Part shown: positions 1 to 64,000 of the stretch, piece after piece
Position numbering within the stretch: position 1 is the first letter of the stretch
Layout: every line of letters starts with the position of its first letter
Assembly: GCF_002995495.1 (NCBI RefSeq)
Contig: NZ_PVZV01000001.1
Location: 372,001 to 436,000, forward strand
Reading direction: 5' to 3'
DNA length: 64,000 nt
From: Actinocorallia populi
Lineage (GTDB): Bacteria > Actinomycetota > Actinomycetes > Streptosporangiales > Streptosporangiaceae
Notes under the pieces: generated by a model
The model's database searches: none
Seen by the model: the letters and a program-made list of their open reading frames with translations, nothing else
Told to the model about the DNA's origin: nothing
Program-made: the position numbers and the translations under genes

Positions 1-167
1 TGCACACCATGACCGGCTTCGCCCACCTCGAATACGCCGAGGGTTCGCTTCCCGTCACCGAGGCGCTGGCCAAGGAGATCTTCTCCCTGCCCATGTACCC
101 GTCGCTCCCCCGGGAGACCCAGGAGAAGGTGATCAGTGCGCTGCGCGAGGTGCTGACCGGTTGGTGA
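1..167 (+). CDS. DegT/DnrJ/EryC1-type NDP-sugar aminotransferase, C-terminal end (partial)
   Basis: Only the last 54 codons are present, with the first complete codon at base 3. The tail reads [20 protein letters not shown] followed by a helix ending ALREVLTGW, which is the typical C-terminus of PLP-dependent DegT/DnrJ/EryC1/StrS aminotransferases that transaminate keto-sugar nucleotides. The catalytic Lys lies outside the window. With RmlA, RmlB and a 2,3-dehydratase further right, it implies a deoxyaminosugar pathway continuing to the left. A hairpin terminator follows directly. The family call is fairly sure; which sugar carbon is aminated cannot be told. Confidence 0.8.
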
Positions 168-178
168 GGACGTCTGAT

Positions 179-208
179 AGCCGCCCGTTCCGTTGGGAAC
201 AGGCGGCT
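179..208. terminator. Hairpin terminator between convergent genes
   Basis: The arms 179-191 and 196-208 pair over 12 base pairs with one C/A mismatch and a 4-base loop. It lies between the stop of the aminotransferase (+) and the stop of the flavin monooxygenase (-), so it can serve both. Confidence 0.6.
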
Positions 209-220
209 TCGCCGCGCTTA

Positions 221-1333
221 CTAGGACTCCTCGAAAAGAGCGTTCGCGTAGTTGGCCGCCGCCCGGGTGATGTCATAGCGCAGCGCCACGTGGCTGGCAG
301 CGGCGTTGATGTCGCGCCAGAAGCGCTGGAGTGCGCCGGATTCGGACATGCCCCGGGTCCCCGTGGCCGAGAGGAGGCCGGACAGCGCTTCGGTGACCTG
401 TTCGGCGGCGAAGGCGGCGTTGCGCTGGTTGCGGGCGAGGAGGGCCGGGGCGAAGGTCCGCTCGTCGATGACCCGGGCGTTCTGCTCGACCAGGAAACGG
501 GAAGTGTCGATCTTCGCTGAGGCGCGGACCAGGTCGACCTGGGTGGCCTCCAGGACCCGCTTGCCCCTGAGCACCGCGGCCGCGGCCTTGAGCGCCCCCT
601 CGGCGGCACCGACGGCGGGCGCGATGAAGGTGAGGCCGCCGAAGGCCGGGAACGGGATGTTGTGCGTCGGCTGTGTGGACCAGGCGCTCCTGCCCGCCTC
701 CATGTCGGCACGGGCGAACGACAGGTGGGCCGGGACGAAGACGTCGTCGACGATCACGGTGTGGCTGCCGGTGGCCCGCATGCCCGCGCAGTCCCAGGTC
801 CGAAGGACCTCGAAGGAGCCCCGGGGAAGGGTGAAGAAGCGCAGCTCCGGGGCCGGATCACCGGGGATGGACGCGCAGAGCAGGGCCCAGTCGGCGAAGT
901 CCACGCCGCTGATGTAGTCCCAGCGGCCGGTGACGCGGTGGCCGCCGTCCACCTGTTCTGCCTTCCCCATGGGGACGAGGCCGGTCACCAGGCACGTGTC
1001 CGGGCTCGATCCCCACAACTCCTCGTGGCCCGCCTCCGGGAGATGCGCGGCGTACCGCGAGGAAGCCGCCAGCAGGGAGGCGCACCAGCCGGTGGAGGCA
1101 CAACCCCTGGAGACGTTGAGCACGCCCTGGGTCAGCTCTCCGAACGTTCCCTCCCTGCCGCCCCAGCGCGCCGAGACGAAGTGCCGGGCGAAACCGGCCT
1201 CGCGCAGGCCGTCGACGATCTCGGGAGAAAGGGTTCGCGAGGCATCGGCTTCTGCGGCGTGCTGCGCGGCCAACGTACCGAGCTTCTCGGACGCACCGAG
1301 CAGTCCGGTATCGGGCAGTGGGGCGTTGGACAT
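221..1333 (-). CDS. Class D flavin-dependent monooxygenase (acyl-CoA dehydrogenase fold)
   Basis: The 370-residue protein has the acyl-CoA dehydrogenase fold of two-component flavin monooxygenases (HpaB/HsaA/ActVA-ORF5 class): helical N-terminal domain with SARWGG and GCASTGWCASL, a beta domain with GRWDYISGVDFADW, and a helical C-terminus. Such enzymes use free reduced flavin to hydroxylate aromatic polyketides. A close structural group, the nitrososynthases (KijD3/DnmZ), oxidises aminosugars; because a sugar aminotransferase ends next door, that alternative is open. Start at 1333 is chosen because GGAGG lies 8 bases upstream; the ATG at 1348 overlaps that ribosome-binding site. No flavin reductase gene is seen nearby. 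Confidence 0.75.
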   Translation of the reverse strand: MSNAPLPDTGLLGASEKLGTLAAQHAAEADASRTLSPEIVDGLREAGFARHFVSARWGGREGTFGELTQGVLNVSRGCASTGWCASLLAASSRYAAHLPEAGHEELWGSSPDTCLVTGLVPMGKAEQVDGGHRVTGRWDYISGVDFADWALLCASIPGDPAPELRFFTLPRGSFEVLRTWDCAGMRATGSHTVIVDDVFVPAHLSFARADMEAGRSAWSTQPTHNIPFPAFGGLTFIAPAVGAAEGALKAAAAVLRGKRVLEATQVDLVRASAKIDTSRFLVEQNARVIDERTFAPALLARNQRNAAFAAEQVTEALSGLLSATGTRGMSESGALQRFWRDINAAASHVALRYDITRAAANYANALFEES

Positions 1334-1550
1334 TTCGATGACCTCCACGAAGGGGTTGTGGGATCGCGCGTCACGGCCGACGGTGCTGCTCCCTCCTCGA
1401 AGCGACCTCGCGCGTGGCTGGAGCCGCCGAGGCGGGTTCGCGGGGCCGGCGGTGCTGCGCGGTCACCGCCTCAAGGCTGACGCCAGCACGCCTCGAGCAG
1501 GTCGGCGAACTCTTCGGGCAAGGGGAGCCGAACCTCAAGGAGAGACGAAC

Positions 1551-1799
1551 ATGGCGACACTGACCTTTGACCGGCTGAAGGAAATCCTGCGGACCAGTGC
1601 CGGCGAGGACGAGGGCATCAACCTCGACGGCGACATCATCGGTACCCCGTTCGGCATGCTCGGCTACGACTCTCTGGCGCTGCTGGAGACCGCGGCCCTG
1701 ATCAAGCGCGAATACGGCATCGACGTCACCGACGACATCGCGGAGATCGAGACCCCCGGCGCCCTGCTGGGGTACGTCAACGACAAGATCGCGGCATGA
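1551..1799 (+). CDS. Type II polyketide acyl carrier protein
   Basis: An 82-residue acidic protein with the phosphopantetheine site at Ser41 in LGYDSLAL, the usual size and motif of aromatic PKS ACPs that carry the growing poly-beta-ketone. AAGGAGA lies just upstream of the ATG. The stop overlaps the ketoreductase start as ATGA, so the two are translationally coupled. It is the only stand-alone ACP in region 1 and sits 14 kb from KSalpha/KSbeta, unlike the compact KSalpha-KSbeta-ACP order of most type II clusters. Confidence 0.93.
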   Translation: MATLTFDRLKEILRTSAGEDEGINLDGDIIGTPFGMLGYDSLALLETAALIKREYGIDVTDDIAEIETPGALLGYVNDKIAA

Positions 1800-2575
1800 C
1801 CGGGAGGCGGACCGCCTTCGTCACCGGGGCGAGCAGCGGCATCGGCCTCGCCGTGGCCCGGACGCTCGCCGAGCAGGGCATCGCGGTCTTCGGCGTCGCA
1901 AGGGACCTCGGCAGGATGCAGGCCGCGGCCGACAAGCTCGCCGCCGAGGGGCTGGACGTCACCGCCGGGTCCTGCGACGTGACCAGCCGCGACGGCGTCC
2001 GGGACGCCGTCGCGGCCGCCGTCGCCGCGTACGACCGAATCGACGTCCTGGTCAACAACGCCGGCCGCGGCGGCGGCGGGGAGATCGCCACGCTCGACGA
2101 GCAGGTCTGGCTCGATGTGATCGAGACCAACCTCAACGGCGTCTTCCGGGTCACCCGGGAGGTCATGGCCAACGGCGGGATCGGGGCGGACGGCTACGGC
2201 CGGATCATCAACATCGCGTCCACCGGCGGCAAGCAGGGCGTGGTCTACGCCTCGCCGTACTCGGCCTCCAAGCACGGCGTGGTCGGCTTCACCAAGGCCG
2301 TCGGGCTCGAGCTGGCCAAGACCGGGATCACCGTCAACGCGGTCTGCCCCGGCTATGTCGAGACCCCCATGGCGGAGAGGGTCAGGTCGGGATACGCCGA
2401 GTACTGGGGGACCACCACCGAGGACGTGCTCGAGCGGTTCAACGCCAAGATCCCGCTCGGCCGGTACTCCACGCCGGACGAGGTCGCGGGCCTCGTCGGC
2501 TACCTGGTGACGGACACGGCCGCGTCCATCACCGCCCAGGCCCTCAACGTGTGCGGCGGGCTGGGCAACTACTAA
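1796..2575 (+). CDS. ActIII-like polyketide C9 ketoreductase (SDR)
   Basis: A 259-residue short-chain dehydrogenase: TGASSGIG nucleotide-binding loop near residue 11, VNNAG, catalytic Ser in IASTGGKQGVV, YSASK, and the ActIII-type tail AVCPGYVETPM and ending CGGLGNY. These are hallmarks of NADPH-dependent ketoreductases that reduce the C9 carbonyl of the nascent aromatic polyketide and fix first-ring folding. It overlaps the ACP gene by 4 bases and is followed by a perfect 21-bp hairpin. The function is inferred from near-textbook motif agreement with ActIII. Confidence 0.93.
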   Translation: MTGRRTAFVTGASSGIGLAVARTLAEQGIAVFGVARDLGRMQAAADKLAAEGLDVTAGSCDVTSRDGVRDAVAAAVAAYDRIDVLVNNAGRGGGGEIATLDEQVWLDVIETNLNGVFRVTREVMANGGIGADGYGRIINIASTGGKQGVVYASPYSASKHGVVGFTKAVGLELAKTGITVNAVCPGYVETPMAERVRSGYAEYWGTTTEDVLERFNAKIPLGRYSTPDEVAGLVGYLVTDTAASITAQALNVCGGLGNY

Positions 2576-2587
2576 CGCAGGGCGCAC

Positions 2588-2634
2588 GAAGGGAACGAGG
2601 CCGCCGACGCGACGTCGGCGGCCTCGTTCCCTTC
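2588..2634. terminator. Perfect 21-bp bidirectional hairpin terminator
   Basis: Arms 2588-2608 and 2614-2634 are exact reverse complements around a 5-base loop. It separates the convergent ketoreductase (+) and KSIII-like gene (-), which ends at 2639. Confidence 0.85.
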
Positions 2635-2638
2635 CGGC

Positions 2639-3658
2639 TCACCGGACGAGGTCGCAGACCTCCAGGACGGCGACCGACCAGGCGAAACCGCCTCCGGCAC
2701 TGATCAGCGCGACGTGGCCGCCCTCCTCCAGCGCCCCGGTGCGCCTGAGGTGCGCGAGCCCGGCGAACTGGTCGCCGGCGCCGAGGTGGCCGACGCCCGC
2801 GCCCCAGTTCCAGGTGGTGCGCTCGGGGTCGATGCCCAGGGCGCCGAAGAACTGGAACTCCATCTTGGGCCGGCCCAGATGCGGCACCACGGACCAGTCG
2901 ATGTCGCCGGCGGACACGTCCGCGTCCTTGAGCGCGCGCTCATAGGCCTCCTGCTGCCCGGAGTGCAGCCGGTCGATCAGCTCCGCCATGCCGATCTCCC
3001 TGACGAGCCTGGCCCGGTTCTCCTCCACGCTGATCGGGCTGCGGTTGGCCAGCGGCAGCGTCGCGAAGGGGTCGTCGCCGCGGCCCATCTTCTCCAGCGT
3101 CGGATCCGAGACCGTCACCAGCGAGCGGATCCGGGCGAACCCTCCCGCCTTGGAGATCACGGCCGCGGTGCCGCCGTCGCCGGTGACCGTCCCCGGGTCG
3201 GTGGCCCACCGGTCGAACCCGGGCGGGCTGAACCTGTCACCCGTCGTGATCAGGGCGCTGTGCCGCGCGGGTTCGGCGCGCAGGTAGGAGACCGCGAGTT
3301 CCAGCGCCGCCATGCAGCCGTTCGACAGGTTCGAGACGTCCATCGACGGACACGTGTTGCCGATCGACTCCCGCTGGACGTAGGAGGCGGGCGCCCACAG
3401 GTCGTGCCCCTGGAAGTAGGTGCTCGCGTGCAGCACCAGGTCGATGTCGGCGGGTGCCGCGCGGGCCGTCCGCAGTGCCTCGCGCGCGGCCTTGACGGCC
3501 ATCTCCGGTCCGGACTCGTCGGCCACGCACACCGACCGCATCCTCGTCCGCCGGACGTTCCGTTCGTCCGTGAGCCCGGCCGCCACGGCCTCCTCCGCGG
3601 GCATGGCCGGGGGGATGTGGAGTCCGACACCGGAGAAGTAGACGTCCTCGACCCTCAC
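2639..3658 (-). CDS. KSIII-like starter-unit condensing enzyme or acyltransferase
   Basis: A 339-residue thiolase-fold protein with nucleophile Cys115 in NLSNGCMAALELA. The C-terminal region carries NWGAGVGHLGAGDQF in place of the GNTSAAS segment of FabH, the pattern of the DpsC/ChlB3/CerJ branch of KSIII proteins, several of which transfer an acyl group rather than decarboxylatively condense. With the adjacent discrete AT it resembles the KSIII/AT pairs of hedamycin and daunorubicin clusters that choose the starter unit. I chose the GTG at 3658 because AAGGAG lies just upstream; longer in-frame starts lack one. It is transcribed divergently from the AT. Confidence 0.82.
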   Translation of the reverse strand: MRVEDVYFSGVGLHIPPAMPAEEAVAAGLTDERNVRRTRMRSVCVADESGPEMAVKAAREALRTARAAPADIDLVLHASTYFQGHDLWAPASYVQRESIGNTCPSMDVSNLSNGCMAALELAVSYLRAEPARHSALITTGDRFSPPGFDRWATDPGTVTGDGGTAAVISKAGGFARIRSLVTVSDPTLEKMGRGDDPFATLPLANRSPISVEENRARLVREIGMAELIDRLHSGQQEAYERALKDADVSAGDIDWSVVPHLGRPKMEFQFFGALGIDPERTTWNWGAGVGHLGAGDQFAGLAHLRRTGALEEGGHVALISAGGGFAWSVAVLEVCDLVR

Positions 3659-3735
3659 CTTGTCTCCTTCCGCTGAGCAAATCCGACTCCCGACCCTGCA
3701 ACGCGCCACTCGGAGGCGACTCAAGCCGAATTGGA

Positions 3736-3764
3736 CTGATTCGTCCTCAATTGATCCTCAGGCG
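3736..3764 (+). promoter_or_regulatory. Candidate SARP box in the KSIII/AT divergent promoter
   Basis: Heptads CTGATTC (3736), TCAATTG (3747) and TCAGGCG (3758) are spaced exactly 11 bases, the period of SARP operators, and a TACCTC hexamer follows at 3771. The opposite strand shows TGAGGA(C/T) repeats 11 bases apart in the same stretch, so KSIII could share the control. Inferred by eye. Confidence 0.4.
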
Positions 3765-3811
3765 AGCCGCTACCTCCGTGCCCCACCGTCACGAAGGACG
3801 GAGAGAAAGGT

Positions 3812-4828
3812 GTGGATATGTCACACAAACCCACTACACCGGTGGCTTTCATCTTCCCCGGGCAAGGTGCACAGCACCCGAGGATGGCGGCGGGCCTCTA
3901 CGGATTCGACGAGACCTTCACCACCTGGATGGACATGGGCTTTCGGCTCATGGCCGAGGACGGGCCCAGGCTGCGCAGGCAGTGGCTCGCCGAGGCGCCG
4001 TCCCCCATGTACGACGACGTGTCCGTGGCGCAGCCCCTGCTCTACATGGTGAACCACGCCCTCGGCCGAATGCTCTTCGACTGGGGGGTCACGCCGGTCG
4101 CCATGCTCGGGCACAGCGTCGGCGAGTTCGCGGCGGCCACGCTGGCGGGAGTGCTCGACTTCGCCGAGGGCATGCGCCTGATCCGCGACCGGGTCGAGCA
4201 CTTCGCGGACACCCCGCCGGGCGGGATGCTGGCCGTCGCCGCCGGTGTCGAGGAGATCTCCGACCTGCTCGGCGGGAAGGTCGCCCTCGCCGCGGTGAAC
4301 GCCAGGCGCCAGCTGCTGCTGGCCGGCGACCGCGACAGCCTCGCCGAGGCGTCCAGGGCGCTGGACGCCCGCGGCATCGTCAACCGCGACGTGGCCGCCC
4401 GCCAGGCCTTCCACAGCCCGCTGGTCGACGGCGCCGTCCGGGCCGGGCTCCCGGGCTTCAGGCGGGTGCGGCTGAACCTGCCGAGGTTGAAGGTCTACTC
4501 CGCCTACACGCAGGACGTCCTCAGCGACGGCGAGGCGGTCGACCCGGAGTTCTGGGCGAGCCAGGCCGCCAGGACCGTGTACTTCGCGCCCACCCTCGAC
4601 ACCCTGCTGGACGACGTCGACTGCGTGCTGCTGGAGGCCGGGCCCGGCGACGGCCTCAGCAGGCTGGCGCGGCGGCAGCCCCAGGTGCTGGCGGGAAGGA
4701 GCAGCGTGATGTCGCTCCTCCCCGACAGGTGGCGCGGCGACGAGGTCGATCGCCGCTCCGCCGCCGCGGCCCGGAGCCTGCTCTGCCCGGGGCCGGTCCT
4801 CACGGGAGCCGGAGGCACCGGTGTCTGA
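3812..4828 (+). CDS. Discrete malonyl-type acyltransferase
   Basis: A 338-residue stand-alone AT: GQGAQ near the N-terminus, nucleophile Ser102 in GHSVGE, and the second motif QAFHSPLV. GHSVGE and the AFH signature favour malonyl or acetyl rather than methylmalonyl groups. In R1128 and hedamycin-type clusters a discrete AT of this kind accompanies KSIII and either loads a carrier protein or removes unwanted acetyl primers. GTG at 3812 or ATG at 3818 could start it; both have purine-rich leaders and differ by two residues. It overlaps the loading PKS by 8 bases, at the head of a tightly coupled operon running to 15766. Confidence 0.85.
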   Translation: MDMSHKPTTPVAFIFPGQGAQHPRMAAGLYGFDETFTTWMDMGFRLMAEDGPRLRRQWLAEAPSPMYDDVSVAQPLLYMVNHALGRMLFDWGVTPVAMLGHSVGEFAAATLAGVLDFAEGMRLIRDRVEHFADTPPGGMLAVAAGVEEISDLLGGKVALAAVNARRQLLLAGDRDSLAEASRALDARGIVNRDVAARQAFHSPLVDGAVRAGLPGFRRVRLNLPRLKVYSAYTQDVLSDGEAVDPEFWASQAARTVYFAPTLDTLLDDVDCVLLEAGPGDGLSRLARRQPQVLAGRSSVMSLLPDRWRGDEVDRRSAAAARSLLCPGPVLTGAGGTGV

Positions 4829-7715
4829 GAACCCGCCCCCGGAACCGCTGGCGGTGGTGGGCATGGCCTGCCGCCTCCCCGGAGCCGACGACCTCGACGG
4901 GTTCTGGACGATGCTCGTCCACGGGCGGGAGGCGATCGGCCCCGGCCCCGAAGGCCGCGAGGACCGGCGCGCCGGTGGTTACGTGGGCGGGGTCGACCGG
5001 TTCGACGCCGGGTTCTTCGCCGTCTCCGCCCACGAGGCCGCCGCGATGGACCCGCAGCAGCGGCTCCTGCTCGAACTGACCTGGCATGCGCTCGAGGACG
5101 CCCGAACCGCTCCCGACAGCCTGAAGTCCACTCCGACGGGCGTCTTCGTCGGCTCCTGCGCCGACGACCACGCGCTGGTGACCAGGATGTCCGGCAACAT
5201 CGACGCCTACACCATGACGGGAGTCGGGCGCGCCTTCCTGGCCAACCGGATCTCCTACTGCTTCGGCTTCACCGGCCCCAGCCTGGTCGTCGACACGGGG
5301 CAGTCGTCCTCGCTGGCGGCGCTGCACCAGGCCGCGCTCAGCCTGCGCGGCGGCGAGTGCGAAACCGCGGTCGTGGCGGGCGTCCAGCTCAACCTGACCG
5401 CCATGGGCGACCGCGTCGTCGAAGAGCTGGGCGCGATGTCGCCGTCCGGGAAGTGCCACACCTTCGACTCGCGCGCCGACGGGATCGTCCGCGGCGAGGG
5501 CGCGGGCGTCGTGGTGCTCAAGCGGCTGGCCGACGCCGTCGCCGCGGGCGACCGCGTCTACTGCACCCTCCTGGCGTCCGCGGTGGGCAACGACGGCGGC
5601 GGGCCCGGCCTCACCACGCCGAGCCGGTCCGCGCAGCGGAACCTGCTGGCCGAGGCCTGCCGCAGGGCGGGCGTCGCCCCGTCGGACGTGGCGTACGTCG
5701 AGCTGCACGGCACCGGGACCAGGGCGGGCGACCCGGTGGAGGCGCGTGCGCTCGGCGCGGTGTTCGGCCGGGGCCGCTCCTCGGGCGACCCGCTGCTGGT
5801 CGGATCGGTGAAGACCAACATCGGGCACCTCGAAGGCGGGGCCGGCCTCGCCGGGCTGATCAAGACGGCGCTGAGCCTGTACCACCGGGAGCTGCCCCCG
5901 ACCCTCAACCACGTCTCGCCGAACCCGGCGATCGACCTGGACGGGCTGCGGCTCGAGGTGTGCACGGAGCGGCGGCCGTGGCCGGAGCGCGAAGGGCCGC
6001 TGCTCGCAGGCGTCTCCTCGTTCGGCCTGGGCGGCACGAACTGCCACGCCGTTCTCGGCGAGGCGCCGGCCTTCGACGCCGTGGAGGCGGACCCGGCCGG
6101 CCACTCGCTGCCCGTCCTGCTGTCCGGGCACAGCGAGGCCGCGCTCAGGGAGCAGTCCGCCCGCCTCGCCGAGCGCGTCGAGCGCGCCGGCCGGACCGAC
6201 CTCGCCGCGGTCGGCCTCGCCTCCGCGACGACCAGGACGGCGATGAGGCACCGCGCCGCCGTGGTCGCCTCCGACGAGGAGCAGCTGGTCGCCCGGCTCC
6301 GTGCGCTGGCCGACGGCACCCCGGCGGAGGCCGTCGAGGGGGTCGTCGCGGGTGCGGCGGGCGGCGGCCGCACGGCCTTCCTGTTCCCCGGCCAGGGCAT
6401 GCAGCGCTTCGGCATGGGCCGGGTGCTCCACAAGGAGTTCGGCGTGTTCGCGCGGGCCTTCGACGAGGCGGCCGCCGCGGTCGAGCCGCTGCTCGGCCTG
6501 AGCATCCGGGACGCCCTGTGGGAGCGCCCGGAGCTGGTCGATCGCATGATCTACGCCCAGCCCGCGCTGTACGCGCTCGAGGTCGGCCTCTACCGGTTGT
6601 TCGAGTCCTGGGGACTCGTCCCCGACCTGGTGCTCGGCCACTCCCAGGGCGAGGTCACCTGCGCCCATGTCGCGGGCGTGCTCTCGGTCGAGGACGCGGC
6701 CGTGCTCACCTACCACCGCGGCCGGCTGATGAGCACCCTGCCGCGCGGCGGGGTGATGATCGCCGTCCAGGCCGAGGAGGACGAGGTCGACCGGATCCTG
6801 GCCGGGACCGACGGGGTGCTCGGTATCGGCGCGATCAACGGCCCCCGCTCCCTGGTCCTGTCCGGCGAGGAGGCACCGGCCACCGAGGTCGCCGAGTACT
6901 TCCGCGGCCTGGGCCGCCGGGTCCGGCCGCTGCCGATCGAGATCGCCGCGCACTCGCCGCTGATGAGGCCGATCCAGGAGGAGCTCGGCGAGATCGCGTC
7001 GGGCCTGCGGATGCACCGGCCGACCGGCCCGACCATCGTGTCGACGGTCACCGGCGAGCCCGTGGACCCGGAGGCCGTCAGCAGGCCCGACTACTGGCCC
7101 CTGCACCTGCAGAAGACCGTCCGCTACAGCCACGCGGTGACCACGGCGCACGAGCTCGGGGCCCGCTTCTTCGCGGAGGTCGGGCCCGGACCGGGATTGT
7201 CGGTGCTGGCGTCGGAGAGCGTCGGCTTCGGCGACGAGCACTTCGCGGCGCCGCTCGGCCACGAGGACGAGACCGCCGGCGTCGCCGAGACCGTCGGCAT
7301 GGCCTTCCTCCACGGGGCGAAGATCGACTGGCCCGCGGTCTACGGCGGCGGCACCCGGCCCGCCGACCTGCCGCTGTACGCCTTCCAGCGGCAGCGCTAC
7401 CGGCTGGACGCCGCACCGCCCGACCCGGCGGCCGCGTCCGGGCAGGCGGGCAGGGCCTGGGACGGCGACCCGGCGGCCCTGGTGGTCGAGTGCGTCACCG
7501 CGATCCTGCGGCGGCCGCCGGACCACCGGATCGACCTCGCGGCCTCCTTCACCGACCTGGGCTTCGACTCCCGGCAGGCGGTCGCGCTGCGCACCACGCT
7601 GGCCAAGGCCACCGGCTTCGGGCTGCCGACCACCCTGCTCTTCGACCATCCCACTCCGCTGGCGCTCATCGAGGCGCTCCGCCGTGCGAAAGGGCATGTG
7701 ACCCATGACCGGTGA
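4821..7715 (+). CDS. Type I PKS loading protein, KSQ-AT-ACP
   Basis: 964 residues. The KS-like domain (about 8-430) has the active-site Cys replaced by Gln161 in VVDTGQSSSLA while later His motifs (ELHGTGT, KTNIGHLEG) are kept. This is the KSQ signature of modular loading domains that decarboxylate an ACP-bound malonyl-type unit to make a starter. The AT (about 515-800) has Ser608 in GHSQGE; the specificity motif is IAAH rather than HAFH (malonyl) or YASH (methylmalonyl), so its substrate is uncertain. The ACP (about 880-955) carries Ser917 in LGFDSRQAV. There is no thioesterase. GTG start overlaps the AT gene; the stop overlaps the next PKS by 11 bases. Confidence 0.92.
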   Translation: MSENPPPEPLAVVGMACRLPGADDLDGFWTMLVHGREAIGPGPEGREDRRAGGYVGGVDRFDAGFFAVSAHEAAAMDPQQRLLLELTWHALEDARTAPDSLKSTPTGVFVGSCADDHALVTRMSGNIDAYTMTGVGRAFLANRISYCFGFTGPSLVVDTGQSSSLAALHQAALSLRGGECETAVVAGVQLNLTAMGDRVVEELGAMSPSGKCHTFDSRADGIVRGEGAGVVVLKRLADAVAAGDRVYCTLLASAVGNDGGGPGLTTPSRSAQRNLLAEACRRAGVAPSDVAYVELHGTGTRAGDPVEARALGAVFGRGRSSGDPLLVGSVKTNIGHLEGGAGLAGLIKTALSLYHRELPPTLNHVSPNPAIDLDGLRLEVCTERRPWPEREGPLLAGVSSFGLGGTNCHAVLGEAPAFDAVEADPAGHSLPVLLSGHSEAALREQSARLAERVERAGRTDLAAVGLASATTRTAMRHRAAVVASDEEQLVARLRALADGTPAEAVEGVVAGAAGGGRTAFLFPGQGMQRFGMGRVLHKEFGVFARAFDEAAAAVEPLLGLSIRDALWERPELVDRMIYAQPALYALEVGLYRLFESWGLVPDLVLGHSQGEVTCAHVAGVLSVEDAAVLTYHRGRLMSTLPRGGVMIAVQAEEDEVDRILAGTDGVLGIGAINGPRSLVLSGEEAPATEVAEYFRGLGRRVRPLPIEIAAHSPLMRPIQEELGEIASGLRMHRPTGPTIVSTVTGEPVDPEAVSRPDYWPLHLQKTVRYSHAVTTAHELGARFFAEVGPGPGLSVLASESVGFGDEHFAAPLGHEDETAGVAETVGMAFLHGAKIDWPAVYGGGTRPADLPLYAFQRQRYRLDAAPPDPAAASGQAGRAWDGDPAALVVECVTAILRRPPDHRIDLAASFTDLGFDSRQAVALRTTLAKATGFGLPTTLLFDHPTPLALIEALRRAKGHVTHDR

Positions 7716-10700
7716 ACCGAGAACCCGCGGCGGCGTCGACGCCGTCGCCATCGTGGCCATGGGCTGCAGGTACCCCGGGGGTGTCCGCTCCCCGGCGGAC
7801 CTGTGGCGCCTCGTGGCCGAAGGCACGGACGCGACGTCCGAGTTCCCGGACAACCGGGGGTGGGACCTTCCGGAGGGCATGTCCAGCACCACCCGCGGCG
7901 GCTTCCTGCACGACGCCGACCTGTTCGACGCCAAGTTCTTCGGCATCTCCCCGCGTGAGAGCGAAGGCATGGACCCGCAGCAGCGGGTGCTCATGGAGGT
8001 CGCCTGGGAGACGTTCGAGCGGGCCGGCCTGGAGCGGGCGGGCCTGTCCGAGAGCAACACGGGGGTCTTCGTGGGCGCGATGGCCCAGGAGTACGGGCCC
8101 CGCATGTACGAGGAGCACCGCGCGGGCGGCCACCGGCTGACCGGCAGCACCCCCAGCGTGGCGTCCGGCCGCATCGCCTACCACTGGGGCCTGCGCGGAC
8201 CGGCCGTCACCGTGGACACGGCCTGCTCGGCCTCGCTCGTGGCCGTGCACCTGGCCGTCCGGTCCCTGCTGGACGGCGAATGCGACATGGCCCTCGCGGG
8301 CGGCGTCGCGCTGATGCCGACGCCGGGCATCTTCGTCGACTTCTCCCGGCAGGGCGGCCTGTCGGCCGACGGCCGCTGCCACTCCTTCTCCGACGACGCC
8401 TGCGGCACCGCCTGGGCCGAAGGAGCGGGCCTGCTGCTCCTCGAACGCGAAGAGGACGCCAAGGCGAAGGGCCACCGGATCCTGGCGCTGATCCGGGGCA
8501 GTGCCGTCAACTCCGACGGCGCCAGCAACGGCCTCACCGCGCCGAGCAGGCCGGCGCAGGAGGACGTCATCCGCCGCGCGCTGCGCAGGGCCGGGCTCGG
8601 CCCGCACGACGTGGACGCGGTCGAGGCGCACGGCACCGGCACCGAGCTGGGCGACCCGATCGAGGCCCGTGCCCTCGCCGAGGTCTACGGCAAGGGCCGC
8701 GACCCGCGGCGCCCCCTCTACCTGGGTTCCTTCAAGTCCAACATCGGGCACGCCCAGGCCGCGGCCGGAGTCGCCGGTGTGATCAAACTGGTGGAGGCGC
8801 TGCGGGCGGGCGTCCTGCCCAGGACCCTCAACGTCACCGAACCGACCCGGCACGTCGACTGGCGGGGCGGCAACCTCGCCCTGCTCACCGAGGCCCGGGA
8901 GTGGCCGCGGGGTGAGCGGCCGCGCCGTGCGGGCGTGTCGTCCTTCGGCATCAGCGGCACCAACGCGCACGTCGTGCTGGAGGAGCCGCCGGCGCCGGTC
9001 GAGGCGCCGGCTCCGTCGGAGCCCGCGAAGGGGCCTTTCGTGTGGTCGGTGTCCGCACCGTCCGCCGAGGCGCTGAAGCTGCAGGCCAGGACGCTCGGCG
9101 AGCGCCTCGGGCCCGAGGACGCTCCGCAGGACGTGGCCGCCTCGCTGGCCCTGCGCAGCCGGTTCGCCCATCGCGGCACCGTCGTCGCCGACGACATCGA
9201 GGGGCTGCGCGCCGGGCTGGCCAAGCTGGCCTCCGGCTCCCCGGTGCCGACGGCGCCCGGCAGATACGTCTCGCCCACCGTGCTGCGCACGGAGTCCTGG
9301 CCCGACCCGACGGGACCGGTGTTCGTGTTCCCCGGACAGGGCTCGCAGTGGCGGGAGATGGGCCTCGCGCTGATGGAGCGGTCGAAGGCCTTCCGCGACG
9401 GCATGCGGGCGTGCGCGCGGGAGCTCGCGCCGCTGACCGGCCGGCGCCTCACCGACATGCTCAGGAGCGACGACCTCGACCGGGTCGACGTCGTCCAGCC
9501 CGCGATCTTCGCCGTGATGGTCTCGCTGGCCCGGCTGTGGGAGTCGGTCGGCGTGCGTCCGGCGGCCGTCGTCGGGGCGTCCCAGGGGGAGATCGCCGCC
9601 GCCCACATCGCGGGCGCGCTGAGCCTCGCCGACGCCTGCAAGGTGGTCGTCCTGCGCAGCAAGGCGCTCACCGAGCTGGCCGGCACGGGCGCGATGGCCT
9701 CGTTGCCGCTGGGCGTCGCGGAGACCCGCGCCCTCCTGGACCACGTCGACGGCGTCGGCGTCGCCGCCGTCAACGCGCCGACCGCCACCGTGGTCTCCGG
9801 AGGCGTCGAGGGCATCGCCGAGCTGATGGCCCTGTGCGAGAGCAGGGGCGTCGACGCCCGCCGGATCGAGGTGGACTACGCCTCGCACGGCCCGGCCGTC
9901 GACATGATCGAGGACACGGTACGCCGCGAGCTGGCGGACGTGACGCCGCTGGTGCCGTCCGTCCCGATGTACTCGACGCTGACCGGCTCGGTCATCGACA
10001 CCGCCGCCACGGACGGCGGCTACTGGTTCGACAACCTGCGCGACACCGTCCGGTTCGAGCCGGTCATCCGGCGGCTCGTGGAGCGGCGCCACCGGGTGTT
10101 CATCGAGGTCAGCCCGCATCCGGTGCTGACCTTCGGGGTCCAGGAGGTGTTGGACGAGTCCGGGGTCAAGGGCACCGTGCTCGGCTCGCTCCGGCGCGGC
10201 AGCGGCGGCCTCGCCCAGTTCCTGGCCAACGCCGCGGCCCTGCCCGACTCGGCGGGCCCGGTCGACCCCTCCCCGCTCCAGCCCGCGGGCAGGCGGATCG
10301 AGCTGCCGACCTACGCCTTCGACCGGACCCGCCACTGGGCCGCGCCGAAGGCCGGTGGGAGCGGCGGACCGGTGCGCGGCTTCGGCTGCGCGGCCACCGA
10401 CCTGCCGTCCGGCCAGACGGTCGTCACGGCGACGATCGACACGGCACGGCACTCCTGGATCACCGACCATGTCGTCCAGGACACCGTGCTGGTCCCGGCG
10501 ACCGCGTTCCTGTCGCTGCTCACCGAGGCGAGCGGCGGCAGGGCGATCACCGAGCTGACCCTCGGCGCCGCGCTGCCGCTGACCGGGGACGGCACCGCCG
10601 AGCTCCGCGTCATGATCGGCGAGGGCGGCACGGTGACCGTCTTCTCCCGGCAGCCGGACGGCTGGCTCGAGCACGCCTCCGGTGTCCTGGGCGACCCCGC

Positions 10701-13680
10701 CGCCGCGCCTCGGGCCCCGCAGTGGCCGCCCGCCGACGCCTCCCCGGTCGACCTCACCCGGGTCTACGCGGACCTGGCGGCGCGCGGCTACCACTACGGC
10801 CCGGCGTTCCAGGGGCTGCGGGCACTGTGGACCCGCGGCGACGAGGCCTTCGCCGAGGTGGCCCTGCCCGAGCGGGTCACGGGCGCCGGATCGTTCGCGA
10901 CCGCGCACCCCGCCCTGCTCGACGCCGCACTGCACGCGGCCGTGGTCCGCAACGGCGGCGGCCTCGCCGTGCCGTTCGCCTGGCGCGATGTGACGCTGCC
11001 CGCCAGCTCCGCCAGGAGCCTGCGGGTGCACCTGGTCGCCCGAGACGGCGAGTACTCGGTGAACTGCTTCGACGACGAAGGCGGGTTCGCCGGTTCTGCC
11101 GGCGGCCTCGGACTCCGGCCGATCGGGTCCGGTGACGAGGGCGCCGTCCTCGAACTCGCCTGGACGCCGGTGACCGGCCAGGAGACCCGCAAGGTCGAAT
11201 GGGCCAGGCTCGACTTCCCCGACCTCGACGCGGTCCCGTACCCGATCCCGCGGACCGTCGTGGTCGCCCTCGCCCCGAACGGGGGCGACGTCCCCGCCGA
11301 GGCCGACGAGCTGGCGATCACCGCGACCGGCCTGATCCAGGGCTGGCTGGCCGACCGCCGCTTCGGCTCGTCCCGGCTGGCGTTCGTCACCAGGGGCGCG
11401 CTCGCCGCGACCGAGCGGGAACCGGTGCGCTGCCTGGCCTCGTCCGTCGTGACCGGCCTGGTGCGCGCCGCGCAGTCCGAGCACCCCGACACCTTCCTGC
11501 TCGTCGACCTCGACGACGACCCCGCCTCGGGCAAGGCCCTCGGGCAGGCGCTGGCCTGCGGCGAACCCGAGGTCGCCGTCCGCGGCGGCGAGCTGCTGCG
11601 GCCGCGCCTGCGCGCCGCGAAGGACGACGGCCTGCTCGCCCCGCCGCAGGGCGCGTGGCGGCTGGACGTCACCCGACGGGGCACCCTCGACGACCTCGCA
11701 CTGATCCCGCACCCGGAAGCGGAGGCCGCACTCGGGCCGCGCGAGGTGCGGCTCGAAGTACGGGCCGCGGGCCTCAACTTCCGGGACGTCACCGTCGGCC
11801 TCGGCCTGGTGCCCACCGAGAGGTTCATGGGCAGCGAGGGCTCCGGCGTGGTGCTCGAGGTCGGATCCGAGGTCACCGGGTTCGTGCCCGGCGACAAGGT
11901 GTTCGGCATGTTCGACCGCTCGCTCGGTCCGGTCGCCGTGGCCGACGAACGCATGATCCGGCCGCTGCCCGGCGACTGGAGCCACGCCGAGGCCGCCACG
12001 ATCCCGATCGTCTACATCACCGCCTACCAGTGCCTGGTGGACGTCGCGAACGTCCAGGCCGGGGAGTCGGTCCTGATCCACACCGCGACCGGCGGCGTGG
12101 GCCTGGCCGCGATCCAGCTGGCCCGCCACCTCGGCGCGGACGTGTTCGCCACGGCCGGACCGGCCAAGCAGCCGCTGCTCCGCGCCATGGGCGTCCCGGC
12201 GGATCACATCGCGTCCTCCCGGGAGCTGGCCTTCGCCGGCGAGTTCCGCGCCGCCACCGGCGGCCGGGGCGTGGACGTGGTGCTGAACTCGCTGGCCAAC
12301 CAGGCGATCGACGACTCGCTCGCGCTGCTCGCCCCCGGCGGCAGGTTCGCCGAGATGGGCAAGACCGACCTGCGGGACAAGGCCGTGACCGAGGCCGAGC
12401 ACCCCGGGATCACCTACGAGGCCTACAACATCTACGGCCAGACCCCGGAGCGCATCGGCCAGGTCCTGGACGCGCTGGTCGCGCTGTTCGCGGCCGGCGC
12501 GCTCAGCCACATACCGGTCCGGACCTGGGACGTGCGCCACGGCCGGGTTCCGCTGCGCATGCTCAGCCGGGCCAAGCACCGCGGCAAGCTCGTGCTCACC
12601 ATGCCGCGGGCCTTCGACCCCGGGCGTCCCGCGCTGATCACCGGTGGCACCGGCGGGCTCGGCGCCCGCCTGGCCAGGCACCTGGTGGCCGCCCACGGCG
12701 CGAGCAGCCTGCTGCTGCTCAGCCGGCAGGGCCCGCAGGCGCCGGGCGCGCGGGAGCTGAAGGCGGAGCTGGAGGACCTCGGCGCCACGGTGGCGGTGCT
12801 CGCCTGCGACGCGGGCGACGAGAGCGCGATCGCCAAGGTGGTGGTCGAGTACGCGCCCGGCAGCGTCTTCCACACCGCGGGCGTGCTCGACGACGCCATG
12901 ATCGACCGCCTCACCCCGGCGCAGGTGCGGGCGGTGACGCGGCCCAAGGTCGCCGCCGCCTGGAACCTGCACAGGCTCACGCTGGATCTCGACCTGTCGG
13001 CCTTCGTGCTGTTCTCGTCGGCGATCAGCCTGGTCGGCGGGCCCGGCCAGGCGAACTACGCGGCCGCCAACGCCTTCCTCAACTCGCTCGCCCAGCAGCG
13101 GCGGGCTCAGGGCCTGGAGGCGACGGCGCTGGCCTGGGGCCTGTGGGGGGAGGCGACCGGCATGACCGGCCACCTGTCCGAGTCCGACCACGCCGCGCTC
13201 GCCCGGATCGGACTCGCGCCCCTGCGGACGCGGGACGGGTTCCGCCTCCTGGACGAGGCCCTCCGCTCCGCCTCGTCGCTGCTGGTCCCGATGAGGACCG
13301 ACCTCGCCGGAGTGAGCCCGGGCAGCCGTGCGGCGACGCTCTTCGACGGGCTGGACGGCTCCGGCGCCGGGGTCGCGAAGACCGCCGGGGCGCCGTCCTC
13401 CAGCGGCGCCCGGAAGCAGGACGGCGGCGAGCACACCCCCGCGAGTCTGCTCTCGCTGGTACGCACCCAGGCCGCCGAGGTCCTCGGCCACACCGACGCC
13501 GCCGTGATCGGGCCGGAAGAGGTGTTCAAGGAGCTCGGATTCGACTCTCTCCTGAGCGTCGACCTGCGTAACCGGCTCAACGCCGCGACAGGGCTCCGCC
13601 TGCCCGCGGGCGCGGCGCTCGACCATCCGACACCGCGACTCCTCGTCGAGTTCATGCTCACCAGATTGGACGGCTCGTGA
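7705..13680 (+). CDS. Type I PKS module KS-AT-DH-ER-KR-ACP (fully reducing)
   Basis: 1991 residues. KS with Cys174 in VDTACSASL; AT (about 535-830) with Ser626 in GASQGE, where the usual His beside the Ser is Ala, and YASH at 725-728, the methylmalonyl signature; DH with His922 in HVVQDTVLVP (Gly of HxxxGxxxxP is Asp) and Asp1073 in LLDAALHA; ER with TATGGVGLAAIQLA near 1460; KR from about 1640 with TGGTGGLG and the LDD motif of B-type reductases; ACP Ser1948 in LGFDSLLSV. No docking helices or thioesterase are evident. Used once after the KSQ loader it would make a fully reduced alpha-methyl acyl chain for the type II PKS; iterative use cannot be excluded. Confidence 0.93.
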   Translation: MTGEPRTRGGVDAVAIVAMGCRYPGGVRSPADLWRLVAEGTDATSEFPDNRGWDLPEGMSSTTRGGFLHDADLFDAKFFGISPRESEGMDPQQRVLMEVAWETFERAGLERAGLSESNTGVFVGAMAQEYGPRMYEEHRAGGHRLTGSTPSVASGRIAYHWGLRGPAVTVDTACSASLVAVHLAVRSLLDGECDMALAGGVALMPTPGIFVDFSRQGGLSADGRCHSFSDDACGTAWAEGAGLLLLEREEDAKAKGHRILALIRGSAVNSDGASNGLTAPSRPAQEDVIRRALRRAGLGPHDVDAVEAHGTGTELGDPIEARALAEVYGKGRDPRRPLYLGSFKSNIGHAQAAAGVAGVIKLVEALRAGVLPRTLNVTEPTRHVDWRGGNLALLTEAREWPRGERPRRAGVSSFGISGTNAHVVLEEPPAPVEAPAPSEPAKGPFVWSVSAPSAEALKLQARTLGERLGPEDAPQDVAASLALRSRFAHRGTVVADDIEGLRAGLAKLASGSPVPTAPGRYVSPTVLRTESWPDPTGPVFVFPGQGSQWREMGLALMERSKAFRDGMRACARELAPLTGRRLTDMLRSDDLDRVDVVQPAIFAVMVSLARLWESVGVRPAAVVGASQGEIAAAHIAGALSLADACKVVVLRSKALTELAGTGAMASLPLGVAETRALLDHVDGVGVAAVNAPTATVVSGGVEGIAELMALCESRGVDARRIEVDYASHGPAVDMIEDTVRRELADVTPLVPSVPMYSTLTGSVIDTAATDGGYWFDNLRDTVRFEPVIRRLVERRHRVFIEVSPHPVLTFGVQEVLDESGVKGTVLGSLRRGSGGLAQFLANAAALPDSAGPVDPSPLQPAGRRIELPTYAFDRTRHWAAPKAGGSGGPVRGFGCAATDLPSGQTVVTATIDTARHSWITDHVVQDTVLVPATAFLSLLTEASGGRAITELTLGAALPLTGDGTAELRVMIGEGGTVTVFSRQPDGWLEHASGVLGDPAAAPRAPQWPPADASPVDLTRVYADLAARGYHYGPAFQGLRALWTRGDEAFAEVALPERVTGAGSFATAHPALLDAALHAAVVRNGGGLAVPFAWRDVTLPASSARSLRVHLVARDGEYSVNCFDDEGGFAGSAGGLGLRPIGSGDEGAVLELAWTPVTGQETRKVEWARLDFPDLDAVPYPIPRTVVVALAPNGGDVPAEADELAITATGLIQGWLADRRFGSSRLAFVTRGALAATEREPVRCLASSVVTGLVRAAQSEHPDTFLLVDLDDDPASGKALGQALACGEPEVAVRGGELLRPRLRAAKDDGLLAPPQGAWRLDVTRRGTLDDLALIPHPEAEAALGPREVRLEVRAAGLNFRDVTVGLGLVPTERFMGSEGSGVVLEVGSEVTGFVPGDKVFGMFDRSLGPVAVADERMIRPLPGDWSHAEAATIPIVYITAYQCLVDVANVQAGESVLIHTATGGVGLAAIQLARHLGADVFATAGPAKQPLLRAMGVPADHIASSRELAFAGEFRAATGGRGVDVVLNSLANQAIDDSLALLAPGGRFAEMGKTDLRDKAVTEAEHPGITYEAYNIYGQTPERIGQVLDALVALFAAGALSHIPVRTWDVRHGRVPLRMLSRAKHRGKLVLTMPRAFDPGRPALITGGTGGLGARLARHLVAAHGASSLLLLSRQGPQAPGARELKAELEDLGATVAVLACDAGDESAIAKVVVEYAPGSVFHTAGVLDDAMIDRLTPAQVRAVTRPKVAAAWNLHRLTLDLDLSAFVLFSSAISLVGGPGQANYAAANAFLNSLAQQRRAQGLEATALAWGLWGEATGMTGHLSESDHAALARIGLAPLRTRDGFRLLDEALRSASSLLVPMRTDLAGVSPGSRAATLFDGLDGSGAGVAKTAGAPSSSGARKQDGGEHTPASLLSLVRTQAAEVLGHTDAAVIGPEEVFKELGFDSLLSVDLRNRLNAATGLRLPAGAALDHPTPRLLVEFMLTRLDGS

Positions 13681-14615
13681 AGAACACCGAAGTGACACAC
13701 AGGATCGACGTGGAGGCGTCCGCCGAGGCCGTCTACCGCATCGTGTCGGACGTCGAGCTCTGGCCGCTGTACTTCCCGCCCACGATCCGCGCGGAGCGGG
13801 TCGAACGGTTCGGCTCCGAAGAGCGCATCCAGCTCTGGGCGATGGCCAACGGCGAACTGAGGACCTGGCAGTCGAAGCGCTGGCTGTACCCGCAGCAGTA
13901 CCACATCACCTTCGAGCAGGCCCTGCCCTCGGCGCCGGTCGCCCTCATGGGCGGCGCCTGGTGGATCGACCAGAACGACGACGGCACCTGCTCGGTCCGG
14001 CTGGACCACTACTACCGTGCCGTCGACGACGACCCCGCAGTGCTCGAGTTCATCGCGCGGGCCATCGACGCCAACAGCAGGTCCGAGCTGGAGCACCTCA
14101 AGAGGGCCGCCGAGCGCGCCCTGCGGGAGCCGGAGTTCTCCGTCGACTTCTCCGACGTCGAGACCATCAGGGGTTCGATGGAGGAGGCCTACGACTACAT
14201 CTACGACGTGGCCAGATGGCCGGAGCGGGTGCCGCACGTGGCCCGTCTCGAGGTCACGGAGAACGAGCCCGGCCTGCAGTACATGTCGATGGACACCCGC
14301 TCTCCCGATGGTTCGGTGCACACGACGGTCTCCGGACGGGTCTGCGACCCCAAGGGGCTCATCGTCTACAAGCAGACCGTCCTGCCGGACGCGTTCCTCG
14401 CGCACACCGGCGAGTGGCGCTTCGAGGAGAACGAGCCGGGCGTCATCACCGTGACCGGCCGGCACCGGGTGATCCTCGACCCGGACGGCCTCGCCAAGCT
14501 GCCCCGGCCGCCCGCATCGCCGGAAGCCGCGCGCCAGGCGGTCCGGCACGCGCTGGGCACCAACAGCCGCACCACCATGGCCCGCGCCAAGGAGTTCGTG
14601 GAGGCGAGGAAATGA
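13677..14615 (+). CDS. Didomain aromatase/cyclase (SRPBCC x2)
   Basis: 312 residues forming two START/Bet v1-like halves (about 1-150 and 151-300), the architecture of ActVII/Gris-type aromatase/cyclases that close and aromatise the first ring of C9-reduced polyketides. The N-terminal THRIDVEASAEAVY and the WWIDQNDDGTCSVRLDHYY region match this family. It pairs logically with the ActIII-like ketoreductase, since didomain ARO/CYCs usually act on reduced chains. The GTG start overlaps the PKS stop as GTGA and the stop overlaps the next gene as ATGA. Confidence 0.9.
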   Translation: MKNTEVTHRIDVEASAEAVYRIVSDVELWPLYFPPTIRAERVERFGSEERIQLWAMANGELRTWQSKRWLYPQQYHITFEQALPSAPVALMGGAWWIDQNDDGTCSVRLDHYYRAVDDDPAVLEFIARAIDANSRSELEHLKRAAERALREPEFSVDFSDVETIRGSMEEAYDYIYDVARWPERVPHVARLEVTENEPGLQYMSMDTRSPDGSVHTTVSGRVCDPKGLIVYKQTVLPDAFLAHTGEWRFEENEPGVITVTGRHRVILDPDGLAKLPRPPASPEAARQAVRHALGTNSRTTMARAKEFVEARK

Positions 14616-15766
14616 CCGGCGTGCTCGACCGGTTCAGGGCCTTCGCCCGGGCGGAGCTGACCGGCAAGTCCTCCTATTTCGACAGGCTTCCCGACCAGCC
14701 CACCGCCGAGTCGGCCAGGCTGCACGAGGCCGGGCTGGCCAACTGGTGGATCCCGGCCGAGCGCGGCGGGCTCGGGATCTCGCTCGAGGAGAGCATCGAC
14801 ATCGTCTCCGAGCTCTCCTACGCCGACGCCGGGTTCGCCTTCGGCTCGTTCCTGCCGATCCTCGGCACGACCATGCTCCAGCTGTACGGCTCGGAGCAGC
14901 TGGCCAAGACCTACTTGGGCGGCCTCGTCCAGGACGGCGGCGTCCTGGGCATCCTCGGCAGCGAGGAGGCCGCGGGAAGCGAGCTGGGACGCACGGCCAC
15001 CACGTACCGCTCCGTCGGCGGCGAGCTCGTCCTCAACGGCGAGAAGTACTTCTCCACCAACTCCGACGCGGCCGGCCTGCTGCTGGTCCTGGCCGCCTCG
15101 GCCGACGACGACGGCGACTACGCCGTCGTCGCGGTGCCGCGGGACACCCCCGGGGTCGAGATCGTCAAACGCTGGGACATGATCGGCGTCCGGGGATCGG
15201 GCACCTACCAGGTGAGCCTGCGGGACTGCGCGGTTCCCGGGGCCAACCGGCTGCGCGGCAACGGCCTGCGCAACCTCGAGATCGGGCTGAACGCCAGCCG
15301 CATCCTCATCGCGGCCACCGCGATCGGCGTGGCCCGCAGGATCCGCGACCTGGCGCTCGACTACGCGGCGGCCAAGCAGGTCAAGGGCGCGCCGCTGACC
15401 GACAACGCGGTGTTCGCCGCCAAGCTCGGGCAGATCGAGGTCGCCATCGACGTGATGCGCAACCAGTGCCGGGCCGCGGCGGCCGAGTTCGACGGGTACA
15501 TGGCCGAGCCCGACGCGGCCGCCGTCCTGACCCGGGTCGGCACGATGCGCTCGGCCCTCGCCGCGAAGATCTACTGCGGCCGGGCCGGCCACGAGGTCGG
15601 CGACGTCGGCTCCCAGCTGTTCGGCGGTCTCGGCTACACCCACGAGCACCCGATCGGCAAGCTCGTGCGGGACCTGCGCTACGTGAGCATCGTCGAAGGC
15701 GGTGACGACGTGCTGCGCGACCTCATCTACACCCGTTTCGTCCTGCCTCCCGCGAAACGCCGGTGA
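14612..15766 (+). CDS. Acyl-CoA (or acyl-ACP) dehydrogenase
   Basis: 384 residues with the three-domain acyl-CoA dehydrogenase fold: SEEAAGSE and FSTNSDAAG in the FAD-binding beta domain, QLFGGLGYTHEHPIGKLVRD in the C-terminal helical domain, and the catalytic Glu in the VEGGDD segment that replaces the usual YEGT. It therefore looks like a true alpha,beta-desaturase rather than a monooxygenase, in contrast to the acyl-CoA-dehydrogenase-fold protein at 221-1333. Translationally coupled to the priming PKS operon, it could introduce a double bond into the alkyl starter to give a 2-methyl-2-enoyl unit; that role is inferred. Confidence 0.8.
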   Translation: MTGVLDRFRAFARAELTGKSSYFDRLPDQPTAESARLHEAGLANWWIPAERGGLGISLEESIDIVSELSYADAGFAFGSFLPILGTTMLQLYGSEQLAKTYLGGLVQDGGVLGILGSEEAAGSELGRTATTYRSVGGELVLNGEKYFSTNSDAAGLLLVLAASADDDGDYAVVAVPRDTPGVEIVKRWDMIGVRGSGTYQVSLRDCAVPGANRLRGNGLRNLEIGLNASRILIAATAIGVARRIRDLALDYAAAKQVKGAPLTDNAVFAAKLGQIEVAIDVMRNQCRAAAAEFDGYMAEPDAAAVLTRVGTMRSALAAKIYCGRAGHEVGDVGSQLFGGLGYTHEHPIGKLVRDLRYVSIVEGGDDVLRDLIYTRFVLPPAKRR

Positions 15767-15798
15767 AACCGGCGCGCCTGAGGCGACACGACGGCAAA

Positions 15799-15841
15799 TC
15801 AAGTCCACTTCAAGCGACATCGTCCACATTCGCCATAGCTG
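15799..15841 (+). promoter_or_regulatory. Candidate SARP box and -10 upstream of KSalpha
   Basis: TCAAGTC (15799) and TCAAGCG (15810) are near-identical heptads 11 bases apart; a third position at 15821 (CGTCCAC) ends 8 bases before a TAGCTG -10-like hexamer at 15836. The 11-base period and 8-base gap to -10 match known SARP-regulated promoters. Confidence 0.55.
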
Positions 15842-15868
15842 AGGACTCATGGATTGGGAGGGACAGCG

Positions 15869-17125
15869 ATGTCTCGTCGAGCAGTCATCACCGGGATCGG
15901 CGTTCTCTCGCCAGGTGCCATCGGGATCAAGGACTACTGGACCCTGCTCTCCGAGGGGAGAACCGCGACGAGGAGCATCACCCATTTCGACGCGACCCCG
16001 TTCCGGTCGCGGATCGCGGCCGAGGTCGACTTCGACCCGATCGAGGAGGGATTGTCCCGGCAGGACGTCCGGCGGCTGGACCGCGCGGCGCAGTTCGCCG
16101 TCGTCGCGGGCAGGGAGGCGGTGGAGGGGTCGGGCATCGACTTCGACAGGGTCGACCCGACGCGCGTCGGGGTGGCGCTCGGTTGCGCCATCGGCTGCAC
16201 GACCAGCCTCGAGGAGGAGTTCTCCATCGGCAGCGACGGCGGGAAGCTCTGGGAGATCGACCAGAGCTACACCACCCCGCACCTGTACGACTACGTGAAC
16301 CCCAGTTCACTGGCGTGCGAGCTGGCCTGGACGGTCGGCGCCGAGGGGCCGACCACGGTGGTCTCCACCGGCTGCACCTCGGGCATCGACTCGGTGGGTT
16401 ACGCGGCCCGCCTGATCGAGGAGGGCAGTGCGGACATCGTGGTGAGCGGCGCCACCGAGGCACCGCTGTCCCCCATCACCGTCGTCTGCTTCGACGTGCT
16501 GCGGGCCAGCTCGGCCCGGAACGACGAGCCGGACACCGCCTGCCGCCCGTTCGACCGGACCCGGGACGGCCTGGTCCTCGGCGAGGGCTCGGCGATCCTG
16601 ATCGTCGAGGAGCTGCAGCACGCCAGGGCCCGCGGCGCCAGGATCTACGGCGAGATCTCCGGTTACGCGACCCGCTGCAACGCCTACCACATGACCGGTC
16701 TCCAGCCCGAGGGCAAGGAGATGTCCGAGGCGATCGACGTCGCGATGGACAAGGCCCGCGTGATAGCGCCCGACATCCACTACATCAACGCGCACGGGTC
16801 GGGCACCAAGCAGAACGACCTCCATGAGACCGGCGCCTTCAAGCGCAGCCTCGGCGAGCACGCCTACAGCACGCCGGTCAGCGGCTTCAAGTCGATGATC
16901 GGGCACTCGCTGGGCGCGATCGGCTCGCTGGAGATCGCCGGCTCCCTGCTGGCGATGAACGAGGGCATCGTCCCGCCCACGGCCAACCTGCACGAGCCGG
17001 ACCCCCTCTGCGACCTCGACTATGTCCCCCTTGTCGCGCGCGAGAAGCAGATGAGCTCCGTCCTGACGGTCGGCAGCGGCTTCGGCGGTTTCCAGAGCGC
17101 GATGATCCTGCGAGCGGTGAGGTAA
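15869..17125 (+). CDS. Type II PKS ketosynthase alpha (KSalpha)
   Basis: 418 residues with active-site Cys169 in STGCTSGIDSVG, HGSGTKQND and the GHSLGAIGS motif: a complete KSalpha that condenses malonyl-ACP units with the KSbeta partner. Start at 15869 is chosen because GGAGGG lies about 7 bases upstream; an in-frame TTG 15 bases earlier overlaps that site. It opens the KSalpha-KSbeta-AccB-AccE operon and has its own SARP-like promoter. The downstream neighbour starts after 6 bases. Confidence 0.96.
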   Translation: MSRRAVITGIGVLSPGAIGIKDYWTLLSEGRTATRSITHFDATPFRSRIAAEVDFDPIEEGLSRQDVRRLDRAAQFAVVAGREAVEGSGIDFDRVDPTRVGVALGCAIGCTTSLEEEFSIGSDGGKLWEIDQSYTTPHLYDYVNPSSLACELAWTVGAEGPTTVVSTGCTSGIDSVGYAARLIEEGSADIVVSGATEAPLSPITVVCFDVLRASSARNDEPDTACRPFDRTRDGLVLGEGSAILIVEELQHARARGARIYGEISGYATRCNAYHMTGLQPEGKEMSEAIDVAMDKARVIAPDIHYINAHGSGTKQNDLHETGAFKRSLGEHAYSTPVSGFKSMIGHSLGAIGSLEIAGSLLAMNEGIVPPTANLHEPDPLCDLDYVPLVAREKQMSSVLTVGSGFGGFQSAMILRAVR

Positions 17126-17131
17126 CGGCAC

Positions 17132-18352
17132 ATGACGACACGAGCAGTAGTGACCGGACTCGGGCTGGCGGCGCCGAACGGCCTGGGCCCCACCTCGTAC
17201 TGGCGCGCCCTGATGCGCGGGCAGTCGGGCATCAAGGAGGTCACCAGGTTCGACGCCTCCCGCTACCGGACCAGGCTCGGCGGCGAGGTCCCGGACTTCG
17301 AAGCCGGACGCCACCTGCAGAACCGCCTCCTGCCGCAGACCGACCACATGACCCGGATGTCGCTGGCGGCGACCGACTGGGCGCTGCGCGCGGCGGGGAT
17401 CAAGCAGGGCGACATCCCCGAGAACGAGATGGGCGTCGTCACCGCGGCGGCGGGCGGCGGCTACGAGTTCGGCCAGCGGGAACTGGCCAAACTGCACGAC
17501 CAGGGCCCCGACCATGTCAGCGCCTACCAGTCGTTCGCCTGGTTCTACGCCGTCAACACCGGCCAGATCTCGATCCGGCACGGGATGCGCGGCTCCGGCT
17601 CGGTGGTGATCAGCGAGCAGGCCGGCGGCCTGGACGCCATCGGCCACGCCCGCCGGCTGCTGCAGGACGGGGTCAAGCTCACCCTGACCGGCGGGATCGA
17701 CAGCGCGCTGTGCCCCTGGGCGTGGGTGGCCCACCAGGCCACCGGCGACATGAGCCGAAGCGCCGACCCGACCCGCGCGTACCTGCCGTTCGACGAGCGC
17801 GCCAACGGCTACGTGCCCGGCGAAGGCGGCGCGATCATGGTGCTGGAGTCCGCGCAGTCCGCCGAGGCGCGCCTCGGCACCAAGATCTACGGCGAGGTCG
17901 CCGGATACGCCTCGACCTTCGACCCGCGCAGGCCGGGACGCCCGCCGGGCCTGCAGCGGGCCATCGAGAACGTCCTGGGCGACGCCGGCATGGACCCCTC
18001 CGACATCGACGTGGTCTTCGCCGACGCCGCCGGAGACCCGGAGAAGGACCGCCGGGAGGCCGAGGCGATCGGGGCGGTGTTCGGCCCGCGCGGCGTTCCG
18101 GTCACCGCGCCCAAGACGATGACCGGCCGGCTGTTCGCCGGCGGCGCCCCGCTCGACGTCGCCTCGGCGATGCTCTCCCTGTACTGGAGCGCGATCCCGC
18201 CGACGATCAACGTCCGCGAGGCGGTGCCGGACTACGAGCTCGACCTGGTCCTCGACCAGGCACGCTACGGCCCGCTCCGGTCGGCGCTCGTGCTCGCCCG
18301 CGGCCAGGGCGGCTTCAACTCCGCCATGATCATCAGGGAGTACCGCCCGTGA
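17132..18352 (+). CDS. Type II PKS chain length factor (KSbeta)
   Basis: 406 residues, homologous in layout to KSalpha but with Gln163 in ISEQAGGLDAIGHA where KSalpha has the catalytic Cys, the defining mark of KSbeta/CLF. It forms the heterodimer with KSalpha and sets the number of elongations. Chain length is not predicted here because gate residues cannot be aligned reliably by eye. Its stop overlaps the carboxylase start as GTGA. Confidence 0.95.
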   Translation: MTTRAVVTGLGLAAPNGLGPTSYWRALMRGQSGIKEVTRFDASRYRTRLGGEVPDFEAGRHLQNRLLPQTDHMTRMSLAATDWALRAAGIKQGDIPENEMGVVTAAAGGGYEFGQRELAKLHDQGPDHVSAYQSFAWFYAVNTGQISIRHGMRGSGSVVISEQAGGLDAIGHARRLLQDGVKLTLTGGIDSALCPWAWVAHQATGDMSRSADPTRAYLPFDERANGYVPGEGGAIMVLESAQSAEARLGTKIYGEVAGYASTFDPRRPGRPPGLQRAIENVLGDAGMDPSDIDVVFADAAGDPEKDRREAEAIGAVFGPRGVPVTAPKTMTGRLFAGGAPLDVASAMLSLYWSAIPPTINVREAVPDYELDLVLDQARYGPLRSALVLARGQGGFNSAMIIREYRP

Positions 18353-19959
18353 CGGCCGAGATGGAAGGCCTGATGACCTGGACGGACGAGCACGTCCCCG
18401 TCCAGAAGGACGACCTGCGCGCCAGGACGGAGCACCTGAACCGGCTGAAGGCGGCGATCGTCCAGGGACCGAGCGTCGAGGCCACGAAGAAGCAGCTGGC
18501 CAAGGGCAAGCTCACCGTCCGGCAGCGGCTCGAGCTGTTGTTCGACGAGGGCACCTTCATCGAGATCGAGGCCTTTCGCCGGCACCGGTCGGCCTCTTTC
18601 GGCATGGCGGACAACCGGCCCCACACCGACGGCGTCGTCGTCGGGTGGGGCTCGGTCTTCGGGCAGCGGGTCTTCGCCTACGCGCACGACTTCCGGATCT
18701 TCGGCGGAGCACTCGGCGAGGCGCACGCAGCGAAGATCCACAAACTGATGGACCTGGCGATCGCGGCCGGCGCCCCGCTGGTCAGCCTGTGCGACGGCGC
18801 CGGCGCGCGGATCCAGGAGGGGGTCACGGCCCTGGCCGGCTACGGCGGGATCTTCCGCCGCAACGCGGCCGCGTCCGGGGTCATCCCCCAGCTCAGCGTG
18901 ATCCTCGGACCGTGCGCCGGCGGCGCCGCCTACTCGCCCGCGCTGACCGACTTCGTGTTCATGGTCCGCGAGACCTCGCAGATGTTCATCACGGGCCCGG
19001 ACGTCGTCGAGGCGGTCACCGGCGAGAAGATCTCCATGGACGGGCTCGGCGGCGCGGACGTGCACGGCGCTAAGTCGGGGGTGGCGACCTTCGTCTACGA
19101 CGACGAGGCGTCGTGCATCGACGACGTCCGCTACCTGCTGTCCATGCTGCCGCCCAACAACCGGACGACGCCGGCGGTCGTCCGGTCCGGCGACCCGGCC
19201 GAGCGCAGGACGGCCGCGCTCCTGGACATCGTCCCGCTCGGCTCCGCGGAGGCCTATGACATGCACGCCGTCATCACCGAGATCGTCGATGACGGCGAGT
19301 ACGTCGAGCTGCAGGAGCACTGGGCGCAGAACCTCATCTGCGCCCTGGCCCGGATGGACGGCAGGCTGGTCGGCGTCCTGGCCAACCAGCCGATCGCGGC
19401 AGCGGGCACCCTGGACATCGACGCGTCCGTCAAGGGCGCCCGGTTCGTCCAGATGTGCGATGCGTTCAGCATTCCGCTGATCACCCTGGTGGACGTGCCC
19501 GGCTTCCTTCCCGGCCGCGAGCAGGAACACGAGGGCATCATCCGGCACGGGGCGAAGCTCCTGTACGCCTACTGCGCGGCGACCGTCCCGCGGATCCAGC
19601 TGATCCTGCGCAAGGCCTACGGCGGCGCGTACATCGTGCTGGACTCGCGCTCCATCGGGGCGGACCTCTCCCTGGCCTGGCCGACCAACGAGATCGCGGT
19701 GATGGGCGCGGAGGGCGCCGCCAACATCATCTTCCGCCGCGACATCGCCGGCTCGGACGACCCCGAGCAGACCAGGGCGGACCGGCTGGAGGAGTACAGG
19801 GAGGAGCTCATGCACCCCTACTACGCGGCCGAACGTGGCCTCGTGGACGACGTGATCGACCCGGCGGCCACCCGCACCACCCTGATCAGGGCACTGGAGA
19901 TGCTCGAGCACAAACACGTTCCGGCCGTCCTGCGCAAGCACGGAAACCCCCCGGTGTAG
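18349..19959 (+). CDS. Acyl-CoA carboxylase beta subunit, acetyl-CoA type
   Basis: 536-residue carboxyltransferase of the PccB/AccB family. The acyl-CoA-binding GAR and GPCAGGAAYSPA motifs and the YGGAYIVLDSRSIGADLSLA segment are clear. In the well-studied Streptomyces enzymes the residue after GGAY decides the substrate: Asp for propionyl-CoA, Ile for acetyl-CoA. Here it is Ile429, so malonyl-CoA supply is predicted. The biotinylated alpha subunit is not in the window and must be supplied elsewhere. It is coupled to KSbeta and followed 2 bases later by an epsilon subunit. Confidence 0.9.
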   Translation: MTAEMEGLMTWTDEHVPVQKDDLRARTEHLNRLKAAIVQGPSVEATKKQLAKGKLTVRQRLELLFDEGTFIEIEAFRRHRSASFGMADNRPHTDGVVVGWGSVFGQRVFAYAHDFRIFGGALGEAHAAKIHKLMDLAIAAGAPLVSLCDGAGARIQEGVTALAGYGGIFRRNAAASGVIPQLSVILGPCAGGAAYSPALTDFVFMVRETSQMFITGPDVVEAVTGEKISMDGLGGADVHGAKSGVATFVYDDEASCIDDVRYLLSMLPPNNRTTPAVVRSGDPAERRTAALLDIVPLGSAEAYDMHAVITEIVDDGEYVELQEHWAQNLICALARMDGRLVGVLANQPIAAAGTLDIDASVKGARFVQMCDAFSIPLITLVDVPGFLPGREQEHEGIIRHGAKLLYAYCAATVPRIQLILRKAYGGAYIVLDSRSIGADLSLAWPTNEIAVMGAEGAANIIFRRDIAGSDDPEQTRADRLEEYREELMHPYYAAERGLVDDVIDPAATRTTLIRALEMLEHKHVPAVLRKHGNPPV

Positions 19960-19961
19960 AC

Positions 19962-20159
19962 ATGGCCGAGGAGACCTGGTTCAGCGTCGTCTCCGGACGT
20001 CCGGACGAGTACGAGACGGCGGCGCTCACCGCCGTGCTGGCTCTGCTCGCCCGGCGGCCGGGGCGGCCGGAAGGCGGCGCTCCGGCCCGGCCGACGTGGT
20101 GCACGCACGCCGCGTACACGCCGCCGGGCGACTGGTCCGGCGGAGAGGATCTTTATTGA
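19962..20159 (+). CDS. Acyl-CoA carboxylase epsilon subunit
   Basis: A 65-residue protein starting 2 bases after the carboxylase beta gene. FSVVSGRPDEYETAALTAVL matches the core of actinobacterial AccE/PccE subunits, which bind the beta subunit and raise activity of the alpha-beta complex. Length and position are typical. It completes a dedicated malonyl-CoA supply pair inside the PKS operon. Confidence 0.85.
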   Translation: MAEETWFSVVSGRPDEYETAALTAVLALLARRPGRPEGGAPARPTWCTHAAYTPPGDWSGGEDLY

Positions 20160-20221
20160 TCGCAGAAAGGCGGCGTGAGAGGCTCGGGCAGGACTGACGG
20201 CGAGTCCGGCCAGGGGGTTCC

Positions 20222-20827
20222 ATGATCAAGGTAGTGCTCGCGGAGGACATGCACATCGTGCGTGCCGCCATCGTCGCTCTGCTCGAGCTGGAGAAGGACA
20301 TCGAAGTCGTCGCCGACGTCTCCTCGGGCGACGAGATCCTGGAGACCGTCAGGACCTTCCGTCCGGACGTCGCGGTCATCGACATCGACCTGCCGGGCAT
20401 CGACGGCATCACCGCCTCGCGCAAGCTGCACGAGGAACTGCCCGCGACGCGCACGCTCCTCCTCACCAGCCTCGGGCGTCCCGGCACGGTGCGCAAGGCG
20501 CTCGCGGCGAAGGTCGGGGGCTTCATCATGAAGGACGCCCCGCCCGGGGAACTGGTCAACGCGATCCGCGAGGTGGCCGCCGGCCGCCGCTACATCGACA
20601 GCCAGCTGGCCATGTCCGCCTGGGAGGACAACGGCTGCCCCCTCACCGAGCGGGAGCTGGACGTGCTGGGCAATGTCGCGAAGGGCGCCAGCCTGGAAGA
20701 GATCGCCGCCGAGCTCTTCCTCAGCATCGGCACGGTCCGCAACTACCTCGCCTCCGCGGTGACCAAGCTCAACGCCCGCAACCGCGTCGACGCCATCCGC
20801 ATCGCCGAGGCCGCCGACTGGCTCTGA
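20222..20827 (+). CDS. NarL/LuxR-type response regulator
   Basis: 201 residues: receiver domain (1-120) with Asp8/Asp9 in LAEDM, phospho-acceptor Asp54 in VIDIDLPGIDG and a conserved Lys in MKDAPPGEL, then a LuxR helix-turn-helix (about 138-195) with LTERELDVL and SIGTVRNYL. It is the apparent partner of the double histidine kinase that converges on it; the two coding regions overlap by 59 bases at their 3' ends. It starts 62 bases after the carboxylase epsilon gene, so it may be read from the PKS operon. Confidence 0.9.
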   Translation: MIKVVLAEDMHIVRAAIVALLELEKDIEVVADVSSGDEILETVRTFRPDVAVIDIDLPGIDGITASRKLHEELPATRTLLLTSLGRPGTVRKALAAKVGGFIMKDAPPGELVNAIREVAAGRRYIDSQLAMSAWEDNGCPLTERELDVLGNVAKGASLEEIAAELFLSIGTVRNYLASAVTKLNARNRVDAIRIAEAADWL

Positions 20828-23192
20828 CGTCCGTCCTGTTCCGGCCGGTCTCGGCCTTCCCCGCGCCGGCCCGGTCCGCGACCGCCACCGGCATGGTCGC
20901 CCGCACCGTGAGGCGTCCCTCGGCTCCCCGTTCGACCGTGAGGTCCCCGTCCATTTCGGCGAGGCGTTCACGGAGCTTCTGCGCGCCCTTCCATTCGGTG
21001 ACGTCATCGGCGGCGCCGTCGTGAACGATCTCCAAGGTGACCTGGCCGGAGTTCGTCCGGACCGTGATGTCGCACCGGGTCGCCATGGCGTGGCGCAGCA
21101 CGTTCGTCACGCCCTCGCGGAGAGCCGCGGCGAGCACGGTGTGCACCGGCGGGGACAGCTCACCCGGGCCGAGGACGAGATTCGCGTGGATCCCCGTCGT
21201 CATGAGGATGCGGCGCGCCTTGGAGGACTCGGTCTCGAGATCGACCTCCCGGTACCCGGCCGCGACCTCGCGGACGTCGTTCAGCGCCTGCCGGGCCACC
21301 GACAGCAGGCGCTTCAGCTCCTCTCGTGCCTCTTCGGGGTCCTCTTCGATCTTCCAGTCCGCCTCCGTGGCCCGCATGATGATCGTTGAGAGCCTGCAGC
21401 CCACCAGATCCTGCAGGTCCCGCTCGAACCGCAGCCGCTGCTCGGTGACCGCCAGGTCCGCCAGCTCCCGCCGCGCCGCATGCGCCCGGTCGGCCAGTCC
21501 GATGAGGCTGGCCAGGGCGAACACCACCACACCCGTGGCGAGCGGGGAGAAGACGCTCCAGATGACCTGGACGGCGGTGCCCCCGAACGCCGCACGAAGC
21601 GCGCTGCTGCACAGGACGACGGCAAGGACGCAGGGGATGGCCACGGGTGGACGGAAGGCGAGGAGGACGCATCCGGCCAGGATTCCCAGCAGCCCGAAGT
21701 CGACGTTCTGCAGCAGGGCGACCTGGGCCGTCGCGACACCGACGAACGCCGCGAGCACCCACCGGGTGCGGGCCGTGCCGACCCCGGGAGGCGAGGCGAG
21801 CAGGTGCCACATCACGAGCGCCGCACCGACGAGGACGCAGGCCAGGCCGAGTACCGTCGCCACGGTCCCGTCGACCGTCCCGAACACCCACATGGCGCTG
21901 CGGACGAACTCGCAGGCGAGGATGCTCGCGACCAGCGGTCGCGGATGCCGTACCGGAACGGCCGAATGCGGCCTGCGCTCCCTCGGCGGCCTGACGCGAC
22001 GGCCCCTCTCCGCCTTCACCGGTACGGACGCCGCCAGCAGGTAGGCGCCGTCGTCCCCGCTTTCCGCGGTCAGCGTTCCGCCGAGGTCTCGCACCCTGCG
22101 GCTCAGATTCGCCAGGCCGCTCCCACCGCTCTCGAGCGGGACGTGCGTCCGGGTCCTCGCCCCGTCGTTCGCGATCTTGATCGTGGCGGTGGCGCCGGAC
22201 CGTTCGAGCACCACGTCGCAGCCGGTCGCGGACGCGTGACGCAGCACGTTGGTCACGCCCTCCCGCAGCACCGTGGCGAACACCGCCTCGACCGGCTCGG
22301 GAAGCGGCCCCTCCCCTCTCGCCACGGTGAACCGCACTCCGGCCGCGGCCAGCAGCGACCGTGCCGCCTCGATCTCTTCCCGGAGCAGGAGCCGGGTGTC
22401 TCCCAGCACCACCGAACGCACGTCCGAGAGCGATCGGCGGCTGATCTCGAGAGCCTGGAAGATCTCGGCCCGTGCCCGGCCGGGGTCCGCGCCGACCAGC
22501 CGCAGAGCCACCTCGCACGTCAGCGTCAGCGCGGACAGGCCGGAGGCGAGCAGGTCGTGCAGGTCGCGGCCGAACCTCAGCCGCTCCTCCGCCACCGAAA
22601 GCCGGGCGAGGTCGGTACGCATCCTGCGCAGCATCTGGATCTCCGACCGCAGCCGCACCAGCCCGTAGAAGACCAGCCCGTACTGCATCGTCAGGACGGC
22701 CAGGTAGAGGTAGCCGATCGGCGGCTCACCGTAGTGGGCGCCCATGGCGCCGACGCTGGCGACCACCGCCGAGAAGGCGAGCCATCTCCACGGCCCCCGC
22801 AGGACCAGCAGCGCGTTGCCCGCCGTGAAGGCCTGCATCCCGAGCCACGGATAACCCACGTACAGGAAGGGAAGGTAGGCCAGGAGCGCCTGGCCCCAGA
22901 GCATCATGTGCGCGGTGACGCCGGCGGGCCGCGCGTCGATCCGGCCGAAATGACCGAGTTGGGCGGCCAGCAGGACGCAGCTGGCCAGGACCGCCACCGC
23001 CATCCGCCCGAGGCTGTCCCTGTCGGTGGCCACGTGAGTCAACGTCAGCGCGCCGTTGACACCGATGACCGTGAAGATGGCCAGCACGACCAGGCGGGGA
23101 GCCAACGGGGACGGCAGGCGTGAAACCGGACCTGCGGCCGGTGTCGAGCTCCCGGCCGGAGGTCCGGTGCGTACGGTCCCCTTCCCGATCAC
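20769..23192 (-). CDS. Fused double DesK-type histidine kinase, second half a pseudokinase
   Basis: 807 residues made of two membrane-kinase units in tandem. Unit 1: about six membrane helices (34-180), HisKA_3 dimerisation helix with His212 in GRDLHDLLASG, and an ATPase domain with N-box REGVTNVLRHA and G-box GGSGLANL. Unit 2: further helices (420-565), a second HisKA_3 helix with Gln594 in ERDLQDLVGCR where His should be, and an ATPase domain with N-box REGVTNVLRHA but a degenerate G-box. The Arg-rich last 25 residues run into the opposite gene. The GTG start overlaps the preceding stop as GTGA, tying it to the YcaO operon. Likely a two-input sensor with one active phospho-donor site. Confidence 0.85.
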   Translation of the reverse strand: MIGKGTVRTGPPAGSSTPAAGPVSRLPSPLAPRLVVLAIFTVIGVNGALTLTHVATDRDSLGRMAVAVLASCVLLAAQLGHFGRIDARPAGVTAHMMLWGQALLAYLPFLYVGYPWLGMQAFTAGNALLVLRGPWRWLAFSAVVASVGAMGAHYGEPPIGYLYLAVLTMQYGLVFYGLVRLRSEIQMLRRMRTDLARLSVAEERLRFGRDLHDLLASGLSALTLTCEVALRLVGADPGRARAEIFQALEISRRSLSDVRSVVLGDTRLLLREEIEAARSLLAAAGVRFTVARGEGPLPEPVEAVFATVLREGVTNVLRHASATGCDVVLERSGATATIKIANDGARTRTHVPLESGGSGLANLSRRVRDLGGTLTAESGDDGAYLLAASVPVKAERGRRVRPPRERRPHSAVPVRHPRPLVASILACEFVRSAMWVFGTVDGTVATVLGLACVLVGAALVMWHLLASPPGVGTARTRWVLAAFVGVATAQVALLQNVDFGLLGILAGCVLLAFRPPVAIPCVLAVVLCSSALRAAFGGTAVQVIWSVFSPLATGVVVFALASLIGLADRAHAARRELADLAVTEQRLRFERDLQDLVGCRLSTIIMRATEADWKIEEDPEEAREELKRLLSVARQALNDVREVAAGYREVDLETESSKARRILMTTGIHANLVLGPGELSPPVHTVLAAALREGVTNVLRHAMATRCDITVRTNSGQVTLEIVHDGAADDVTEWKGAQKLRERLAEMDGDLTVERGAEGRLTVRATMPVAVADRAGAGKAETGRNRTDVRASRRPRRCGWRRRGCGR

Positions 23193-23827
23193 CGGCTGAC
23201 CGGGTCAGGCAGCCGGCCGACCGTGGCCAGACCCGCTCCGACGAGGTAGGACGCCACGTCCGCGACGGCGCGCTCGTCGAGCGGCAGCGCGTCGGCGAGG
23301 TCCCGGGCCGTGCCGCCCCCGCGCATCAGCCGCCGGCCCAGCTCGGCCACCGGTGCGAGAAGGTCCACCCGATGGTGGGCCGACTCCGCGCTCATCATGC
23401 ACTGGTCGCCGTAATCCTCCAGCTCGCAGCCGGAGACGAGGGCGACGCTGCCGACCGGGGGATCGGGCCTGATGCGGAAGACGGCCCGGCTCGAGATCGG
23501 CACGACCGCCAGCACCGCGCCCTCGACGTCGGGGAGTTCGAGCGAAGCGACCACACATCCGGTCAGCTTGTCCAGAACCCTCCGCACGGCGCTCCACGCG
23601 CAGTCGGGCCGCCGGTCGCCCGTTCTCCAGCCCAGGTAGGCGTCCTCGAGTCCGGGCACGTTCTCGAGCCTGACCGGTCCCAGCGTCATCCGGCGCAGGG
23701 AGTTCCTGATCACCTCCCGGTCGTCGTCGATCCGGATGTCGCCCCAGCGGGTGCACGCGACGAGGCCGCCGTCGTCCTTGAGCTCGACATCCGCGGTCAG
23801 CGACCAGAGCGGGCGGCCGGTCAGCAT
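23189..23827 (-). CDS. Stand-alone SagB-type dehydrogenase N-terminal domain protein
   Basis: 212 residues. The pattern CTRWGDIRI, REVIRNSLRRMTLGPVRLENV, then VALVSGCELEDYGD and a C-terminal winged-helix-like stretch ending YLVGAGLATVG resembles the N-terminal half of actinobacterial SagB-family peptide dehydrogenases. Their FMN-binding nitroreductase half is absent: the gene stops where it would begin, and the next gene is the kinase. It may bind the precursor or scaffold the YcaO enzyme rather than oxidise azolines. ATG at 23827 is preferred because GAGGAG lies just upstream; a GTG at 23845 overlaps the YcaO stop. The domain call is by recollection of family sequence and is moderate. Confidence 0.55.
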   Translation of the reverse strand: MLTGRPLWSLTADVELKDDGGLVACTRWGDIRIDDDREVIRNSLRRMTLGPVRLENVPGLEDAYLGWRTGDRRPDCAWSAVRRVLDKLTGCVVASLELPDVEGAVLAVVPISSRAVFRIRPDPPVGSVALVSGCELEDYGDQCMMSAESAHHRVDLLAPVAELGRRLMRGGGTARDLADALPLDERAVADVASYLVGAGLATVGRLPDPVSR

Positions 23828-23835
23828 TCTTCTCC

Positions 23836-26046
23836 TCAGACCCACAGGGGAACGGGATTGAGTTCTTCGTAGGGGGTCGGCTCCGTACGGAGCCCCAGCT
23901 TCACGGGGACGTCATAAAGCCTGCCCGGGGCGTACCGGGCCCAGATCGGCCGCATCCCCGGAACGACGACCTTCACGGCGCTGAGCCCGACGTCCGGACG
24001 GGTCTGGTCGAGGACGAGGACCTCCATGCCGGCCGATTCCAGCAAGGACTGGAGGTGCCGGACATCGGCTGCCAGATCGAACCGTTCCTGGAACGCGTGG
24101 TCGACGCGACGGCGGGCGGGCACGGCCTGGTCCGGGAGCAGGTAGGGGCAGGACGCCGACGCGCCCTCGCCGAGCCACCGGTCGAAGTCGGGGTCTCCGC
24201 TCTCCTCCGGATCGTCCACCACCCAGGGCATGGCCTGGTTCACCTCCGTCAGCGCGCGCCGCACGGCCACCGCCGGATCCAGGTGCGCGCCGAACCCGAA
24301 CATGATGCGCTCCGGCCCCCGGACGCTTCGCGAGAACGCCGCCATCGTCGGCACGGGAAGATCGGCGGTGATGTCGAGGACCCAGACGTCGCGTCCCAGA
24401 TCCGCGTGGACCTGCCTGTGTTCGTCGATCCAGGGATCGCCCAGGTCGTCGAGATCGAATCCGGGCATGCGAAGGCGGTTGTCCCACCAGAGGGAAACGG
24501 CGTCGCGTTCGATCACCTCGAGCAGGCCCTGGAGCACCGCGTCCTCCAGCGCCGCGCCCACGGCGTTTCCGCTCGAGTCCGCCAGGCACGGCCCCGGCGC
24601 CCCGAAGTACAGCAATGACGTCGGCAGGAGCCTGTGCTCCTCCCGCGTCAAGGACCAGAGCGGGGTCCAGTCGATGACGGCCCTCTCGTCCAGCGGCTCG
24701 GGTATCGAGAGCATCCAGCCGTGGGCCCTGTTCCATTCGTCGCGGTCCCGGTACTGGCGGGCGTCGTACAGCTGGCAGGCGTCGGGATGGATCGCCCTGT
24801 CCTCGACTTCGCGGTAGCCGGCGCTGATCCGGTACTCGTCGGCGTGGAACGCCGCGGAGAACCGCTCGGCCGCCTCGCCCAGCGCACCGACCTCGGCGTC
24901 CAGCGCGGAGACGCCCTTGCCTCCGCTGGTCGCCCGGAGCACCGATTGCAGGCCTTGCAGGGACCGGGCGCGCAGAGCGAGGTTGGGGCCCGAGCGGTAG
25001 CAGTTGAAGAACCGCGGACCCCGGCTGTCGGGGACGATCCGCTCGACGATTCCGGTGACCGGGCTGATGAGGTCGCCGAACCGGCGAAGGGTGTCCTCGG
25101 CGGTGGCCGACCGGTGGCCGCCGGCCCCCCAGGCCGCCTTGGGCCGGGAGACGAGAGTCACCGGACGCTTCGCCTGGGCCTCCATCAGGCCCGGATCACC
25201 GCATGAACCGCACTGCGGCCGCACGGTCACCGGGTGATGACGGCTGGCCAGGCTGAGGCTGTCCTGGATCCAGATGCTCTTCTGACCGTGGTAGCGGACC
25301 CCCGCCAGCCACTTGGCGGCCTCCAGGGCGATCAGCTGCGCCGTGGCCGCGGTGGCGGGCGGGATGCCGACGTTCTGCGGACTGCACCGCAGGGCGGCCC
25401 GCGCCCTGCGGTGCAGTCCGACGCGCTCGGCGAGGCAGTGCCAGCAGGCCCCGTCGCCTCGGGTGAAGACCGGGCCCAGCCACAACTCCGTGCCCGTCGG
25501 CTTGGCGAGCAGCCAGGGTGTGCCTTTCTCACCGCAGGCCGCGGCGATCGCCTCCAACCCCGGATCCAGATAGTCGTCGCAGAGGACCACGGCCAGGTCG
25601 GCGCCGATGTCGGCCGAGTCCACCTTCCCCACGCCGGTTCGGCGCAGCGCCTCGGCCACGTCACCGGCTCCCGGGCTGAGCGAGACCAGGGCGACCCGGG
25701 AGGCGGCCAGGTGCCGGACCGCATCGGAACCGTCCAGCCCCGCGGCGTCCCAGTAGGCGAGGACCCCCGGCGCGACCGTCGCGTCGAGGTCGCTGTAGTG
25801 GGTGAGAAATCCGGCTTCGGCCAGCTGGCGCACCCCGTTGGCCGCCTGCTCGACGGTGAGCTCCCCCGAAGCCTCGCGGAGGATGCCCTGCAGGTCCCGC
25901 GTCCCGTCGAGCAGCTTGGCCAGGGTCGCGGCGCACGGCCCCGCCAGCGCGGTCACCGTGTCCTCCGAAAGAAGATAAGCGGCCTCGCCGTCCGCGATCT
26001 CCGCACTCAGATGACGCTTGAACCCGATTCGCGCCCTGCTTGGCAT
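23836..26046 (-). CDS. YcaO cyclodehydratase fused to E1-like (ocin-ThiF) domain
   Basis: 736 residues. Residues 20-85 resemble a RiPP recognition (PqqD-like winged helix) domain; 105-290 are E1-like with two zinc-binding pairs, Cys201/Cys204 in ACWHCL and Cys279/Cys282 in CGSC; 300-736 are YcaO with ATP-site glutamates in GEAAERF and in GNAVGAALEDAVLQGLLEVI, which runs on into ERD. The C-terminus NPVPLWV is close to the PxPxP end of azoline-forming YcaOs. Such fusions ATP-dependently cyclise Ser/Thr/Cys of a ribosomal peptide. The 49-residue peptide just upstream is the obvious candidate substrate. No TfuA partner (thioamidation) is present. Confidence 0.88.
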   Translation of the reverse strand: MPSRARIGFKRHLSAEIADGEAAYLLSEDTVTALAGPCAATLAKLLDGTRDLQGILREASGELTVEQAANGVRQLAEAGFLTHYSDLDATVAPGVLAYWDAAGLDGSDAVRHLAASRVALVSLSPGAGDVAEALRRTGVGKVDSADIGADLAVVLCDDYLDPGLEAIAAACGEKGTPWLLAKPTGTELWLGPVFTRGDGACWHCLAERVGLHRRARAALRCSPQNVGIPPATAATAQLIALEAAKWLAGVRYHGQKSIWIQDSLSLASRHHPVTVRPQCGSCGDPGLMEAQAKRPVTLVSRPKAAWGAGGHRSATAEDTLRRFGDLISPVTGIVERIVPDSRGPRFFNCYRSGPNLALRARSLQGLQSVLRATSGGKGVSALDAEVGALGEAAERFSAAFHADEYRISAGYREVEDRAIHPDACQLYDARQYRDRDEWNRAHGWMLSIPEPLDERAVIDWTPLWSLTREEHRLLPTSLLYFGAPGPCLADSSGNAVGAALEDAVLQGLLEVIERDAVSLWWDNRLRMPGFDLDDLGDPWIDEHRQVHADLGRDVWVLDITADLPVPTMAAFSRSVRGPERIMFGFGAHLDPAVAVRRALTEVNQAMPWVVDDPEESGDPDFDRWLGEGASASCPYLLPDQAVPARRRVDHAFQERFDLAADVRHLQSLLESAGMEVLVLDQTRPDVGLSAVKVVVPGMRPIWARYAPGRLYDVPVKLGLRTEPTPYEELNPVPLWV

Positions 26047-26079
26047 ACCAGCACCGAACCTTCGTTTCCGTGGCGCCGG

Positions 26080-26229
26080 CTAGTGCGCGGCGACGGCCCT
26101 GGCGGCCTTGTAGGACGGCAGGATCATTTCAGAAGGATCAGCGGCGCCCGTGATGGGCCGAATGGAAATCACAGTCGCGCTTCCGACCGCACCGACGACC
26201 GACTCGATTTCCTTGAGCAGTTCGTTCAT
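26080..26229 (-). CDS. Candidate RiPP precursor peptide (49 residues)
   Basis: The peptide begins MNELLKEIESVVGAVGSATV and ends YKAARAVAAH, with a strong GGAGG five bases before the ATG. Charged amphipathic N-terminus (leader-like) is followed by a Ser/Thr/Pro-containing half with Ser22, Thr26, Ser33 and Ser39 and no Cys at all. It lies 33 bases upstream of the YcaO gene on the same strand. If it is the substrate, only oxazoline-type or other backbone changes are possible, not thiazoles. I do not recognise a named family. An upstream in-frame ATG would extend it but overlaps the neighbouring gene and lacks a ribosome-binding site. Confidence 0.6.
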   Translation of the reverse strand: MNELLKEIESVVGAVGSATVISIRPITGAADPSEMILPSYKAARAVAAH

Positions 26230-26343
26230 GACTTCCTCCAAGAAAGCGTGGTGGCGGATGGCTGAACCAAGGATCAATCGGGGGGCGGTCGGGGCGGTAG
26301 TGCCACACACACTACACAGGTGTGGATTTCCCATATCACACGA

Positions 26344-26380
26344 CTTGATCTTAACATTGTCCAGGACAGTTGTGATCAAG
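26344..26380. promoter_or_regulatory. Compound inverted repeat upstream of the YcaO operon
   Basis: CTTGATC (26344-26350) and GATCAAG (26374-26380) flank a perfect 11-base palindrome TGTCCAGGACA (26358-26368). The minus strand reads TCAAGTC here, the same heptad as before KSalpha. It could be an operator for the minus-strand peptide/YcaO promoter, the terminator of the preceding MBL gene, or both. Confidence 0.45.
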
Positions 26381-27284
26381 CGTGGCAAGATGGTAGCGAA
26401 CCATGGAACTCGACCATCTCGGCGAACGCGATACCCACATCGATCTGCGCTCCTTGCGGCATTCCATCGAGTTCGGCGTAGGCGCGGTGAAGGTTGCCCA
26501 CTATGCGTTCGGAATCCAGGAGCGCGCCGAATTCGCCGAGGTCAGCGGCCGCCGCGGCCTCCAGTACCGTGCGTCCGCGTGCGACGCCCTCGATCGCCAC
26601 GTCCATGAGCCAGGACAGGTAGCGCTCGGTCTGGTCGAGCAGTTCGGGCCCGCCGACCGGTCCGTGCCCCGGGACGACGGTCCGCGGGCCGAGTCCGCGC
26701 AGCTCCTCGATGACGGCGAGGGAGCCCGTGACCGACCCCATCAGGCAGAACGGCGTCGTGCCGGCCCAGACGACGTCGCCGGCGAACAGCACTCCGTCGT
26801 CCGGCAGCCACACGATCGTGTCACCCGAGGTGTGCGCGGGGCCGGAGTGCAGCAGGCTGACGCGGCGGTCGCCGACGTGCACGGCGGCGTTCCCGGTGTA
26901 GGTGATGTCGGCCGCGTCGACGGGCGTCCCGCCCCAGTCCACATCGGGCCACAGCCCGCGCAGTCCCGGGCCGGCGAGGATCTGGTCGCGGGCGCAGTCG
27001 GCGTGGGCGATGATCGTCGCCCGCGGCCGGAAGTAGGAGTTCCCGAAGGTGTGGTCGCCGTGGAAATGCGTGTTGACCAGATAGTCGGGTCCGTGCGGAG
27101 CCTTTGTTTCGATCGCGGTGATGAGTTCCTTCGTGCGGCGCTCCGTCGCCGTGGTGTCCACCAGGAGCACGCAGTCGGGATCGACGACGAGACCCGCGTT
27201 GTTCAGACACCATCCGCCATCCGGCTGGACGTAGGCGTAGACCGACTGCGCGACCTCCACGAGGCCGGGCTGTGATAGAGGCAT
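26376..27284 (-). CDS. Metallo-beta-lactamase-fold hydrolase/cyclase of the polyketide cluster
   Basis: 302 residues with a complete metallo-beta-lactamase metal site: HFHGDH (His73, His75, Asp77, His78), a His in SGPAHTSGD, Asp in LFAGDVVW and His in VPGHGPVG. In aromatic polyketide clusters such proteins serve as thioesterase-like hydrolases or late ring cyclases. Here its exact step is unknown. Its stop lies inside the inverted repeat that precedes the YcaO operon, 146 bases before the peptide gene, so the two could also be cotranscribed. It starts divergently from the SnoaL-like gene. Confidence 0.82.
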   Translation of the reverse strand: MPLSQPGLVEVAQSVYAYVQPDGGWCLNNAGLVVDPDCVLLVDTTATERRTKELITAIETKAPHGPDYLVNTHFHGDHTFGNSYFRPRATIIAHADCARDQILAGPGLRGLWPDVDWGGTPVDAADITYTGNAAVHVGDRRVSLLHSGPAHTSGDTIVWLPDDGVLFAGDVVWAGTTPFCLMGSVTGSLAVIEELRGLGPRTVVPGHGPVGGPELLDQTERYLSWLMDVAIEGVARGRTVLEAAAAADLGEFGALLDSERIVGNLHRAYAELDGMPQGAQIDVGIAFAEMVEFHGSLPSCHA

Positions 27285-27394
27285 TTCTCTTCCTCACTCT
27301 GTGGACGGGGCCACGATCGCAACCGAGAATCCAGCGCCGCTAGAGCCGCGGGAGAAAGGCTGTCGCCATTCAAGAGCGACGAGAGGACCGCAAG

Positions 27395-27838
27395 ATGGAA
27401 GCGCTCGCCCGCCGGAAGGTCAGTGCCGACGACTACGTCGACATCCTGGATTTCTATGCGCGCCAAATGCACGTGCTCGACGCGTTGAACCTCGAGGCGT
27501 ACGCCGACACCTTCACCGAGGACGGCGCCGTCGACCACGCGCACCGCGGGGAACGTGTCGAGGGGCGCGCGGCGATGATGAGGTCGATGGAGGCCGCCCT
27601 GCCCCGCTACCGCGATGTCGCGGTCAGGCACTGGTTCGACCACCTCCTGATCGAGCCCGCCGAGAACGGCTGGCACGTCGTGTACTACTCGCTCGTCACC
27701 AGGACCGACGCCGAGGGCAAGGTCGACTTCGAGCCGACCTTCACCGTCGAGGACGACCTGGTCCGCCTCGGGAACGGGGAGATCAGGACGAGGCTGCGCG
27801 TGGTCCACCGGGACGAGCCGGCCGGCGCGGGCGAGTAA
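27395..27838 (+). CDS. SnoaL/NTF2-like protein
   Basis: 147 residues with the cone-shaped NTF2-like fold pattern: N-terminal helices (YVDILDFYARQMHVLD), an LEAYADTFTEDGAVDH turn and a C-terminal beta sheet. Members in aromatic polyketide pathways act as cyclases or hydroxylation partners; others are dehydratase-like. GAGAGGA precedes the ATG. It is 3 bases upstream of RmlA and so co-transcribed with deoxysugar activation. The specific reaction cannot be assigned. Confidence 0.72.
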   Translation: MEALARRKVSADDYVDILDFYARQMHVLDALNLEAYADTFTEDGAVDHAHRGERVEGRAAMMRSMEAALPRYRDVAVRHWFDHLLIEPAENGWHVVYYSLVTRTDAEGKVDFEPTFTVEDDLVRLGNGEIRTRLRVVHRDEPAGAGE

Positions 27839-27841
27839 CCG

Positions 27842-28738
27842 ATGAGGGGCATCGTCCTTGCCGGCGGCAGCGGTACCCGGCTGCACCCGATCACCCTCGC
27901 GGTGTCCAAGCACCTGCTGCCCGTCTCCGACAAGCCGATGATCTACTACCCGTTGGCGACGCTGATGCAGGCGGGGATCCGGGACATCCTCATCATCACC
28001 ACCCCGCACGACCGGCCGCAGTTCGAGCGGCTGCTCGGCGACGGTGCCGAGCTCGGGCTGCGGCTGAGCTTCGCCGAGCAGGCCGCCCCCAACGGCCTGG
28101 CCGAGGCGTTCGTCATCGGCGAGGACTTCATCGGGTCCGACAAGGTGGCGCTGGTGCTGGGCGACAACGTCTTCCACGGCCAGGCCCTCGACGAGACCCT
28201 GGCGCTCAGCACCCGCGACGTGGACGGCTGCGTCCTGTTCGGGTACCGGGTGCCGAACCCGGAGCGGTTCGGCGTCGGCGAGACCGACCTCGAAGGCCGG
28301 CTGGTCTCCCTGGAGGAGAAGCCCGTCCGGCCCCGCTCCGACCGGGCCATCACCGGGCTCTACCTCTACGACAACCGGGTCGTGGAGGTGGCGAAGAACC
28401 TCCGGCCGTCGGTCCGCGGGGAGCTGGAGATCACCGACGTCAACCGGTGGTACCTGGAACGCGGCGCCGCGCGGCTGGTCGACCTGGGCGAGGGCGTCGC
28501 CTGGCTCGACACCGGCACGCCGGAGTCGCTGCTCAAGGCGGGGCAGTACGTCCGCACGATGGAGGAGCTGCAGAAGGTCCGGATCGCCTGCCTCGAGGAG
28601 ATCGCTCTTCGGATGGGCTTCATCACTCCCGATGAGTGCCTGCGGCTGGGCCGGCGCATGGCGAACTCCGCCTACGGGCGGCATGTGCTGTCGGTCGCCA
28701 CCGACGAGGCGTTCCGGCGGGAGCTCGTCTCCGTCTGA
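27842..28738 (+). CDS. rmlA: Glucose-1-phosphate thymidylyltransferase
   Basis: 298 residues with the nucleotidyltransferase signature GGSGTRLHPIT, a lysine-bearing VSKHLLPVSDKPMIYYP segment and LGDNVFHG metal site. It makes dTDP-glucose from glucose-1-phosphate and dTTP, the first step of dTDP-deoxysugar pathways; the actinobacterial long form and the sequence fit RmlA well. It is coupled to the SnoaL-like gene and is followed by a perfect 15-bp hairpin. Confidence 0.93.
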   Translation: MRGIVLAGGSGTRLHPITLAVSKHLLPVSDKPMIYYPLATLMQAGIRDILIITTPHDRPQFERLLGDGAELGLRLSFAEQAAPNGLAEAFVIGEDFIGSDKVALVLGDNVFHGQALDETLALSTRDVDGCVLFGYRVPNPERFGVGETDLEGRLVSLEEKPVRPRSDRAITGLYLYDNRVVEVAKNLRPSVRGELEITDVNRWYLERGAARLVDLGEGVAWLDTGTPESLLKAGQYVRTMEELQKVRIACLEEIALRMGFITPDECLRLGRRMANSAYGRHVLSVATDEAFRRELVSV

Positions 28739-28752
28739 CACGCGGGCTCGGC

Positions 28753-28787
28753 GGGTGGGAGGGCAGGCCGATCCTGCCCTCCCACCC
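28753..28787 (+). terminator. Perfect 15-bp hairpin after rmlA
   Basis: Arms 28753-28767 and 28773-28787 are exact reverse complements around a 5-base loop, 15 bases after the rmlA stop. No T-run follows, as usual for high-GC actinobacteria. Confidence 0.75.
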
Positions 28788-28850
28788 GGTCCTCCACCGG
28801 TTTCAGATGGTCACGAGCGGGATTCGAGCGCCCTTCTGCATCGTCGGCGC

Positions 28851-30242
28851 ATGCTGAAACCAAGGCCCTCGGAAGACCTGGATCTGCCCGCCCGCCTCGC
28901 GTCGTCAGCGGACCTCGCCGAGGACGTGCACCTCATCGACGCCTGGATGGAGGAGCGCAGCGCCGCCCACTCCTTCTCCGTCCGCCGGATCCCGTTCCGG
29001 GAGATGCACGGCTGGCGTTTCTGCCCCTCCACCGGGAATCTGGTCCACGACACCGGGCGGTTCTTCTCCGTTCAGGGCCTGCGGGCCGAGCGCCCCGGCG
29101 CCCCGGCCTGGAATCAGCCCGTACTCCACCAGCCCGAACTCGGCATCCTCGGCATCCTGGCCAAGGAGTTCGACGGCGTCCTGCACTTCCTGATGCAGGC
29201 CAAGTTCGAGCCGGGCAATCCGGTGCCGCTCATGCTCTCCCCGACCGTCCAGGCGACCTGGAGCAACTACAGCGGAGTGCACAAGGGCGGCAAGGTCACC
29301 TACGTCGACTACTTCGCCGTCCCGGGCCGCGGCCAGGTGCTCTCCGACGTGCTCCACTCCGAGCACGGCGACTGGTTCTACCGCAAGCGCAACCGCAACA
29401 TCATCGTCGAGGTCGACGCCGAGGACGACGTCCCGGTCGAGGACGACTTCCGCTGGATGTCCCTCGGCCAGATCAACGAGCTCATGGCCCGGGACAACAC
29501 CGTCAACATGAACGCCCGCACGGTGCTGGCGTGCCTGCCGCAGGCCTCGCCCCCGCCGGGGGCCGCCAAGGACGACTTCCGCCGCTCCCTCGCGGCCTCC
29601 CGCGACCCGGAGGCCGGCTCGCTCCTGCCGACCGTGGAGCTGCTCAGCTGGTTCACCGGCCGCCGGTCGGCGCACGACCTCGACGTCGTCCGGGTACCGC
29701 TGGGCCGGCTGGAGGGCTGGCACCGCACCCGCGAGGAGATCATGCGGGACGACGGCGGCCTCTGCCGGGTGGTCGCGGTGGCCGTCGGCGCCACCAGCCG
29801 GGAGGTCGCGGCCTGGAGCCAGCCGCTGGTCCGGCCGTGCGGCCGTGGACTGGTGGTGTTCCTGGTCAAGGAGTTCGGCGGAGTGCTGCACGTGCTCGTC
29901 CACGCGCGCGCCGAGCCGGGGTTCCTGGACGCGGTCGAGCTGGCCCCGACGGTCCAGCTCGTGTCGGCGGACCTCACGGCGGCGCCGTTCCTCGACCAGG
30001 TGCCCGCCCCCGGTTCGCCGTCGATCCGCTACTCGGCGATCCATGCCGAGGAGGGCGGCCGGTTCCTGGAAGCCGAGAGCCGCTACATGATCGTCGAGGC
30101 CTCCGACGCGACCTGTGCGGCCCCGCCGCCGCCCGGCTACGCCTGGGTGACGGTCGCCCAGCTGTCCGGGCTGCTGCGCCACGGCCAGTACGTCAACGTG
30201 CAGGCCCGCACGCTGCTCGCCTGCCTGAACTCGATCCGGTAG
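28851..30242 (+). CDS. NDP-hexose 2,3-dehydratase
   Basis: 463 residues composed of two repeats of the NDP-hexose 2,3-dehydratase domain (roughly 20-225 and 245-460). Each ends with a similar element (NMNARTVLACL and NVQARTLLACL), and each carries the FGGVLH/FDGVLH stretch. Proteins of the EvaA/TylX3/JadO type remove the 2-hydroxyl of dTDP-4-keto-6-deoxyglucose to begin 2,6-dideoxysugars. The ATG at 28851 has a weak ribosome-binding site; it lies between the rmlA terminator and the P450 gene. Confidence 0.92.
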   Translation: MLKPRPSEDLDLPARLASSADLAEDVHLIDAWMEERSAAHSFSVRRIPFREMHGWRFCPSTGNLVHDTGRFFSVQGLRAERPGAPAWNQPVLHQPELGILGILAKEFDGVLHFLMQAKFEPGNPVPLMLSPTVQATWSNYSGVHKGGKVTYVDYFAVPGRGQVLSDVLHSEHGDWFYRKRNRNIIVEVDAEDDVPVEDDFRWMSLGQINELMARDNTVNMNARTVLACLPQASPPPGAAKDDFRRSLAASRDPEAGSLLPTVELLSWFTGRRSAHDLDVVRVPLGRLEGWHRTREEIMRDDGGLCRVVAVAVGATSREVAAWSQPLVRPCGRGLVVFLVKEFGGVLHVLVHARAEPGFLDAVELAPTVQLVSADLTAAPFLDQVPAPGSPSIRYSAIHAEEGGRFLEAESRYMIVEASDATCAAPPPPGYAWVTVAQLSGLLRHGQYVNVQARTLLACLNSIR

Positions 30243-30260
30243 AGCGGGCTCGACCGAGGA

Positions 30261-30304
30261 TCAAGCCCTTTCATAGCCGCCTTGACTTACGTGCACGGTA
30301 GACC
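30261..30304 (+). promoter_or_regulatory. Candidate SARP box upstream of the P450
   Basis: TCAAGCC (30261), CATAGCC (30272) and TGACTTA (30283) sit at an exact 11-base period, and a TAGACC hexamer follows 9 bases later at 30299. The first heptad matches those before KSalpha; the third is poor. Confidence 0.4.
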
Positions 30305-30321
30305 TCTAGGGAGAGATGACC

Positions 30322-31542
30322 ATGACCGCAAGCATTGACGAGAAGCCGGAGACCGAGCAGCCGGTCTTCCCCTATCCCCGCGCGTGCCCGTTCTCGCTGC
30401 CCGCCGAGTACGGGCCGGCCATGGAGAAGTCCTCGGTCTTCAAGGTGAAGCTGGTCACCGGCAAAGAGGCCTGGGCGGTTACCGGTTATCAGAACAACCT
30501 CGAACTCCTGATGCACCCGCACGTCAGCTCCTCGCGCGAGCACGAGAACTTCCCGTTCTACTTCCACGCGCCGCCGGAGTTCCGCACCGAGACCTCGTTC
30601 ATCGGGTACGACGCCCCCCGGCACACCACCACCCGCCGCAAGGCCGCGGTGACCTTCACCAACCGCCGGGTCCAGCGGCTGCGCGAGAAGATCGCGGCGA
30701 ACGTGGACGAGCGGCTGGACGCCATGGAGGCGGCCGGCTCCCCGGCCGACCTGCACGAGTTCGTCTCGCTGCCGGTGCCCATGTCGATGATCTGCGAGCT
30801 GCTCGGCGTCCCGTACGAGGACCACGCGTTCTTCGCCGAGCACGGCACCAACCTGCTGGGCGGCCACGCCACCCAGGAGCAGCGGCAGGCCGCGATGGTC
30901 GAGGTCGGCAGGTACCTCGACAAGCTGGTGGACCTCAAGGAGGCCGAGCCGGGCGACGACCTGCTCAGCCGGGCGATCGTCGCGTACCGGGAGTCGGGCG
31001 AGGAGTACAGCAAGCGCGACCTGGTGAACCTGTGCCGGCTGCTGATGAACGGCGGGCACGAGACCACCGCCAACATGATCTCGTTGTGCACGATGGCCCT
31101 GCTGCAGAACCCGGACCAGCTGGCCGAGCTGCGCCGCGACCCGCAGCTGATCGGGCCCGCCATCGAGGAGCTGGTCCGCTACATCACCATCGGCGACCTG
31201 GCCGTGGGGCGGGTCGCGCTCGAGGACATCGAGATCGACGGGACGACGATCCCCAAGGGCGACGGCATCCTGTGCCTGATGATGACCGCCAACCGGGACG
31301 GCGGTGTCTTCGACCGCCCCGACGAGCTGATCCTGAGCCGCGGCACCCGCAAGCACCTGGGCTTCGGCCACGGGGCGCACTACTGCATCGGCGCCGACCT
31401 GGCCCGGGTCGAGCTGGAGATCGCCCTGACGAAGATCATCGATCGGTTCCCCGGCCTCGAGCTGGCCGTGCCGTTCGAGGACATCCGCACCAAGGAAGGC
31501 TCGGTCGTCTACGGGGTCTGGTCGTTGCCGGTCCGGTGGTGA
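30322..31542 (+). CDS. Cytochrome P450
   Basis: About 406 residues with all P450 marks: I-helix GGHETTAN, K-helix ExxR in EELVRYI, and heme loop FGHGAHYCIGADLARVE with the Cys ligand. It likely hydroxylates or epoxidises the polyketide or its side chain. The second ATG (30322) is chosen because GGGAG is 8 bases upstream; the ATG at 30316 is too close. A 2Fe-2S ferredoxin gene converges on it and is a plausible electron donor. Confidence 0.93.
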   Translation: MTASIDEKPETEQPVFPYPRACPFSLPAEYGPAMEKSSVFKVKLVTGKEAWAVTGYQNNLELLMHPHVSSSREHENFPFYFHAPPEFRTETSFIGYDAPRHTTTRRKAAVTFTNRRVQRLREKIAANVDERLDAMEAAGSPADLHEFVSLPVPMSMICELLGVPYEDHAFFAEHGTNLLGGHATQEQRQAAMVEVGRYLDKLVDLKEAEPGDDLLSRAIVAYRESGEEYSKRDLVNLCRLLMNGGHETTANMISLCTMALLQNPDQLAELRRDPQLIGPAIEELVRYITIGDLAVGRVALEDIEIDGTTIPKGDGILCLMMTANRDGGVFDRPDELILSRGTRKHLGFGHGAHYCIGADLARVELEIALTKIIDRFPGLELAVPFEDIRTKEGSVVYGVWSLPVRW

Positions 31543-31548
31543 CCCCCC

Positions 31549-31595
31549 GAGCGGCGCATGTCCCCGGATCGGCGATCCGGGGACATGCGCCGCTC
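31549..31595. terminator. Perfect 22-bp bidirectional hairpin
   Basis: Arms 31549-31570 and 31574-31595 are exact reverse complements with a 3-base loop, between the convergent P450 and ferredoxin genes. Confidence 0.85.
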
Positions 31596-31602
31596 AGAGC
31601 GA

Positions 31603-31926
31603 CTACTGCTGGCGTTCGGGCAGGTCCACCACCAGGCCGTCGAGCTCGTCGGTCACCGGCAGCTGGCAGCTCAGCCGGCTGTTCCCGCGGCGCGGGCATG
31701 CCGTCGAGTACAGGAGTTCGTCCTCGATCTCCGACATCTTCGGCAACGGCGCGCCGCTGCTCTCGTCGATGTAGACGTGGCAGGTGGAGCACATGGCGCC
31801 GCCACCGCACTCCGCGACGATTCCGCGGATTCCGTTGACCACGGCGCCCCGCATCACCGAATTACCGGTCGGGACGTCGACGACCGTCGCGGTTCCGTCC
31901 GTGCTCCTGTACGTGATCTCAGCCAT
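31603..31926 (-). CDS. 2Fe-2S ferredoxin (putidaredoxin type)
   Basis: 107 residues with ligand cysteines at 40, 46 and 49 (C-x5-C-x2-C) and Cys87, the spacing of adrenodoxin/putidaredoxin proteins. These shuttle electrons from a reductase to P450s. Most actinobacterial P450 partners are 3Fe-4S or 4Fe-4S ferredoxins, so a 2Fe-2S type beside the P450 is notable. No ferredoxin reductase is seen in the window. Confidence 0.92.
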   Translation of the reverse strand: MAEITYRSTDGTATVVDVPTGNSVMRGAVVNGIRGIVAECGGGAMCSTCHVYIDESSGAPLPKMSEIEDELLYSTACPRRGNSRLSCQLPVTDELDGLVVDLPERQQ

Positions 31927-32106
31927 TGATCCTGCCTCCGCGATTTCGCTGACCATGCTCTGCCCCACGTTGCCTCCCGCCGCCGGTGAAGCGCTGGAGG
32001 GCCGGTCGAAGAGCCGGTCTCCGGCAGTACGGCTCCAGGTTCCCTCGAGAGGGGCGCCCGATTCTGGCAGTGCGCATCCAGGCGCCCGATGACGAAGGAG
32101 GCTTTG

Positions 32107-33534
32107 ATGCCGAAGATCAGCACGCAGCCGGTCTGGACGGCCGCAGGACCCGGGGAGCGGCTGGAGCACACGACGCTCGAGGTCCCCGTGGACTACGCCG
32201 ACCCGCAGGGTGAGCGGATCACCATCGCCGTGAGCCGGCTGCGGGCCAAGGACCCCGCGCGGCGACGCGGCATCCTGCTGGGGGTGAACGGCGGGCCGGG
32301 CGGGGACGGAGGCCTCGGCCGCGACATGCCGCTCCGTTTCGCGGACACACCGCTGGCCGACGTCTACGACCTCGTCGGCTTCGACCCGCGCGGGACCGGC
32401 GCGTCCACCCGGTTGCTCATCGAGGTCACCCCCACGACCGCCCCGTTCGACTCCCGGCCTCCGGAGGAGGCTTTCGAGGCGATGGCGTCCGACATGCGAG
32501 AGCGCGAACTCGGCTGCCAGCGGGCCGGCGGCGCTCTGCGGCCCCACATCAGCACCCGCAACACCGCACGCGACATGGACGCCATCAGGGAGGCGCTGGG
32601 AGAGGAGAAGCTGAGCTTCCTCGGCTACGCCTACGGCAGCTACGTGGGCGTCGTCTACGGGACGATGTTCCCCGAGCGGCTGGACCGCAGCCTGCTGGAC
32701 TCGTGCGTGCACCCTGGCTGGACCTGGCGGCAGCAGTTCTTGGAGCAGGCCCGCGCCATCCGTGAGAACGTCGACAAGTGGGCGGAGTGGACCGCTCGTC
32801 GCAACAGCCGCTTCGGCCTCGGCACGTCCGCCGGCGAGGTGTTCGCGGCCGTGGAACGGGTCGCGGCGCACCTGGACGCCCGGCCGCACGGCATGCACGC
32901 CCGCACCTCCTATGACGGCATCGTGGGCGGTCTGTCGACCGACCGTTCGGCATGGGAGAAGCTGGCCGGGCTCGTCGGTGCGCTGCTGGAGGCGGCCGAC
33001 GACGGTGACACTGGGAAAGCGGACGCACTGCTGGCCGACCACAGCACGGGAGGCTGGGGTGCGCGGGCCAGTGAGCAGACGCGCCAAAGCGTCCTGGAGG
33101 CGGTGACGCTGGAGACCGAGTGGCCCGCCGACCTGGAGACGTACTACGCGGACATGCGCATGTGCCGGGAGCACCACCCCTACGGGCACGGAGTCCTGCG
33201 GGCGGCTCCTTGGGTGGGCGCCTTCCGCACCTTCGAGTCGCCCGAACCGCCGACGGTCCCCGCCCGGGACGGCTACCCGGTGGGACTCATCGTCCAGGCC
33301 GACGGCGACCCGCTCGATCAGTACGAGGGCGGGGTGGCGATGGCGGAGCTCCTCGGCCACCACCTGATCACCGTGGAGCAGTCCGGCGACCACGAGGTCT
33401 ACGTGCTGAGCGGCGCCAACCCCGCACTGGAGGAGCTCGTGGAGCGCTACCTGGTGGACGGCGCCCTGCCGCCGGCCCGGGTGAGCGTCCCGGGGGCTCA
33501 CCCGCCTCCGCCGGTCCCGGAGGACACCCCCTGA
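32107..33534 (+). CDS. TAP-like alpha/beta hydrolase lacking the nucleophile Ser
   Basis: 475 residues related to the tripeptidyl-aminopeptidase-like alpha/beta hydrolases: oxyanion segment VNGGPGGDGG, DPRGTG, and the C-terminal Asp and His regions VQADGDP and SGDHEVY. The nucleophile elbow reads LGYAYGSYVG, so Ala175 (codon GCC at 32629) occupies the place of the catalytic Ser in the family's GxSYG. It is probably not a peptidase; it may act as a binding protein, cyclase or non-hydrolytic catalyst. No signal peptide is seen, unlike secreted TAP proteases. Start at 32107 follows AAGGAGG at a good distance. Confidence 0.78.
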   Translation: MPKISTQPVWTAAGPGERLEHTTLEVPVDYADPQGERITIAVSRLRAKDPARRRGILLGVNGGPGGDGGLGRDMPLRFADTPLADVYDLVGFDPRGTGASTRLLIEVTPTTAPFDSRPPEEAFEAMASDMRERELGCQRAGGALRPHISTRNTARDMDAIREALGEEKLSFLGYAYGSYVGVVYGTMFPERLDRSLLDSCVHPGWTWRQQFLEQARAIRENVDKWAEWTARRNSRFGLGTSAGEVFAAVERVAAHLDARPHGMHARTSYDGIVGGLSTDRSAWEKLAGLVGALLEAADDGDTGKADALLADHSTGGWGARASEQTRQSVLEAVTLETEWPADLETYYADMRMCREHHPYGHGVLRAAPWVGAFRTFESPEPPTVPARDGYPVGLIVQADGDPLDQYEGGVAMAELLGHHLITVEQSGDHEVYVLSGANPALEELVERYLVDGALPPARVSVPGAHPPPPVPEDTP

Positions 33535-33536
33535 CG

Positions 33537-33582
33537 CACGCGGGCCGGGCCGCCGGAAGTCGGGGGCGGCCCGGCCCGCGTG
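33537..33582. terminator. 18-bp bidirectional hairpin
   Basis: Arms 33537-33554 and 33565-33582 are exact reverse complements around a 10-base loop, just after the hydrolase stop and just before the convergent rmlB stop at 33592. Confidence 0.8.
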
Positions 33583-33591
33583 TGCGGTGGA

Positions 33592-34572
33592 TCAGCCCGT
33601 GACCGCCCTCGTCTTGAGAGGGTTCCACCACGACTCGTTCTGCCGGTACCACTCGACGGTCGCGGCCATGCCCTCGTCGAAGGCCACCCGGGGCTCGTAG
33701 CCCAGCTCGTTCCGGATCTTCGAGTCGTCCAGCGCGTAACGGAAGTCGTGGCCCTTGCGGTCCGGGACCCGGGTGACGAGATCCGGATCAGCGTCGCACA
33801 GCTTCACCAGCAGGTCGGCGATCTCGCGGTTGGTGCATTCGACGCCCCCGCCGACGTTGTAGACGTGGCCCGCCCTGCCCCGGGCGAGGACCAGCTGGAT
33901 CGCGCGGCAGTGGTCGGCCACGTGCACCCACTCGCGGATGTTGCGGCCCTGGCCGTACAGCGGCGCGGGCAGGCCGCCGAGGAGGTTGCTCACGAACCGC
34001 GGGATGAGCTTCTCGATGTGCTGGTAGGGGCCGTAGTTGTTGGAGCAGCGGGTGATCGACGCCTCGAGCCGGTGGGTGCGCACATAGGCCTGGACGATCA
34101 TGTCGCTGGCGGCCTTGGACGCCGAGTAGGGCGAGTTGGGACTGATCGCGGAATCCTCGGTCCAGGATCCCTGGTCGATGGAGCCGTACACCTCGTCGGT
34201 GGACACGTGCACGAAGCGGCCCACCCCCGCGGACAGGCACGCGTCCAGCAGGGTCTGGGTGCCGAGCACGTTGGTCCTGACGAACTCGCCGGGGACCATC
34301 AGAGACCGGTCCACATGGGACTCGCCGGCGAAGTGCACGACGGCGTCATGGCCCGGCAGCACGTCCTGGAGCAGGCGGCGGTCGCAGATGTCACCCTGCA
34401 CGAAGGTGAGCCGCGGATGGCGGTGGGGCAGGTTGGCGCGGTTTCCCGCATAGGTGAGTTTGTCCAGGACGGTGATGTCGGCCTGCGCATAGCCCGGGTA
34501 GTGCCCGTCCAACATGGCCCGGACGTAGAAGGATCCGATGAACCCGGCGGCACCGGTGACCAAGAGTCGCAT
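33592..34572 (-). CDS. rmlB: dTDP-glucose 4,6-dehydratase
   Basis: 326 residues with GAAGFIGS Rossmann loop, STDEVYG with the Thr-Asp-Glu catalytic group, YSASKAASD (YxxxK) and the sugar-binding RCSNNYGPYQ. It converts dTDP-glucose to dTDP-4-keto-6-deoxyglucose, downstream of RmlA and upstream of the 2,3-dehydratase. The ATG at 34572 starts directly with the Rossmann strand. It is divergent from the SRPBCC-ABM gene. Confidence 0.94.
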   Translation of the reverse strand: MRLLVTGAAGFIGSFYVRAMLDGHYPGYAQADITVLDKLTYAGNRANLPHRHPRLTFVQGDICDRRLLQDVLPGHDAVVHFAGESHVDRSLMVPGEFVRTNVLGTQTLLDACLSAGVGRFVHVSTDEVYGSIDQGSWTEDSAISPNSPYSASKAASDMIVQAYVRTHRLEASITRCSNNYGPYQHIEKLIPRFVSNLLGGLPAPLYGQGRNIREWVHVADHCRAIQLVLARGRAGHVYNVGGGVECTNREIADLLVKLCDADPDLVTRVPDRKGHDFRYALDDSKIRNELGYEPRVAFDEGMAATVEWYRQNESWWNPLKTRAVTG

Positions 34573-34694
34573 GGTCGCACCGTCGCCCCCGCCGCTCGAA
34601 AGTCTCTGCACTGCCGGTCGATTCGTCCGCGCCTCCGGTTCCGCTCGAGAGCCGTGACTCACCCTTTCAGCAGGTTCAGTGACAAGGAGTGCTC

Positions 34695-35498
34695 ATGACC
34701 GACATCCCCGATGTCAAGAAGTCCACGGTCGTCGACGTCCCCGTCGGCGACGCCTTCACCCTCTTCGTCGAACGGCCGGTCGAGTGGTTCCCCGAGCACC
34801 ACGTGTTCGTGAAGGACCGGGTGGACCTGGTGATCGAGCCGCGGGTCGGCGGCCTCTACTACGACGTGGACGCCGACGGGACCGAGATCGCCTGGGGCAC
34901 GGTGACCGAGTTCGACCCTCCCCGCCGGATCGTGTTCACCTGGCGGGTCGGGCCGGGCTGGCGGCCGATCCTCGACGATGACAGGGCGAGCTTCATCGAG
35001 GTCGACTTCGAGCCGGCCGTGCCGCGCGGCACGAAGGTGTCGATCACGCACAGCGGGCTGCACCGGCACGGGCCGGAGCTCGCCCCGGCCATCCACGCCG
35101 CGCTCGACGGCCCGAGCCCCGGGGAGACCCTGGCCAGGTTCGCGGAGGTCGTGGTCCGGCACTCCGCACCCGTCACCCTGCTCAACCGGTTCACGCTGAA
35201 CGACCTGGCGGACGCGGAGAGGTTCGAGGAGGCCTTCGAGACGACGTCGGCGTACTTCGCCTCGCAGCCGGGCTTCATCGAGCACACCTTGATGAAGCAG
35301 ACGGACGAGCCCGGTAGCTACGTGAACTTCGCGCGCTGGGAGAGCGAAGCGGCGCTGCGCGCGGCCGTCTCGCAGCCCGGGTTCCGGCCCCATGCCGGGG
35401 CTCTCCGCGCGCTGGCGGTGTCCGATCCGAAGGTCTACTCCCCCCGCTTCACCACGACTCCCTCCACCGCGAAGGTTCCCGCGGCCTCAGGCGGCTGA
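34695..35498 (+). CDS. SRPBCC (AHSA1-like) - ABM monooxygenase fusion
   Basis: 267 residues with two parts. Residues 1-150 are an AHSA1/SRPBCC-like fold (VPVGDAFTLFVERPVEWFP, GGLYYDVDADGTEIAWGTV, FTWRVG). Residues about 155-245 form an antibiotic-biosynthesis monooxygenase ferredoxin-like domain (SAYFASQPGFIEHTLMKQ, NFARWESEAALRAAV). ABM domains such as ActVA-ORF6 oxidise anthrone-type rings to quinones without cofactor; SRPBCC folds bind or cyclise polyketides. A single protein could couple late cyclisation and quinone formation; that is inferred. Start at 34695 follows AAGGAG five bases upstream. Confidence 0.8.
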   Translation: MTDIPDVKKSTVVDVPVGDAFTLFVERPVEWFPEHHVFVKDRVDLVIEPRVGGLYYDVDADGTEIAWGTVTEFDPPRRIVFTWRVGPGWRPILDDDRASFIEVDFEPAVPRGTKVSITHSGLHRHGPELAPAIHAALDGPSPGETLARFAEVVVRHSAPVTLLNRFTLNDLADAERFEEAFETTSAYFASQPGFIEHTLMKQTDEPGSYVNFARWESEAALRAAVSQPGFRPHAGALRALAVSDPKVYSPRFTTTPSTAKVPAASGG

Positions 35499-35508
35499 AC
35501 ACGGGGCG

Positions 35509-35537
35509 GGCCCGGAGCGGACGGCTCCCTCCGGGCC
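35509..35537. terminator. Short hairpin between convergent genes
   Basis: A 9-bp stem (35509-35517 with 35529-35537) lies between the SRPBCC-ABM stop and the SARP stop. Weaker than the other terminators here. Confidence 0.45.
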
Positions 35538-35556
35538 GTTTCGCCTGCCCGGAGGT

Positions 35557-36363
35557 CTACGGGAACTGCCCGGCCATCACTCCGTCGGCCTCCGGGAGCT
35601 CCAGATGCGGGTCGGCGTTCAGGATCGCCTGGTGCAGCCGCTGCAGCCGCGCGGAGGGGTCGATGCCCAGCTCGTCGGCGAGGCCTCCGTGCAGCCGTCG
35701 GTAGGTCTCGAGGGCCTGCCACTGCTGGCCCGACCGGTAGAGGGCGATCATGAACTTCGCGCACAGGTTCTCATGCATCGGGTTGCGCGCCACCAGCATC
35801 GCCAGCTCCCCGAGCATCGAGTGGTGCCGTCCGAGGCGCAGCTCGGCGTCGATCCGGGTCTCCAGGACCCCGATGCGGCTCTGTTCGAGATGAGTGACCT
35901 CGATGCCCAGCGACAGGCCCTTCTGGACGTCCACCAGTACCTGCCCGGACCAGAGGCCGAGCGCCTGCCGCAGCAGCCGGGACGCCTCGGCGTAGTCGCC
36001 GCGCTCGAAGGCGCCGTTGCCCTCGCCGACCAGCCTCTCGTAGTTCCGGGCGTCGACGCGCACCTCGTCGGCGGGGAAGAGGTAGCCGTTGTACCGCGTC
36101 ACCAGCACGAACTTGGCGGCACCGGGTGCGAGCGACCTGCCGATCAGGCGCCGCAACTGCAGGATGTAGGTCTGCAGGGTGGTCAGCGCGCTGCGCGGCG
36201 GGCTCTCGCCCCAGATCTCCTCGACCAGGGTCGGCACAGGGACGACCTCCCCGGCGCGCAGGGCCAGGAGTGCCAGGATCTGCCGCGGCTTGGCCGCCGT
36301 AGGGGCCACCGATCCTCCGGCCCCGACGGCCTCGAGTGGTCCCAGAACCTTGATGTCCAACAT
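35557..36363 (-). CDS. Small SARP-family activator
   Basis: 268 residues: OmpR-like winged helix (about 1-95, KPRQILALLALRAGEVV, LQTYILQLRRLIG) and bacterial transcriptional activation domain (about 100-255, ERGDYAEASRLLRQALGLW, ALYRSGQQWQALETYRRL). This is the DnrI/ActII-ORF4/RedD size class, typical pathway activators of aromatic polyketide clusters. It is the likely reader of the 11-base-spaced heptads before the AT, KSalpha and P450 genes. Start at 36363 (MLDIKVLG) follows GGCGGAG. Confidence 0.92.
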   Translation of the reverse strand: MLDIKVLGPLEAVGAGGSVAPTAAKPRQILALLALRAGEVVPVPTLVEEIWGESPPRSALTTLQTYILQLRRLIGRSLAPGAAKFVLVTRYNGYLFPADEVRVDARNYERLVGEGNGAFERGDYAEASRLLRQALGLWSGQVLVDVQKGLSLGIEVTHLEQSRIGVLETRIDAELRLGRHHSMLGELAMLVARNPMHENLCAKFMIALYRSGQQWQALETYRRLHGGLADELGIDPSARLQRLHQAILNADPHLELPEADGVMAGQFP

Positions 36364-36749
36364 GTGCGCTCCGCCTTCCCGATCCGACTTCGCGATCAAG
36401 AATCCAGAATCCATGCATGCACATATCGGACACCAGAGTGCGGTACACCGATCGCGTATGAGCTTTCCACAAGGAGCCGCGGGCGGCGAAGGCGAACCCT
36501 TCCGATGCCGGCCGGGGTGCCACCGCGCGTGCGGAGGCGCTGGCGGCGCGTCCCTGAAGGAAATCCGGGACCGCGCGAACTTCTCTGTACCGGCAGGTCA
36601 TCCTGACTCCCCTGCCGGGCCGCGGGTTCGGGACGTGCCGGGTCGGATTGATCACTTCCCTGCGCGCCAACTCCGCGGGGCCGTGCCCGCATCTCACCCG
36701 ACATAGCGCGATCATGAAGGATCGCGCACCGAGAACGAGGGCGGGACTC
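36364..36749. other. Intergenic region between SARP and lipoprotein gene
   Basis: About 390 bases with no supported gene. It must hold the SARP promoter (minus strand) and marks the likely right boundary of the polyketide cluster. I see no clear repeat or operator. Confidence 0.5.
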
Positions 36750-37199
36750 ATGCGGAAGATCCTCATCACCGGAGTGGCGGCGGTACTGGCACTCGGCCTG
36801 ACGGCCTGCACCGGCGATGACGGATCCGCGGCGCCCCCGTCCTCCTCGTCCTTCGACTCGGAGTCCGCGCCGAGCGACACCTCCGCCCCGGACGCGCCCT
36901 CCTCGCCGAGCGGTTCGGAAACGCCGCAGGAGCAGCCGGTCGGCCAGCAGATCGCCTCGAAGTGGGGGCAGCTGCGCTACCTGGCGCCCGGCAAGTTCAT
37001 CGTCGGCGACATCGTCTTCTTCACCGCCACCGACACCGTCCTGTACGTCGCCGGGGGCACCTGCCCCGACGGCACCACCCCGCCCGACGACAGCAAGTGT
37101 TCCATCGACGGTTTCGACGCATGGGTGCAGGACGCCCCGCACAACGCCGTCGTGGAGTTCTCCGGCCAGGCCGCCACCCTCATCCGGGAGACCCAGTAA
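36750..37199 (+). CDS. Small secreted lipoprotein of unknown function
   Basis: 149 residues. A lipoprotein signal peptide ends LGLTAC with the lipidated Cys at 20, followed by a Ser/Pro/Asp-rich linker (22-66) and a compact 80-residue domain with two Cys (in GGTCPDG and DSKCSIDG) that could form a disulfide outside the membrane. No family recognised. GAGGGCGGG precedes the ATG. It stands alone between the SARP and an MFS gene. Confidence 0.75.
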   Translation: MRKILITGVAAVLALGLTACTGDDGSAAPPSSSSFDSESAPSDTSAPDAPSSPSGSETPQEQPVGQQIASKWGQLRYLAPGKFIVGDIVFFTATDTVLYVAGGTCPDGTTPPDDSKCSIDGFDAWVQDAPHNAVVEFSGQAATLIRETQ

Positions 37200-37249
37200 C
37201 GACCGGCAGCCCGGCGACCTGGTGCTTCGTCCCTTAAGGATCGGGTGGT

Positions 37250-37281
37250 GGCCTTCCCCGGACCAGGGCTGGGGGAGGGCC
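37250..37281 (+). terminator. Possible hairpin after the lipoprotein gene
   Basis: Arms 37250-37259 and 37272-37281 pair over 10 bases with one G-T pair, 50 bases after the lipoprotein stop. Confidence 0.4.
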
Positions 37282-37333
37282 GCCGGTAGGTGTGCCGGTC
37301 AGGTGACTGGGGTGCCGGGGCGCGGTGGCCTCC

Positions 37334-37348
37334 TAGCGTGCGGCGGCA
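37334..37348 (+). promoter_or_regulatory. -10 element of a probable leaderless transcript (MFS gene)
   Basis: TAGCGT at 37334-37339 ends 8 bases before the ATG, there is no ribosome-binding site, and the same TAGCGT sits at the same distance before the next gene. Leaderless starts are common in actinobacteria. Confidence 0.5.
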
Positions 37349-38700
37349 TGACCACTGATGTCGGCGCGTTGCCGAAGACCAGTTGGGGCACGGTGCTCGT
37401 GCTCGCGCTCGCGACGTTGATCGCCGCGAGTGAGATCTCCCTGTCGTCGTTCACCCTGCCGCTGGTCGGGGCGGAGTTCGGGGTGTCGCCGGGGGCCACG
37501 GCCTGGGTGCTGCTCGTCTACACGCTGCCTTCCGCGGCGCTGGCGTTGCCCGCGGGGCGGTGGGTGGACGGGGCGGACCTGCGGGTCGTCTACCTGGCGG
37601 GGCTGGCGGGGATCGGGGTGTTCAGCGTGCTGGGCGTGCTGGCGCCGAACCTGCCGTCGCTGCTGGCCGCGCGGGCGCTGCTCGGCCTGGTGAGCGTCGG
37701 GTTCATGGCGTGTACGACGCCTGCGCTCGTGCGGGCGGTGCGGCCGGAAGAGCGCGGCCGGGCGATGGGATGGCTGATGGCCGTGATGACGCTCGGAGCC
37801 ACCGGGGCCGCGCCGCTGGGAGGTTGGGTGGCGGCGGAGTTCGGGTGGCGCGCCGTGTTCCTGATCAAGATGCCGCTGCTGGTCGTCGTGGCGGTGGCGG
37901 GCGCCCGGCTGCTGCGGCGCGGCGACGGGCGGCTGCCCCTGCCGGGGCGCGGGCTGCTGGCCGAAGGGGCGGTGCTCGGCGGTGCCATGACGGCGCTCGT
38001 CCTCTCCGTCGAACTGGTGGACACCGCACCGGTTCCCGCCGCCACCGTCCTGGTGGCGGCGGTGGGGCTGGGCGTGGTCTGGGCGCGGTTGCGGGCTTCA
38101 CGGCCGGTGGTGGCGGTCCTGCGGTCGGCGATGGCCGGGCTGCCCGCGCTGGTGCTGGCGCTGTTCGCCGTCTCGACCGGGCTGACGTCGTTCGTGCTGC
38201 CGTACTTCGTCTCCGACGTCCTGCACGCCGACGCCGGGCTGCTGGGTACCGCCGTGTTGTGCTGGGTGGGAGTGATGTCCTTGGTCACGCCGGTCGCGGG
38301 CGGGGTGGTGGACCGGGTCGGGCCGCTGCCGGTCGCGGCCGCGGGAGCCGCGCTGGTAGGCGTCGCGATCCTGCTGCACCTGCCGCTGGACGCCGGTGCC
38401 GGGCTGGGTGATCTGGCGTGGCGGCTCGCGCTGCTGGGCCTGGGCGCCGGGCTGCTGAACCCGGCGGTGACCACGGCGGTGCTGCGTTCCGTGCCGGACG
38501 AGCAGGCGGGAGTGGCGGGCGGCCTGACCAACACGGCCCGTACCGTCGGTCTGGTGCTGGCTCCGGCGGTGTCGGCGGCGGCCTGGAGCGCGGGCGGCTT
38601 CCGCGGCGCGATCGTGCTGCTGGCGGGCGTCGCGTGCGCGGCCTTCGCGGTGGCCGCCGGAGCGGCCGTCGCCGGTAGCCGGACCCGGTCATTCGACTGA
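37348..38700 (+). CDS. MFS drug-efflux transporter
   Basis: 450 residues, about 12-14 membrane helices. The N-terminal half carries LPAGRWVDG and PEERGRAMGWLMAVMTLGATGAAPLGG, close to the motif A and C regions of DHA-type proton antiporters. Likely exports small hydrophobic compounds. It could serve the polyketide cluster to its left, but promoter and spacing suggest an independent unit. Confidence 0.85.
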   Translation: MTTDVGALPKTSWGTVLVLALATLIAASEISLSSFTLPLVGAEFGVSPGATAWVLLVYTLPSAALALPAGRWVDGADLRVVYLAGLAGIGVFSVLGVLAPNLPSLLAARALLGLVSVGFMACTTPALVRAVRPEERGRAMGWLMAVMTLGATGAAPLGGWVAAEFGWRAVFLIKMPLLVVVAVAGARLLRRGDGRLPLPGRGLLAEGAVLGGAMTALVLSVELVDTAPVPAATVLVAAVGLGVVWARLRASRPVVAVLRSAMAGLPALVLALFAVSTGLTSFVLPYFVSDVLHADAGLLGTAVLCWVGVMSLVTPVAGGVVDRVGPLPVAAAGAALVGVAILLHLPLDAGAGLGDLAWRLALLGLGAGLLNPAVTTAVLRSVPDEQAGVAGGLTNTARTVGLVLAPAVSAAAWSAGGFRGAIVLLAGVACAAFAVAAGAAVAGSRTRSFD

Positions 38701-38723
38701 GGTGCGACCATGCCTCCGCTTCC

Positions 38724-38737
38724 TAGCGTCTGCGGCA
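38724..38737 (+). promoter_or_regulatory. -10 element of a probable leaderless transcript (oxidoreductase)
   Basis: TAGCGT at 38724-38729 ends 7 bases before the ATG at 38737 with no ribosome-binding site; the flanking CCTAGCGT is identical to that before the MFS gene. Confidence 0.5.
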
Positions 38738-39699
38738 TGAAAGCCATCCGCATTCACGCATTCGGCCCCGAAGAGCATCTCCACCACGACGACGTCCCCA
38801 CACCCGAGCCGGGGCCCGGGCAGGTCCGCATCGCGGTGCGGGCGGCGGGCGTGCACGTGCTCGACGCGTTCCTGCACGAAGGCGACCCGTCCAAGATCCC
38901 CTTTCCGGTGCCGGACCTCCCCCTCACTCCCGGACGGGAGGTGGCGGGCGTGGTCGACGCGCTCGGCGACGGCGTCGAGGAGTCCTGGCTGGGCCGCCGG
39001 GTCGTCACGCACCTCGGCCTCGTCAACGCCGGTTACGCCGAGTTCGCGGTCCGGGAGGTGGACGCGCTCTTCCCCGTCCCGGACGTTCTCGACTTCCCCG
39101 CCGCGATCACGATGGTCGGCACCGGCCGTGCCGCGCTCGGCATCTGGCGGTCGGCGGAGGTGGGCGCCGGTGACACCGTCCTGATCACCGCGGCCGCCGG
39201 AGGCGTGGGCACGCTGCTGGTGCAGCTCGCCAAGGCCGCCGGAGCGACGGTGGTCGGCGCGGCCGGAGGGCCCGCGAAGACCGCGCGCGTCCGCGCCGCG
39301 GGAGCGGACCGGGCCGTCGACTACACGCTGCCCGGCTGGGAGAAGGAGGCGGGTGAGGTGAGTGTGGTCTTCGACGGCGTCGGCGGCGAGGCGGGCCGGA
39401 CCGCCTTCGAACTGCTCGGACCGGGCGGCGTGCACGTGGTGCACGGCTGGGCGGAGGAGATCACGGCCTTCACCTCCGTCGATCTGCGCGACCGGGCGGT
39501 CAGCGCCGTGTACGCCCTCGGCCCGAGGATGGCGCGCAGGCCCGGCGGGATGCGCGCCCTGCAGGAGGAGGCCCTCGCCGAGGCGGCGGCCGGACGCCTC
39601 GTGCCCGCCGTCACCGCGTTCCCGCTCGCGGAGGCGGCGGCCGCGCACGCCGCTCTGCGCGGGCGGAAGACGGTCGGCAAGGTGGTCCTCCTGCCGTGA
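38737..39699 (+). CDS. Zinc-independent quinone oxidoreductase (MDR family)
   Basis: 320 residues of the medium-chain reductase family: N-terminal GroES-like domain (ending about 125) and Rossmann domain with AAAGGVGTLLVQLA. The structural zinc Cys cluster is missing, as in NADPH:quinone oxidoreductases. The ATG at 38737 is chosen for the MKAIRIHAFG beginning typical of the family. Likely reduces quinones or enones; no link to the cluster is shown. Confidence 0.85.
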   Translation: MKAIRIHAFGPEEHLHHDDVPTPEPGPGQVRIAVRAAGVHVLDAFLHEGDPSKIPFPVPDLPLTPGREVAGVVDALGDGVEESWLGRRVVTHLGLVNAGYAEFAVREVDALFPVPDVLDFPAAITMVGTGRAALGIWRSAEVGAGDTVLITAAAGGVGTLLVQLAKAAGATVVGAAGGPAKTARVRAAGADRAVDYTLPGWEKEAGEVSVVFDGVGGEAGRTAFELLGPGGVHVVHGWAEEITAFTSVDLRDRAVSAVYALGPRMARRPGGMRALQEEALAEAAAGRLVPAVTAFPLAEAAAAHAALRGRKTVGKVVLLP

Positions 39700-39705
39700 T
39701 ATCCC

Positions 39706-39783
39706 CATGCGGTCAGCCTTGGTTGGACTTTTCGGACACCAGTGCGGAAGTCCGTCTTCCCGGTCGCCTAGGCTGACCGCATG
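39706..39783. repeat. 14-bp perfect inverted repeat bracketing the LAL regulator promoter
   Basis: CATGCGGTCAGCCT at 39706-39719 is the exact reverse complement of 39770-39783, which contains the -10 (TAGGCT at 39769-39774) and the ATG of the regulator. The 50-base spacing suggests an operator pair for looping or autoregulation. Confidence 0.6.
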
Positions 39784-42450
39784 ATCTACGGCCGCGAGCA
39801 GGAGGCCAGGGTCCTCGCCGAGTCGCTCCGAGCAGCACGTTCCGGCCGCGGCACGGCACTGGTACTGCGCGGCGAGGCGGGGATCGGCAAGTCCGCGCTC
39901 CTCTCCGACGTCGCCGACCGCGCCCGCGAGGACGGCGACCTGCTGGTCCTGACCGCCCTCGGTGTGGAAACGGAGCAGGACCTCCCCTTCGCCGGTCTGC
40001 ACATGCTGCTCGCACCGGTCGCCGACCGCATCGACGCGCTGCCGGAGCGGCAGGCCGCCGTGCTGCACGCGGCGCTCGGCAGGGCCGACGGTCCGGCCGG
40101 CGACCGGTTCCAGACCGGCATCGCGCTGCACTCCCTGCTGAACGCGCTCGCCGCCGAACAGCCGGTGCTCTGCCTCATCGACGACGCGCACTGGATCGAC
40201 GCCTCGTCCGCCGACGCTCTGCTCTTCGCGGCCCGCCGGCTGCGCCACGAAGGCACCGTCATGCTCTTCGCGGCACGTGACGGGCACGCCCCCGCGTTCC
40301 CGGCCCCGGGCGTTCCCCAGCTGCTCCTGCCCCGGCTGGACCGGGAGGCGTCCGCCGCCCTCCTCACCGCCCACGCACCCGACCTGCCGCACCAGGTGAG
40401 GGAGTTCGTGCTGCGGGAGGCCACGGGCAACCCGCTTGCGCTGAAGGAACTGCCCGCCGCCCACCGCGAGGGCGCCCTCGAACCGTTCGGCTCCGCGATC
40501 GGCACCGACCTGGTCCGGCACGGCTTCACCGAGCGCATCGTCAACCTGCCGCCCAAGTCACGCGCCATGATCCTGCTGGCGGCCTTCGACGGCAGCGGCG
40601 ACCTGCACACCCTCGTCCGGGCCGCCACCCATCTCGGCGCGGACCTGACCGACCTGGAGCCTGCCGAGTGCAGGGGCCTCCTGCACACCTCCGACGGCCA
40701 CGTCGCCTTCCCCCACCCCCTCATCCGTTCGGCGGCCGTGCAGACGGCGTCGCTCGCCGAACGGGTGGCCGCCCACGCGGCGCTCGCCCGGTCCCTGCCC
40801 GGCACCAGCCCGGACCACTTCGTCCGCCGGGTGCTGCACCTGGCCGCCGCGACCACCGAGCCCGACGAGTCCGTCGCCCGCCAGGTCGAGGAGAGCGCCG
40901 GCTGCGGCCGCGGACAGGCCGCCTACGGCACCGCCGCGGCGACCTACGAACGCGCCGCCCGGCTCAGCCCGGCCCCCGACGACCGCGGCCGCAGGCTCGC
41001 CCTGGCCGCCCGCGCGGCCGCCGACGCCGGTGACGCGCCGCGTGCCGCCGCCCTCGCCGAGCAGGCGACACCCCTCGTGGCCGACCCGGCCGTACGAGCC
41101 GGACTCGCCCAGATCAGCGCCCTCGACCCGTACTTCCGCGGCCGTCCCGACACCGCGGCCCGCCTCCTGATGGATGGAGCGACACCGGCGGCCGCGCACG
41201 CCCCGGTCAAGGCGGCCTTCATGCTGCTGGACGCCACCGGCGCCGCCTGGGTCAGCGGTCAGCGCACGATCATGCGCGCCGCCCTGGCCGCGACGGACGC
41301 CCTGCCGCTGCCCCCCGACGCCGCCGACGCCCGCACGCTGCGCGACGCCGCCGCCGGGCTCGCCCGCATCGCCCTGGGACAGCCCGGTGTCGCCGCGCTG
41401 CACGCCCTCTACACCGGTGACGTGCTGCGCCGACTCGCCCCGCTGGAACGTGCGTGCGCTCTGGAATGGGTCATCGCGACCGGTGACCTTTCCCTCGCGG
41501 AGCATCTCCTGTCCGAGGTCGCCGACGAGTACCGTACGAACGCGACCGGCGCCCTGCCGGAAGTCCTGCGCGACCTCACGCGCGTCCGCCTGCTCCGCGG
41601 TCATCTCCACGACGCGGACGCCACGGCACGCACCGCCGAACGCATCGCGGAGGAGACCGACCAGCCTTTCTTCGCCGCCGAGGCCCGCGGCCTTCGCGCC
41701 GCCATCGCCGCCTGGCAGGGCACGCTCACCGACGGCACGCCGCCCGCCACCGCACGCGCCGCCCTCGCGCTGGCCCGTGGCGACCTCGATGACGCGCTGG
41801 CGCTGCTCGACGTCCTCACCCGGACCGAACTGCCCGGCGTCATGACCCGCTATCTGTCCATCGACCGGGTCGAGACGCTGGCCCGGCTCGGCCGCACGGA
41901 CGAAGCCCGCTCCGCCCTCGACGCCATCACCCCGTGGGCCGCCGAGACCGGCCAGGACTGGGCTCGCGGCCTTCTCGCCCGCGCCGAAGCCCACCTCTCC
42001 CCCGATCCGGCACCCCTCTGGGACGAAGCCCTCGCCCGCCTGTCCTCCTCGGACCGCCCCCTGGAGCACGCCCGCACCCTCCTCGGGCACGGTTCCTGGC
42101 TGCGCCGCACCGGCCGTCCCAGTGACGCCCGCCCGGCCCTGCGCACCGCCGTCGAGACGTTCGCCGCCCTCGGCGCCGCGCTCTGGACGGACCGCGCCCG
42201 CGCCGAACTCCGCGCCGCCGGCGACAGCGGCCCCCTCGCACCCGCCCCGGCCGCCGTGGAGGCGACGCCCCTGTCCCCCCAGGAACGGCACGTCGTACGC
42301 CTGGCCGCGGAGGGACTGACCAACCGGCAGATCGGCGAACGCCTCTTCCTCAGCCCGCGGACCGTCGGCTACCACCTCTACAACGCCTATCCCAAGCTCG
42401 GCGTCAGCTCCCGCATCGAACTGACCCGGATCGACCTCCCCGACGGCTGA
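39781..42450 (+). CDS. LAL-family LuxR regulator (AAA ATPase-TPR-LuxR)
   Basis: 889 residues: N-terminal AAA ATPase with Walker A GEAGIGKSALL and Walker B CLIDDAHWID, a long alpha-helical repeat region, and a C-terminal LuxR helix-turn-helix (PLSPQERHVVRLAAEGLTNR, SPRTVGYHL). These large ATP-binding LuxR proteins are often pathway regulators in actinobacteria. A leaderless -10 lies 6 bases before the ATG within a 14-bp inverted repeat. Targets are unknown; the oxidoreductase and MFS genes next door share its promoter style. Confidence 0.9.
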   Translation: MIYGREQEARVLAESLRAARSGRGTALVLRGEAGIGKSALLSDVADRAREDGDLLVLTALGVETEQDLPFAGLHMLLAPVADRIDALPERQAAVLHAALGRADGPAGDRFQTGIALHSLLNALAAEQPVLCLIDDAHWIDASSADALLFAARRLRHEGTVMLFAARDGHAPAFPAPGVPQLLLPRLDREASAALLTAHAPDLPHQVREFVLREATGNPLALKELPAAHREGALEPFGSAIGTDLVRHGFTERIVNLPPKSRAMILLAAFDGSGDLHTLVRAATHLGADLTDLEPAECRGLLHTSDGHVAFPHPLIRSAAVQTASLAERVAAHAALARSLPGTSPDHFVRRVLHLAAATTEPDESVARQVEESAGCGRGQAAYGTAAATYERAARLSPAPDDRGRRLALAARAAADAGDAPRAAALAEQATPLVADPAVRAGLAQISALDPYFRGRPDTAARLLMDGATPAAAHAPVKAAFMLLDATGAAWVSGQRTIMRAALAATDALPLPPDAADARTLRDAAAGLARIALGQPGVAALHALYTGDVLRRLAPLERACALEWVIATGDLSLAEHLLSEVADEYRTNATGALPEVLRDLTRVRLLRGHLHDADATARTAERIAEETDQPFFAAEARGLRAAIAAWQGTLTDGTPPATARAALALARGDLDDALALLDVLTRTELPGVMTRYLSIDRVETLARLGRTDEARSALDAITPWAAETGQDWARGLLARAEAHLSPDPAPLWDEALARLSSSDRPLEHARTLLGHGSWLRRTGRPSDARPALRTAVETFAALGAALWTDRARAELRAAGDSGPLAPAPAAVEATPLSPQERHVVRLAAEGLTNRQIGERLFLSPRTVGYHLYNAYPKLGVSSRIELTRIDLPDG

Positions 42451-42469
42451 ACCCGAGGCCAAGACGCAT

Positions 42470-43107
42470 GCACCAAGAGCTGGGTGACGGCCTTGCTCTC
42501 TCGTCGCAACAGCGGACTCCGCCCCGATGCCCGGCGGCGGGTACAACCGGCGGTACTTCGACCTGCCGGTGCCCGGGTTCAGCCGAGCCCGGCACCATGC
42601 CGAGCGGGGAACGGTGGTCGTCGCGATCGACTACCCGGGCATCGGAGACAGCTCGATCCCGCCGTTCGAGGTGACGGACCTGCCCACCGTCGCAGCCGCC
42701 GGCCACGCCGCGGTCATCGGGATCGTCGACCGGCTGCGTCGGGGTTCGCTCGCACCGGAGGCCGGTCCGGTCGCCGTCCGCTGCGTCGTGGGTGCGGGAC
42801 AGTCGCCCGGCGGGCACGTCCTGGCCGGTATGCAGGCCCACCACCGGACATCCGACGCAGTGGCATTCCTCGGCAGCAGCATGGCCGGAACCCTGGTGCC
42901 CGCCCTGGCGCCGCTGGTGCCGAGCCCGCCGCGACCGTTGCGGAACGACTCGCGAACACGGACTTCGTCCGGGTCTTCCACTGGGATGAGGTGATCGGAT
43001 CGGACACCGCCGGCCCGCCGTATGATCTCGCCTCTCTGGTCTCCGCCGACATCGCCGGAGGGCTGCCCGCGCGAACCGCTCTGCCGCCGCGGGGCACCGG
43101 CACCTAG
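42470..43107 (+). pseudogene. Frameshifted alpha/beta-hydrolase remnant
   Basis: One frame (from 42527) reads AIDYPGIGDSSIPPFE and a nucleophile-like GAGQSPGGHVLAG, then loses sense near 42920. A second frame picks up as EPAATVAERLANTDFVRVFH to a stop at 43107. Both the N-terminal and C-terminal parts of a complete hydrolase are missing. No ribosome-binding site precedes it. I read it as a decayed gene; a sequencing indel would restore only a short internal piece. Confidence 0.6.
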
Positions 43108-43130
43108 TGAATGCGGTGACCGAAAGCGGA

Positions 43131-43154
43131 AGGACCCGCTGGGGGGCGGGTCCT
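43131..43154. terminator. 9-bp hairpin between convergent units
   Basis: Arms 43131-43139 and 43146-43154 are exact reverse complements around a 6-base loop, before the stop of the minus-strand membrane protein at 43179. Confidence 0.55.
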
Positions 43155-43178
43155 GAGGGGGCGGTCGCGGGCCTTGCG

Positions 43179-44123
43179 TCAGCCGCGGGTCTTGCGGGTC
43201 TCGCGGAAGCAGCCGATCACTTCGGTCACGCCGACGGCGAGGACGACCAGGATCGTGCCGGTGTAGAGCTCGTCCGGGACCGTCCAGCCCTTGCCGTCGT
43301 TGACGGTGGCGAGGAAGTCCGGGTTGAAGAACGCCTGCTTGTGGAGGACCCAGATGAGGGAGGCCGCGAAGAGGGCTTCGGCGGCGGCGTAGGCGGCGGC
43401 GAGGGGGACGGTCCAGCGGCGCACGGCGACCCGGACCAGTTCGCAGAGCACGGTGCCCGCGAGGCCGGCGAGGATCGGCCAGATCCAGCCCGACCACAGG
43501 GCCGGGTCGAGGACCGGCATGTGGTCGCCGTCCGTGCGGTACGGCTCGGCGACGTGCTGCCAGACGATCAGCGCGAGCAGCAGCGTGCTGAACGCGGCGG
43601 AGGCCAGAGTGCCGGCGCCGGCCGCCTTCTCCGTCTGCGGGGCGTCGGGCAGGTCGTCGGGCGTCCAGCCCTCGGTGCCGCGGAACAGGCGGTCGAGGGA
43701 GCGGGAGCGCTCCACCACGGCGAAGACCGCGGTGAGCCAGGCGATCATCTGGGCGCCGACGGCGAGCAGCGCCCCGATGCCGCTGCCGATCGCCGAGCCG
43801 ACGCCGCCGCCGTCGAGGACCTCGACCGCCATGGACACGGCGACGACCACCGGCAGCACGCCGGCCAGCAGGACCTTCAGCGTCCGGGCGTACGCCGGGT
43901 AGAGGCCGGGGCCGATCAGCGCGAGCGGCCGGTCCGCGTAACGGGCGGCGAGGCGGATCGGGTCGCCCATCTCGGTGAGCACCTCGTGCTCGCTCGCACC
44001 GCGCGCCTCGGCGGTGTCGGCGATCACGGCGCGCAGCTCCTCGGCGACGTCGTCGCGCTGGTCGGTGGGGATCCGCCGGACGACCTCGTGTACGTAGCGC
44101 TCGGTCAGGGTGTTCGCATTCAT
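43179..44123 (-). CDS. HAAS/DUF1700-type membrane protein
   Basis: 314 residues. The N-terminal 60 residues (YVHEVVRRIPTDQRDDVAEEL, EMGDPIRLAARYADRP) match the HAAS helical prefix found on small membrane proteins controlled by PadR repressors. Seven or so hydrophobic helices follow. Its start overlaps the PadR stop as ATGA. It probably senses or responds to envelope conditions; the function is not known. Confidence 0.8.
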   Translation of the reverse strand: MNANTLTERYVHEVVRRIPTDQRDDVAEELRAVIADTAEARGASEHEVLTEMGDPIRLAARYADRPLALIGPGLYPAYARTLKVLLAGVLPVVVAVSMAVEVLDGGGVGSAIGSGIGALLAVGAQMIAWLTAVFAVVERSRSLDRLFRGTEGWTPDDLPDAPQTEKAAGAGTLASAAFSTLLLALIVWQHVAEPYRTDGDHMPVLDPALWSGWIWPILAGLAGTVLCELVRVAVRRWTVPLAAAYAAAEALFAASLIWVLHKQAFFNPDFLATVNDGKGWTVPDELYTGTILVVLAVGVTEVIGCFRETRKTRG

Positions 44124-44470
44124 GGCTTCTCTTCTGTCAGTCGTGAGATCGAGGCGACGAGGTCGTGCCATTCGCCTACCAGGCCCGCCCGCACCCGGGA
44201 GCCCTCGGGACTGACCCGGTAGAACTTCCGCGGCCGGGACTCGTCGGTGTTCCACTCGCTGGTGAGCAGCTCCTGCTTCTCCAGCCGGCGCAGCAGCGGG
44301 TAGAGGGTGTTGCCGTCGACGGAGACACCCGCATCGTTGAGCGTCTCCAGCAGCGCGTAGCCGTACTGCGGCTCCTCGAGCAGCGCCAGGCAGGCCAGCA
44401 CGACGGTGCCGCGGCGCAGCTCTTGGGCCTGGGCCCGGATCAGTTCCTCTGGGGACATGCCCAACACCAT
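44120..44470 (-). CDS. PadR-family transcriptional regulator
   Basis: 116 residues (112 from the second ATG at 44458). Winged-helix PadR core: LRRGTVVLACLALLEEPQYG, NTLYPLLRRLEKQELLTSEW and FYRVSPEG. It pairs with the HAAS protein, a standard two-gene unit. A 15-base palindrome abuts the first ATG and is a likely autoregulatory operator. Confidence 0.88.
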   Translation of the reverse strand: MVLGMSPEELIRAQAQELRRGTVVLACLALLEEPQYGYALLETLNDAGVSVDGNTLYPLLRRLEKQELLTSEWNTDESRPRKFYRVSPEGSRVRAGLVGEWHDLVASISRLTEEKP

Positions 44471-44472
44471 AC

Positions 44473-44487
44473 AGTGTGCCGCACACT
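44473..44487. promoter_or_regulatory. Palindromic PadR operator candidate
   Basis: AGTGTGC-C-GCACACT is a perfect 7+1+7 palindrome ending 2 bases before the upstream start codon of the PadR gene. Position fits autorepression. Confidence 0.5.
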
Positions 44488-45094
44488 AATGTCCACCATC
44501 TAATAACTCAGGCGCTCTACCCTCGAGAAGCGGCCTCAGGCCTTCGACCCCGTCGCGGGTACCCCGCCCAAGGCACCGCATCCGATGTGACTCCCGCTGC
44601 CAGCGGTCCACCGCATGGCTACCGGGGCGCCGGACAAGCCGAACCGGCTCCACGAGAAAGCGCCCGCGTGCGGCATTCCGTCCGCTGGCGTGGAGAAGCG
44701 ACCGGCCACCGCCCAGCGGTGCACGTCGTCATACGCAGACGGTCCGGCCGTGGGCCATTTCGGCGGACTGCCGATGCTGTCCGCAGACGCGACAAGCCTT
44801 CCGCAGCCGTACCGCAGCTCACGGAAGTGCACGGAGGCGCCCGCCAGGGGAAGGACGCGGCGCAGGCGTGAGGCCTTGCGGGCGGGAGCGAGTCGGGTGG
44901 GCACTTCCCTCTGGTCCGCATCCCGGTAGTGCCGGGGAACCGGGCCGGGTGGATCAGGCCGGGGAAGGCACGCGGCCTTCGGGATCCGCCGCTCTCGGCG
45001 GTTTCTTCAATGCCCTCCCCCGCGGTGAGCGCGACCGGGCCGGCGAGGCGTAAGGAGGCGAACGGAGGAGGGCTTCGCGGGTTTTTCTTTCCGC
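44488..45094. other. Gene-free stretch with an orphan U-tailed hairpin
   Basis: About 600 bases with no open frame I can support on either strand. At 44986-45007 on the plus strand a 6-bp stem (CCGCCG/CGGCGG, loop CTCT) is followed by TTTCTT, a factor-independent terminator shape with no gene in front of it. This may mark a small RNA or be chance. Confidence 0.35.
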
Positions 45095-45571
45095 CTACGG
45101 GCGGGACTCGACGAGTTCGGCGAGTTGCCGGGTGACGGTGCTCCAGCCGTCGTGGAAGCCGAGCTTTTCGTGCTGGTCCCGGTCTGCGGTGTCGCGGTGC
45201 ATCGCGGTGGCGGTGTACTCGGTTCCGTCCGGGTGGTCCCGCATGGTGATGACGGCGGTCACGAACGAGGCCTGTGCGGGCCGCCAGCCCGTTACGAGCG
45301 CGTCGGTGAAGACGATGCGTTCGAGTTCGTCGACGGCCAGGAAGCAGCCGGTGATGTGGGGGGTGAAGGCGGCGCCGTCCTGGCTGATCTCGGTGCGGAA
45401 GGAACCGCCGGGGCGCAGGTCCATGTCGAGAACCCGGCAGACCTCGGGCGCGGGAACCCACCATCGCGCGAAGCTCGCGGGGTCGGTCCAGGCGTTCCAG
45501 ACCGCCGAGCGCGGGGCTCCGATGACGCGGGAGACGGTCAGGTCGAGTTCGGGGTGCGGGGATGCGGTCAT
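45095..45571 (-). CDS. AHSA1/SRPBCC-domain protein
   Basis: 158 residues of the AHSA1 (Hsp90 ATPase activator-like) SRPBCC group: VSRVIGAPRSAVWNAWTDPASFARWW and a C-terminal GFHDGWSTVTRQLAELV. Such proteins typically sit after an ArsR regulator in actinobacteria; here the two overlap as ATGA. A role in binding a small hydrophobic ligand is likely but not specified. Confidence 0.85.
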   Translation of the reverse strand: MTASPHPELDLTVSRVIGAPRSAVWNAWTDPASFARWWVPAPEVCRVLDMDLRPGGSFRTEISQDGAAFTPHITGCFLAVDELERIVFTDALVTGWRPAQASFVTAVITMRDHPDGTEYTATAMHRDTADRDQHEKLGFHDGWSTVTRQLAELVESRP

Positions 45572-45909
45572 GCGGGCGTCTCCTCGGTGTGCATGGTGAC
45601 GAACTGCTCGAGCCGGTCGGTGCGGCCTTCCCAGATGTTCCGCTGTTCGACGAGCCAGGCCTCGACCACGCCGAACGACTCCTTCTCCAGCGTGCAGGTC
45701 CGCACCCGGCCGGTCTTGCGCGTCGTGATCAGCCCGGCGTCCTCGAGGTGACGGATGTGCTTCATGAACGACGGCAGCGCCATGTCGAACGGCGCCGCCA
45801 GTTCGCCGACGCTCGCCGGGCCGGACCCCAGCCGGCCCAGTACCGCACGGCGGGTGGGGTCCGCGAGGGCCTGGAACACGGTGTCGAGCTCCAACAGATA
45901 CTGAGCCAT
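45568..45909 (-). CDS. ArsR-family regulator
   Basis: 113 residues: VFQALADPTRRAVLGRL, winged helix with PSFMKHIRHLEDAGLI and a beta wing TTRKTGRVRTCTL. No metal-binding Cys pair, so not a metal sensor; this subgroup controls the AHSA1 partner downstream. Confidence 0.88.
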   Translation of the reverse strand: MAQYLLELDTVFQALADPTRRAVLGRLGSGPASVGELAAPFDMALPSFMKHIRHLEDAGLITTRKTGRVRTCTLEKESFGVVEAWLVEQRNIWEGRTDRLEQFVTMHTEETPA

Positions 45910-45966
45910 ACGGCTAAGTTATCTTCCTTGGAAACTGAGCGCAAGGGCTAAGTGTCAGGGATGCGT

Positions 45967-46016
45967 CGCCTGACGCCGGTGAGGCCGCACGAGCGCGGCC
46001 TCACCGGCGTCAGGCG
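45967..46016. terminator. Perfect 22-bp hairpin terminator
   Basis: Arms 45967-45988 and 45995-46016 are exact reverse complements around a 6-base loop. It lies right after the LLM gene stop (46025, minus) and closes the aminoacyl-ACP operon. Confidence 0.85.
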
Positions 46017-46024
46017 GACGGGGA

Positions 46025-46993
46025 TCAGGTGGTGGAAGGGGCGAGGGAGCGGGCGGCCTGGCGGACGTCGAGGCCGGGGAGGGGGCCGAAGCCGACGATC
46101 GGGGTGAGGCCCGCGTCCAGGTAGTGGTGGAGGCGGGTGCGGCAGGCGGCGGGAGAGCCGTGGACGATGAGGTCGTCGACGACCTCGTCGGGGATGGCGG
46201 CCGCCGCCGCGGCGCGGTCGCCGGCCGCCCAGGACTCGTGCAGGGCCTTGAGCCGCGTGCCGCGGCCGAGCCAGTCGTGGAAGGCCCGGTAGGCGGGGAC
46301 GGTGAGGTAGGCGGCGAGGAGGCGGCGGCCGATCACCCGCGCGAGGTCGGCGTCCTCGGTGGGCAGGACGCAGATCGGGGCGAGCAGCTCCTTGTCGTGG
46401 CCGAACTCGGCGCGCACGGCCCGCACGTCGTCCGGGGACACCCAGTTGGTGATCGCGGCGTCGGCTTCCCGGGCGGCCAGGCGGAGCATCCCGGGACGCA
46501 GTGCGGCCAGCGCGATGGACGGAGGGGTCGGGGGCGGCCGCTCCAGCCGGAAGCCGCGCACGCCCAGGCCTCCGTCGGTCACCTTCTCCCCGGCCAGGGC
46601 GCGGCGCAGGAACCTCAGGGTGTCGCGGACCCGCCGGTACGGCTCGGTGTAGGGGATGCCGTTCCAGTTCCGTACGACCCCGGGCGAGGACGCGCCGATG
46701 CCGAGCGTGAACCGGCCGGGTGCCAGGTCGGCGAGCGTGGCGGCCTGCTGGGCGAGCAGTGCCGGCCCCCGCGTGTGGACGGGGACGATGGCGGTGCCGA
46801 GCCGCAGGCCCGGTGCCCATTGCGAGGCCAGGGCCAGCGGCGTGAAGGCGTCGGGGCCTGCCGTCTCCACCGACCACAGGCCGGTGTAGCCGAGCGCGGG
46901 CAGCGCCCGGACCAGGTCCCGGTGCCGCGACACCGGGCCCGGCGCCGCGGCGGTGGGCAGGGCGAGGGCCCAGCGGCGGTCTTCGGCGGTCAC
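46025..46993 (-). CDS. LLM-class (F420/FMN-dependent) oxidoreductase
   Basis: 322 residues with the luciferase-like TIM barrel: LWSVETAGPDAFTPLALASQ, LGTAIVPVHTRGPALLAQQA, GRFTLGIGASSPGVV. The family uses F420 or FMN for hydride transfer or monooxygenation. GGAG precedes the GTG, 10 bases after the KSIII-like stop, so it is the last gene of the operon. Cofactor and substrate cannot be told. Confidence 0.85.
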   Translation of the reverse strand: MTAEDRRWALALPTAAAPGPVSRHRDLVRALPALGYTGLWSVETAGPDAFTPLALASQWAPGLRLGTAIVPVHTRGPALLAQQAATLADLAPGRFTLGIGASSPGVVRNWNGIPYTEPYRRVRDTLRFLRRALAGEKVTDGGLGVRGFRLERPPPTPPSIALAALRPGMLRLAAREADAAITNWVSPDDVRAVRAEFGHDKELLAPICVLPTEDADLARVIGRRLLAAYLTVPAYRAFHDWLGRGTRLKALHESWAAGDRAAAAAAIPDEVVDDLIVHGSPAACRTRLHHYLDAGLTPIVGFGPLPGLDVRQAARSLAPSTT

Positions 46994-47003
46994 GGGTCTC
47001 CTC

Positions 47004-47909
47004 TCAGACTCGCTCGAAGGCGACGCAGGTCCAGTAGTTGTGGCCGGTGGACAGGCCGAGCACGCGGCCGCCCGCGGGGACCTCGTCCTCGACCTCGGCG
47101 AGGTTGACCACGAGGTCGGCGGCGAAGCAGTGCCCGTTCTGCTCGGTACGGGTGACGAACCGGTCGAGGTCGAGCCGTCCGCCGGCGGCCAGCAGCCGCA
47201 GCACGGTGGTGCCGACGTTGCCGGCCACGACGATCGGGTAGTCCTCGCGGTCGCCGCCCGGGCCGGGCGCGAAGAACCCCTCGGTGGCGCGCTGGATGCC
47301 GCCGACGGTGCCGCGGACCATGGCGATGGAGTCCTCGGCCGGGTCCAGCGAGTGCATGGTGTGGTCGGCCGCCTGGACGACGGGCCCGACCCGCCAGCCC
47401 TCCGCGGGCGCGTCGGCCGACACCATGACGGACGCGGCCGCGTCGCTCATGAGGCAGGTGCCCGCGTCGATCAGGCGTGAGCCGCCGCCCCAGACGTCGG
47501 TGGTCACGACCAGGACGTCGCGGGCGTCGCCGGTGAGGACGTGGTTGCGCGCGACCCGCAGGAGGGCGCCGAAGTTGGCGCACACGTTGGCGGTGACGAG
47601 CATCAGCGGGACGTGGTCGGCGCCGATCGCCTCGGCGAACCTGTCCGGGTCGCGGCGCAGGTCGACCCGGTCGTCGATCGACTCGCACGCGTAGAGGACC
47701 AGGTCGGGTCGCCGGGCGGCCCGCCGCAGGGTCTCGGCGGCGCTGCGGGCGGCGATCCGCCAGGGCGCCTCGTCGGTCCGGTAGAAGCCCGCGATCTTCT
47801 CCTTGGCGAGCCGTTCCCGTTCGGCGGCCGACGGCTCGGGCCCGTCGCCGGGCCAGACGTCCTTGTCACCGAACGCCCAGGCGGAGGCGTGCATGTGGGC
47901 GGCGCTCAT
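47004..47909 (-). CDS. KSIII-like thiolase-fold protein of the aminoacyl-ACP operon
   Basis: 301 residues with a thiolase-like fold and likely nucleophile Cys110 in VTANVCANFGALL. The C-terminal motif is NGHCFAADL, where FabH has GNTSAAS, and no HxAN is present (VVAGNVGTT instead). The altered triad resembles acyl-transferring KSIII relatives more than decarboxylative FabH. It is shorter than FabH at the N-terminus. It could condense or transfer the aminoacyl group from the operon's ACP. It overlaps the SRPBCC stop as ATGA. Confidence 0.65.
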   Translation of the reverse strand: MSAAHMHASAWAFGDKDVWPGDGPEPSAAERERLAKEKIAGFYRTDEAPWRIAARSAAETLRRAARRPDLVLYACESIDDRVDLRRDPDRFAEAIGADHVPLMLVTANVCANFGALLRVARNHVLTGDARDVLVVTTDVWGGGSRLIDAGTCLMSDAAASVMVSADAPAEGWRVGPVVQAADHTMHSLDPAEDSIAMVRGTVGGIQRATEGFFAPGPGGDREDYPIVVAGNVGTTVLRLLAAGGRLDLDRFVTRTEQNGHCFAADLVVNLAEVEDEVPAGGRVLGLSTGHNYWTCVAFERV

Positions 47910-48388
47910 CGGACCGCCTCCGCCTGCTCGCGACCGTCGACCAGGATGGTGAAGGCGGCACCCGAGCCGAACAGGCCGCGCATGATGGCGGTCATGGTGT
48001 TCTCGAACGCCTCGATCGCGATCGGGTCGAGCAGCTCGGCGACCGAGGGCATGCCGAGGTCGAACGCCGACTCGAAGACCACGAGGGAGCCCGCGGCGGC
48101 GGGTTCGACCCGCCAGGAGCCGTGGAAGGAGTCGAGGTCGCCCTCCAGCTGCTCGAAGGCCAGGGAGCGCGAGCCGGGGCCGGGGGCGTCGAGCTGCGTC
48201 CAGCGCATGATGCCCTCGTAGAAGCGCACCTCCCAGAAGGACGTCTGCCGCCCGTCGGCGTCCCTCTTCACCTCCAGGCGCCGGATGACGTCGGTGTGCT
48301 CGGTGAAGGCCTCGAAAGCCGACACGCGTGCGAAGACGTCGTCCGGTGCGAGGTCGGGAACGAGGGTGCGGAGCATGAAGTGCTTCAT
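47906..48388 (-). CDS. SRPBCC-family protein of the aminoacyl-ACP operon
   Basis: 160 residues with a polyketide-cyclase-like SRPBCC pattern: FARVSAFEAFTEHTDVIRRL, SFWEVRFYEGIMRWTQLD, and a long C-terminal helix starting AFENTMTAIMRGLFG. Related small proteins bind or dehydrate/cyclise carrier-bound intermediates. Both ends overlap neighbours, so it belongs to the operon. Confidence 0.75.
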   Translation of the reverse strand: MKHFMLRTLVPDLAPDDVFARVSAFEAFTEHTDVIRRLEVKRDADGRQTSFWEVRFYEGIMRWTQLDAPGPGSRSLAFEQLEGDLDSFHGSWRVEPAAAGSLVVFESAFDLGMPSVAELLDPIAIEAFENTMTAIMRGLFGSGAAFTILVDGREQAEAVR

Positions 48389-49446
48389 GCCGGGGTCCCT
48401 TCTTTCGTCGTGGTCTTCATCAGTGCCGCCAGGCTCAGGGGCTCGGTGCGGGCGTGGCCCGTGGTGCGGACCCAGTACTCGGCGGTCGTGCGCAGGACGG
48501 CCAGGGGGTCGTGCGCCGCGCCGTGGCGCTCCAGCAGCGCGCCGCTGGAGGGGAAGGGCTCGGGCGAGGACAGGTAGGGGGCGACGTGCTCGAAGATCCC
48601 CGTCACCAGGTGCCGCAGCTTCGGCGGGATGCCGGGCAGGAAGACGGGTTTGATGAGCCGCTCGTACATCTCCAGCGGAACGACCCGGGGGCGGCTGAAC
48701 GGCCGGCTGATCTCGTCGCCGAGCTCGGTCAGCACCCCGACGAGCGCGTCGAAGGTGATGGCCCGCTCGCCCGCGGTGATCCACACCTCCGCGCGGTCGG
48801 GCAGTCCTCCGCGTGCCGCGGCCGCGATGACCCGGGCGGTCAGGTCCTGCGGCACGAAGTCGACGAGGCTTCCGCGCTCGGCGGGGAAGGCCGGGAAGAG
48901 GCCCTGCAGGATGGCTCCGCAGGTGCGGTGCAGACCCTGGAACTCGCTGATCTCCCCGGTGCGCGCGTCCCCGGCGACGATGGAGGGCCGCAGGATCGTG
49001 TACCCGGATCCCAGCTCGCGCACCTCGCGTTCCGCGGCGCGTTTCGACTCGGCGTAGGGCATCGGGCGGGCCGCGCCGCCGGGCCGTTCGAGGGCGTGCA
49101 CGAAGGCGGTGCTCACGTAGTGGAAGGGCGCCTGCGCGCGCAGGGCCAGGTCCATGAGGGTGCGGGTGCCGGCCAGGTTGGTCTCCGCCAGCTCCTCCAC
49201 GGGGCTGTTCAGCCTGGTGTCCGCGGCGCAGTGGACCACGCCGCCGATCCGGCGGGCGAGGTCGTCGTAGGCGGCGGCCGAGAGCCCGAGGCGTTCGGCC
49301 CGGACGTCGCCGCGCACGGACGCGACGCCGTCCAGGGGCCGGTCGCGCACCAGGGCGAGGTACTCGTCCGGGCGCAGCACGCGACGCAGCGCCGTCCCGA
49401 CCACTCCGGACCCGCCCGTCAGCAGGAAGGGTTTCTTCGTCGTCAT
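48385..49446 (-). CDS. Extended SDR / thioester-reductase-like Rossmann protein
   Basis: 353 residues: LLTGGSGVVGTALRRVL nucleotide loop, HCAADTRLNSPVEEL, YVSTAFVHA, and YAESKRAAE as YxxxK. The order and the FVPQDLTARVI region resemble the NAD(P)-binding domains of thioester reductases (carboxylic-acid-reductase and NRPS R-domains). In an ACP-dependent operon it may release the product as an aldehyde or alcohol; a plain epimerase/dehydratase is the alternative. Confidence 0.7.
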   Translation of the reverse strand: MTTKKPFLLTGGSGVVGTALRRVLRPDEYLALVRDRPLDGVASVRGDVRAERLGLSAAAYDDLARRIGGVVHCAADTRLNSPVEELAETNLAGTRTLMDLALRAQAPFHYVSTAFVHALERPGGAARPMPYAESKRAAEREVRELGSGYTILRPSIVAGDARTGEISEFQGLHRTCGAILQGLFPAFPAERGSLVDFVPQDLTARVIAAAARGGLPDRAEVWITAGERAITFDALVGVLTELGDEISRPFSRPRVVPLEMYERLIKPVFLPGIPPKLRHLVTGIFEHVAPYLSSPEPFPSSGALLERHGAAHDPLAVLRTTAEYWVRTTGHARTEPLSLAALMKTTTKEGTPA

Positions 49447-50429
49447 CGTGCGTCCTCCTCGAAGGCGCGGCCCAGGTCGGCGACGATCTCGGCCGCGGGC
49501 CGGACGCGGTCCACACGCGCGCACGACGTGCCCGCGTACATCGCCATGTGGTCGATCCGGCCCCGGGTGGCCCGGGTGGGCGCCGCCGAGGAGAACCGGT
49601 AGACGGGATGGCGGGTGCGGCCCACCGTGGTGAAGCCGATGGGAGTGCGGGGGAACCGGCCGGGGGCGTCGGTGACGGCGCTGCGCAGGACGCGGTGCCG
49701 CCGCCCGGGCCAGCCGAGGTCGAAGACACCGGTGACGACCGTGTCGGCCGCGTCCGCCTCGACCACCCGCCGCCGGTACAGGGGGTGGGCGTCGGACTCG
49801 GCCGCGGCGATGAACGCGGTCCCGCTGCACACCCCGTCGGCGCCCGCCTCCGCGGCGGCCGCCACCGCGTCGGCCGTCGTGAGGCCGCCCGCCGCCAGCA
49901 GCACGGCCTGCGGATGCCGGGTGCGCACCTCGCGCAGCAGCGGGAGCAGCGGGCGGTCGCCGAGCAGGCGGCCACCTGCACCCGCCCCTTGCAGGACCAC
50001 GGCGTGCGCGCCGCCGAGCAGAGCGGCGTCTGCGTCGTCGGCCGTCCCCACCTGGACGATGAGGCGGCGTCCCGCGGTCCTCAGCCGCGCGGCGAGTCCC
50101 GAGGGGAGCAGGCCGAACCCGACGACGAGAATCCGGGAGGGCGTCGTGGCCAGGATCTGCTCCACCTGCGCGGCCAGGATCCGGGCTCCGGCGGCCTCGG
50201 GCACCAGGCCGACGCCCGCCGGGCCGGCGGTCAGATCGGTGAGGGACCTGAGCAGCACGGCGAGGTCGGCGCCGGTGGCCTTGTAGGCGCCGACGACCCC
50301 GAGACCGCCGGCGCGGCCGACGGCGGCGGCCAGGCCGGGCCCGGCCACGCCGCCCATCCCGGCGAGCATGACCCCCCGGTCCAGGGCCAGGCCGCGGGTG
50401 TCCCGGCGGGCCCGCGCCGTCGCCGTCAC
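49443..50429 (-). CDS. Nitronate-monooxygenase-like FMN protein
   Basis: 328 residues forming a TIM barrel of the 2-nitropropane dioxygenase/nitronate monooxygenase family: MLAGMGGVAGPGLAAAVGRA, FGLLPSGLAARLR, AHAVVLQGAGAGGR and LLAAGGLTTADAVAAAAEAG. In class I enzymes the sequence after QG ends AGGH; here that His is Arg154, so classical nitronate oxidation may be lost. The GTG start overlaps the ligase stop as GTGA. Position after an N-oxygenase invites a nitrogen-oxide role; an enoyl-reductase role is also possible. Confidence 0.7.
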   Translation of the reverse strand: MTATARARRDTRGLALDRGVMLAGMGGVAGPGLAAAVGRAGGLGVVGAYKATGADLAVLLRSLTDLTAGPAGVGLVPEAAGARILAAQVEQILATTPSRILVVGFGLLPSGLAARLRTAGRRLIVQVGTADDADAALLGGAHAVVLQGAGAGGRLLGDRPLLPLLREVRTRHPQAVLLAAGGLTTADAVAAAAEAGADGVCSGTAFIAAAESDAHPLYRRRVVEADAADTVVTGVFDLGWPGRRHRVLRSAVTDAPGRFPRTPIGFTTVGRTRHPVYRFSSAAPTRATRGRIDHMAMYAGTSCARVDRVRPAAEIVADLGRAFEEDAR

Positions 50430-51295
50430 GCCCGCGCTCCCGGGTACGCCCGGACGGCGTCGCAGGCGGCGTCCCAGTCCCCGGCGAACCGGGTCTGCAG
50501 CGCGTGCAGCCACCGTTCGACACCGAAGGCGACGCAGGCGGTGTGCGCGGTCTCGCCCTCCACCCGGAGGTCGGCCCGTTCGCCGAAGAAGTTGCGGTGG
50601 TGGTTGACCGAGGCGATCGCGACGCCGTCGGCGGTGACGAACTCCTGCTTGACGGGGAAGAGCCGCTGCATCACCGCCCGCGACCCGTCGGGATCGAAGA
50701 ACGGGTCGGTGGCGACCTCGGTGGCCAGGTCCAGGCCCAGGTGGTCGGCGAACTCTCCGATCAGGGCCGCGTGCCGCTCCAGGTGGGCCTGGACGTCCTC
50801 GGGCCCGCCGATGGCGACGATCTCCCGCATGGTGAACCCGTGCAGCCGCCGCAGGCCCTGGTACTCCTTCTCGCGCCGGAAGCACTGCGCGATCGTCGTG
50901 GCCTTCACCGTCCGGTCCAGCCGTGCGCCGCGCAGAGCCGAGTAGAGGTTGTAGCAGGCGGCGGACGGCAGCAGGAGGGCGGTGGAACCCAGCCGGTCGG
51001 GGCTCAGCGAAGCGTCGTCGCCGCGGCCGGGCAGGGTGTCGGGGTCGGAGGTGTCGACGGGCGCGGCGGCCAGGGCGAGGTGCGGGAAGTTGACGAAGTA
51101 GTCGAAGTCGGCCAGGTCGGCGGCGCTGGCCAGCGGCGGGCAGAGCACCCGTTCGGCTCCGGCGCGGTCGGCCCAGCCGGTGAAGACGGCGTCGAGCGCG
51201 TCGCGGAGCCGGACCGCCGGGGAGCCCAGGGTGACCAGCCCGGCTTCGACGTGCACGGGCGGGAAGGCGCGGGAGAGCGCCGAGGGAGTGGTCAC
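50426..51295 (-). CDS. Class II aaRS-like amino acid:[carrier protein] ligase
   Basis: 289 residues with class II synthetase motif 2 (CFRREKEYQGLRRLHGFTMRE) in split form and motif 3 (ACVAFGVER). No tRNA-binding domain. Cys114 (SAACYNLYS), Glu158 (FTMREI) and Cys254 (AHTACVAFG) fall where the zinc ligands Cys-Glu-Cys of the Bradyrhizobium Bll0957-type ligases lie, and SVNHHRNFFG matches their family. These enzymes adenylate a small amino acid and load it on a carrier protein. The ACP gene directly upstream (4-base overlap) is the natural partner. The amino acid cannot be read by eye; Gly or Ala are known for relatives. Confidence 0.82.
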   Translation of the reverse strand: MTTPSALSRAFPPVHVEAGLVTLGSPAVRLRDALDAVFTGWADRAGAERVLCPPLASAADLADFDYFVNFPHLALAAAPVDTSDPDTLPGRGDDASLSPDRLGSTALLLPSAACYNLYSALRGARLDRTVKATTIAQCFRREKEYQGLRRLHGFTMREIVAIGGPEDVQAHLERHAALIGEFADHLGLDLATEVATDPFFDPDGSRAVMQRLFPVKQEFVTADGVAIASVNHHRNFFGERADLRVEGETAHTACVAFGVERWLHALQTRFAGDWDAACDAVRAYPGARA

Positions 51296-51558
51296 GGTAC
51301 TGCCTTTCCGGCCAGGAAGGCCGCGTTGATCCGGTTGAGGGTCCGGAAGTTCATCGCGTCGATCCGCTTGGGGTCGATGCGCTCGCCGGTGAGCTCCTCG
51401 AGCAGGAAGAGGAACTCCACGAAGCCGACGGAGTCGAGGATCCGGTCCTCGACCAGGTCCTGGTCCCAGTCGAGGGAGTCCAGCGCGTCGTTGCGCCGCC
51501 GGAGGAAGTCGATGACCCGCTCCATGTCCGGCGACGCCGTGTGGTCAGACCGCGACAC
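51292..51558 (-). CDS. Acyl/aminoacyl carrier protein
   Basis: 88 residues with phosphopantetheine site Ser43 in ILDSVGFVEFLFLLEE. It overlaps the AurF-like gene by 14 bases upstream and the ligase by 4 bases downstream, so all three are made together. It differs strongly from the polyketide ACP at 1551 and is probably dedicated to the aminoacyl pathway. Confidence 0.85.
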   Translation of the reverse strand: MSRSDHTASPDMERVIDFLRRRNDALDSLDWDQDLVEDRILDSVGFVEFLFLLEELTGERIDPKRIDAMNFRTLNRINAAFLAGKAVP

Positions 51559-52432
51559 CCTCGCCTCCCCACGGCGTCCCGAAGATGCCCGCGGACACGA
51601 AGAACCTGTCGATCCTGGCCATCACCCTGCGGTGGATCTCCTCGCGGGCCGGGTGGGCCATGGCCTCGCGCCGCACCTCCAGCGGCCGGGCGACGCCGGC
51701 GTCGCGGTAGGCGTGCGGGTTGTAGAGGCTGCGCACGGAGTAGGCCATGTAGGCCTTGACGTAGTCCTCGATCTCCGCCGTCCGGCCCTGCCCGTGCAGC
51801 TCCACGGCGTGCGCGTACAGGTGCCGGAGGAACTGCTTGCCGAAGGCCACGTGCCGGCTCTCGTCGTGGTGGTGCACCGAGTGCAGCTCCTGGAGGATCT
51901 CCGGCAGCCGCCGGTCCCTGCCCATGCGGCTGTTGTAGTAGTCGAAGATCTCCTCGAAGATGAGGATGCGGGCGAAGACCACGACGTCCTCCCACTCCTC
52001 CTCGAACACCTCGCGCTGGTACGGGGTGGAGACATCGGGGTAGATGCCGCCCGCGTACCGGTTGCAGAACTCGGCGAAGAACCACATGTGCGCGTTCTCC
52101 TCGCCGACGAAGTGGTGCAGGTACTCGGAGTACGCGGCGAACCGGGGCGTGTGGATCCGGCGGGACACCTCGATCATCAGCTCCCGGATGCCGTGGACGT
52201 GGAGGCTGAAGAAGTTCACGGTCTCCCGCCGCGCGAGCTCCCTGAGGACCCGCTCGTCGCCCACCAGGCCGGTGCCGTGGACGGTGAGGTGCTCCGGGCT
52301 CATCCACCAGGAGCCGTCGTCCATGCGGTCGGGCCAGGTGAAACGGGTGTACGGGTTGTAGTGGTCGTGCCGGGATTTGGCCGAGAGGCGCTCGACCATC
52401 TCCGCGAAGGCCGGCTCTTCCTTCACACGCAT
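51545..52432 (-). CDS. AurF-like non-heme diiron N-oxygenase
   Basis: 295 residues. The ligand pattern fits AurF/CmlI: Glu70, Glu112-x-x-His115 in EENAHMW, Glu160/161 in IFEEIFDYY, and His187-x3-Glu191-x2-His194 in HHHDESRH. Such enzymes oxidise arylamines or amino groups to hydroxylamine, nitroso or nitro. As first gene of the operon ahead of the ACP and aminoacyl ligase, it may act on carrier-bound amino acid. ATG at 52432 has only a weak ribosome-binding site; longer starts at 52501 are possible. Confidence 0.82.
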   Translation of the reverse strand: MRVKEEPAFAEMVERLSAKSRHDHYNPYTRFTWPDRMDDGSWWMSPEHLTVHGTGLVGDERVLRELARRETVNFFSLHVHGIRELMIEVSRRIHTPRFAAYSEYLHHFVGEENAHMWFFAEFCNRYAGGIYPDVSTPYQREVFEEEWEDVVVFARILIFEEIFDYYNSRMGRDRRLPEILQELHSVHHHDESRHVAFGKQFLRHLYAHAVELHGQGRTAEIEDYVKAYMAYSVRSLYNPHAYRDAGVARPLEVRREAMAHPAREEIHRRVMARIDRFFVSAGIFGTPWGGEGVAV

Positions 52433-52540
52433 CGTTGTCCCGATCCTTGCCTTGTACGTGTTTGTCAACTTCCGTGCCGCTCTGTCGGCGGCGTGGATCA
52501 CACCGCCCAGCGGGTGTGCTGAAAGTCTCGGTTAGGCTGG

Positions 52541-52569
52541 TTTTCGAGGGGTTCTGGAGAGGTTCAGGA
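52541..52569 (-). promoter_or_regulatory. Three-heptad SARP box for the aminoacyl-ACP operon
   Basis: Read on the minus strand: TCCTGAA (52569-52563), TCCAGAA (52558-52552) and TCGAAAA (52547-52541), each exactly 11 bases apart, then a TAACC element 6 bases on. It lies in the divergent region between the AurF-like gene and the large SARP. Confidence 0.6.
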
Positions 52570-52637
52570 CCGGTGCTGCCACGGTCTGGAGCCGGCACGT
52601 CTGCAGAACCGAACATGGAATCCTGAAAAGAGGCGAA

Positions 52638-55523
52638 ATGGCGCGACCGGCCCTGCGGATCGACGTGCTGGGATCTCTGAGGGTCAACGTGGACGGATCG
52701 GTCCGCCCCGCGCCGCCGCGGGTGGCGGACCTGCTGGCGATGCTCACCCTCCGGCCCGGCGGCCAGCTGTCCACCGACGCGCTCATCGACGGGCTGTGGC
52801 AGGGCGCACCGCCGCGCACCGCCGCGAAGGTGCTGCAGGGCAGGATCCACGAGCTGAGGCGGCTGCTCGGCGACTCCGACCGCGTCCAGCGCGGCATCAG
52901 CGGCTACACGCTGCTCGTCGAACCCGACGAGCTCGACGCCACCCGTTTCGCCGCCCTCGTCGCCGAGGCCGACGGCGCCGCCCGGCACGGCCGCGTCGAC
53001 GACCAGGTGGAGCTGCTGCGGGCTGCCGACGGCCTCTGGCGCGGCCCCGCCTACCAGGACCACACCGCCATCGACCTCGTCCACGACGAGGCGATGCGCC
53101 TGGAGGAGCACCGGCTGGAGGCCGTCGAGTCGCGCATCGACGGCGACCTGGCCCAGGGCCACCACCACCTGGTGGTCGCCGAGCTCGCCGTGCTGAGCCG
53201 CCGCCACCCCGTCCGTGAGCGGTTCTGGAAGCAGCTGATGCTGGCCCTGTACCGGTGCGGCAGGCAGGCCGACGCGCTGCAGACCTACCAGGACGCGCGC
53301 CGGGTGCTCATCGAGGAGTTCGGTCTCGACCCGGGCCCGGAGATGCAGGAGCTGGAGCAGCGGATCCTCGCCCAGGACCCCGCCCTGGCCGCGGACGTGC
53401 CCGCGCCGCCCCGCGAGACGGCCCGCCCGGCCCCGCCCGCGAAACCGGCGGCCAACGCACCGAACGAGCTGCCCCGCGACATCGCCCTCACCGGCCGGGA
53501 CGCCGAACTGGAGGCGATCCACACGTCCCTGACCTCGGGCGGCTGCCCCGTCGTCGCGCTCAACGGGCCCGGCGGGACGGGCAAGTCGGCACTGGCCGTC
53601 CACGCCGCCCACCGGGCATCGGACCACTTCCCCGACGGGCGGCTCTACATCAACCTGCACGCCACCACACCCGGCGTCGCCGTCCGGCAGCCGCTGGAGG
53701 TCCTGCAGCGGCTGCTGCAGACGCTCGGCGCGGCCAACCCGCCGCAGAGCGAGGGAGAGGCGGCCGGGATGTTCCGCTCACTCACCCACGAGCGGCGGCT
53801 CCTGTTCGTCCTCGAGGACGCCGCGGACCTCGCCCAGGTCATCCCCCTGCTGCCCAACGGGGCCGGTTGCGCCGTGATCGTCACGAGCCGCCGCCCGCTC
53901 GCCGGCCCCGAGGTCACCACCGCGCTGCGGCTCGGGCCGCTCGGCGAAACGGCCGCGGTGGAGCTGCTCGGGCACATGCTCGGCGCGGACCGCGTCGGCG
54001 CGGACGGCGCCGCCGCCCGCCACATCGTCGAGCTGTGCGACAGGCTGCCGCTGGCGATCCGGATCGTCGGCGCGCGGCTGCTGGCCAACCCGGTGCAGCC
54101 GCTGGCGTCGTTCGCCGCCCGGCTCACCGACGAGCGGCACCGGCTGGACGAGCTCGAGGACGCCGACCTCGCGGTGCGCACGAGCATCGCGACGGGCTAC
54201 GACTACCTGCGCAGGCACCCGCGCGGCGGTGACGCCGCCGCCCTGTTCGCACACCTGGGCCTGTGGTTCGGAACCCACGTCACCGCCTCCACCGCCGCCG
54301 TCCTGCCCGGCTGGCCGACCCACCGGGCCGAGCGCGCGCTGGGCAGGCTCGTGGAGGCCCAGCTGCTGCACTGCCCGAGCCCCGACCGCTACACCCTGCA
54401 CGACCTGGTCCGCCTCTTCGCCCAGGAGCAGGCGCAGGACCAGTTGACCGGACCCGAACGCGCCGAGGTTGTCGAACGGACCCTGCACTACCAGCTCGAC
54501 ACCGTCCGCAACGCCGTCCTCACCCTCAGCCCGGGCCTGGCGAGCCGGCTGGAGTTCGGCCCCGGCTCCCCCTCCCACCCGGAGCCCGCCCGTCCGGGCC
54601 GTTCCTTCGCCGACCGCGCCGAGGCGGTCACCTGGATCCGCGGCGAGCGCGACAACCTGCTCGCCGCCGCGCAGCACGCCGCCGAACTGCCGCCCCCGGC
54701 CTGCCTGGTGACCGTCGGCCTCGCCGCCGCGCTGATGTACACCTGCGAGATGCACGGCTGGTTCACCGACCTGGAGACGCTCGCCGAACACGCCCGCCGG
54801 ATCGCGCTGCGGACGGAGGACGAACGCAGCCTGGCCCTCGCCCTGACCTGCTCCGGGCACGCCGCCAACGGGCTCGGCCGGGCCAGGCAGGCCGTCGTCC
54901 GGCTGGAGCAGGCGCTGGAGACCTGGCGGCGGATCGAGGACCGCAGCGGCGAGGCGCTCACCCTGACCTACCTGGCCTACACCTACCTCACCGCCGGGGA
55001 CGTGGACAGGTCCATGGGGTACTGCCGGCAGAGCCTGACCCTGTACGAGCGGCTCGGCGACCGGCTCGGCCACGCGCTGGCCCTGCTGTTCCTCAGCAAC
55101 CAGCTCCAGCAGCACGGCATGTACGACCAGGCGCTCACCGCGAACTCCACCGGCACGGCCCTGGTCGAGGGCCTCGACGAACCGCGCATGCTCGGCATCG
55201 CCCGCGGCATCCGGGCCGCCGTCCACGCCCGTTGCGGCCGGTACGACGAGGCACTGCGCTGCTTCGAGGAGGCCCTGGAACTGCTCACCCAGAGCCAGGA
55301 CCGCTACCAGCAGGCGCGCTGCTTCTGGGGGATGAGCCAGGTGCGGGACGCCCAGGGCCGGGCCGGCGAGGCGCTCGCGGAGCGGCACCGGGCCCTGGAC
55401 ATCCTCCAGGAGCTGCGCCTGCTCGGCGCGGAGGACGCGCTGCTGGTCGCGGACCGGCCGGAGGAGATCACCAGGCTGCTGCCGGAGTTCCTGGCCACCG
55501 AGCCGTCACACCGGCAGCTTTGA
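52638..55523 (+). CDS. AfsR-type large SARP (HTH-BTAD-NB-ARC-TPR)
   Basis: 961 residues: winged helix (1-95), bacterial transcriptional activation domain (about 100-250), Pro-rich linker, NB-ARC ATPase with Walker A NGPGGTGKSALAV near 310, and TPR repeats (about 700-940). Divergent from the AurF-like operon and beside its heptad box, so the likely activator of that operon. Its 3' end overlaps the converging MMPL gene by 18 bases. Confidence 0.92.
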   Translation: MARPALRIDVLGSLRVNVDGSVRPAPPRVADLLAMLTLRPGGQLSTDALIDGLWQGAPPRTAAKVLQGRIHELRRLLGDSDRVQRGISGYTLLVEPDELDATRFAALVAEADGAARHGRVDDQVELLRAADGLWRGPAYQDHTAIDLVHDEAMRLEEHRLEAVESRIDGDLAQGHHHLVVAELAVLSRRHPVRERFWKQLMLALYRCGRQADALQTYQDARRVLIEEFGLDPGPEMQELEQRILAQDPALAADVPAPPRETARPAPPAKPAANAPNELPRDIALTGRDAELEAIHTSLTSGGCPVVALNGPGGTGKSALAVHAAHRASDHFPDGRLYINLHATTPGVAVRQPLEVLQRLLQTLGAANPPQSEGEAAGMFRSLTHERRLLFVLEDAADLAQVIPLLPNGAGCAVIVTSRRPLAGPEVTTALRLGPLGETAAVELLGHMLGADRVGADGAAARHIVELCDRLPLAIRIVGARLLANPVQPLASFAARLTDERHRLDELEDADLAVRTSIATGYDYLRRHPRGGDAAALFAHLGLWFGTHVTASTAAVLPGWPTHRAERALGRLVEAQLLHCPSPDRYTLHDLVRLFAQEQAQDQLTGPERAEVVERTLHYQLDTVRNAVLTLSPGLASRLEFGPGSPSHPEPARPGRSFADRAEAVTWIRGERDNLLAAAQHAAELPPPACLVTVGLAAALMYTCEMHGWFTDLETLAEHARRIALRTEDERSLALALTCSGHAANGLGRARQAVVRLEQALETWRRIEDRSGEALTLTYLAYTYLTAGDVDRSMGYCRQSLTLYERLGDRLGHALALLFLSNQLQQHGMYDQALTANSTGTALVEGLDEPRMLGIARGIRAAVHARCGRYDEALRCFEEALELLTQSQDRYQQARCFWGMSQVRDAQGRAGEALAERHRALDILQELRLLGAEDALLVADRPEEITRLLPEFLATEPSHRQL

Positions 55524-57614
55524 GCGCTCGGGCTCCGCACGCGGCGCCCGGCGGCGGCCGGGCGCCCACCAGTTCCACCGGCCGAGCAGCGCCATCAGCG
55601 CGGGGACCAGGACGCCGCGGACGACCGTCGCGTCGATGAGGATCGCCAGGCCCGCGGCCAGGCCGAGCTCCCGCACCGCGGGGATCCGCGCCAGGCACAG
55701 CACGATGAACGGGATGAACATCAGCACCGCGGCCGCCGAGACCACCGGCCCGGTGCGCCGCAGGCCCTCCGCGACGGCCTCGTCGTCGGCCAGGCCCCCG
55801 TCCCGCTCCTCCTTGATGCGGTGCAGCAGGAACACGCCGTAGTCGGTGGCCAGCGCGAAGACCAGCACTCCGGCCAGGATCAGCGTCGTGACCTCCAGGG
55901 AGCCGACGCGCTCGAAACCGAACCAGCCCCACTGGAAGACCGGCATGAGGATCCCGAACGTCGCGCAGACGCTCAGCATGTTGATCAGGAAGGTCTTCAC
56001 GGGCAGGACGACCGAGCGCGTCATCGCGAAGAGCAGCGCGTAGCCGAGCGCGAACAGGATGCCGAGCGCCCACGGCAGCCGCTCGGCCAGGCTGTCCAGC
56101 AGCGCCTCGAACCGTGCGGTCTCCCCGACCACGCCCACCGGGCCCGGCGCGGGCGCCTCTGCGAGGCCGCGGACGGCGTCGCGCGCCTCGGGGGTCAGCG
56201 GCGGGAAGGCGAGCCGGACGTCGACCTTCCACATGCCGTCGGCCAGGCGTGTCGGCTCGGCCACGGACCCGACCCCGGCGACCTCGCGCAGCGACGCGGC
56301 GTACCGGCTCATCGAGGCGCCGTCCGAGGTCGTGACGAGCAGCGTGGCGGGGGAGGACGAGGCGTCGGCGAAGTCCTGGCGCAGCGCGGTGAAGACCTGG
56401 GCGGAGCCGGCGTCCTCGGGCAGGGCGGCGGCGTCGAAACCGCCGAAGGTCACCTTCGTGAAGGGCGCCCCGGCCGCGAGCAGCACGGCGGTGACGACCA
56501 CGGCGAAGACCAGCGGCCGTTTCATCACCGTGTGCGCGATCCTGTGCCAGCGGTCGCCGGACGCCTCCCGGCCCCGCCGCCAGGCCTTCGGCGCGAGCGC
56601 GTCGATCCGGTGCCCGAGCAGCCTCAGCAGGGCGGGCAGCACCACCAGCGCGAACAGCGCGGCCGTCACCGTGACCAGCACGCCGGCCAGGCCCACGGAG
56701 AAGATGAACTTCTGCGGGAAGACCAGCAGCGAGGCCATCGCCGACGCGACGAGGGAGGCGCTGAACAGCACGGTCCGCCCCGCCGTCGCCAGGCTCCGCC
56801 CGACCGCATCCGAAGGGTTCGCGCCTCCCGCCAACTCCAGCCGGAACCGCGTCACCATCAGCAGGCTGAAGTCGATCGCGAGGCCCATGCCCAGGGACGT
56901 CACGAGGTTCATCGCGAACACCGACACCGACGTGAACGCCATCGCCGCGGCCAGGCCCGCGAACGTGACCACGATGGTGAAGACCGCGCCCAGCAGCGGA
57001 ACGCCCGCCGCCACGAACCCCCGGAACACCACGAGCAGCCCGAGCAGCAGCAGCGGGATCGCCAGCGCCTCGGCCTTGGCCAGGTCCTCGGTGGAGATCT
57101 CGGCGGTCTCCACGTTCGCCACGGTGTGCCCGCCCAGCAGCACCGCGTCGCGCAGCACGGGATCGGCCTCGACGGCGTCGCGCAGATCGGCGACGGCCTC
57201 CTTCTCCGTCACCTCTCCCACGCCCGCGACCAGATAGGTCGAGCGGCCGTCCCGGGAGATGAGCGACGGGTCGCGCGCGGTCGTGTAGTCGAGGACGCCG
57301 GTGACCTCCGGGCGCCCCTCCAGCAGCTCACGCGCCTTCACGACGGCCGGGGGAGGCGCCGCCGACACCTCCAGCGGCACGTCCGACCGGACGACGACCA
57401 CGTACCCCTGCTGGGGGTTGGCGCCCGTCGCCCGCTGCATGCTCTCCTGCGCGGCCACCACGGGAGAGCCGGGATCGTCGTAGTCGGCGAGGGAGGCGGT
57501 CAGCCGGGGGTAGACCACGCCGCCCGACACCACGCCGAGGACGAGCAGCAGGGCGCCGAACGCCAGGGCGCGGCGCGGCCGGCTCCGGGCGAGGCGGTCC
57601 AGGAAACCGAACAC
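55506..57614 (-). CDS. MMPL-type RND transporter
   Basis: About 702 residues with two copies of the MMPL layout: a first helix, a periplasmic-type loop, then clustered helices (190-370 and 535-690). GMGLAIDFSLLMVTRFR and LVFALATDYGVFLLHRIKEE carry the Asp residues of the proton relay. Likely exports a hydrophobic metabolite or lipid and is a good candidate exporter for the neighbouring operon. GTG at 57614 is preferred for its purine-rich leader; ATG at 57641 is the alternative. Confidence 0.88.
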   Translation of the reverse strand: MFGFLDRLARSRPRRALAFGALLLVLGVVSGGVVYPRLTASLADYDDPGSPVVAAQESMQRATGANPQQGYVVVVRSDVPLEVSAAPPPAVVKARELLEGRPEVTGVLDYTTARDPSLISRDGRSTYLVAGVGEVTEKEAVADLRDAVEADPVLRDAVLLGGHTVANVETAEISTEDLAKAEALAIPLLLLGLLVVFRGFVAAGVPLLGAVFTIVVTFAGLAAAMAFTSVSVFAMNLVTSLGMGLAIDFSLLMVTRFRLELAGGANPSDAVGRSLATAGRTVLFSASLVASAMASLLVFPQKFIFSVGLAGVLVTVTAALFALVVLPALLRLLGHRIDALAPKAWRRGREASGDRWHRIAHTVMKRPLVFAVVVTAVLLAAGAPFTKVTFGGFDAAALPEDAGSAQVFTALRQDFADASSSPATLLVTTSDGASMSRYAASLREVAGVGSVAEPTRLADGMWKVDVRLAFPPLTPEARDAVRGLAEAPAPGPVGVVGETARFEALLDSLAERLPWALGILFALGYALLFAMTRSVVLPVKTFLINMLSVCATFGILMPVFQWGWFGFERVGSLEVTTLILAGVLVFALATDYGVFLLHRIKEERDGGLADDEAVAEGLRRTGPVVSAAAVLMFIPFIVLCLARIPAVRELGLAAGLAILIDATVVRGVLVPALMALLGRWNWWAPGRRRAPRAEPERSKLPV

Positions 57615-57803
57615 AGGGGGTCCCTTCACAGATCTGCGCATGGGCGGCGTCCACCTTTCCGGCGCACGGTTCAGGTCCGGTTCCCGTCCGGTTCCGGCGG
57701 AGCCCCGGCCCGGTGCAGGCGGCGGCTTCGGGTATGGCCAGGCGAGCGCTCCGTTGCTTGACTACCGCGGACCGGCAGTACCAGGCCCACCCGGGAGGTC
57801 ACC

Positions 57804-59282
57804 ATGTCAACCGCGACGGCGGACTCGAGGTTCGAGTCGCTCGACCCCGCCACCGGCGAGGTCGTCGCCGAGCACCCGATCCACGACGAGGCGGCGGTCC
57901 GGCAGGCCGTCGACCGGGCGCGGGCCGCGGCCCGGTGGTGGGGCGGCCTCGAACCCAGGGAGCGGCGGCGCAGGCTCCTCGCCTTCAAGAGCGCGCTGGT
58001 CCGCGGCATGGACCGGCTCGCCGAGGTCGTCCACCGGGAGACCGGCAAGACCCTGGCCGACGCGCAGACCGAGGTCGTCATGGCCGTCGGCCACCTGGAC
58101 TGGGCGGCCAGGAACGCGGTGAAGGTCCTCGGGCCGCGCACCGTCCGCCCCGGCCTGATGTCGATCAACCAGAAGTGCGTCATCGAGTACCAGCCGCTCG
58201 GCGTCGTCGGCGTGATCGGCCCGTGGAACTACCCCGTCTACACGCCGATGGGCTCCATCACCTACGCGCTAGCGGCCGGCAACGCCATCGTCTTCAAACC
58301 CTCGGAGTACACCCCCGGCACCGGCGAGGAGCTCGCCCGGATCTTCGCCGAGGCGGTGCCCGAGCACCCGGTCCTCCAGGTCGTCACCGGCCTGGGCGGG
58401 ACCGGGGCCGCCCTGTGCCGCTCCGGCGTCGACAAGATCGCCTTCACCGGGTCGCCGCCCACCGCCAAGCGCGTGATGGCCGCCTGCGCCGAGACGCTGA
58501 CCCCGGTCGTCATCGAGGGCGGCGGCAAGGACGCGTTCCTCGTCGACGCCGACGCCGACCTCGAGACCGCCGCGCAGCAGGCCGTCTACGGCGCGATGGC
58601 CAACGCCGGCCAGACCTGCGTCGGCGTCGAGCGCGTCTACGTCCACGAGAGGGTCTACGCGCCCTTCGTCGAGAAGGTCGTCGCCAAGGCGGCCCGGCTC
58701 AGGCCCGGCTCAGGCCCGGACGCGTCCTTCGGCCCCATCACCATGCCCGGCCAGCTGGAGATCATCGAACGGCACATCGCCGACGCCCTCGCCAAGGGCG
58801 CCCGCGCGCTGGTGGGCGGCCTCGACTCGGTGAAGGCCCCCTACGCCGGGCCCGTGGTGCTCGCCGATCCGGCGCCCGACTCCCTGGCCGTCCGGGAGGA
58901 GACGTTCGGCCCGACCCTGACCATCGAGAAGGTCAAGGACCTCGACGAGGGCGTCGCCAAGGCCAACGACACCCCCTACGGCCTGGCCGCCACCGTGTTC
59001 ACCCGCAGCCGCCGCAGCCTCGACCTGGCCCGCCGCCTCAACGTCGGCGCGGTCAGCGTCAACTCCTTCGCCGCGTTCGCCTCCATCGGCGCCCTGCCGT
59101 TCGGCGGCGTCGGCGAGTCCGGTTTCGGCCGCATCCACGGCCCCGACGGCCTCCGCGAGTTCTCCCGCGCCAAGTCCATCACCCGCGAACGCTTCAAATC
59201 CCCCATCAACCTCCTGTCCTTCGAGCGCAGCCCCAAGGACTTCGCCCGCGCCCTCGCCCTCGTCCGCTTCCTCCACTCCTGA
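57804..59282 (+). CDS. NAD(P)-dependent aldehyde dehydrogenase
   Basis: 492 residues of the aldehyde dehydrogenase superfamily: IGPWNYPVYTP, KPSEYTPGTGE, FTGSP, general-base Glu in IEGGGKD and nucleophile Cys in NAGQTCVGVERVYV, then FGGVGESGFGRIHG. It resembles the coniferyl/succinate-semialdehyde group that lacks a clear specificity mark. It is a single gene with its own terminator; an aldehyde from the reductase in the operon to the left is a possible but unproven substrate. Confidence 0.92.
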   Translation: MSTATADSRFESLDPATGEVVAEHPIHDEAAVRQAVDRARAAARWWGGLEPRERRRRLLAFKSALVRGMDRLAEVVHRETGKTLADAQTEVVMAVGHLDWAARNAVKVLGPRTVRPGLMSINQKCVIEYQPLGVVGVIGPWNYPVYTPMGSITYALAAGNAIVFKPSEYTPGTGEELARIFAEAVPEHPVLQVVTGLGGTGAALCRSGVDKIAFTGSPPTAKRVMAACAETLTPVVIEGGGKDAFLVDADADLETAAQQAVYGAMANAGQTCVGVERVYVHERVYAPFVEKVVAKAARLRPGSGPDASFGPITMPGQLEIIERHIADALAKGARALVGGLDSVKAPYAGPVVLADPAPDSLAVREETFGPTLTIEKVKDLDEGVAKANDTPYGLAATVFTRSRRSLDLARRLNVGAVSVNSFAAFASIGALPFGGVGESGFGRIHGPDGLREFSRAKSITRERFKSPINLLSFERSPKDFARALALVRFLHS

Positions 59283-59286
59283 CCTG

Positions 59287-59333
59287 CCGCGCGGCGCCGT
59301 CGTCGCATCGAAGACGACGACGGCGCCGCGCGG
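59287..59333 (+). terminator. 18-bp hairpin after the aldehyde dehydrogenase
   Basis: Arms 59287-59304 and 59316-59333 are exact reverse complements around an 11-base loop, 5 bases past the stop. Confidence 0.8.
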
Positions 59334-59410
59334 GCTCGCTCGCAGGGTCATCGGGCCGCCGGCGGCCTGGAGGAGCGGCGCATGCCGCTACGGAGACGCC
59401 TCCGACACGG

Positions 59411-60199
59411 TCACCGGGTGATCCGGAGTGCTTCCCCCGCGTCCCGCCGGGCCCGCTCGATCAGCTCCCGGGCCTCCTCACCGAACACGGCGGCCTGCCG
59501 CACCTTTCCGTAGACGTCCAGGTAGGCCCGCACCTCATCGGCTCCCGACAAGGTCAGCTCCCGGGTGAACGTCTCCACCGACACGGCCGTCTCGTCGAAC
59601 ACCGTGAATCCGTGCAGGGGCGCCGCCGCCAGACCCGTGTTCAGCGGAAGGACTCCCAACGACGTGGAAGGGTCGGCCTCGACCCGCAGCAGGTGGTCGA
59701 GCTGTCCCGCCATGCAGGCGCCCGACCCCGGCCAGGTCCGCAGCGCGGCCTCGGAGAGCACGAACTCGACACGGCGCTCCCCGCCTCCGGCCGTCGGCCT
59801 GAGCCCGCCCAGCCGAGCGGCCTGCGCGTACTCCGCCGTCCGCAGTTGCGCAGGAACCGCCGAGGCCCCGAATCCCCGCACCTCCCGAGCGGTGGCCCCC
59901 AGCTCGGCAGCGGCCCTGACCCGGAACGACACTCCCGCGTCCGCCCGCTGGGGGGCCGTCTCCTCGTAAGCCTGCCGGACGAGCTCGGCCAGCCGCCGCG
60001 ACTCCGCCTCCGCCAGTCTCAGCGCTTCGACGAGCCGCATGACGATCCCGGCGTTCGCCACCCGGTGCCCGGCCTCCACCCGGGACACCGTCGGCTGCGG
60101 CACCCCGGCCCGCCGGGCCACCTCCGCCCCCGACAACCCCGCCTCGACCCGAAGCCGACGAAGCCGTTCCCCCACCACCCGAAGCTGCTCAGCACCCAT
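59411..60199 (-). CDS. XRE-family regulator with DUF5753-like C-terminal domain
   Basis: 262 residues. Helix-turn-helix at 8-60 (VGERLRRLRVEAGLSGAEVA, PQPTVSRVEAG) and a C-terminal domain with EFVLSEAALRTWPG and VLPLNTGLAAAPLHGFTVFD, the actinobacterial DUF5753 pattern. Usually such genes pair with a small DUF397 protein; none is visible here. Two ATGs (60199, 60217) are possible and neither has a ribosome-binding site. Confidence 0.85.
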   Translation of the reverse strand: MGAEQLRVVGERLRRLRVEAGLSGAEVARRAGVPQPTVSRVEAGHRVANAGIVMRLVEALRLAEAESRRLAELVRQAYEETAPQRADAGVSFRVRAAAELGATAREVRGFGASAVPAQLRTAEYAQAARLGGLRPTAGGGERRVEFVLSEAALRTWPGSGACMAGQLDHLLRVEADPSTSLGVLPLNTGLAAAPLHGFTVFDETAVSVETFTRELTLSGADEVRAYLDVYGKVRQAAVFGEEARELIERARRDAGEALRITR

Positions 60200-60289
60200 A
60201 ACCGAGCGTTCTACCATCCGGGTGTGAACCCCCGTCGTACGAGGTCCGATCCGGTTCGCCTCATCGCGGCCGAGGGCGGCGCGGCCCTC

Positions 60290-60916
60290 TCAGGTCACGG
60301 CCAGGTGGTCGTGGCGGTGCCGCGGGGTCTCGGCCTCGTCGAGCAGGACGAGGGCGAAGTCCGCGTAGGAGATGCGGTCCGCGGGGTCTCCGTGCTCGCG
60401 GATCTCGTAGCGGCCGGTGCGTTCTCCCTCGTGGTCGAAGTCACCGGACGGGCTGACGTACAACCAGTCCAGCGGACCGGCTTGGGTACGGAGCACCTCG
60501 AGGCCGGCGGCATGGCCCAGGCAGAAGGGCCGGAACTCGGCGGGGAAGCCGGGTGCGTCCAGCAGGCGGACCCCGTCGGAGTCGGGGAGGAGCGATGCGA
60601 GTCCGACCGTGACGAGCCTGTCCACTCCGGCCTGCCGCAGGCCCTTGATGAGGGCGTGCGCGGTGCTGGTGAAGAAGGTGTCCGGGGCCAGTGCCGCCGC
60701 CGCGTTGATCGCGGCGTCGTGCCCGGCCGCGAGGGCCGCGACGTCCGCCGCGTCGGTGGCGTCCCCGGCGGCGATCCGTACGCCGTCGTCCGCCGGACCG
60801 TCGTAGCGGGACGGGTCGCGGACCACCGCGGTGACCTGGTGTCCGCGCCTGCGCGCTTCGGCGACGGCCCTCCGGCCGGCCCGGCCGCCGGCTCCGAAAA
60901 TCACGAAACTGCCCAT
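60290..60916 (-). CDS. NAD(P)-binding oxidoreductase (NmrA/SDR-like)
   Basis: 208 residues starting with the Rossmann loop VIFGAGGRAGRRAVAEARRR and ending in a typical RISYADFALVLLDE. The family includes NADPH-binding reductases and redox sensors. It is divergent from an HxlR regulator, a common redox- or quinone-stress arrangement. GGAGG lies 10 bases before the ATG. Confidence 0.82.
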   Translation of the reverse strand: MGSFVIFGAGGRAGRRAVAEARRRGHQVTAVVRDPSRYDGPADDGVRIAAGDATDAADVAALAAGHDAAINAAAALAPDTFFTSTAHALIKGLRQAGVDRLVTVGLASLLPDSDGVRLLDAPGFPAEFRPFCLGHAAGLEVLRTQAGPLDWLYVSPSGDFDHEGERTGRYEIREHGDPADRISYADFALVLLDEAETPRHRHDHLAVT

Positions 60917-60951
60917 CGTTGGAATACCTCCCGTTGGCTTGGTGCTCTCGA

Positions 60952-60986
60952 AAGGTATCTGTGAGGGCGGTTACCTTCTGGATACC
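60952..60986. promoter_or_regulatory. Inverted repeats in the HxlR divergent promoter
   Basis: AAGGTA (60952-60957) with TACCTT (60972-60977) and GGTATC (60954-60959) with GATACC (60981-60986) overlap between the divergent genes, a likely HxlR operator. Confidence 0.45.
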
Positions 60987-61027
60987 GAGATCCCCCTACC
61001 GGCCCCGGCCGACAGGCAGGAGACACC

Positions 61028-61399
61028 ATGAAGCATCGGCAGCCACTGCCCCCTGACATGTTCGATGAATTGTGTCCGTCCTCGTTGGTGCCATTCCGCT
61101 TCGGTGACAAGTGGGCGGCTCTGATCCTCCGCTGCCTGGAAGGAGGTCCGCGCCGGTTCTCCGAACTCCGCGTGCCGCTGCACCGCGTCACCCCGAAAGT
61201 GCTCACGCAGTCGCTGCGCAGGCTGGAGCGGGACGGGCTCGTCTCACGCGCGGTGCACGCCGACCCGAGACCGGGAGTGGAGTACGCCCTGACGCCGCTG
61301 GGCCGCAGCATGCTGGAGCCGATGGACGCCGCGTGCGCGTGGGCGGCGGAGCACTGGGACGAACTGATCGACGCCCGGGAGCAGTACACGGCCCCCTGA
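61028..61399 (+). CDS. HxlR-family regulator
   Basis: 123 residues with the HxlR core: FGDKWAALILRCLEGGPRRF, LTQSLRRLERDGLVSR and YALTPLGRSMLEPM. Cys16 in FDELCPSS lies where redox-sensing members carry their reactive Cys, and a second Cys occurs in ILRCLEGG. It probably represses the divergent oxidoreductase until oxidants or electrophiles appear. Confidence 0.9.
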   Translation: MKHRQPLPPDMFDELCPSSLVPFRFGDKWAALILRCLEGGPRRFSELRVPLHRVTPKVLTQSLRRLERDGLVSRAVHADPRPGVEYALTPLGRSMLEPMDAACAWAAEHWDELIDAREQYTAP

Positions 61400-61932
61400 G
61401 CGGCGGGTGTCCGTCGTCAGCTGCGGTCCGGTCCGTCGAGAGCGGCGAGTTTCCGTCTCAGCAGCGCCTGCTCGCTTTCGTTGCCTCGCCGCCGCCAGGA
61501 TCTTCTCGGCCCGGGTGAGCCGTGCCCGGACGGTGGCGGTCGGGGCACGGCCTCCTCCTTCGAGGCGACGTTGAGGATGCAGAGCCGCGGCAGCCCGGTA
61601 TGCGCACTTCTTACCTTGATAATTAATGTGAGCAATAGACCTCTCACCAATGGCGGATCCGGTATGCGGAAATGGCATCCCCGGAGCGCCGGAGCGCCGA
61701 CGCGTCCTCCTCCGCCCGCCTGCGGGCCGGATCCGCGACCGCGCAGAACCCCCTGATCCGGCGCGGTATTCACGTGGACGTGAGCTCCGGCATGACGCGG
61801 ACGGTTTCCGACCGAACACTCTTCGTCGCCGCCCGCCGACGATTCGGTGTGCCACAAAAGCACTAAAATCGTCGCCTATTATTCTTTGTAGTGTTTGATC
61901 ATAAACGGGGTTTTCTGACGAAGGGGTGGGTT
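61400..61932. other. Intergenic stretch before the L,D-transpeptidase
   Basis: About 530 bases without a supportable gene; the stretch at 61610-61640 and 61860-61920 is lower in GC than the surroundings and probably contains the transpeptidase promoter. No repeat or RNA gene is recognised. Confidence 0.5.
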
Positions 61933-63096
61933 GTGCGCGTCAGGTGGGCGGCGGGCCCGGTCATGCTCGTGCTGTTGCTGGCCGGGTGCTCGGAGGACGG
62001 CGGCGGGTCGGACCCGAAGGCCGCGGCGAAGCCTCCGGCCGAGGTCGTGATCACGCCGGCGGACGGCGCCGGGAAGGTCCGGCCGGAACTGCCGGTCAAG
62101 GTGGAGGTGGCGAACGGGAGCCTGCAGAACGTGTCCGTGTCGACGGGCGGTTCCGCGGTGGAGGGCGACCTGGACGCGCTGAACGGCCAGTGGACCGCCC
62201 GGCGGGGGCTGGACCCGTCCACGACGTACCAGGTCACCGCCACCGCCCTCGGCCAGGACGGCAAGGACGTCTCGGTCACCAGCGAGTTCACCACGCTCAC
62301 CCCGAGCCGGACGATCGCGGTCAGCGCGGTCGCGCCCGCGCCCAAGGAGACCGTCGGGGTCGGGATGCCGATCATCCTGAACTTCGACCAGCCGGTCTAC
62401 AACCAGGCCGACGTGGAGAAGAACCTGACCGTCAAGGCGAGCAGGCCGGTCGAGGGCGCATGGCGGTGGATCAGCCGCCAGCAGGTGGTCTACCGGCCGA
62501 AGGAGTACTGGCCGGCCCGCACCGACGTGGTGGTGGACGCGCGGTTCAGCGGCGTGCGTGCGGCCAAGGGCGTGTACGGGACCAAGGACCTCAAGCTGCG
62601 CTTCAGGATCGGCGACGACCAGCGGACCCTCACGAACGAGGACACCCACCAGATGGTCGTCAAGAGGAACGGCCGGGTCCTCAAGCGCTTCCCCGTCAGC
62701 CTGGGCATGGCCACCACCCGCGCCTACACCACGACCAACGGCATCCACGTGACCATGGAGAAGGTCCCGCACGTCCTGGCGGACTCGGCGACTGTCGGCA
62801 TCCCCAAGGGCCACCCCGACTGGTACGAGACCCCGCTGGACTGGACGGTACGGATCTCCAGCAGCGGCGAGTACACCCACAGCGCGCCCTGGAGCGTCGC
62901 CCAGCAGGGGCGGAGCAACGTCAGCCACGGCTGCGTCAACCTGAGCGAGGCCAACGCCAAGTGGTTCTACGACTTCAGCCGGCGCGGTGACATCTACGAG
63001 ATCACCGGCACCGACCGGGAGCTGGAGTGGAACAACGGCTGGGGCTACTGGCAGCTGTCGTGGAAGCAGTGGAAGAAGGGCAGCGCCCTCGACTGA
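61933..63096 (+). CDS. L,D-transpeptidase lipoprotein
   Basis: 387 residues. Lipobox LLAGC with Cys19; two Ig-like beta domains (about 35-230) and a C-terminal YkuD domain with the catalytic SHGCVN (Cys334). These enzymes form 3-3 crosslinks in peptidoglycan outside the membrane, as in mycobacterial LdtMt2. GTG at 61933 is chosen because AAGGGG precedes it and it gives a compact signal peptide; an earlier GTG at 61891 would add a charged tail. Confidence 0.93.
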   Translation: MRVRWAAGPVMLVLLLAGCSEDGGGSDPKAAAKPPAEVVITPADGAGKVRPELPVKVEVANGSLQNVSVSTGGSAVEGDLDALNGQWTARRGLDPSTTYQVTATALGQDGKDVSVTSEFTTLTPSRTIAVSAVAPAPKETVGVGMPIILNFDQPVYNQADVEKNLTVKASRPVEGAWRWISRQQVVYRPKEYWPARTDVVVDARFSGVRAAKGVYGTKDLKLRFRIGDDQRTLTNEDTHQMVVKRNGRVLKRFPVSLGMATTRAYTTTNGIHVTMEKVPHVLADSATVGIPKGHPDWYETPLDWTVRISSSGEYTHSAPWSVAQQGRSNVSHGCVNLSEANAKWFYDFSRRGDIYEITGTDRELEWNNGWGYWQLSWKQWKKGSALD

Positions 63097-63101
63097 GCCG
63101 C

Positions 63102-63133
63102 CCGGACCCCGCCCGGACGCGGGCGGGGTCCGG
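63102..63133. terminator. 14-bp bidirectional hairpin
   Basis: Arms 63102-63115 and 63120-63133 are exact reverse complements around a 4-base loop between the convergent transpeptidase and ABC permease genes. Confidence 0.8.
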
Positions 63134-63138
63134 CCCGG

Positions 63139-64000
63139 TCAAAGGCGCAGGGAGGTCCGGCGGGCGGTCACGGTGAGCACCGCGAGGAGGGCCAGGGCCA
63201 GTAGCGCGGCGGACCAGGCGAGGTAGGCGGGGTCGAAGACCGACTCGCCGAAGGCGGAGCTGATGGAGAGCTGGGCGAAGGGGTGGGAGGGAAGGAAGAC
63301 CGCCCAGTCGGGGAGGACGGGGCCGAGCATGTAGTCCTGGGCAATGCCGACGTCGATGAAGGGGAAGAACATCGTCACCAGGATGCCGCTGACGCGGTCG
63401 AGGGCCAGGCCGACGCAGTAGCCGAACAGGGCGAAGGTCCAGGCGGCCAGCAGGTGGGCAGTGATGAACCAGGTCCAGTTCTCCGGTGTGCGGACGATCG
63501 GGACGAGTACCAGGGCCGATACCGTCACCGCGGTCGCCGCGCCGAGGAGGGTGCCCACGCGGAACGCGGTGATCCTGCCGGTTCTGCGGAACCTGTGGCC
63601 GAGGCGGCCGTCGGGGGCGTGCAGGTCCGTGGCGATGAGGAAACCGACCGTGCCGCTGAAGCCCACCACTGCGATCATGCCCATGTAGGCGGCGTGCAAC
63701 TGGGGCATGGTCGTGGTGATGAGGGTGCGGCGGCCGTCCTCGACGGCCGGCACCGCGACCTCGATGCCGCCGAACAGCCACAGGCTGCTGAGCATCAGGC
63801 CGAGCGGGCCCGCGACGACGAAGCCGAGCAGGCCGCGGTGGCGCAGCAGGTCGGTGAGGAGCAGGGCGACGCCGCCCCGCGTCACCCCGCCGCCGCCGGG
63901 CACGGCCGCGGGCGGCGGGGCCGCGGCCGCCGCCGGCGCCCTGCGCCGCGGCCGGACCACCAGGACCGCGAGGGACGCCGCGCCGACCAGGACCGGCCAC
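63139..64000 (-). CDS. ABC-type membrane permease, partial (5' end beyond the window)
   Basis: The frame is open to the right edge and its first visible residues, WPVLVGAASLAVLVV, form a membrane helix, so the gene continues outside. After an Ala/Pro-rich linker come about six helices (VAGPLGLMLSSLWLFGG, AAYMGMIAVVGFSGTVGFL, ILVTMFFPFIDVGIAQDYML, LLALALLAVLTVTA). The layout suits an ABC-2-type permease; no ATPase is in view. A GTG at 63960 could be a false internal start. Confidence 0.65.
   Translation of the reverse strand, partial: WPVLVGAASLAVLVVRPRRRAPAAAAAPPPAAVPGGGGVTRGGVALLLTDLLRHRGLLGFVVAGPLGLMLSSLWLFGGIEVAVPAVEDGRRTLITTTMPQLHAAYMGMIAVVGFSGTVGFLIATDLHAPDGRLGHRFRRTGRITAFRVGTLLGAATAVTVSALVLVPIVRTPENWTWFITAHLLAAWTFALFGYCVGLALDRVSGILVTMFFPFIDVGIAQDYMLGPVLPDWAVFLPSHPFAQLSISSAFGESVFDPAYLAWSAALLALALLAVLTVTARRTSLRL

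Follow-up and report, generated by a model that had tools for sequence, protein, structure and literature searches.

Within a 64,000-nt stretch of the Actinocorallia populi genome (contig NZ_PVZV01000001.1, positions 372,001 to 436,000; hereafter the window), eight open reading frames on the minus strand occupy positions 46025..52432. The first gene, at 51545..52432, encodes a 295-amino-acid ferritin-like diiron N-oxygenase of the AurF family (Pfam AurF, 93.2 bits; cut-off 29.6), for which an alternative GTG start is possible at 52501. It is followed by genes for a stand-alone carrier protein (ACP) with Ser43 in an LDS motif (51292..51558; PP-binding, 18.5 bits; cut-off 20.8), a class II aaRS-like amino acid:carrier-protein ligase (50426..51295; Pfam tRNA-synt_2b, 36.2 bits; cut-off 29.3) and a nitronate monooxygenase (NMO) or FabK-like flavoprotein with a GAGAGGR motif (49443..50429; Pfam NMO, 128.1 bits; cut-off 28). 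The second half of the operon encodes a stand-alone thioester-reductase-like protein (TR; 48385..49446; NAD_binding_4, 114.2 bits; cut-off 20.1), an SRPBCC protein (47906..48388; Polyketide_cyc2, 42.7 bits; cut-off 27.4), a KSIII-like protein that is probably an acyltransferase (KS3; 47004..47909; ACP_syn_III, 26.5 bits; cut-off 24) and, last, an LLM-class F420-type oxidoreductase (46025..46993; Bac_luciferase, 197.8 bits; cut-off 27.9), which also scores 293 bits against TIGR03841 F420_Rv3093c, above the cut-off of 213.65. Six of the seven junctions overlap, by 14 nt between oxygenase and ACP and by 4 nt at ACP/ligase, ligase/NMO, NMO/TR, TR/SRPBCC and SRPBCC/KS3; the sole non-overlapping junction is a 10-nt gap between KS3 and the LLM gene. 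The coordinates therefore bear out the eight overlapping or tightly spaced genes of the original prediction, and the profile searches agree with the families it had named, the ACP alone falling just under its Pfam cut-off. Divergent from the operon lies an AfsR/SARP-like gene (52638..55523, plus strand; family assigned by eye), possibly the pathway regulator. In a related locus, L037, a gene weakly similar to it (26% over 461 amino acids) also diverges from the operon.

Among 103 aligned oxygenases (counting the window and a few duplicate loci), E112, H115, E160, H187, H188, E191 and H194 are kept in all and E70 in 102. The ligand set of N-oxygenating FDOs, as set out in the relevant part of PMC12154687, includes a seventh histidine; all of these metal ligands, that histidine included, are present in the window oxygenase when matched by position rather than by superposition. 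Its AlphaFold model is helical (mean pLDDT 91.2); phmmer gave no match to the oxygenase in the PDB at E 0.01, and an oxygenase profile gave two weak R2-like matches there. With the window counted, all 100 aligned ACPs have Ser43 and all 105 aligned ligases have C138, E158 and C254, as expected from the Cys-Glu-Cys zinc ligands that had been predicted. The ligase aligns with Bll0957 (3mey, E 1.2e-25) and shares with Bll0957-type enzymes the class II core, the Cys-Glu-Cys residues and an adjoining ACP gene, but differs from them in its linkage to a diiron oxygenase and in its score against the NCBIfam PRK07080 equivalog (122.8 bits), which does not reach the cut-off of 357. Given this score, its amino acid may be one other than glycine. 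Otherwise invariant positions are unbroken in all three window proteins (0/24 in the oxygenase, 0/22 in the ligase and 0/2 in the ACP).

Of the 345 genomes of the order, 42 (its own included) gave a match to the ligase. Twenty stretches were fetched around the better matches, representing 21 of the 46 places outside the window, and the oxygenase is present in 16 of them (missing in L041, L042, L045 and L053). At least 202 relatives came from a scan with the oxygenase alignment; the analysis used the best 80, which biases it to close kin. Oxygenase, ACP and ligase lie together within 4 kb in 77 of these best 80 loci, or in 74 of 77 once duplicates are dropped (L068 repeats L038, L079 repeats L057 and L105 repeats L052); the complete triad is absent from L074, in which no ACP was called, and from L132 and L143. 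Triad loci come from phyla that include Actinomycetota, Acidobacteriota and Melainabacteria, as well as from the alphaproteobacterium Tistrella. The genome search that the original prediction had proposed thus uncovers a recurrent triad in several phyla, and its co-occurrence exceeds chance. Together with precedent, this recurrence and the retained zinc and diiron ligands support two predicted steps: the loading of an amino acid onto the ACP by the Bll0957-like ligase and N-oxidation by the diiron enzyme. Because oxygenase, ACP and ligase form a triad, the substrate would be carrier-bound rather than a free arylamine, and an oxygenase of free arylamines was rejected.

Within 4 kb of the oxygenase, an LCM-type methyltransferase occurs in 48 of the 80 loci, an NMO in 11, both in none and neither in 21 (47 with the methyltransferase and 9 with an NMO among the 77 loci left after removal of duplicates). 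He and Ryan are said to have placed the glycine of enteromycin biosynthesis on a carrier protein, and Streptomyces albireticuli, the source of one methyltransferase-branch locus (L082), is an enteromycin producer. In the enteromycin work (He & Ryan 2021), as far as PMC9967187 and PMC11035981 describe it, a diiron oxygenase makes a glycine-derived nitronate, whose fate is either O-methylation or, through an NMO, denitrification with release of nitrite; the akazaoxime cluster, in the outline given by PMC9967187, has its glycine loaded by an NRPS. The split between methyltransferase and NMO mirrors enteromycin chemistry as there described, and the window falls on its NMO side. Likened by published description, the enteromycin-type cassettes share with the window a diiron oxygenase followed by a methyltransferase or NMO; by contrast with them, the window operon adds the TR, SRPBCC, CerJ-type KSIII and LLM genes, its NMO is without the motif histidine and it has no methyltransferase gene. 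The claim that no known pathway has this composition consequently fails for the first four genes, which look like the published glycine-nitronate kind, whereas the second half looks like an unusual addition.

A quick tree was built from 100 oxygenases (L038, L079 and L105 excluded; long branches flagged, those of L068 and L069 among them). Labels for methyltransferase and NMO content are clustered on it: they need 12 changes, whereas shuffling gives a mean of 40.9 and a value as low in 0 of 200 shuffles. The window oxygenase and those of L037, L068, L064, L065, L066, L067 and L069 make up a starred set of eight, within which it groups with the last five (97, starred). L037 and L068 carry an NMO. 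None was found in the fetched stretches of L064, L065, L066, L067 and L069, in all of which a PAD_porph deiminase gene adjoins the ligase; all but L064 also have a condensation gene. L037 reads oxygenase-ACP-ligase-NMO-methyltransferase-TR-SRPBCC-KS3, that is, seven of the window's eight genes in the same order plus a methyltransferase, and also has an isochorismatase-like gene. The window operon has neither of these additional genes, and a search of its genome with the L037 methyltransferase, run without a positive control, gave no match. A TR was found within 4 kb of the oxygenase in none of the 80 loci (the best 80 of at least 202 relatives); three distant loci, L054–L056, combine the triad with TR-like and KSIII-like genes, and NMO is absent from them.

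The motif histidine of the NMO is replaced by arginine in the window (GGR), whereas all 19 other cassette NMOs, two of them duplicates, read GGH. This residue belongs to the EAGGH motif, and we take it to be the NMO catalytic base. With L038 and L079 excluded from the counts, 50 positions are otherwise invariant, and the window NMO departs from 6 of them; in a smaller set it departs from 11 of 79. Its reading frame is intact and overlaps both neighbours, and in the window operon, which has no methyltransferase gene, it is the candidate for a nitronate-consuming enzyme, albeit with arginine at the motif histidine. Denitrification is the expected outcome in NMO-bearing relatives, so that the end product may or may not keep an oxidized nitrogen; the lost histidine and the NMO-less sister loci would speak against simple denitrification in the window.

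The TR has the motifs TGGSGVVG, VSTAF and YAESK, corresponding to a nucleotide-binding motif and Tyr-x3-Lys. It aligns with reductase domains such as that of reductase MxaA (4u7w), and its score against TIGR01746 (93.3 bits) is under the cut-off of 213. Reductive release by this protein is plausible, and we infer that TR and SRPBCC together release an aldehyde. Homologues of the two were sought in plasmid records and in the fetched loci; both occur in L037, L131, L147 (Nostoc) and L148 (Streptomyces BHT-5-2), and they lie side by side on an S. clavuligerus plasmid. Among the plasmid records, 59 match TR and 10 match SRPBCC, and five of the ten TR records listed are also among the ten SRPBCC records; pairing is thus common when counted from SRPBCC but not when counted from TR. 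Class-III aminotransferases accompany TR or SRPBCC relatives in L131, L147, L148, L149 and L151, and L147 also carries a nitric oxide synthase. In L149, the SRPBCC relative is near genes annotated as VlmB-like and SerRS and a gene with an LPG_synthase_C domain. Azoxy biosynthesis was considered separately for the whole operon and rejected, there being no fitting VlmA- or SerRS-type profile match among the eight genes.

Decarboxylating KASIII enzymes (FabH) use Cys-His-Asn with the histidine of an HQAN motif. The 301-amino-acid KS3 of the window has Cys110, His260 and Asp265 instead; the HQAN histidine is absent, and the protein reads AGNVG where KS3b relatives read HNVN. Its identity to aligned relatives is 18–20%, and its structure model is poor (pLDDT 67.1). 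The Cys-His-Asp residues match the kind of triad found in CerJ/ChlB3 acyltransferases, with a His-Asp spacing of five residues as in ChlB3 (Cys113-His296-Asp301 in the ChlB3 passage of PMC9573744); this likeness is one of residues rather than of direct alignment. Because KS3 has these acyltransferase residues and no HQAN histidine, acyl transfer is likelier than condensation: a decarboxylating KSIII was rejected, the condensation envisaged in the original prediction is unlikely and KS3 is a probable acyltransferase. KSIII-like genes with the cysteine and a His-Asp pair also stand beside methyltransferase-branch triads in 12 of the 80 loci. The window type of KS3 occurs in 2 of the 345 genomes of the order, its own counted, the other being at a locus where seven of the eight genes recur in the same order along with a methyltransferase, the arrangement of L037; among 394 genomes of the class, its own copy was joined by one more, at 26% identity only.

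Taken together, these data make it probable that the operon is a rare reductive and transfer variant of the glycine-nitronate carrier-protein cassette, in which reductive release and acyl transfer most likely supplement, or take the place of, the methylation or denitration end. The aaRS-like ligase would adenylate a small amino acid (glycine is the likeliest) and load it onto the ACP, and the diiron enzyme would oxidize the carrier-bound alpha-amine, forming a nitronate. On the NMO branch this nitronate would usually undergo oxidative denitration, yielding nitrite and an alpha-oxo (glyoxylyl) thioester; because the window NMO has lost its motif histidine, this step may be slowed or changed here. 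TR, with SRPBCC as its partner, would then release an aldehyde, the CerJ-type KSIII-like protein would move an acyl group to an acceptor with no extension, and the LLM enzyme would perform the last hydride transfer. The composition of the operon, its conservation and branch, the intact ligands, the lost histidine and the Cys-His-Asp residues are features of sequence that support this reading, from which the substrate, the nitronate, the order of steps after the oxygenase and the product are extrapolated. Points that weigh against it are the NRPS that loads glycine in the akazaoxime cluster, the low PRK07080 score of the ligase, the loss of the NMO histidine together with the NMO-less sister loci, and the lack of a TR within 4 kb in the 80 loci.

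If the NMO were degenerate or repurposed, the nitronate could be kept, and nitroacetyl-ACP would either undergo reductive release, yielding nitroacetaldehyde or 2-nitroethanol, or serve the CerJ-type enzyme for transfer. The broken invariant positions and lost histidine of the NMO, set against the unbroken oxygenase, ligase and ACP, argue for this, as do the five NMO-less loci that group with the window oxygenase and the NMO-less L054–L056; yet the NMO reading frame is unbroken and runs into those on either side, the NMOs of L062 (14 of 58 positions, larger set) and L049 (25 of 93, smaller set) break more positions and keep the histidine, and an anionic nitronate may not need a histidine base. 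We judge a kept nitronate to be unlikely, though not implausible. We would put forward only tentatively, as an unlikely proposal, a discrete carrier line in which the aaRS-like ligase replaces an NRPS adenylation domain and the undenitrified glycine nitronate is reductively released, or passed on by the KSIII-type acyltransferase, as an intact nitro or nitronate C2 unit; the products would be nitroacetaldehyde, 2-nitroethanol, or nitroacetyl esters or amides.

The NRPS of the ham/pvf pathways (fragin, valdiazen) carries a reductase domain, and the operon could be a dissociated relative of these systems in which a carrier-bound amino acid is N-oxygenated, an N-oxidized amino aldehyde is reductively released and the NMO is a nitrite source for an N–N bond. 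In the account of ham in PMC11659414, as far as it goes, an AurF-like N-oxygenase acts on tethered valine alongside NRPS-like, polyketide-cyclase-like and aminotransferase proteins, with an aldehyde intermediate. The shared elements are therefore an AurF-like oxygenase on a carrier-bound amino acid, a proposed aldehyde stage and an SRPBCC or cyclase-like protein, a likeness of description rather than of sequence, HamC, HamD and HamE lying outside the comparisons and the tree. The class-III aminotransferases with TR and SRPBCC relatives in L131, L147 and L148 and the neighbourhood of L149 favour such kinship, but in the window operon separate ligase, ACP and TR genes take the place of an NRPS and an NMO is present, no aminotransferase, haem-oxygenase-like or cupin profile match occurs among the eight genes, and most plasmid TR matches are unrelated, as the 59 TR against 10 SRPBCC records indicate; we regard it as quite improbable. 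That the operon is the decaying remnant of a larger cluster, with no product, is favoured by the broken NMO motif, by the methyltransferase and isochorismatase-like genes of L037 that the operon lacks and by the failure to match that methyltransferase in its genome, but the eight frames are open and nearly all overlapping and the invariant residues of oxygenase, ligase and ACP are kept, which makes decay very improbable.

The preferred reading, a reductive and transfer variant of a known cassette, suggests that the glycine-nitronate module is widespread and is reused with differing downstream halves: methyltransferases, an NMO, condensation and deiminase genes, or, here, a reductase and an acyltransferase. 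The window operon and L037 are tangible systems in which to test whether discrete enzymes release or hand over a nitro-C2 unit, and a reconstitution of the line from its small proteins could be monitored by intact mass.

A search of the organism's own genome with the amino acid:carrier-protein ligase of the operon returned the window copy as its only match. The same genome holds four more AurF-family genes, on contigs C2, C6, C7 and C8. Elsewhere in the window, and separate from the operon, lies a polyketide-type cluster (1551-35498) with large PKS-like ORFs and KSIII-like, acyltransferase, polyketide cyclase, acyl-CoA dehydrogenase, carboxyltransferase, NDP-hexose 2,3-dehydratase and P450 genes.

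Among the best 80 of 202 oxygenase relatives, the triads of diiron oxygenase, ACP and ligase nearest to that of the window are in five stretches fetched from other genomes or plasmids: L064 (2867-3886), L065 (8523-13069), L066 (7476-13013), L067 (2400-8032) and L069 (4549-9080). A PAD_porph deiminase gene adjoins the triad in all five, a condensation gene stands by it in four (L065, L066, L067 and L069) and a beta-eliminating-lyase gene in two (L066 and L067). In L039, L040, L043 and L111, the triad is adjoined by an R2-like protein (profile run on the L039 member), a second ACP and one further gene family, the L039 member of which had no Pfam match.

Homologues of the operon's thioester-reductase-like and SRPBCC proteins are encoded on a Nostoc plasmid (L147, 7977-15446), grouped with nitric oxide synthase, aminotransferase and GNAT genes in what is possibly an N-N bond cluster. 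The ligase also occurs with an ACP or ACP-like gene in fetched stretches without the diiron oxygenase. One case is L060 (9944-12128), from a plasmid of Streptomyces clavuligerus, where the ligase gene is accompanied by genes for a small ACP-like protein and a PPTase; no diiron oxygenase was found in the fetched stretch. In L041, L042 and L045, which have ligase and ACP and lack the oxygenase, the ligase is adjoined by genes of one common cluster, whose L041 member belongs to the DAO family; these neighbours perhaps provide an alternative means of oxidising aminoacyl-ACP.
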